DNA of 64,000 bases from Diplonema papillatum (taxonomy: Eukaryota; Euglenozoa; Diplonemea; Diplonemida; Diplonemidae), in NCBI GenBank assembly GCA_030068145.1, contig JAPJBO010000462.1, forward strand, positions 1 to 64,000. Reading direction: 5' to 3'. The translations under genes were made by a program, and so were the position numbers. A model generated the notes under the pieces. It ran no database searches. It was given only the letters and a program-made list of their open reading frames with translations, and was not told the DNA's origin. Shown here piece by piece: positions 1 through 64,000 of this stretch (its first letter is position 1; each line of letters opens with the position of its first letter).

Positions 1-5
1 TTGAA

Positions 6-131
6 CGTGCCGGGGGAGGATTAGCCTGTTAGTGAGTGATAGTGAGTGAATATGATCGGTAGGCTAATCTTCTCCCAAACACGCTGCCAGCGTTCTCTTT
101 CGTGTTTACAATTAATTGTTATTACGAAAAA
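6..131 (-). repeat. E1 terminal direct repeat, distal copy
   Basis: 126 bp nearly identical to 3781-3906. It contains an internal imperfect inverted repeat (GGATTAGCCT near 18-27 against AGGCTAATC near 61-69) that could form a hairpin. It corresponds to the A2 segment downstream of the RT gene. Confidence 0.85.
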
Positions 132-196
132 GAATAGGCGCGATGTTTGTTTGTACGTGCCGGCCCCTTGTAGTAGGTGTCTCTCCTGAGAGTCTT

Positions 197-2893
197 TTAC
201 AGCGTCGTGCAGAGTTCTTTCCAATACTTTCGTTGGATTGGAAGACGCGTATATGCGTCCGCAGGCATGCTCTTCGTCGGAACAAAAAAGAGCTTCAGAT
301 GGTTCCCCTGTCTCTTCAAGGTGTCTTGCAACGCTTTCAACCAGGGTATCGCAGCGTACTTGAGGGAGTACCCTTTCCGCACAATGCCTATCACGGCCCT
401 GTTGTCGACTCCCACCACGAGTAGGGTGTTCTCCTGGGGCTGACCCCGAACCAACATGAATAGAGCGTACAGCTCCTTCAGATAAATTGGAGACAAAGCC
501 AAACATCTCGGGAAGATTCCGTAGTGTGCTTGGCCGTCGATGTAGGCCCAACCGACACCACTCGCATCTGAAAATCCGAAAGCCCTGTCTGCAGGGAGCG
601 CCTGCCAGAATACGAAAGCATTTTCCTCCAAGTGGTGCACCGTCTGACGAAGGAGGCGGAGAAGCTCCCCATCCAATGTCTTCCAGCTTCGCCAGAATTC
701 GCTATCTCTAAGGTTACCATTTCGGGTGATGCCCGACATCCAGTGCAGCAGCTGCAGCAGATCGGCAAATGGCAGCCTCAACACATGCTGTCTCCAGATG
801 AGACACCCTGCGAGCCGCCACCACGACCGTAACGGAGCACCTGGGGCGAGCAAGAGTCTCTTGGCCGGTCCTATGACCTTCTCAACCCACGAGGGATCCA
901 AGCGCCACTTCTTGTCGCTCAGGTTAACCTGCAAGCCGAGCGTTATGAAGACGGAAGAAGGCTCCTTCTTCTCCCCAATTACAATCCCGTAATCGGAACA
1001 CAGTTCCTCAAACCTGCTACGAATCCTTTCCAGAACGACTTGGTCGTTGCTTAGGAAAAAACAGTTGTCGATCCAAGCGAAGCTATCCGACTCTGCTTGG
1101 TAACCCTCCGTGGCGAGCTGTGCAATCGACTCGGACACTGCCTGAGCCAGCTGAGGGGCGCCCCGGTATCCCATCGGCAAGACCTTCAATCGGTAAATCT
1201 TGTTGTCCACCCGGAAACAGAAGTAGCGTCGAACCTGTTCATTCAGTGGAAACTGGAAGAAAAATGACTTAAAGTCATATTCCGCCAAGTAATCGAAACC
1301 CATCATTTTTTCTATCATCGATGGGTAGGAAGGCAGTTTACATGGCGGGCATGGGGTGTGAGCAGTTGCCGCGTTCACGCCGGTGCATGCCAGAATGAAC
1401 CGAAGTTGTCCCTTTTTAGACTTTTCGACACAGAAGGCGGAGTGACACCATCTTCCCGTCTCCTTCCTACGAACTTTCTCAACGATGCCGAGGTTGAGTA
1501 AGCGAGACACGTGAGGCGAGAGTTTCTTGTTCGCCGGACCCGGAACGGTAGGCCGGCCACTACCTATCAGGGAGCGAATCTTGGCTTCTTGGACCCACTC
1601 GAAGTTGGGCCTCAGCGCCGGGAGGTCTGATACAAGCTTTTCCACGTTCACCGTGGAGCACAATGCTGGAGCCACGACCCCAGTGTAGCATGTGCTTGTC
1701 TTCGGCTTCGGCAGCTCTTGGTCCTGACTGAGCCAAGTCTCGGCGTAGTCGTAGGGGCCTGCGAAGTCCTTCAGCGTCACCGGCCATGTCACCGTGGGTT
1801 CGTCTACCTCGGTAGGAGGGGTGCCCAGGGGACATTCGGTACCCGAGTGGATCAGGCACTTCACTTTTGAAGTAGGCTCAGCGGAGCAGCAGAATCCTGG
1901 GCAGCCCCCCACAAGTGATGAGGGATGTACTGGCGGGTGGTTTCCACACTCTTGTGGCGACCCACCACCTGTGCCGCCTGCTCCCCCAATTCCGAGAAGC
2001 GAGCCACCCACGTCAATGCCGAATGCCGAAGGCCGTGCGACGTCAGATCGAGTCGAGCTCGCAGGACCATGTTGTACCGAGTGGTCCGAAGGTCGGGGTA
2101 GAACATGTACTTCTCGCCCAGCTGCAAACGGGCGTTCCACCAATCCAGCATCCACCTGACGAACCTTCCCGTCCTTTGCAGCAACAAAGGCTGTCCGCGA
2201 CCGCTCTGATCCGTCTTCCCGTTGACCAACATTAGGTTCTGGTCTCGAGGGCACAACAGGATGTGCTTCGTTTCGAGCCGGATCAGGTCGATTAGTCGAG
2301 CCCCGAGACTCCATTGGGTCGCCAGGGCGGCGCGATAGAGCCCAGTCATCTCGCGGACCGCTTCCTCCACCTGCTGGTTGCCCACCAATGTGCGAGACGT
2401 AAGAGCCCTGCGTTCGTACTCTTTTAGCTCGCGGCTCAGAGTTCTTCGGAACGCAGCCGTCGGGTCGATTGACAGCATCCGACGATACGTCATGTACTGC
2501 CGAGCGGACTGCGTCTGGAGCTCTCCCTTTTCCAGCTTCAGCTGGAGCCACATGAGGAAGATGTGGTCCTCGGGCAGGTGAGGATGGCTCCTTCTGACCA
2601 GAGAGGCGAAAGCCTCGCTGCGTGTCTGTACACTGGAGAGCGCAGCTGAGTTCGCATAGCACTGCGAAGCTCTTTCCAGAACTCTCCGGTGGAGATAAGG
2701 TATCTCGTCGGCAGAAATCCGTTCCCGTTTTCGGGAATTTGAAGCTGGGAGTGGAAGCCGGTAGCGGGTCGGAGCAGGTAGGTTGAGTCACCCCCTTTTC
2801 GCCTTCTTTACACGGTTCTCCTTCTCCACTTCGTTTTTTGGTGCCTGCGGGGTCTTTACCTGCAATAAGGCGTTTTGGAGATTGGTGGCCCAC
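197..2893 (-). CDS. E1 reverse transcriptase-RNase H (open frame overlapping gag end and YR)
   Basis: Open frame of 898 codons. The RT fold is recognisable from about residue 440. Motif A reads YDFKSFFFQF, motif B LPMGYRGAP and motif C AWIDNCFF at about residue 605, so the second catalytic Asp is Asn. RNase H follows at about residues 770-890 with FSDASGVGW, a Glu in LKELYAL, GVDNRAV and a terminal PADAYTRLP, the style typical of YR retroelements. The first ~340 codons overlap the YR gene in the -1 frame and look like low-complexity, Pro/Ser/Arg-rich sequence. The true start is unknown: the RT frame meets the gag stop as GTGA, so it may be reached by frameshift or reinitiation. Confidence 0.85.
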   Translation of the reverse strand: MGHQSPKRLIAGKDPAGTKKRSGEGEPCKEGEKGVTQPTCSDPLPASTPSFKFPKTGTDFCRRDTLSPPESSGKSFAVLCELSCALQCTDTQRGFRLSGQKEPSSPARGPHLPHVAPAEAGKGRAPDAVRSAVHDVSSDAVNRPDGCVPKNSEPRAKRVRTQGSYVSHIGGQPAGGGSGPRDDWALSRRPGDPMESRGSTNRPDPARNEAHPVVPSRPEPNVGQREDGSERSRTAFVAAKDGKVRQVDAGLVERPFAAGREVHVLPRPSDHSVQHGPASSTRSDVARPSAFGIDVGGSLLGIGGAGGTGGGSPQECGNHPPVHPSSLVGGCPGFCCSAEPTSKVKCLIHSGTECPLGTPPTEVDEPTVTWPVTLKDFAGPYDYAETWLSQDQELPKPKTSTCYTGVVAPALCSTVNVEKLVSDLPALRPNFEWVQEAKIRSLIGSGRPTVPGPANKKLSPHVSRLLNLGIVEKVRRKETGRWCHSAFCVEKSKKGQLRFILACTGVNAATAHTPCPPCKLPSYPSMIEKMMGFDYLAEYDFKSFFFQFPLNEQVRRYFCFRVDNKIYRLKVLPMGYRGAPQLAQAVSESIAQLATEGYQAESDSFAWIDNCFFLSNDQVVLERIRSRFEELCSDYGIVIGEKKEPSSVFITLGLQVNLSDKKWRLDPSWVEKVIGPAKRLLLAPGAPLRSWWRLAGCLIWRQHVLRLPFADLLQLLHWMSGITRNGNLRDSEFWRSWKTLDGELLRLLRQTVHHLEENAFVFWQALPADRAFGFSDASGVGWAYIDGQAHYGIFPRCLALSPIYLKELYALFMLVRGQPQENTLLVVGVDNRAVIGIVRKGYSLKYAAIPWLKALQDTLKRQGNHLKLFFVPTKSMPADAYTRLPIQRKYWKELCTTL
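1861..2787 (-). CDS. E1 tyrosine recombinase, in frame with gag after a UGA
   Basis: The frame is open from the codon after the gag UGA (2788-2790) to the stop at 1861. The first in-frame ATG is only at 2553, inside the N-terminal core-binding region. Catalytic-domain signatures in order are an Arg in LGARLIDL, a Lys in VNGKTDQ, the H-x-x-R box in SHGLRHSA, a His in VGRHKS and the nucleophile Tyr in TTRQYI. This is the full R-K-HxxR-H-Y set of the family, which would integrate a circular cDNA. Because the conserved N-terminal portion starts before any ATG, a Gag-YR readthrough product is more likely than independent initiation. Confidence 0.8.
   Translation of the reverse strand, partial: LNLPAPTRYRLPLPASNSRKRERISADEIPYLHRRVLERASQCYANSAALSSVQTRSEAFASLVRRSHPHLPEDHIFLMWLQLKLEKGELQTQSARQYMTYRRMLSIDPTAAFRRTLSRELKEYERRALTSRTLVGNQQVEEAVREMTGLYRAALATQWSLGARLIDLIRLETKHILLCPRDQNLMLVNGKTDQSGRGQPLLLQRTGRFVRWMLDWWNARLQLGEKYMFYPDLRTTRYNMVLRARLDLTSHGLRHSALTWVARFSELGEQAAQVVGRHKSVETTRQYIPHHLWGAAQDSAAPLSLLQK
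2788..2790 (-). other. E1 gag UGA, candidate readthrough/reinitiation site
   Basis: A single UGA followed by C separates gag from YR within one continuous frame. The same bases read GTGA in the overlapping -1 (RT) frame. Confidence 0.55.
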
Positions 2894-3768
2894 CGGTCGT
2901 CCATACCCCCGAACTTCACCTTTCGGGCCCTGCCCTCATAGAGCGAGGAGGACTCGCCGGAGCCACCAGTTCTGAACCGAAGACGGTTCGACTCCATCCG
3001 GACGATGGTAGCCTGCATGGCCTGAAGCACGGGAGGGTTGTTGTGAGCAACAGGCAGAAGAGCCCAAAGAGAGTCGTAAGACGACCTCAGCTCATGCCGG
3101 TACGCCTGCCCCGCCTCGTTCACCTCTAACGCCTCACCAAACCGGCGGGTGAGGTCATTGCGTAGGGAGAGCCGGCCCCCCGAAGTCTTCAGCAAGGGGG
3201 CCCACGTCTGGACTCGTCGCGCGTCTACTTCGGCATTCTCAGCAGCCTCTGCCTCCTGGCGGTCTCGGGCAGCATCTGCCTTGAGTTTCGACAGCTCAGA
3301 CTGGGTGCCTGTGAGCTGGTGCAAAAGGAGAGAAAAGGGCGCCTTCCAGGGTCCATCTGGAAGATTCTCCAGGACCGCCTGTAGGGCTCCGCCCTCGTCC
3401 TCATCCTCCCCCGGCTGAGGAAACAGCCTCGGGAACTCGATTGGGCCCTCGAGGTCGTCGGCCATGGCTGCGCGCTTGTTTCGGTCAGCAAGGCAGCAAC
3501 AGACTGGACAGCTCCAGTTGTCGTCCTTAATGCTTTCCAAGAAGCTTGCAGCGTCCGGTCCCAACTTCTTGGTTACGCATCCTGCAGATGCGATGTAACC
3601 GCAAGAAGCACACCTCGACGAGGTGTCCGGCCTGTGTGCAATGCTGCACGTCGCGAATATGCATTCGCTCTCCGCTTCATCGTAATCCTCCCCGCGGGGG
3701 AGTTTCACGACGGGGATAGCACCCCATTCGACTTCTCCCTCGAGGATGTCAGTCCGAGTTAGTGCCAT
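2788..3768 (-). CDS. E1 Gag-like protein with PHD/RING-like zinc finger
   Basis: 326 aa beginning just inside the terminal repeat. Residues 36-90 carry a Cys-rich cluster (Cys36, Cys41, His45, Cys53, Cys56, Cys64 and a C-terminal WSCPVC) resembling a PHD-type or RING-type finger. The middle (about 160-200) is charged and probably helical. The C-terminus is basic and ends KKAKRG. Position upstream of YR and RT, plus the zinc finger, suggests the Gag/nucleic-acid-binding role. Sequence similarity to known Gag families cannot be checked here. The stop is UGA followed by C. Confidence 0.7.
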   Translation of the reverse strand: MALTRTDILEGEVEWGAIPVVKLPRGEDYDEAESECIFATCSIAHRPDTSSRCASCGYIASAGCVTKKLGPDAASFLESIKDDNWSCPVCCCLADRNKRAAMADDLEGPIEFPRLFPQPGEDEDEGGALQAVLENLPDGPWKAPFSLLLHQLTGTQSELSKLKADAARDRQEAEAAENAEVDARRVQTWAPLLKTSGGRLSLRNDLTRRFGEALEVNEAGQAYRHELRSSYDSLWALLPVAHNNPPVLQAMQATIVRMESNRLRFRTGGSGESSSLYEGRARKVKFGGMDDRWATNLQNALLQVKTPQAPKNEVEKENRVKKAKRG

Positions 3769-3780
3769 TTTTTGTTTGTA

Positions 3781-3906
3781 CGTGCCGGGGGAGGATTAGC
3801 CTGTTAGTGAGTGATAGTGAGTGAATATGATCGGTAGGCTAATCTTCTCCCAAACACGCTGCCAGCGTTCTCTTTCGTGTTTACAATTAATTGTTATTAC
3901 GAAAAA
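3781..3906 (-). repeat. E1 terminal direct repeat, gag-proximal copy
   Basis: 126-bp copy of 6-131, directly upstream of gag. The outer edge merges into an A/T run at 3901-3920. Confidence 0.85.
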
Positions 3907-4252
3907 AAAATTTTTTTTTTCTGACCGCCCACCGTGGTGACCACCTTAGAGTGTGACAGGTAGCGTCTCCCCCCTCCACAGTGAAAATAGCCTGAGGGGG
4001 GGGGGGGGGGGGGGGGGGTCAGCCGGCTGATGGATGGATGGATGGTTCTTAACAAGATGCCTGGGGGGGGGGTCGAGTAATAACAGTTATTTGACACACG
4101 TCTGGTTGTCTAAAAACACTACCACTATTTGACCCTGCTACTGTTCGGCTACCCGGAACTTTTTTTATTATTCGACAAATCGAATAATAACACAGTGTTA
4201 TTATTCGACCCCCCCCCCTTTACACGGGGGGGGGAGGGTAGGTAGGGTATAC
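3907..4252. repeat. Homopolymer/G-tract repeat module and (GGAT)n
   Basis: Contains A/T runs, a G run of more than 20 bases near 3996-4018, GGAT tetramers, the word TTCTTAACAAGATGCCTGG, a second G run, and C/G runs near 4209-4235. Closely related modules occur at 49770-50020, 54261-54400 and 55915-56032. No gene seen. Confidence 0.7.
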
Positions 4253-4457
4253 CTCGCACCAAGGAGCCGTTGCCCTGGACGTTGCTTCGATGCACCGAAT
4301 ACCCGTGGCCCCGCGAGTCCTCGATGACGCCGGAGCCCAGCAGGTCGTTCCAGTTCGCCACGTGGCCGTCGAACTGCCCCTCTCGGCTCATCGCCTCCCG
4401 CAGAGCTATCTTCGCGTCGGCGGCAGAGCCTTCGGTGCAAACACCGGCGCCCGTTAC
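4253..4457 (-). CDS. Cold-shock-domain gene, exon 2
   Basis: Acceptor ACAG precedes 4457 and donor GTATAC follows 4253. The frame is open for 68 codons. The domain end VTGAG is supplied here. The remainder is of unknown function. Confidence 0.6.
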
Positions 4458-5743
4458 CTGTACGCGGCGTTTCGTTGGTTCATGATAACAGTTTAGGACT
4501 ACGTTTGTTGGCTCGTTGTTACAGTTTTGGACTGTATTTGGTGCGTCGTTGGTTCATTGCTACAGTTTTGGACTACATTTGGTCTGCCGTTGGCATTGTT
4601 ACAGACGCAGTTTCGGACGCTCTGGGCTGCCTTGACTTTTAACCAACCACGCCCTGAAGGCTGTGTGAAGTTCCTTCATAGACGGACACCTTGTCCAGGT
4701 GGGTAGCGTCACCTCCCCGATGCGAGCGGCGTTGACTGTGGCTGGTCTTTGTAGGGGCTGCCTTGATGCTACTTTGATCAAACTCGCGCTAATCTGAAGC
4801 GTTGTACACTCTATCCTCGGGGAAACGGGCTTGGGCGAGGTCGCCTTCGACCCCCAACTTTACTTTTTCTTTTAAGCAAACACACCCTGAAGGCTGTGTG
4901 AAGTTCTCTCATAGACGTGCGAAGAGATAACCGCGTCGCCGGCGATGCAGATGATCGCCACAGATTATGTGCATTCTAACCCAAGCTCTCATAGAGCTAA
5001 TGCAGGCCATCGCTACAGACATTCTGCATTCGAACCCGAGCTCTCGTAGAGCTAATGCAGGCCATCGCTACAGATATTCTGCATTCTAACCTCAACTCGT
5101 ATAGACTTTCGTGGTGCATCAACTCCACCGACTCCAAAATGAGGTTTCAATTTCTCAAATTTCACTGCCACTTCTCGACCCTTGTGGTCATGGCCAGAGG
5201 AAGAGGAAGCAACCGTCGTAAACCCCGTACACGTATATTATTTACTTATTTATTATTAGTAAATAATACACGGCAAAGCAAATAATAAACGAATCGATTT
5301 ATGAAACGGGTTTGCGGGAAGTAAATAATAAATGACTTATTGATAAGAGTAAATAATATCCGTGAAGTAAATAATATCCGTGAAGTAAATAATATCCATG
5401 AGTAAACAATACACGTGTACGGGGTTTAACAAGATTGCTGTACGAACCTGCAACAGGATCAGTACCAGCAATTTCAATTCTGGAAGCTGTCAGCACATGT
5501 TCAGCACTGCCCTACTTCGCACCCGGTTGCGCTGCAGCTTCTTGAAAGGGTGCATACGTTGGTCGCGACCTGTTCGGGCTTTGCGGCGCGCGTGACGACA
5601 TCGTACGTGACCCCCAACCCGACGACGAGGTCGATTCCGGAGAAAGACTCGCGGGTCACGTACACGTCGACCCCCTCATCGCTGCACACGAAGCCTGTGC
5701 CCCGGTTCGGGTCCCACTTCTTCACCCGCCCTGCCACCGACAT
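4253..5743 (-). CDS. Cold-shock-domain protein gene, two 5' exons (3' part outside window)
   Basis: Exon 1 is 5558-5743 (62 codons from ATG) and exon 2 is 4253-4457. Exon 1 encodes a cold-shock/OB-fold domain: GRVKKWDPNRGTGFV (RNP1-like), DVYVTRES (RNP2-like), then GLGVTYDVV and KPEQVATN. Splicing to exon 2 gives ATN-VTGAG, a common way for such domains to end, and the phase is 0. Exon 2 adds about 68 residues (MSREGQFDGHVANWNDLL region) that I do not recognise, and ends in phase 1 at donor GTATAC. The protein likely binds single-stranded nucleic acid. The next exon should lie left of base 1 because E1 occupies the intervening DNA. Confidence 0.7.
4500..5110. repeat. Short tandem repeats in cold-shock gene intron
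   Basis: About 4500-4610 holds diverged ~45-bp units with the words GTTACAGTTTTGGACT and TTGGTTCATT. About 4935-5100 holds ~65-bp units with GCAGGCCATCGCTACAGA. A 17-bp word with CACCCTGAAGGCTGTGTG also recurs at 4648 and 4886. No coding signal. Confidence 0.6.
5219..5428. mobile_element. Candidate MITE with ~26-bp terminal inverted repeats
   Basis: An AT-rich 210-bp segment begins AAACCCCGTACACGTATATT and ends with its near-perfect inverse (CACGTGTACGGGGTTT), 24 of 26 bases matching. Inside are direct repeats of GTGAAGTAAATAATATCC. It lies in intron 1 of the cold-shock gene. No clear target-site duplication found. Confidence 0.55.
5558..5743 (-). CDS. Cold-shock-domain gene, exon 1
   Basis: ATG at 5743, 62 codons, donor GTATGC at 5557-5552. 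It encodes almost the whole cold-shock domain. The sequence upstream is GC-rich and includes a G run at about 5860-5874. Confidence 0.75.
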
Positions 5744-5994
5744 GCCGAATCCCGAACAAGCTCCGGGTGGGCGCGGGCCGGGATGGAGGGGGGAAACAAG
5801 GGGGCGGGGCGGGCTAGGTGCTAGTTCCACCCCACTCCGACCCCACCCTTTTTTTTTTGGGGGGGGGGGGGGGGTTGGTGTCGATGACCTGCTGGTGTTC
5901 GAAGGTTTCGCGCATTTCGATCCACGACCGACGAGGGGGAGAGAGAGAGTACCAACAAACTTTACTGCCTGTCACCTGACTTTTCTGCATCTCT

Positions 5995-7365
5995 CTAGGG
6001 CTACTTTTCTGCACTACAGACGGACTTTTCTGCACTACGGACAGACTTTTCTGGACTACAGACCGACTTTTCTGCACTACGGACAGACTTTTCTGGACTA
6101 CAGACCGACTTTTCTGCACTACAGACCGACTTTTCTGGACTACAGACCGACTTTTCTGGACTACAGACCGACTTTTCTGGACTACAGACCGACTTTTCTG
6201 GACTACAGACCGACTTTTCTGGACTACAGACCGACTTTTCTGGACTACAGACCGACTTTTCTGGACTACAGACCGACTTTTCTGGACTACAGACCGACTT
6301 TTCTGGACTACAGACCGACTTTTCTGGACTACAGACCGACTTTTCTGGACTACAGACCGACTTTTCTGGACTACAGACCGACTTTTCTGGACTACAGACC
6401 GACTTTTCTGGACTACAGACCGACTTTTCTGGACTACAGACCGACTTTTCTGCACTACAGACCGACTTTTCTGGACTACAGACCGACTTTTCTGGACTAC
6501 AGACCGACTTTTCTGGACTACAGACCGACTTTTCTGGACTACAGACCGACTTTTCTGGACTACAGACCGACTTTTCTGGACTACAGACCGACTTTTCTGG
6601 ACTACAGACCGACTTTTCTGGACTACAGACCGACTTTTCTGGACTACAGACCGACTTTTCTGGACTACAGACCGACTTTTCTGGACTACAGACCGACTTT
6701 TCTGGACTACAGACCGACTTTTCTGGACTACAGACCGACTTTTCTGGACTACAGACCGACTTTTCTGGACTACAGACCGACTTTTCTGGACTACAGACCG
6801 ACTTTTCTGGACTACAGACCGACTTTTCTGGACTACAGACCGACTTTTCTGGACTACAGACCGACTTTTCTGGACTACAGACCGACTTTTCTGGACTACA
6901 GACCGACTTTTCTGGACTACAGACCGACTTTTCTGGACTACAGACCGACTTTTCTGGACTACAGACCGACTTTTCTGGACTACAGACCGACTTTTCTGGA
7001 CTACAGACCGACTTTTCTGGACTACAGACCGACTTTTCTGGACTACAGACCGACTTTTCTGGACTACAGACCGACTTTTCTGGACTACAGACCGACTTTT
7101 CTGGACTACAGACCGACTTTTCTGGACTACAGACCGACTTTTCTGGACTACAGACCGACTTTTCTGGACTACAGACCGACTTTTCTGGACTACAGACCGA
7201 CTTTTCTGGACTACAGACCGACTTTTCTGGACTACAGACCGACTTTTCTGGACTACAGACCGACTTTTCTGGACTACAGACCGACTTTTCTGGACTACAG
7301 ACCGACTTTTCTGGACTACAGACCGACTTTTCTGGACTACAGACCGACTTTTCTGGACTACAGAC
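5995..7365. repeat. 21-bp satellite, block 1 (~65 copies)
   Basis: Tandem 21-bp unit CTACAGACCGACTTTTCTGG plus A. The first few units are degenerate (TGCACTAC for TGGACTAC), the rest almost identical. Because 21 is divisible by 3 and the unit lacks stops in several frames, long artificial reading frames (LDYRPTF and others) appear. It is the left part of one array also seen at 7787-8479, 13131-15663 and 19343-19767. Confidence 0.95.
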
Positions 7366-7786
7366 TGCAGTTTACTGAGGGAATTGGCGCATTGAATTGC
7401 CGTCAGTGCTCGGAACCAATGTGAACCACTCCAACAGGAGGTCAACCTTAGCTAGTTAAAACGTTAAACAAATACAACAAGGGTGGAAGGAAGGTGATCG
7501 TCTTGGTCGGCGTTGGTACGTCTGGACCACTCCTTTCATCCCGTTCGCAAGTCAGTCTGTTGCTAGGTTCAGTGCATGTTTCCTTCCTCTTGACAGGCCT
7601 CGAAGATAGCGCATCAGTGGATTTGTTGAAATGGATTTATCTTAGCTTGAAGATACACGTAGCAGGCGTGGAGTTGCCATGACCTTCCTGGAGTTAGTTG
7701 AAATGGTTTTGAGTTGTTATCTTGAAGAGACCCAGCAGAATCCCCGACGTATCGAGCAGCAGGCAAGGAGATACCGCGACCATTCC
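7366..7786 (+). mobile_element. Mini YR element (terminal segments only) inside the 21-bp array
   Basis: 108-bp segment X (7366-7473), identical in layout to E2 copies at 8480 and 12708, is followed after 7 bases by 306-bp segment Y (7481-7786), matching E2 12402-12707. No internal genes. It interrupts the array at exactly the same unit position as E2: left edge after ACAGAC, right edge before CGACTTTT. It is either an internally deleted or a non-autonomous derivative of E2. Confidence 0.8.
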
Positions 7787-8479
7787 CGACTTTTCTGGAC
7801 TACAGACCGACTTTTCTGGACTACAGACCGACTTTTCTGGACTACAGACCGACTTTTCTGGACTACAGACCGACTTTTCTGGACTACAGACCGACTTTTC
7901 TGGACTACAGACCGACTTTTCTGGACTACAGACCGACTTTTCTGGACTACAGACCGACTTTTCTGGACTACAGACCGACTTTTCTGGACTACAGACCGAC
8001 TTTTCTGGACTACAGACCGACTTTTCTGGACTACAGACCGACTTTTCTGGACTACAGACCGACTTTTCTGGACTACAGACCGACTTTTCTGGACTACAGA
8101 CCGACTTTTCTGGACTACAGACCGACTTTTCTGGACTACAGACCGACTTTTCTGGACTACAGACCGACTTTTCTGGACTACAGACCGACTTTTCTGGACT
8201 ACAGACCGACTTTTCTGGACTACAGACCGACTTTTCTGGACTACAGACCGACTTTTCTGGACTACAGACCGACTTTTCTGGACTACAGACCGACTTTTCT
8301 GGACTACAGACCGACTTTTCTGGACTACAGACCGACTTTTCTGGACTACAGACCGACTTTTCTGGACTACAGACCGACTTTTCTGGACTACAGACCGACT
8401 TTTCTGGACTACAGACCGACTTTTCTGGACTACAGACCGACTTTTCTGGACTACAGACCGACTTTTCTGGACTACAGAC
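7787..8479. repeat. 21-bp satellite, block 2 (~33 copies)
   Basis: Homogeneous 21-bp units between the mini-element and E2. The reading frames running through it are array artefacts. Confidence 0.95.
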
Positions 8480-8587
8480 TGCAGTTTACTGAGGGAATTG
8501 GCGCATTGAATTGCCGTCAGTGCTCGGAACCAATGTGAACCACTCCAACAGGAGGTCAACCTTAGCTAGTTAAAACGTTAAACAAAT
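8480..8587 (+). repeat. E2 split direct repeat A1
   Basis: 108 bp, matching 12708-12815 and 7366-7473. Starts TGCAGTTTACTGAGGG directly after an array unit. Confidence 0.9.
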
Positions 8588-8696
8588 TGGACCGACTCTC
8601 CCTCGTCGAAACATCCGCCTTTCGGAGGTAGAGCGCTGGGCAGTATTCTTTTTCGGCGACACACCAGGAGAAGACAGACTGCGCGCGCACAAGATT

Positions 8697-9545
8697 ATGT
8701 GCGAGCTGCTCGAGTACGATGCCGGCTCTCCTGGCGCCGGCGTCGTTGGAGCGTGGGAAGGATGGAAGCTGGCGGCTACGCTAGCTGAGGCTGCTGTCGC
8801 CAATCCGCAGCTAGTTCGTCGCGTACTGAAGGGGGCGGGGCTCTGGAAGGACGACGCTCCGGAGCTACCCACGGTAGCTGGTGCCAGATTGCGGGCGACG
8901 GTGATTGCGCCGTCGGAGCCGAGCGATGCCTACGTACCCGAGGCACTTCCAGAACCAGTAACACCACCTGGAGAGATCGAGCGAGAAGGTCGGGGAGCGG
9001 AGGTGGCGGATTTGAAGGCCGAGCTGAGGGTGCTGACGGAGGTGGTCATGTCGTTGGCAGGACGCGCCCCCCCAAACATGAAGGCTGCGCGGGCCGCTAG
9101 GTTCCCGGTTGAGGAAACGGATGTCACGAAGTGGAGTGATGCTCTGGAGAAAGACCCCGAGGGACTTGCCCTGGCCTTGGAAGTGCGGTACGTGGCTGGC
9201 CGGAAACATCTGCCAGGCGGAGAGCAACTTGAGAGCGCTTTCTCGGCGCTCAAGTGCTGGCTTCTCGCCTCTGCCCAATTTGAGAACTGGGTCGAGTGCG
9301 CGGAGCAGGTGCGCCTTGGCCAGGAGCTCTTGATGCAGCTCCGTGTCCAGTTGAAGTTTGTGGAGGAGGGCGCGCCGCGCCGAGAGCTGCTAGACCGTAT
9401 GCGGCAGCGCGACGATGATGAGCTGGAACGGGCCACGGCTGGCTGGAAGAGAGACACACACCGGACGGAGAAGAAGAAGTTCGGCTTCAAGCCGAGAGGC
9501 AAGTCCGGATGGAAGCCGGGAAACGCCAAGGCCGGGGAAAAATGA
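8697..9545 (+). CDS. E2 Gag-like protein
   Basis: 282 aa with no obvious cysteine finger. The N-terminal third is Ala/Glu-rich. Residues ~170-245 contain a segment (ALKCWLLASAQFENW to ERATAGWKRD) that aligns with the N-terminal region of the E3 protein, so it is a conserved Gag domain of this family. The C-terminal tail is basic (EKKKFGFKPRGKSGWKPG), suiting nucleic-acid binding. It ends in UGA followed by C, after which the same frame continues as the recombinase. Confidence 0.7.
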   Translation: MCELLEYDAGSPGAGVVGAWEGWKLAATLAEAAVANPQLVRRVLKGAGLWKDDAPELPTVAGARLRATVIAPSEPSDAYVPEALPEPVTPPGEIEREGRGAEVADLKAELRVLTEVVMSLAGRAPPNMKAARAARFPVEETDVTKWSDALEKDPEGLALALEVRYVAGRKHLPGGEQLESAFSALKCWLLASAQFENWVECAEQVRLGQELLMQLRVQLKFVEEGAPRRELLDRMRQRDDDELERATAGWKRDTHRTEKKKFGFKPRGKSGWKPGNAKAGEK

Positions 9546-12418
9546 CTGGCGGCTCCCCACCAAGGCCTAGATGTGCCAGTTCCAAAGCAACAAGCCCCCC
9601 TACTAAAGATACCAACCAAGTTCGTACTTCGTCGCCTCCCGGTGTCTTCCAGGGTACCTCGCCCAAAGTCCGCTCCGTCTCCCCACCCGACTGTCGAAAC
9701 TGCGATTCCTTTGCCGCAACCCTCGCTCTTTTCACTCAAACCGTCCATCGACTCTTCGCGGGCCGTAGTGATGCAGCAACAGCCACCGACGAATGTGGGT
9801 CGTGCGGTTCAGCGAATGCTGACAAGCGGAGCTTCTGGTCCCACCGGCCGTACGATGGAGGTTCGAGTGACGCGTACGGGTGCCGAGGCACGGCTTGTGG
9901 CTCTGATGCAACAAATGTGGGCGGATTCTACTCTGCAGGACCGCCGCAGACTGTGGCGCCGACTCTGTGCATGGACCGTACAGCAGCAACTGCAACTGAA
10001 TGCGGACACAGCCTGCCTGTTTGTTGCGGCGACAGGGGTTCGTCCTCAGGGCCTCCTGGGGTACGCGAAGGCGCTTTCAGCGACATTTGCGGCGATGGGA
10101 TTAGAGAACCAGCCATTGCGGATGATGGCTTCGGCACTGCGCAACTCGGGGGCGGCGGTGCCGCGGGCTCAGGCAGTACCTGTGGACAGAGCGACACTTG
10201 TGCAGTGGGCGTTATCGCAGGCGCCGGCGGTGAAAATGTGCACTCTGCTGGCATGGAAATCGGCGTCGAGGTGGGCCGAGGCTGCCGCCCTGTCCTCGAA
10301 GCAGTTTCTGCGTGTCGCGCCGGAGGAGATCGTGATCGACTGGGAGCAAACCCCGAAAGGCCGACGGCGGAACCCGTTCAAACCGTCGAGGTTTGCCGTG
10401 ATAGTGGGCCCTCTGACGCCCGAACTGGCCGAGATGTTCCAGGCGAGTGCCCCCTTCGACGAACTGTGTTCTCTGACGACAACGGGCCTGGATTCGATGT
10501 GGACGCGATCCCCCGAGATGCGACGCTACTCGGCGCACTCCATCAAAAGGGGTGCAGTGACGCGTCTGTTCGACCTGATTGCGAGTGGCGTTTCGATCCC
10601 GCTGTGCAGCGTACACCGGCTCGCCAAGCACGAAGAACCGGGTGGGACGGAAGGAGCGATCTCGGAAACAACGATTCGTTACGGCGGCAATCTGCTCGCC
10701 CTCGCCCGGGTCCTCGGAACCGCGAAGGCGACGAAGCATCTCTGAGTCGCCATCTGCGGTCGGATCAGGCGTTTCGGACGCTGCGGGCACACTCGGTGAC
10801 GCGTCGCGGTGGGTCGACTCGGCTGCCTCGGACGCCGGCAGAGCGCCAGTCCCCTTTGCATGTGGCCGCAGTCAAGCCGATGGACGTCAACAAACTGCGT
10901 GCCCGCATGACCGAAAGCGTTCGCTCGCGCTTCGACGACACGTGGCGGAAGACGTTTTACCCGGACGTGAGCAGCATTCTGCCGTCGCTTGGATCCCCGT
11001 CGAGGCTGGTTTTGGGTCACGCGAAGCAGCTCGAGGAGTACGAGATAGCCGCGAGGGCAGCAGGCCCGGGCCCCTGGGCCTCGGTGCCGTTCACGGTTCT
11101 TGAGGAGAAAGACGGTTCTCTTCGGCAACGGTTCATTCTTTGGACCCTCGACGGAAACCGTGCGGCTGAAGCCGCCGGTTATGTTGCGTCCGTTCCGTTG
11201 GCTCACGTGTCCCACTACTTGGGCGCAGTACATGAAGAGTGCGGGACTACTCGTGACTTCCGCACGGGATTCTACGCAATAGAGATCCCGAAAGCCGTTC
11301 GACACTTGTTCCGTTTCACAACGGACGACGGCAGCTGGTGGGAGTTGAACCGTCTCCCGATGGGCCATGCATGTGCGCCCGAGCTCATGCACACGCTGGC
11401 AGCGGTGTCAGCCGGGCATCCCGACTTCGTGTTGCCGGAGCTCGTTGAGGGTGAAGTTGTTGTCCATGTTTGGGTCGACAACATTCGCTACGCTGGCTCA
11501 AGGCAGTGCGTTCTTGCAGCGACGCGGCGGTTGGACCAGACGGCGGTGGACTGCTCGCTGACATGGAAAGACGCTGATTCCCGGACGGCTGCACCCCGTT
11601 ATGAATTCATCGGGGTCGACTGGCGACACAGTGTCTCGCAGGTCTCGCTGAGCAGCAAGCTTTGCAGAAAGCTGATGACGACGCGGTACGAGCTCCAGGC
11701 TTCGTCGCTTTCTGCCGGTGATATCGAAGCCTTGGGGGGCAGGCTGCTCCACGCATCTGCAATTGCGGGCATTTTCCCCGGCTCGTTCTGGTTTGCGCTG
11801 AAATTCATGCGCAGAGTAACGAACTCGTTGAACCGAGGAACGAGGATGCCGACGGAACAAGTTTCCCTGTCTCCATGCATACGCTCATCTTTGCAAGGTT
11901 GGATAGACGCGGTCATGAGGCCACGGGCAATACCGACGAAGCTCCCTGTACCGTCGTTGACAGTGTTCGTTGATGCGAGCAAGAAGGGATGGGGTGGTGT
12001 TCTCGTGGACTCTCGTACGGCGGAGATAACCATCTTGGGGGCTCCCTGGTCAGCCGAGGAATCGAGGCTGCACATTAATGTTCTAGAGGCCATGGCCTTC
12101 GAACGTTCGGCAATGTCGATCCCGGACGCCTTTGCCGGTGGACGGATCGATGTTGTGGTGGACAATACCACCGTGCAGGGAGTAGCGCGGAAAGGGTTCA
12201 GCATGCGAGACGCAGACCTGAACAACGCGGTGGTCTCTGGTCTTGCCAGGGTGCGAACCCTTGGTTGCGCACTCTCTGTCCGCTGGGTGCGGAGCGAAGG
12301 GAACCCTGCAGATCTCCCATCGCGGGTGCCCCTGACGTCGCTGACTCCGAAGTCTATTGCTTCCGTCACACAGGCGGTGGTGGCATTCTTTACTGGCGGC
12401 GGGGTGGAAGGAAGGTGA
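9509..12418 (+). CDS. E2 reverse transcriptase-RNase H (long -1 overlap with YR)
   Basis: 969-codon open frame. The first ~410 codons overlap gag's end and the entire recombinase in the -1 frame. The RT proper starts near residue 450 (SPLHVAAVKPMDV). Motif A is RDFRTGFYAIEI, motif B LPMGHACAPELMHTL, and motif C VWVDNIRYAG at about residue 655 with Asn for the second Asp. RNase H spans about 815-955: VFVDASKKGWG, Glu in HINVLEAMA, VVVDNTTVQG, then GNPADLPSR. The stop lies inside the B1 repeat. The start could be the ATG at 9542 that overlaps the gag stop. Confidence 0.85.
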   Translation: MEAGKRQGRGKMTGGSPPRPRCASSKATSPPTKDTNQVRTSSPPGVFQGTSPKVRSVSPPDCRNCDSFAATLALFTQTVHRLFAGRSDAATATDECGSCGSANADKRSFWSHRPYDGGSSDAYGCRGTACGSDATNVGGFYSAGPPQTVAPTLCMDRTAATATECGHSLPVCCGDRGSSSGPPGVREGAFSDICGDGIREPAIADDGFGTAQLGGGGAAGSGSTCGQSDTCAVGVIAGAGGENVHSAGMEIGVEVGRGCRPVLEAVSACRAGGDRDRLGANPERPTAEPVQTVEVCRDSGPSDARTGRDVPGECPLRRTVFSDDNGPGFDVDAIPRDATLLGALHQKGCSDASVRPDCEWRFDPAVQRTPARQARRTGWDGRSDLGNNDSLRRQSARPRPGPRNREGDEASLSRHLRSDQAFRTLRAHSVTRRGGSTRLPRTPAERQSPLHVAAVKPMDVNKLRARMTESVRSRFDDTWRKTFYPDVSSILPSLGSPSRLVLGHAKQLEEYEIAARAAGPGPWASVPFTVLEEKDGSLRQRFILWTLDGNRAAEAAGYVASVPLAHVSHYLGAVHEECGTTRDFRTGFYAIEIPKAVRHLFRFTTDDGSWWELNRLPMGHACAPELMHTLAAVSAGHPDFVLPELVEGEVVVHVWVDNIRYAGSRQCVLAATRRLDQTAVDCSLTWKDADSRTAAPRYEFIGVDWRHSVSQVSLSSKLCRKLMTTRYELQASSLSAGDIEALGGRLLHASAIAGIFPGSFWFALKFMRRVTNSLNRGTRMPTEQVSLSPCIRSSLQGWIDAVMRPRAIPTKLPVPSLTVFVDASKKGWGGVLVDSRTAEITILGAPWSAEESRLHINVLEAMAFERSAMSIPDAFAGGRIDVVVDNTTVQGVARKGFSMRDADLNNAVVSGLARVRTLGCALSVRWVRSEGNPADLPSRVPLTSLTPKSIASVTQAVVAFFTGGGVEGR
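9543..9545 (+). other. E2 gag UGA with ATGA overlap
   Basis: The gag UGA overlaps an ATG of the RT frame (9542-9544) as ATGA. Downstream in the gag frame no further stop occurs before the end of the recombinase. Candidate site for readthrough (Gag-YR) and for termination-reinitiation (RT). Confidence 0.55.
9546..10745 (+). CDS. E2 tyrosine recombinase, in frame with gag after a UGA
   Basis: About 400 codons open from the gag UGA to the UGA at 10743-10745. The catalytic domain is C-terminal: an Arg in SASRWAEAAAL, a basic patch in TPKGRRRNPF, the H-x-x-R box in YSAHSIKRGA, a His in LAKHEEP and the candidate nucleophile Tyr in TTIRYGG. No ATG is needed if it is made as a Gag-YR fusion: the first codons after the UGA are sense and no start precedes the conserved region closely. 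It would integrate circular cDNA without an integrase. Confidence 0.8.
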   Translation: MAAPHQGLDVPVPKQQAPLLKIPTKFVLRRLPVSSRVPRPKSAPSPHPTVETAIPLPQPSLFSLKPSIDSSRAVVMQQQPPTNVGRAVQRMLTSGASGPTGRTMEVRVTRTGAEARLVALMQQMWADSTLQDRRRLWRRLCAWTVQQQLQLNADTACLFVAATGVRPQGLLGYAKALSATFAAMGLENQPLRMMASALRNSGAAVPRAQAVPVDRATLVQWALSQAPAVKMCTLLAWKSASRWAEAAALSSKQFLRVAPEEIVIDWEQTPKGRRRNPFKPSRFAVIVGPLTPELAEMFQASAPFDELCSLTTTGLDSMWTRSPEMRRYSAHSIKRGAVTRLFDLIASGVSIPLCSVHRLAKHEEPGGTEGAISETTIRYGGNLLALARVLGTAKATKHL

Positions 12419-12815
12419 TCGTCTTGGTCGGCGTTGGTACGTCTGGACCACTCCTTTCATCCCGTTCGCAAGTCAGTCTGTTGCTAGGTTCAGTGCATGT
12501 TTCCTTCCTCTTGACAGGCCTCGAAGATAGCGCATCAGTGGATTAGTTGAAATGGATTTATCTTAGCTTGAAGATACACGTAGCAGGCGTGGAGTTGCCA
12601 TGACCTTCCTGGAGTTAGTTGAAATGGTTTTGAGTTGTTATCTTGAAGAGACCCAGCAGAATCCCCGACGTATCGAGCAGCAGGCAAGGAGATACCGCGA
12701 CCATTCCTGCAGTTTACTGAGGGAATTGGCGCATTGAATTGCCGTCAGTGCTCGGAACCAATGTGAACCACTCCAACAGGAGGTCAACCTTAGCTAGTTA
12801 AAACGTTAAACAAAT
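12402..12815 (+). repeat. E2 B1-A2 junction of split direct repeats
   Basis: B1 (12402-12707) overlaps the 3' end of the RT gene and joins A2 (12708-12815) at ATTCC/TGCAG. This junction is the sequence a circularised copy would present to the recombinase. Confidence 0.88.
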
Positions 12816-12836
12816 TCCCACCCACCCTTGCCCCCG

Positions 12837-13130
12837 GGTGATCGTCTTGGTCGGCGTTGGTACGTCTGGACCACTCCTTTCATCCCGTTCGCAAGTCAGT
12901 CTGTTGCTAGGTTCAGTGCATGTTTCCTTCCTCTTGACAGGCCTCGAAGATAGCGCATCAGTGGATTAGTTGAAATGGATTTATCTTAGCTTGAAGATAC
13001 ACGTAGCAGGCGTGGAGTTGCCATGACCTTCCTGGAGTTAGTTGAAATGGTTTTGAGTTGTTATCTTGAAGAGACCCAGCAGAATCCCCGACGTATCGAG
13101 CAGCAGGCAAGGAGATACCGCGACCATTCC
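12837..13130 (+). repeat. E2 split direct repeat B2
   Basis: Copy of B1 from GGTGATCG onward, ending ATTCC directly before the 21-bp array resumes at CGACTTTT. Confidence 0.88.
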
Positions 13131-15663
13131 CGACTTTTCTGGACTACAGACCGACTTTTCTGGACTACAGACCGACTTTTCTGGACTACAGACCGACTTT
13201 TCTGCACTACAGACCGACTTTTCTGGACTACAGACCGACTTTTCTGCACTACAGACCGACTTTTCTGGACTACAGACCGACTTTTCTGGACTACAGACCG
13301 ACTTTTCTGGACTACAGACCGACTTTTCTGGACTACAGACCGACTTTTCTGGACCGACTTTTCTGGACTACAGACCGACTTTTCTGGACTACAGACCGAC
13401 TTTTCTGGACTACAGACCGACTTTTCTGGACTACAGACCGACTTTTCTTTTCTGGACTACAGACCGACTTTTCTGGACTACAGACCGACTTTTCTGGACT
13501 ACAGACCGACTTTTCTGGACTACAGACCGACTTTTCTGGACTACAGACCGACTTTTCTGGACTACAGACCGACTTTTCTGGACTACAGACCGACTTTTCT
13601 GGACTACAGACCGACTTTTCTGGACTACAGACCGACTTTTCTGGACTACAGACCGACTTTTCTGGACTACAGACCGACTTTTCTGGACTACAGACCGACT
13701 TTTCTGGACTACAGACCGACTTTTCTGGACTACAGACCGACTTTTCTGGACTACAGACCGACTTTTCTGGACTACAGACCGACTTTTCTGGACTACAGAC
13801 CGACTTTTCTGGACTACAGACCGACTTCTGGACTACAGACTTTTCTGGACTACAGACCGACTTTTCTGGACTACAGACCGACTTTTCTGGACTACAGACC
13901 GACTTTTCTGGACTACAGACCGACTTTTCTGGACTACAGACCGACTTTTCTGGACTACAGACCGACTTTTCTGGACTACAGACCGACTTTTCTGGACTAC
14001 AGACCGACTTTTCTGGACTACAGACCGACTTTTCTGGACTACAGACCGACTTTTCTGGACTACAGACCGACTTTTCTGGACTACAGACCGACTTTTCTGG
14101 ACTACAGACCGACTTTTCTGGACTACAGACCGACTTTTCTGGACTACAGACCGACTTTTCTGGACTACAGACCGACTTTTCTGGACTACAGACCGACTTT
14201 TCTGGACTACAGACCGACTTTTCTGGACTACAGACCGACTTTTCTGGACTACAGACCGACTTTTCTGGACTACAGACCGACTTTTCTGGACTACAGACCG
14301 ACTTTTCTGGACTACAGACCGACTTTTCTGGACTACAGACCGACTTTTCTGGACTACAGACCGACTTTTCTGGACTACAGACCGACTTTTCTGGACTACA
14401 GACCGACTTTTCTGGACTACAGACCGACTTTTCTGGACTACAGACCGACTTTTCTGGACTACAGACCGACTTTTCTGGACTACAGACCGACTTTTCTGGA
14501 CTACAGACCGACTTTTCTGGACTACAGACCGACTTTTCTGGACTACAGACCGACTTTTCTGGACTACAGACCGACTTTTCTGGACTACAGACCGACTTTT
14601 CTGGACTACAGACCGACTTTTCTGGACTACAGACCGACTTTTCTGGACTACAGACCGACTTTTCTGGACTACAGACCGACTTTTCTGGACTACAGACCGA
14701 CTTTTCTGGACTACAGACCGACTTTTCTGGACTACAGACCGACTTTTCTGGACTACAGACCGACTTTTCTGGACTACAGACCGACTTTTCTGGACTACAG
14801 ACCGACTTTTCTGGACTACAGACCGACTTTTCTGGACTACAGACCGACTTTTCTGGACTACAGACCGACTTTTCTGGACTACAGACCGACTTTTCTGGAC
14901 TACAGACCGACTTTTCTGGACTACAGACCGACTTTTCTGGACTACAGACCGACTTTTCTGGACTACAGACCGACTTTTCTGGACTACAGACCGACTTTTC
15001 TGGACTACAGACCGACTTTTCTGGACTACAGACCGACTTTTCTGGACTACAGACCGACTTTTCTGGACTACAGACCGACTTTTCTGGACTACAGACCGAC
15101 TTTTCTGGACTACAGACCGACTTTTCTGGACTACAGACCGACTTTTCTGGACTACAGACCGACTTTTCTGGACTACAGACCGACTTTTCTGGACTACAGA
15201 CCGACTTTTCTGGACTACAGACCGACTTTTCTGGACTACAGACCGACTTTTCTGGACTACAGACCGACTTTTCTGGACTACAGACCGACTTTTCTGGACT
15301 ACAGACCGACTTTTCTGGACTACAGACCGACTTTTCTGGACTACAGACCGACTTTTCTGGACTACAGACCGACTTTTCTGGACTACAGACCGACTTTTCT
15401 GGACTACAGACCGACTTTTCTGGACTACAGACCGACTTTTCTGGACTACAGACCGACTTTTCTGGACTACAGACCGACTTTTCTGGACTACAGACCGACT
15501 TTTCTGGACTACAGACCGACTTTTCTGGACTACAGACCGACTTTTCTGGACTACAGACCGACTTTTCTGGACTACAGACCGACTTTTCTGGACTACAGAC
15601 CGACTTTTCTGGACTACAGACCGACTTTTCTGCACTACAGACCGACTTTTCTGGACTACAGAC
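13131..15663. repeat. 21-bp satellite, block 3 (~120 copies)
   Basis: Longest block. Units are nearly identical, with three small irregularities near 13350, 13446 and 13826 that shift the frame. It separates E2 from E3. Confidence 0.95.
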
Positions 15664-15835
15664 TGTGGTTTACCGTGGGAATTGGAGCAAAGCGCATGGC
15701 AGGATGAGCACCCACCCAAACCAACACCAGAAGAGTTTTGGGAGGAGGCGGGGTTTCAAGTAGACAGTCACTCTGGCAAAACTAAAAGACCCAGCAGGAT
15801 CAAAGAATGTCAGTCACACCTTCCTCTTTCTTTTT
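15664..15835 (+). repeat. E3 split direct repeat A1'
   Basis: 172 bp, copied at 19155-19326. Confidence 0.88.
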
Positions 15836-15929
15836 TCTCTACCTCCTTTTTCGGTAAAGCACACGAACACCCACGACACGAGAAAACACGCGACACGCTT
15901 CCCTTTTCTCTTTTTTCGCTGATGTCGGG

Positions 15930-18875
15930 ATGAGAGACCGGAGGACGAGCGATGTGTGGCGGGACCTCGGGTGCGGTCAGCGCGCCGAGGACGTGATCCT
16001 CGAGCTCCAGCTCGAGTATGTTGTTCCGGGGCACGCGTTCGGGTCCGACTGCGTGTGCGCGTTGGAGAGTCGGTTCGAGCCCTTGCGGGAGTGGCTCTAC
16101 GTCGCAGAGTCGCTCGAGGGGTGGCGTGGTCGCCGTCAGTTCGTGTCGTTGGGAGAGCTGTTGCTGCGGGAACTGCGCATCGAGTTCGTGTGCGCCCGCG
16201 AGGGGTTCTCGCGGAAGGAGTTCCAGATGCAATTGCAGCTGGAGAGCGAGGACGCGCTGGACAGGGCGGCGGCTGGGCTCTGGTGGGAGCGCCGCCAGTC
16301 GGTCAGCGGGGCACCGCCTTCCGAGGAGAGGCCGCGCAGGCGGAGGAGGCGTATCCCTCCCGCGGTTCGGCGCCGTCGCAAGCGCGACCAGGGCGAAGCG
16401 GTGACGCCTCCGCGGCAGCCCGACCTTCCGAACGCTCCCCTCCTCCCTCCCCGACCAACCGACAACCAGTCAACCAACCCCACGGGAATGGTCATTGACG
16501 AACACCAGCGAGGCACTGCCTCTTCGTCTGACACCCGTGCCACAGCCCGCACTTCCCCGAATGCAGGGGGACCCTTAGCGCAGCGACTCAGCGCGGATTC
16601 AGGTTCGCAGAGCGACGCAGCGCGAGGCCCCGCAGGCGCAACGACCTGCGGTTACGCGGCGCATGACATCGGCCACAGCGGTGGTGTTGGGTGTGACAAC
16701 TCATGCCCCGATGCGCAGCGACCCGGTCCGGTTGGCGATTTCCCGTCAGGGGAACACGTAGCGTGCTCAGACGGTACGCTGCGACCCGGCCCGGAAGAGG
16801 ACCTTTTGGGGGCGAGAAGTTTCGCGGTGGGTGAGTGGAGTCCTGCCCTCGGGATGGCACCCAGGGTGGTAGATGGGCTAGGCCCTTTTTCGCTGCCAAC
16901 CCCTGTGCAACCAGGGATGGCACCGCTAGGTGTCACGGGGTTCGCCCCTTCTATTTTTGGTATGTGGGAGGCCGGCGCTCCTTTTAATTCTTCCCTGAAT
17001 GCTTTGAATGTGCCGGCCTTTGCAGGAGGAGCGCCTTCTCCAGGGGGGTTTTTCCCCATGACTTCCGCGCTTCAGAGCGTTCCGGAGTACAGGGTGGCAG
17101 ATCTGCTGCCCGCCGAAGAGTTACCCGCTCCGCCAGCCGTGCCCGCCTCTGGGTTTGCAGCATTGCCGCCGCACGTAGGGGATGATCTGGCTCCGCTGAG
17201 CGACGTTGTGGGCCGTCGGGTCCACGGCTTTACCCGACGTGCGCATAACACGCGTCTTCCACAGTCGCAGGCGGAAAAGGAGGCACCTCTCCACGTGGCG
17301 GCGGTGCCGGCCATGGACACGGAGGCGCTCCGGCTCAGGATGAAACCTGACGTACGCGTCAGATTTGACTCGGTCTGGAACGCCACGTTTTCCCCCGTTC
17401 GTGGCGCGAAAGAAGGAAACTCTTCCGAGGGCCAGCAGAGGAGGAGTCACCTCATGCACTCCCACGCGTCTGAGCTCGTCAGGCTTGGCATCGCGTCGCC
17501 TTCCGACACGCCGGGTACTTTCCGCAACGTGCCTTTTACGGTTGTGGAAGACAAGGCGGGCCGCCTGCGCCAACGGTTCATTCTGTGGACGCAGGAGGCT
17601 AACGACTTGCTGAGCCGCCAAGGCTACGTGGCTCAGGTACCATTGGGCCACGTCTCCGGGTATCTCGACGTAGTCGAGTCCGAGTGCGCCACAACGCGTG
17701 ATTTGCGTTGTGGCTTTTATCAAGTCGAAGTCCCGGAGGAGGCTCGAAAGAACTTCGGTTTCCTCGATGAACAAGGCAATGCCTACGTCCTAAATAGGCT
17801 GCCGATGGGACACTCGTGTGCACCAGAGCTGATGCACACGCTAACAGCAACGTTAGCAAGTCACCCAGACTTCGTTGGGCCTGAATTCACGGCCGACGGG
17901 GTAACAGTCCATGCCTGGGTGGACAACATTCGTATAAGTGGGTCCCGTGCCGCAGTGCTCTGCCAGACCGAGGAACTTGATCGGCTGGCCGCACGGGTCC
18001 ATGCTTCTTGGAAGCCCGAGGATAGCAACGACGCTTCCTCGGGCTACGATTTTATAGGGGTCACTTTTGACCACGGTCGGAAGACCGTCTCTCCTGCGGC
18101 TCGTCTGATCGAAAAGATCCGGGCCGTGGATTTGTCTAGCCCCACCGCCGGCGATTTAGAATCGCTCGGCGGTCGCCTGCTCCATGCGAGCGCAGTCGTG
18201 AACGCGTTCCCCGGCTCGTTCTGGTTCGCCGTCAAGTTCTTGCGACGGATAACGAACGGCCTCAACAAGGGGACCCGCACCCAATCAGAGACTGTGCTTG
18301 TGCCGGCCTCCGTACGGAGAGATTTGCGATCGTGGGTTGATTCTGTCGATGTGAACAGAAGGTTCACGCGTCCGTCCACGAACCGTCCGTACGCGGTCTA
18401 CGTGGACGCTTCCTTGCTGGGGTGGGGCGCTGTCCTGGTTGACCGGCAGACAGCAGAGCTGACCGTGTTGGGTGGCACATGGACCGAGCAGGAAGCTCGG
18501 CACCACATCAACACGCTAGAAGCACTGGCTCTGAAGAGAGCCGTGGATGCGCTACCCCCGTCAGTATTAGGTAGCGCAGTCGACGTTCATGTCGACAACA
18601 CTACCGTAGTCGGGGTGGCACGAAAGAAGAACTGCATGCTGAACAAATCATTGAATGACGCAGTTGTGCACGCGTTGACTCGACTACGGGATTTGAAATG
18701 TTCCTGGTCCATCTCGTGGATCAGCACGAAGGAGAACCCGGCCGATGTCCCTTCAAGAGTCGCCCTTGCTGCTGACGCCTCGGAAGAGGATCGACAGCGA
18801 CTTTTACTTGCGGTGAGGGCATTCTTTACTCGCGGGGGGGCAGGTGGCGTGACGTCGTCCCAGCGGCGATCATAG
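15930..18875 (+). CDS. E3 Gag-RT-RNase H in-frame fusion
   Basis: 981 aa. Residues ~40-125 align with the C-terminal Gag domain of E2 (PLREWLYVAESLEGW to LDRAAAGLWWERR). A long Pro/Gly/Arg-rich linker follows (about 125-430). RT covers about 445-740: PFTVVEDKAGRLRQRF, motif A RDLRCGFYQVEV, motif B LPMGHSCAPELMHTL, motif C AWVDNIRISG near 663. RNase H covers about 820-960: YVDASLLGWGA, HINTLEALA, VHVDNTTVVG, ENPADVPSR. The recombinase that separates gag and RT in E2 is absent, and gag and RT now share a frame, probably through an internal deletion. Confidence 0.83.
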   Translation: MRDRRTSDVWRDLGCGQRAEDVILELQLEYVVPGHAFGSDCVCALESRFEPLREWLYVAESLEGWRGRRQFVSLGELLLRELRIEFVCAREGFSRKEFQMQLQLESEDALDRAAAGLWWERRQSVSGAPPSEERPRRRRRRIPPAVRRRRKRDQGEAVTPPRQPDLPNAPLLPPRPTDNQSTNPTGMVIDEHQRGTASSSDTRATARTSPNAGGPLAQRLSADSGSQSDAARGPAGATTCGYAAHDIGHSGGVGCDNSCPDAQRPGPVGDFPSGEHVACSDGTLRPGPEEDLLGARSFAVGEWSPALGMAPRVVDGLGPFSLPTPVQPGMAPLGVTGFAPSIFGMWEAGAPFNSSLNALNVPAFAGGAPSPGGFFPMTSALQSVPEYRVADLLPAEELPAPPAVPASGFAALPPHVGDDLAPLSDVVGRRVHGFTRRAHNTRLPQSQAEKEAPLHVAAVPAMDTEALRLRMKPDVRVRFDSVWNATFSPVRGAKEGNSSEGQQRRSHLMHSHASELVRLGIASPSDTPGTFRNVPFTVVEDKAGRLRQRFILWTQEANDLLSRQGYVAQVPLGHVSGYLDVVESECATTRDLRCGFYQVEVPEEARKNFGFLDEQGNAYVLNRLPMGHSCAPELMHTLTATLASHPDFVGPEFTADGVTVHAWVDNIRISGSRAAVLCQTEELDRLAARVHASWKPEDSNDASSGYDFIGVTFDHGRKTVSPAARLIEKIRAVDLSSPTAGDLESLGGRLLHASAVVNAFPGSFWFAVKFLRRITNGLNKGTRTQSETVLVPASVRRDLRSWVDSVDVNRRFTRPSTNRPYAVYVDASLLGWGAVLVDRQTAELTVLGGTWTEQEARHHINTLEALALKRAVDALPPSVLGSAVDVHVDNTTVVGVARKKNCMLNKSLNDAVVHALTRLRDLKCSWSISWISTKENPADVPSRVALAADASEEDRQRLLLAVRAFFTRGGAGGVTSSQRRS

Positions 18876-19326
18876 CTTGCCTCATGGTCGGTGTTCTTCC
18901 CCTTCGTTTGTTCTTTATGTGAGTTCCATCCTGACTGGTTTTTCACCGTTCTCTTTCGATTGGAGTGGCCAGGGCGAAACGGGACGATCCCGTCAAGTGG
19001 GAGAGACCCACTACGAAACAGATCCGAGCAAGCGGAAAAAAGAGCCCAGACCGAGAGAGAGAGTGTGTGTGCGGCCAGAGAAACGCCAGACAACGACTGC
19101 AGATCCCGCCTCAGAACGAGTGCGATGATGCCAGAAGAAGCCAGCAACAATTCCTGTGGTTTACCGTGGGAATTGGAGCAAAGCGCATGGCAGGATGAGC
19201 ACCCACCCAAACCAACACCAGAAGAGTTTTGGGAGGAGGCGGGGTTTCAAGTAGACAGTCACTCTGGCAAAACTAAAAGACCCAGCAGGATCAAAGAATG
19301 TCAGTCACACCTTCCTCTTTCTTTTT
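18837..19326 (+). repeat. E3 B1'-A2' junction
   Basis: B1' starts at the end of the ORF (GGTGGCGTGACGTCG) and joins A2' at ATTCC/TGTGG, the same boundary word as E2. Confidence 0.82.
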
Positions 19327-19342
19327 CCCACCCTCCATCCCA

Positions 19343-19767
19343 CAGACCGACTTTTCTGGACTACAGACCGACTTTTCTGGACTACAGACCGACTTTTCTG
19401 CACTACAGACCGACTTTTCTGGACTACAGACCGACTTTTCTGGACTACAGACCGACTTTTCTGGACTACAGACCGACTTTTCTGGACTACAGACCGACTT
19501 TTCTGGACTACAGACCGACTTTTCTGGACTACAGACCGACTTTTCTGGACTACAGACCGACTTTTCTGGACTACAGACCGACTTTTCTGGACTACAGACC
19601 GACTTTTCTGGACTACAGACCGACTTTTCTGGACTACAGACCGACTTTTCTGGACTACAGACCGACTTTTCTGGACTACAGACCGACTTTTCTGGACTAC
19701 AGACCGACTTTTCTGGACTACAGACCGACTTTTCTGCACTACAGACCGACTTTTCTCCACTACAGAC
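19343..19767. repeat. 21-bp satellite, block 4 (~20 copies)
   Basis: Right end of the array. The last units degenerate (TCCACTAC) before unique sequence at about 19768. Confidence 0.95.
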
Positions 19768-19879
19768 GGCCGTAAGTCCCAAGCAGGGTGCCCCGCAATC
19801 TGTATCTGTGTGCCTCCGCTAGTAGGTCTTCAGGAGCAAGTTTAGCTTGCGCCACGAGATCCTTTTTCGCTTTCGGCAT
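19760..19879 (-). CDS. Possible small ORF/exon (39 aa)
   Basis: MPKAKKDLVAQAKLAPEDLL-like start just downstream of an acceptor-like ACACAG. Codon use looks protein-like but the frame ends within the satellite edge and no partner exon is visible. Family not recognised. The flanking 19880-20152 holds nothing else I can support. Confidence 0.2.
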   Translation of the reverse strand: MPKAKKDLVAQAKLAPEDLLAEAHRYRLRGTLLGTYGRL

Positions 19880-20152
19880 CCCCCCACCTGTGTGCAAGCA
19901 GCCCTCTCGTGATGCAGAAAGGTCAGTGGACCGGCAGTAAAGCTATGTTCTTCACTCGAGAACGTCGTTTTCTTGCACTCGGGTTTTCCAGATTGCCACT
20001 CGAGCCCTGCGAGAATAAATGAGCACAAGGCCAGTCCCTCGAGTATTTACCCATCCTCCCTCGCCCCCAATGTGATCTCGCCTGGTTGGCCAATTGACAT
20101 GGTCAACAGGCACACTCTATCCCGATGCTGCGATGAGGCCCGAAGCTAGCTG

Positions 20153-20357
20153 CCAATTCCTAATGGGGCTGGTGGCGTGACGTCGTCCCAGCGGCGATCA
20201 TAGCTTGCGGTGTTCTTCCCCTTCGTTGGTTTGTGAGTATCCGCTTTGGTTTCACCCTTAGTTGTGAGATGGAGATGCACGAGCCGACCGGAGGCACAAG
20301 CCCCAGGGAGCCAAGCCAGTGCGAGAGGCCAGAAGACGCCTGCTCCAATTCCTAATG
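20153..20357 (+). mobile_element. Solo B'-type terminal segment flanked by 13-bp direct repeats
   Basis: 179 bp (20166-20344) start with GGCTGGTGGCGTGACGTCG, as the E3 B' segment does, then diverge. They are bounded by CCAATTCCTAATG at 20153-20165 and 20345-20357. ATTCC is also the end of the B segments of E2 and E3. From 20358 to 20685 no feature is evident. Confidence 0.5.
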
Positions 20358-20685
20358 TATAGTACCAACCACGCATTGTTAACACAAAACAAGAACGGGA
20401 GAACGAGAACGAGCCCAGAATCTGCAGCACCCTCTCGGGTCCGTTTTCCCCCACTTTTCATTTTCTTTCGTAGTTTCGCAGGATACATATGCGTGGAAAC
20501 GCACGGGGATGGAACAACGAGGAAACACACAGACAAGGGGGCGGGGGAGAAGCCATAGAAGAGTGTCGGCCCGTGGAAAGACAACGAGGAAAAGGCACAA
20601 AAGAGTCTTTCGACGAGCCCAGGCGCCCGACAGCGGCGGGGTTATCTTTCTTGACTATATTGCAGTGGTCGACCACTCGTTGTAC

Positions 20686-21235
20686 GATGGTCGCCCGTTG
20701 GGCCAGGCAGAGGTCGCCCGTTGGGCCAGGCCCAGGCACTGAAAGCCCGTTGGGCCAGTGGTAGCCCATGGGAGCCAGTTGGGCCAGGCAGTGGAAGCCC
20801 GTTGGGCCAGGCCCAGGCAGTGGTAGCCCACGGTGGCCTGTTGGGCCAGCCCACAGGGCCAGGCAGTGGTAGCCCACGGTAGCCCGTTGGGCCAGGCAGT
20901 GGTAGCCCACAGGGCCAGTGGCAGCCCGTTGGGCCAGGCAGTGGTAGCCCACAGGGCCAGTGGCAGCCCGTTGGGCCAGGCAGTGGTAGCCCACAGGGCC
21001 AGTGGCAGCCCGTTGGGCCAGGCAGTGGTAGCCCACAGGGCCAGTGGTAGCCGGTTGGGCCAGGCAGTGGTAGCCCACAGGGCCAGTGGTAGCCCACGGT
21101 AGCCCGTTGGGCCAGGCAGTGGTAGCCCACAGGGCCAGTGGCAGCCGGTTGGGCCAGGCAGTGGTAGCCCACAGGGCCAGGCAGTGGCAGCCCATAGGGC
21201 CAGGCCCAGGCACTGGTAGCCCGTTGGGCCAGGCG
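20686..21235. repeat. 42-bp minisatellite
   Basis: Variable units built from GTTGGGCCAGGCAGTGGTAG and CCCACAGGGCCAGTGG. GC-rich and G-run-rich. Long ORFs (LWATTAWP-type) on the minus strand are artefacts. Confidence 0.9.
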
Positions 21236-21387
21236 CTCCATCGAGGCTCACGCCGACGACTTCGTGGACCACGCACTCCTACGCACGCCTGGCTTTGTGA
21301 TACCAGTACGCGGCCAACCATGGGTGTCGCTTAAGCATCATCCATTTTCGGGACCGGTGCTTTCGGCGGGTGAGTTTTGACACACTA
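21232..21387 (-). rRNA. LSU (28S-type) rRNA fragment 1
   Basis: The minus strand reads like part of 28S rRNA (CCGAAAATGGATGATGCTTA, then GGCGTGCGTAGGAGTGCGTG). It is a near copy of about 30190-30345 with small deletions, so it is a rRNA pseudogene fragment and not a working gene. It abuts the 42-bp minisatellite. Confidence 0.75.
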
Positions 21388-21392
21388 CAGTA

Positions 21393-22080
21393 TCCTGCGC
21401 TGCCACTCTTCTACTCGCATGTGGGGTCAGTCCGTCTTCTTGCTCTTCCAACAGCGGCAGGTACAAGAGCTTGCGTACGGCAAGAGAAAACTCGCCTGTG
21501 CCCATCATTCAGCTGAGCGGCGTGTCCTGCGCTGCCACTCTTCTACTCGCATGTGGGGTCAGTCCGTCTTCTTGCTCTTCCAACAGCGGCAGGTACAAGA
21601 GCTTGCGTACGGCAAGAGAAAACTCGCCTGTGCCCATCATTCAGCTGAGCGGCGTGTCCTGCGCTGCCACTCTTCTACTCGCATGTGGGGTCAGTCCGTC
21701 TTCTTGCTCTTCCAACAGCGGCAGGTACAAGAGCTTGCGTACGGCAAGAGAAAACTCGCCTGTGCCCATCATTCAGCTGAGCGGCGTGTCCTGCGCTGCC
21801 ACTCTTCTACTCGCATGTGGGGTCAGTCCGTCTTCTTGCTCTTCCAACAGCGGCAGGTACAAGAGCTTCGTACGGCAAGAGACTCACCTGTGTCCATCAT
21901 TTCCAGCTGAGGCGTGCCAGTCCTGCGCTGCCGCTCTTCTACTACTAGCATGCGGGTCAGCCCTTCTTCTTGCCCTTCTTCCAACAGCGGCAGGTACAAG
22001 AGCTTGCGTACGGCAAGAGAAAACTCGCCTGTGCCCATCATTCAGCTGAGCGGCGTGTCCTGCGCTGCCGCTCTTCTTGA
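21393..22080. repeat. 132-bp tandem repeat derived from the 3' end of the ankyrin gene
   Basis: Six units (starts near 21393, 21525, 21657, 21789, 21920, 22058). Four are almost identical, the later ones diverged. Each includes GGTCAGTCCGTCTTCTTGC or a variant, homologous to the last codons and stop of exon 5 (GGATCAGTCCTTCTTCTTGC at 22091). The terminal coding bases therefore seem to have been caught in a tandem duplication downstream of the gene. Confidence 0.75.
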
Positions 22081-22093
22081 TTAGCATGGCGGA

Positions 22094-56573
<34,480 letters not shown>

Positions 56574-56919
56574 TTTATTTTGCTTACAGGGGGGTGTCGT
56601 GTTAAGAAGTCGGTGGTACGTCTTCGCTTGACATACGAGGCGGGGGTGGGGTCCTACGTAAGAAGGTTTTGAGGTTAGTTCAGAGTCTGCGCACAAGAGG
56701 GTGAGTTGGTTTGGGTTAGCTGAAGGTCCTTTGTAAAGTTAGTTCTGAGTCTGAGCACTAGTACTAGTGGATGGATTAGAGGCTGGTTCAAGAGTCTGGG
56801 CACAAAAGGGTAGGTCAGCAAGGTTACAGAGTGTAAGGCTAATTCAGAAAAGGGTGGGTCAGCAAGGTTACAGAGTTCTCTATCGGTCGGGTATCAAAAC
56901 TTCTGCAACAGCTTCGGTA
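56574..56919. promoter_or_regulatory. Upstream region of the ankyrin gene
   Basis: Directly upstream of the ATG. No TATA box or other motif stands out. It contains diverged TTAGTTCAGAGTCTG repeats (56675-56850) that recur at 58300-58510. Confidence 0.3.
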
Positions 56920-57120
56920 ACGAAGGCCAGCACCGCCGTGCTGGGGGCGAGCGCCTTGTGCAGCACCGTGTCGCCGATGCTGTCGGTGCACCGCGAGAAG
57001 TTGCGCGTCCTCGAGGAACTCTTCGGTGTGCTTCCGCAGCGCGGCCAGGTCTTGCGCCTCGGCCGCTGCCAGCATCGTGTCGAACAGCTCCTTCGTTCCG
57101 AGCGGCATTTTATTCTGCAA
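56920..57120 (-). pseudogene. Partial duplicate of ankyrin exon 1
   Basis: Starts MPLGTKELFDTMLAAAEAQD like exon 1, but two bases are missing near 57005, so the frame breaks after EEFLED, and the copy ends near the codons for VLAFV. The sequence beyond is unrelated. Confidence 0.85.
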
Positions 57121-57420
57121 AATAAACGGCCTCGACCCAAAACGTTTTGGGATGCGGGGCGGTAAATCGGCGTTTATTGTCCCGCATGATTACATCCAAA
57201 ACGTGTGGGAGCGTGAAATAAACTGGGGTCTGCGGGGCAATAAATTCGTTTATTGCCTCGACACTGAGATGCTCTCAGAAAAGTGCGTGTAATAAATTCG
57301 TTTATTTTTTTACACGTGTTTTGGGTTAGTCTAATTCCAAAAAAAAAAATCTCGGCAACCCAAAAAATATCACCAAAAAAAAAACTCAAAAAAAAAAAAT
57401 TGCGCGATTATCACCGGAAA
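57121..57420. repeat. AT-rich stretch with TTTATT/AATAAA words
   Basis: Several copies of CGTTTATT and AATAAATTCGTTTATT plus A/T runs (57340-57402). A related word TTTATTTTGCAGAATAAAAT is at 58087. From 57420 to 58180 two short tandem units (TTTTGAGTCTCGGGCG, 57990-58090) occur, and nothing coding is supported. Confidence 0.55.
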
Positions 57421-58189
57421 CACAACATGATGATATCGATGACCCGCTCAACGTCTCGGAAGCGACCGCGTTGTAGCCCTGACACTCAAGTTTACTTTCG
57501 GAAACTCCTAACACCAGTAAGGAAACCTACACTCTTTTTCGGATCAAGAACCTGGCCAAAAATGCTGCCACAAACATCAGCCAAACGTAAGCGACGAAGC
57601 GGCGGAGATATCCGCCAGTCAAAGGATGAGAACACAGTTGCAGCCTTCATCCACCAGCACCAAAGTCACAACAGTGCCCGAACCAGCCCCGCCTGGCGCC
57701 GAACCTCCCGATGCCAGCAGCATCTATGGCCACCCAAAAATCTACGTAAACCGTGAACTACAACATCAATCTTTCCGCACTTCCGCAATGGACTGCCTGA
57801 TCACCGAGAGGTTTCATCATTTCGGTTATAAATTCCCGGCACGGTTCTGCAAACCGTTATTTTCCCACGTACTGCCGCGGTGAAAGAGAAAGCCAAAGCC
57901 AAAGATACTTGCCGGAATGGAGTGTAGCAGCGAGGTTAAGACGCAGGATGGATTTGGGGAAGGGGGTATTTTTGTGCGGTCGACAATTTCTTTTGAGTCT
58001 CGGGCGTTTACTGGATGATGGGGGTGTTCTTTTGAGTCTCGGGGGCGGTTGCTGGATGATGGGGGTGTTTCTTTTGAGTCTCGGGCGTTTATTTTGCAGA
58101 ATAAAATCATTTATTCGGCCATAAATACCGTTTATTTCACCTCGGGGTCGTTTTTAGTCCCTCGGGAGGGTTTTCAACCCCTCGCCCCT

Positions 58190-58510
58190 GGTAAGTTCGC
58201 AAGGTTGCAGAGTTCTCCGTCGGTTGGGTATCGAAACTTCTGACTAACAGCTTCGGGGCGGTCTTGCCCAACGCGATCTGGGCGTCGGTTCAAGAGACTG
58301 GGTACAAGAGGGTGGGCTAGCTAGATTACAGAGTTTGAGGTTGGTTCAGAGGCTGAGAGGTACAAGTCCTTCGTAAAGTCAGTTCAGAAGCTGGGCACGA
58401 CTGGATGGATTATAAGGCTAGTTCAGAGGCTGAGAGGTACAGGTCCTTCGGAAAGTCAGTTCAGAAGCTGGGCACGACTGGATGGATTATAAGGCTAGTT
58501 CAGAGGCTGG
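58190..58510. repeat. Second small exon-1 duplicate fragment and ~78-bp tandem repeats
   Basis: 58195-58290 repeats the upstream flank of the first duplicate (CAGAGTTCTC..TCGG) and a piece of exon 1 (GCGGTCTTGCCCAACGCG). 58340-58510 has two copies of a ~78-bp unit with AAGCTGGGCACGACTGGATG. Confidence 0.75.
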
Positions 58511-60000
58511 TCTTCGACTACCCTGACTGTGCGCAATGCACGTGTCTACGGAAGCAGATGGGACGCACTTGCTGCGCCGCCGCGGGGGGCTGCCTACGGG
58601 TGGTTGTCGCTGTAGCCTCCAGGCCGGAGCCATAGTCGGGTGACGCCTCGCCTCGTTTCTTCGCGTTTGCGCCCCGGGTGGTCACAGCCGGGGACTGCGT
58701 TGCATGAACGTGCAGGTGGGACATCCCGGTGGCGAATTCTATCGATTTATCGGGGGGAACTCTCCTAGGTAAAAAACAAACGACCCTTAGGACACCTCGG
58801 CGCGCACTTGGATCGCGGGGGAAAAATTTCCCACCCGCCCTCCCTGCAACTCTTTTTTATCATTTTCTGCCTTCGACGGCCGTGCGGCCATGGATACCCT
58901 ACGTACGAGGGTGCATTTCTTGCTGGATACCAGCTTCCGTTGCTTCGGCAGCGAGATCCGTGGGGCATGGGTTCCCACCCTCCGCCCCCCGTGACCTCCG
59001 GGGCTAGCCCGTTCGCTCACTTTCTGCGTATAAGTCGATCTTTGAGTGCGTGAGCCCCTCCGAAGAAAGGTCCATCACACTAATTCCAAGCTACTTAGCC
59101 CGGGTCTCTGGGTCGCGTCCCCCTCCTTCTCTTGGTCGCCTGGTCTTGCGTCTTGTTGTTGATCCGTCCGGGCTGGGGGCTTCGCGCTTCCCCTTCGTCT
59201 TGCATCACCTCGTCTCCACTCCCTGCCGCACGGGCTTCTACGTTTTGTGCCACCTGCGACGCGGGTCGCTTTACTGCTTTTCTGCGCGACGGCTGCTCTG
59301 TACTCGTTGCCTTATTCGCTCACTTTCTGCGGCTAGCTCGGGGGTAACCCCATCGTATGTGACCTCTTGTGTTTTCTCCGTTCATTGCTTGCGTCTCAGG
59401 AGTGCGTGACCGACGGAGGATTCCCGCGGAACTGAACAGCTTCAAGAAACGGAGAAAATGCCTGCAAACACTCGTTGCAAGCGTGGGGGGACGGAGGCAA
59501 AAAAGCAAAAGCGGTTGACGAATTGCATGGCGTAAAAAAACAACAAAAGGGCACAAGTCTAGAACAACAAGAAAAGACAAGGAGACGACCCGAAAAAGTA
59601 ACAGAAGGAGGTTGTCCAGGGCAGGGCAGGGGCCAAACTCGAGAGTGTTACGACTCCTAAACGGGAAACCTGGTGCTCCTTGGAAAGGTTTCGTAATACT
59701 TCTCTTCACAGCAGCAAACAACATTAATCATTTTTGACGTGTCTTTGCTCTGGAGGCCCACTTTGCGCAAGTAGAGCACTCTACGAGGAACTTTGTATTG
59801 GAACACGTCTTTTTTAAGGTCCTCCAGAAAAGCCCGTTTTCGTTCGGCTTTGCACTTTGAATATTTTCGGGCTTCGGGGAAACAGAAAAAAGCTCGGGGT
59901 CACTCCTCTCTGGGTGATACAACAGTTTGACGGAAGAGGAAAGTGAGACACGAAAGGGAGCCTGCCCGCCGCGGAGTGCACGTCTCTGTCTTCGATGATG
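58511..60000. other. No recognised gene
   Basis: Frames of 80-130 codons exist on both strands (for example plus 59050-59409) but none has a recognisable domain or splice context. GTTCGCTCACTTTCTGCG occurs at 59009 and a near copy at 59314. Confidence 0.4.
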
Positions 60001-60008
60001 GCGAGTCC

Positions 60009-60320
60009 TTACGCCGCCGCTTCGTTGCCAGCGGCCGTCCTAGTGTCGTCGCCTTCTGCGGCGTTCTCGATGGCGGTGTTGGCGCCGGCATCCGCCGCTT
60101 CCCTTGTGGCGCTTTGGACCGATGGTCGCAGCTTGCGTCTCGACTTCGGTGTCGCTTCGGGCGTCCCCGGGGGCGAAGGCCCGCGCTTCTGTCTCTTCGC
60201 CGCCGACTCCGCACAACGGCATAATCGTGCTGCAGGCAGGCATCCGCCGCTTCCCTTGTGGCGCTTTGGGCCGATGGTCGCAGCCTGCGTCTCGACTTCG
60301 GTGTCCACGGTGCTTGTCAA
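60009..60320 (-). CDS. Possible exon with duplicated segment
   Basis: A 103-codon minus-strand frame. VETQAATIGPKRHKGSGGC is encoded once at 60240-60305, and the same DNA is repeated at 60088-60150 in another frame. Lys/Arg-rich, no known domain, weak case. Confidence 0.2.
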   Translation of the reverse strand: MTSTVDTEVETQAATIGPKRHKGSGGCLPAARLCRCAESAAKRQKRGPSPPGTPEATPKSRRKLRPSVQSATREAADAGANTAIENAAEGDDTRTAAGNEAAA

Positions 60321-60349
60321 TCATCGGTGCACGTGCTTTGCCCCCGCGG

Positions 60350-60388
60350 ATGGTACGCACGCGGCAAAACTTGCCGCGTGCGTACCAT
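60350..60388. repeat. Perfect 18-bp hairpin
   Basis: ATGGTACGCACGCGGCAA, three-base loop AAC, then the exact inverse. No T run follows, and no gene ends here. Confidence 0.85.
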
Positions 60389-60631
60389 CAGGCAGTGCGA
60401 TACTTGTCCCAAGCAAGGTATTTGCATTTAGGGCTTATGTTTATTCAGAGTTAAAGGTCGCTTGAAATATTTGTCGCAAAAATGACACGTAAATGCACCC
60501 GCCGCGGACTTCCGTACGACAAGAACGTGGCGAGAGAAGTAGAAAAGATGACTAGAGTTGCACCGCGCCGAAAGCGCGGAAAAAGTGACCCTTCTGGATT
60601 CACGTAGCGAAAAGCTGGCATAGTGTGGTAC

Positions 60632-60649
60632 TCATTTGCATGCAAATGA
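60632..60649. repeat. 18-bp palindrome of two octamer motifs
   Basis: TCATTTGCATGCAAATGA is its own reverse complement and contains ATTTGCAT and ATGCAAAT (the POU octamer in animals). Function here unknown. A repeated word GAGAGAAGTAGAAAAGATG lies at 60532 and 60677. Confidence 0.7.
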
Positions 60650-60699
60650 CTACCCACTTAGGCAACAAGACGACGAGAGAAGTAGAAAAGATGGGAGGG

Positions 60700-61465
60700 T
60701 ATACAAACCTGCCTACAGGTATGGCTAGAGAGACCCACCAGCGCATGTGCTCCCGTGCTCGCTTCCGTCGCTGTGACAGGCTCTGAGATACAACTTCTTC
60801 TCTTGCGAGAATGGGTTGGTACTGATGCGTTTGCTACCGCGCACAACGGTTGTGCACAACTGAAGAGTGCTGTGTGTCAGAGTATGAACAGGCCTGATAG
60901 CACGAACCTCGAGAGCACAGAAAGAGAGAACGGGCAACAGCATGGGCTCATTTTTGATTGTCCGACCAACTCGAAGCCCTACAGCAGCACGTGGGGGGCA
61001 TGTGATTGGCGTCCTTTACTGGAAACAGATGGTACAACACATGAAGCAACAAAAAAGAATGGATAAATACCGAGTTCTCTGGCTTCATGCAGGGAGGGGA
61101 GGCTGATACAACAACGGGGAGGAGTAGCTCTAGCAGGGACAAGGAACAGGGAAGGGGGGTGGAGAACGGTCGAAACATGGGGGATGACACTTCCGATGCC
61201 TCTCTTGAGGGAAACGCTTCCGAGCGAGCCCTGCATCGCACAGGATCGCCAAGGATCGGCTGACGGATACATAGTTTGACGCTGTACCAAGTACAGCGAC
61301 TACCAGACTCAAGTATGATTCGGTTCTGGTAATCTGCCTATGGCCGCGGGGTCGCTGCCGCCGTCACGTGCCCTCGCAGCTTATCGAGTCAATTTTGGAC
61401 GCTCTAGTCTGAGTCTGACCTTCTGTGACCTTGTTCAGCCACAGCTCAGAGACGTAGTCTGCGCT
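60700..61465. other. No recognised gene
   Basis: Only short, unremarkable frames. No repeat or RNA recognised. Confidence 0.4.
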
Positions 61466-62850
61466 AGACGCGCGTGGAATAGAGACAGGCAGGACGGCGA
61501 CGTTGTGATGTGGTGAGACGGGCTTGACTCATAGTGAGCACGAGAGACTTAGTCTGCGCTAGACGCGCGTGGAATGGAGACAGGCTGGACGGCGACGTTG
61601 CGATGTGGTGAGACGGGCTTGACTCGTAGTGAGCACGGTTGATGGACGCGTGCACGTGCGCGGCGTTGGCCGCCGCCGAGTTGCCGACGGCCGCCTGCGC
61701 CGCGGCGACGGCGTGGCCCTGGTTGGCGTGGGCGGCCGCCCTCGACGCCGCGGACCGGTTCTCCTGCGCGTGCAGCCGCGCCGCCTCGTGCGCCGCAGCC
61801 GCGGTCACCTGCGCCCGCGCAGCCTGTCTTTTGTCAAGTCTGGACGCAGTAGTCTAACCTTGTTGAGTCTGCGCAGCGCAGGTCGCACATCCACAAGCCA
61901 CTGTCTGGACACATTGGTCTGAGTCTAACCCTAACGTGCTCTTGTTCAGTTTTGTACTGAGACTCGGTTTGGTAGTCTGAGTTTACTCTGAACACACTCA
62001 TCTGAGTCTGGCGTTATTGTGACGTTACGTAGTCACAGCTCAAGTCGTGCTGAGACTTTGCCCGCTAGTCTGTCTTGTGTTTAAGAATCAGGCAGACGCG
62101 CGTGGAATGGAGACAGGTAGGACGGCGACGTTGTGATGTGGTAAGACGGGCTCGATTCGTAGTGTGCACGGTTGATGGACGCGTGCACCTGCGCGGCGTT
62201 GGCCGCCGCCGAGTTGCCGACGGCCGCCTGCGCCGCGGCGACGGCGTGGCCCTGGTTGGCGTGGGCGGCCCTCTCGTTGGCCCTCGCCGCCGCGTACCGG
62301 TTCTCCTGCGCGTGCAGCCGGCGCCGCGGCCGCGGTCACCTGCGCCCGCGCAGCCTGTCTGCTAGTCTGGCTTTTGTCAAGTCTGGACCCACTACTCTAA
62401 CTTTGTTGAGTCTGCAGCGCAGGTCGCACGTCCTCAAGCCACTGTCTGGACACAATAGTCTGAGTCTAACCCTAATATGCTCTTGTCTGAACACACTAAT
62501 CTGAGTCTGGCGTGCACAGCTGAAGTCGCACTGAGACTTAGTCTGCTTGTCTGGTCGGTCTGGTCGTGTGTTGCAACATCAGTGCAGACGCGCGTGGAAT
62601 GGAGACAGGTAGGACGGCGACGTTGTGATGTGGTGAGACGGGCTCGATTCGTGGTGCGCACGGTTGATGGACGCGTGCACGTGCGCGGCATTGGCCGCCG
62701 CCGAGTTGCCGACGGCCGCCTGCGCGGCGGCGACGGCGTGGCCCTGGTTGGCGTGGGCGGCCCTCTCGTTGGCCCTCGCCGCCGCGTACCGGTTCTCCTG
62801 CGCGTGCAGCCGGCGCCGCGGCCGCGGTCACCTGCGCCCGCGCAGCCTGT
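61466..62850 (-). repeat. Tandem partial copies of the Ala-rich 3' exon
   Basis: Three copies of the terminal coding segment (about 61565-61830, 62090-62350, 62583-62840) and a stub at 61466-61530 lie downstream of the full exon, spaced about 500 bp, joined by GTCTGAGTCTAACCCTAA-type sequence. Each keeps the stop context and ANAAHVHASINRAH coding. The copies lack the exon's 5' half. Confidence 0.8.
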
Positions 62851-63123
62851 CTGCTAGTCTGGCTTTTGTCAAGTCTGGACCCACTACTCTAACTTTGTTG
62901 AGTCTGCGCAGCGCAGGTCGCACGTCTTCAAGCCACTGTCTGGACACAATAGTCTGAGTCTAACCCTAATGTGCTCTCGTTCAGTTTCGTGGTCTGAGTT
63001 TACTCTGAGCTGTCTGAACACACTAATCTGAGTCTGGCGTTATTGTGACGTTACGTAGTCACAGCTAAAGTCGCACTGAGACTTAGTCTGCTTGTCTGGT
63101 CGGTCTGGTCGTGTGTTGCAACA

Positions 63124-63705
63124 TCAGTGCAGACGCGCGTGGAATGGAGACAGGTAGGACGGCGACGTTGTGATGTGGTGAGACGGGCTCGATTCGTGGT
63201 GCGCACGGTTGATGGACGCGTGCACGTGCGCGGCATTGGCCGCCGCCGAGTTGCCGACGGCCGCCTGCGCGGCGGCGACGGCGTGGCCCTGGTTGGCGTG
63301 GGCGGCCCTCTCGTTGGCCCTCGACGCCGCGTACCGGTTCTCCTGCGCGTGCAGCCGCGCCGCCTCGTGCGCCGCGGCCGCGGTCACCTGCGCCCGCGCG
63401 GCGTTGGCGGCCGCTTCGTGCGCCGACGCGTGCGCCAGGTCGGCCTCGCTCCGGCGGTACTCTCCGTGGGCCACCGTCGCGTGGACCACCGCGTTGTCCC
63501 TGCCGAACCGTGCCGACGCCTCGTGGGCGGACGCGGCTGCGAAGTCGGCCTTGCCGTGGATGGACCGCGCCCGGTTCGCTTCCAGCTCGGCCGCCGTCGC
63601 GTTCGCGACGCCGTTCGACGCCGAAAGCGCCGCCGACGCGTCCGCAGCGTGCGCCTGCTGCATCCGGTGCTGGTGAACGGCCACGTTCGCGTTGTTCGAC
63701 GCGAC
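63124..63705 (-). CDS. Ala/His-rich repetitive protein, 3' exon
   Basis: About 193 codons from an acceptor-like AAACAG at 63706 to the TGA at 63124. Roughly one third Ala, with His, Arg, Asn and Ser at intervals (SAHEASARFGRDNAVVHATV, SAHEAAANAARAQVTAAAAH, ANERAAHANQGHAVAAAQAA). The pattern suggests a long amphipathic helix, comparable in style to LEA-like or Ala-rich helical proteins, but no family is recognised. Upstream exons would lie beyond about 63720. Confidence 0.6.
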   Translation of the reverse strand, partial: VASNNANVAVHQHRMQQAHAADASAALSASNGVANATAAELEANRARSIHGKADFAAASAHEASARFGRDNAVVHATVAHGEYRRSEADLAHASAHEAAANAARAQVTAAAAHEAARLHAQENRYAASRANERAAHANQGHAVAAAQAAVGNSAAANAAHVHASINRAHHESSPSHHITTSPSYLSPFHARLH

Positions 63706-63782
63706 CTGTTTCGTGTGAGAATCTTAGCTCCACAATATAATTTAGACAGCATACTATGCTGTATAGTCTGCCTTTCATACAT

Positions 63783-63884
63783 GCTTGATGCTAGCATCAA
63801 GTCTTCTTGAAATAAGCCTCAAGCTACAAACCTTCAGCGTGCGCCTCTTATCTTTTCTTTCAACGACTTGATGCTAGCATCAAG
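63783..63884. repeat. Pair of identical 18-bp palindromes
   Basis: CTTGATGCTAGCATCAAG occurs at 63783-63800 and 63867-63884. Each copy is self-complementary. They lie just upstream of the Ala-rich exon, in the presumed intron. 63885-64000 shows nothing more. Confidence 0.8.
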
Positions 63885-64000
63885 GAGTGTGTTGAAGATT
63901 TGTAGCGTTTCTTTGAGGATTATAGGGCTAGTCATTTTGACAGTTGTGAGGGGGTGGTAGTAAATGCAGGGGTTGTAGCAGCAGTAGCTTGAACATGATG

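What the first reader, a model, noticed from the sequence alone, without database searches (positions are those of the whole stretch)
7360..15670. YR elements inserted at the same nucleotide of a 21-bp satellite unit
The mini-element, E2 and E3 all have left ends after ...CTACAGAC (7365, 8479, 15663). The mini-element and E2 right ends both resume at CGACTTTT (7787, 13131). Same orientation, same position, five junctions. This looks like site-specific targeting of a satellite by a tyrosine recombinase, with the array blocks being one ~5-kb satellite.
Basis: seen in the sequence. Interest (0 to 1): 0.88.

Follow-up and report, generated by a model that had tools for sequence, protein, structure and literature searches.

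The report
Jumping genes homing into tandem repeats
In the marine flagellate Diplonema papillatum, two related mobile elements, one of which carries a Cre-like recombinase, are found almost only inside stretches of short repeated DNA, set in at one exact nucleotide of the repeat unit, and in many unrelated repeats rather than only the one first noticed.

Summary
In detail: the mini-element (7366-7786), E2 (8480-13130) and E3 (from 15664) give five clean junctions at one nucleotide of a 21-bp unit (...CTACAGAC|CGACTTTT...). E3's right end is truncated. The reading is too narrow. The genome is Diplonema papillatum (271 Mb), and the elements are not specific to this satellite, which is nearly confined to this locus. 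Of 40 readable left ends of exact E2/E3 copies, 39 lie in tandem arrays, against 1 of 20 random sites. With a subfamily included, the arrays have about a dozen unrelated units: (CTA)n, 11-bp, 21-bp, 68-bp, 71-bp and others. In (CTA)n, 46 of 46 junctions are in one phase. All 34 readable right ends return to an array, and 19 of 19 joined flank pairs restore the array best at the same offset, without a target duplication. E2 has Gag-like, Cre-fold recombinase and RT/RNase H genes with A1...B1-A2-B2 repeats, like the trypanosomatid elements VIPER and TATE. E3 lacks a recombinase and probably borrows one. TATE in telomeric hexamers is the closest precedent; I found no report of targeting many internal arrays. 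What marks an array (chromatin, modified base, DNA structure, motif density) is unknown; retention bias is not excluded.

The parts
6001..7365 (+). 21-bp array, block 1 (65 units), left of the mini-element
   Evidence: unit CGACTTTTCTGGACTACAGAC
7366..7786 (+). mini-element: A repeat (108 bp) joined by a deletion to the B repeat
   Evidence: B part 289 of 290 identical to B1 of E2, with some pre-B1 sequence of E2 retained, so an A1-deletion-B1 derivative
7787..8479 (+). 21-bp array, block 2 (33 identical units)
8480..13130 (+). E2: tyrosine-recombinase retroelement with split direct repeats A1 ... B1-A2-B2
8480..8588 (+). A1 repeat of E2 (identical to A2 12708-12816)
   Evidence: 109-bp exact match
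8697..9545 (+). ORF1 of E2, 282 aa, Gag-like by position only
   Evidence: no Pfam match
9573..10745 (+). tyrosine recombinase ORF of E2, 390 aa, Cre-like fold
9509..12418 (+). overlapping ORF of E2 with the RT/RNase H region in its second half
   Evidence: RNase H trace in Pfam, 14.7 bits, below the cut-off of 24.8; RT part of P0016 matches it at 72.5% identity
12414..12707 (+). B1 repeat of E2 (identical to B2 12837-13130)
   Evidence: 294-bp exact match
12708..12816 (+). A2 repeat of E2; the B1|A2 join is the inferred circle junction ATTCC|TGCAG
12837..13130 (+). B2 repeat, right end of E2 (...ATTCC)
13131..15663 (+). 21-bp array, block 3 (119 units found, with small irregularities near 13340-13450)
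15664..19341 (+). E3: related retroelement without a recombinase gene; right end truncated
15664..15835 (+). A1 repeat of E3 (identical to A2 19155-19326)
   Evidence: 172-bp exact match
15930..18875 (+). single long ORF of E3, 981 aa, RT/RNase H
   Evidence: Pfam RT_RNaseH 31.4 bits, cut-off 24.8; homologues
18848..19154 (+). B1 repeat of E3 (approximate start), ending CAATTCC
19155..19326 (+). A2 repeat of E3; followed by a 15-bp linker, then the array, B2 missing
19342..19767 (+). 21-bp array, block 4 (20 units)

Best explanation
E2 and E3 are VIPER/TATE-like retroelements of Diplonema papillatum, E2 with its own tyrosine recombinase, that settle in tandem repeat arrays. Shown: copies of both families sit in arrays of many unrelated units; the junction falls at one position of the unit, after a C that is usually preceded by A; joining the flanks restores the array with no net gain or loss beyond one ambiguous C; E2 carries a Cre-fold recombinase; E3 does not. 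Inferred: the RNA is copied to circular DNA whose join, ATTCC|TG(CA/TG)GTTTAC, is bound by the E2 recombinase through the inverted arms around it; the recombinase swaps strands at C with a C in the target, so the circle is inserted cleanly; E3 and the short A-B forms are moved in trans through the shared end sequence. Site choice has two layers: something common to tandem arrays brings the complex there, and AC| sets the nucleotide.
For: E3: 49 exact 25-mers, 23 of them internal A2 and 26 left ends; 26 of 26 lie in tandem repeats: 19 (CTA)n, 7 others. E2: of 34 exact 25-mers, 19 are internal; of 15 left ends, 13 lie in arrays, 1 does not (C176, L109), 1 was not seen because it is 50 bp from a contig end. 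Random sites: 1 of 20. E3 plus TATGG subfamily: 144 ends, 52 internal, 46 at TACTACTAC|, 46 other; the other two (CTA) phases 0 and 0. In-phase (CTA) sites number 59,138, about 0.01% of oriented positions, yet take 46 of the 92 ends not recognised as internal. Right ends: 34 of 34 readable ones (20 E2, 14 E3) return to arrays. Empty sites: 19 of 19 pairs fit best at the same offset, one of them tied with a neighbouring offset; 16 at 100%, 2 at 97.5%, 1 at 80%. (CTA)n arrays run for hundreds of bp on both sides of most copies. Recombinase fold. No recombinase in E3; eight E3 copies share the same 3,491-bp A1-A2 spacing (positions). Kinship: Trypanosoma grayi protein P0121 at E 7e-114.
Against: The rule is not absolute: in a sample of 10 TATGG-subfamily left ends that are not in (CTA)n, 6 are in arrays and 4 are not, of which 2 (L154, L155) may not be true left ends; in an earlier set (seven TATGG, one TTTGG) 7 of 8 were in arrays. 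One site (C419) had G, not C, at the exchange position. Two of the 34 right ends deviate from the standard ATTCC end: C307 lacks the second C, and C552 reads ATT|ACTACTAC. Several (CTA)n arrays share a common left neighbour sequence of about 300 bp, so the host arrays are not all independent genomic contexts. Circular DNA, recombinase activity and trans-mobilisation were not tested. The last residue of the HxxR motif reads K in all 28 sequences, and RT motif C reads xDN, so catalysis is assumed by homology.
Confidence: 0.8

Rival explanations
1. Retention, not targeting: the elements insert widely at AC| sites, but only copies in arrays survive or are multiplied by unequal exchange, because arrays are gene-free.
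For: Only standing copies were seen. Several elements can lie in one array (and the window). Few single-copy insertions might persist where genes are dense.
Against: Arrays are about 5% of random sites (1 of 20), while 52% of the assembly is repeats by the genome paper (PMC10161547, section 8), so ample non-genic, non-array DNA exists. In the window the repeats of one copy are identical (A1=A2 in E2 and E3, B1=B2 in E2), so these copies are young and selection has had little time; other copies were not dated. A related end sequence (GGCAC/GGAGC family, about 500 matches) lies outside arrays in 10 of 11 flanks, although some of those may not be true ends. Left-array lengths and element types differ between sites sharing a neighbour.
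Confidence: 0.12
2. A sequence motif only: the recombinase reads a degenerate motif around AC| that happens to be dense in these arrays, and repetition as such plays no part.
For: -1 is C and -2 is A at most sites; (CTA)n offers such a site every 3 bp and is the favourite; single-copy exceptions end in TAC (L111, L158, L159).
Against: TAC alone would put about 0.7% of insertions in (CTA)n by a uniform-composition estimate, against 46 of 92 seen. Target units of unrelated sequence (ATATGACCCC, TATAAGCACCTTTGATTGTTG, 68-bp, 71-bp) share little beyond AC or C. In the 21-bp unit one of four AC positions took 3 of 3.
Confidence: 0.2
3. One reading: recognition of this 21-bp satellite specifically.
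For: Three insertions at one nucleotide of the unit.
Against: The unit is nearly confined to this locus. Of the 40 readable exact left ends, 37 lie elsewhere, and 36 of those 37 are in other arrays.
Confidence: 0.02
4. One insertion in the window, with the other junctions copied by array expansion or recombination.
For: The mini-element and E2 share nearly identical ends.
Against: They differ inside; E3 is another family at the same position; the same precision is seen on many contigs in arrays of different sequence.
Confidence: 0.04
5. Assembly artefact joining elements to collapsed repeats.
For: Arrays are hard to assemble, and array lengths may be wrong; the genome paper itself warns of collapsed repeats.
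Against: Left and right flanks of one copy carry the same array in phase at 19 of 19 pairs, at the same offset, in several unrelated arrays.
Confidence: 0.02

Closest known systems
TATE of Leishmania braziliensis (telomere-associated YR retroelement)
   Same: Euglenozoan YR retroelement with Gag-like, YR and RT/RH genes and split direct repeats; inserted at one position of a tandem repeat, the telomeric hexamer GGG^TTA (PMC6681497, passages; PMC2696322, passages).
   Different: Single target, chromosome ends, and one source reports a TT duplication. Here the targets seen are arrays of many other sequences, with no duplication beyond at most one C.
VIPER and its short form SIRE in trypanosomatids
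   Same: A1 ... B1-A2-B2 repeats, no target duplication, and a short A2-B2 form (PMC12278014 and PMC6681497, passages), like the C85 A-B copy. RT relative in Trypanosoma grayi, 32% identity.
   Different: No array targeting is described for VIPER in the passages I read. E3 is an RT-bearing family without a recombinase.
Ngaro elements of Cafeteria burkhardae
   Same: YR retroelements with A1-ORFs-B1A2B2 and solo A-B copies; some types prefer a class of target, endogenous virophages (PMC8547959, passages).
   Different: Gene order there is Gag, RT/RH, YR; the preference is for a class of element, not for a nucleotide in tandem arrays.
Cre and other tyrosine recombinases
   Same: Fold of the E2 recombinase; precise strand exchange without a duplication (for Cre by recall).
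   Different: 12-16% identity to Cre chains; K instead of R at the last position of HxxR, judged by spacing only.

Membership tests
YR retrotransposons (order DIRS) | Encodes RT/RNase H and a tyrosine recombinase instead of a DDE integrase | tested here: met
   E2: RT/RH ORF and Cre-fold ORF. E3 has RT/RH only, so E3 taken alone does not meet it.
YR retrotransposons (order DIRS) | No target-site duplication | tested here: met
   19 of 19 pairs best at one offset with no duplication beyond one ambiguous C
VIPER/TATE | Gag-like ORF, then overlapping YR and RT/RH ORFs | tested here: met
   E2 ORFs 8697-9545, 9573-10745, 9509-12418; the Gag role is by position only. E3 has one long ORF and no YR.
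VIPER/TATE | Split direct repeats A1 ... B1-A2-B2 | tested here: met
   for E2. E3 lacks B2 in this window, but 13 other E3 loci have A2 followed by B2 (a fourteenth, C121, is a short A-B form)
VIPER/TATE | RT or YR groups with VIPER or TATE in a tree | tested here: inconclusive
   RT profile finds a Trypanosoma grayi protein, E 7e-114, named TcC31.12; no call shows that this is VIPER, and no tree was built
TATE | Inserted in telomeric hexamer repeats | tested here: not met
   Targets seen are arrays of other units
Tyrosine recombinases | Catalytic R-K-HxxR-(H/W)-Y set | tested here: inconclusive
   R233, H322, K352-H353 invariant, K262, R326 and Y370 at 90% or more in 28 sequences; the last position of HxxR reads K325, with R326 next to it. 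The assignment of these residues to catalytic roles is by spacing and recall.
Tyrosine recombinases | DNA cleavage and joining activity | not testable with these tools
   no biochemistry

The most novel reading that the evidence does not exclude
The integration complex senses tandem repetition itself rather than any sequence: a state shared by arrays in this nucleus (for instance base J or 5mC chromatin, or slipped and unwound DNA) recruits the elements, and the recombinase needs only AC|. TATE at telomeric hexamers would then be one case of a general euglenozoan array-seeking habit, and E3 would be a retroelement that has discarded its integration enzyme and lives on that of E2.
Probability: 0.4. 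Interest if true: 0.85.

Novelty: new variant of a known kind. Interest (0 to 1): 0.72.

Why it matters
Elements that target one repeat (telomeres, rDNA, snRNA genes) are known. A precise recombinase-based element found in arrays of many unrelated units is not something I found in print (searches, in the held open library only). It gives a natural readout of what cells treat as a tandem array, offers a model of a safe niche (insertion into gene-free DNA at the cost of interrupting an array), and suggests a testable division of labour between a recombinase-bearing element and a recombinase-less one.

Tried and rejected
Satellite-specific recognition was rejected (unit nearly confined to one locus; other arrays used). 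Single-junction expansion was rejected genome-wide. Segmental duplication was checked by comparing non-array flanks of 27 entries held with 1.4 kb on the left (two entries, L009 and L061, are the same site): many share pieces of repeats, but array lengths and element types differ. Pfam finds no recombinase in E2 or in the 28 aligned sequences, and the PDB sequence search found only a chance hit; the assignment rests on the fold. The GGCAC/GGAGC family was used as a control but is weak: two of the 11 flanks are identical and several end like internal repeats. My periodicity test with periods up to 45 missed the 68- and 71-bp arrays at two E2 sites; these were found with longer periods, and the degenerate C85 array was judged by eye (0.6-0.65). 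The tandem calls for the 26 E3 left ends were made by eye and agree with the scores, in which copies with the same 60-bp flank and element start are merged. Two further B ends listed (C14, C48) were not fetched. Expected frequencies in the enrichment estimate assume uniform base composition. Base J in Diplonema repeats is recalled, apart from the statement that the biosynthesis genes exist. That TcC31.12 names a VIPER protein is recalled and was not confirmed. The canonical RT and recombinase motifs are recalled.
Full report
Observation. The 21-bp unit CGACTTTTCTGGACTACAGAC forms four blocks in the window, at 6001-7365, 7787-8479, 13131-15663 and 19348-19767, all on the + strand. Between them lie a 421-bp mini-element, E2 (8480-13130) and E3 (15664 to about 19341). 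The sixth, E3's right end, is not comparable: its B2 repeat is missing and the array resumes after a 15-bp linker.

Host. Homologues are named as Diplonema papillatum proteins, and the longest contigs listed for P0003, P0044 and P0049 (328,454; 330,943; 293,918 bp) equal lengths of contigs of this assembly. The genome paper (passages and section 8 of PMC10161547) mentions ORFs resembling TATE among DNA transposons; a term search of its main text found no tyrosine recombinase, DIRS or satellite.

Where the copies sit. For E3, 49 exact 25-mers of the end exist. 23 are internal (preceded by AACAATTCC) and 26 are left ends, all seen: 26 of 26 abut a tandem array: 19 (CTA)n, 3 ATATGACCCC-type, and one each of the window's 21-bp unit, a 21-bp TATAAGCACCTTTGATTGTTG unit, a GGTTACA array of period 71 and an ACTAC-type array. 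For E2, 34 exact 25-mers exist: 19 internal, 15 left ends; 13 lie in arrays ((CTA)n, ATATGACCCC, GGTTACA/TGTAACC, a 68-bp unit, the window's unit), 1 does not (C176, L109) and 1 was not seen (C1635, 50 bp from the contig end). Together 39 of 40 readable. At 20 random places 1 is in an array, and 4.7% of 1,995 positions elsewhere in the window score as periodic. In the TATGG subfamily of E3, a first set of 8 left ends (one of them TTTGG) has 7 in arrays, and a second set of 10, chosen among those not in (CTA)n, has 6 in arrays, adding (CCTA)n and periods between 21 and 45 bp, and 4 not.

Phase and orientation. Over E3 and its TATGG subfamily the 22-mer end occurs 144 times: 46 after TACTACTAC, 52 internal, 46 other. 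The other two phases of (CTA)n have 0 and 0. The opposite strand of (CTA)n was not counted, but no left flank that I saw is of that kind. In-phase (CTA) sites number 59,138, about 0.01% of oriented positions and about 177 kb of DNA. Right ends: 20 E2 and 14 E3 right ends could be read and all 34 return to an array; in 32 the element ends ATTCC as expected, while C307 lacks the second C and C552 reads ATT|ACTACTAC. Two E3 loci were left out, the window's truncated copy and one whose right end falls at a contig end (C1036); two E2 B ends listed (C14, C48) were not fetched. For 19 copies with both flanks I joined the flanks and compared the join with the copy's own array at six offsets: 19 of 19 fit best at the offset where the element is TG...ATTCC (C984 tied with a neighbouring offset); 16 match at 100%, 2 at 97.5%, 1 (C419) at 80%, where the target unit has G and the left junction carries C. 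That case suggests that the C belongs to the exchange region and that a mismatch can be tolerated. Thus insertion is clean, without a duplication longer than one ambiguous C.

Independence. Arrays continue for about 25 to 1,350 bp to the left by an automatic walk (5 in one degenerate case) and, in 15 (CTA)n loci, for about 310 to 1,010 bp to the right before ending in different sequences or another element. Several (CTA)n arrays share a left neighbour of up to about 300 bp at 83-98% identity, so some host arrays belong to a dispersed repeat; the distance from the neighbour to the insertion and the type of element differ. Some arrays hold two or more elements, as in the window (for example E2 then E3 on C679, E2 then a TATGG copy on C22).

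Mechanism. The most likely course is reverse transcription to a circle, binding of the E2 recombinase to the arms around the ATTCC|TG join, and exchange at C with a C in the target. Shown: the junctions, the predicted fold, the absence of a recombinase in E3. Inferred: the circle, the trans use by E3 and by A-B forms, and the reason for arrays. The arrays share no sequence beyond AC| at most sites, so a feature of arrays as such is a good candidate: chromatin, modified base (genes for base J and 5mC are present), or DNA structure. Motif density and retention are the live alternatives.

Comparison. VIPER and TATE have the same gene set and repeats and make no duplications by one account, and VIPER's SIRE equals A2-B2, like the A-B copy on C85. 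TATE is inserted at one position of telomeric hexamers, with a TT duplication by another account. The RT profile reaches a Trypanosoma grayi protein, which shares the xDN motif. I therefore call E2 VIPER/TATE-like; formal membership needs a tree. Novelty: a new variant of a known kind.

Noticed in passing
47069-47973, - strand: A decayed relative of E2 with recombinase and RT remnants interrupted by stops.
   Followed up: partly
E2/E3 RT (window 11450-11500 and 17900-17950) and P0121: RT motif C reads V-D-N (WVDN), also WIDN in the Trypanosoma grayi protein, where D-D is usual by recall; the first D is invariant in 16 homologues.
   Followed up: no
E2 recombinase residues 322-326: HSIKRG: K, not R, at the last position of HxxR in all 28 sequences, with R or K next in nearly all.
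   Followed up: no
L063, L064, L066, L069, L073, L007, L008 left flanks: A common sequence of up to about 300 bp precedes several (CTA)n arrays, as if the array were part of a dispersed repeat.
   Followed up: partly
L043/L044 (C983): The 68-bp array hosting an E2 copy has the same period as the 68-bp mitochondrial-derived nuclear array described in the genome paper; identity not tested.
   Followed up: no
genome, GGCAC/GGAGC variant of the E2 end: About 500 of 539 matches with up to 2 mismatches to the E2 end are not exact; many belong to another family that in 10 of 11 flanks seen is not in arrays.
   Followed up: partly
C307 (L024, L025) and C552 (L021, L048): C307 has A-B units in tandem (A-B-A-B) and a right junction ATTC|TATG lacking the usual second C; C552 ends ATT|ACTAC.
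   Followed up: partly
30788-37423: Large 187-bp tandem array, about 36 copies, in which no E2/E3 end was found (searches list ends of this contig only at 7366, 8480, 12708, 15664 and 19155 among exact matches).
   Followed up: no
42897-45194, + strand: ORF with a 9-bp repeat (CCAGGACGA) scoring as collagen repeats.
   Followed up: no
200-2893 (-) and 22983-26000 (+): Two further ORFs with reverse transcriptase domains (RVT_1).
   Followed up: no
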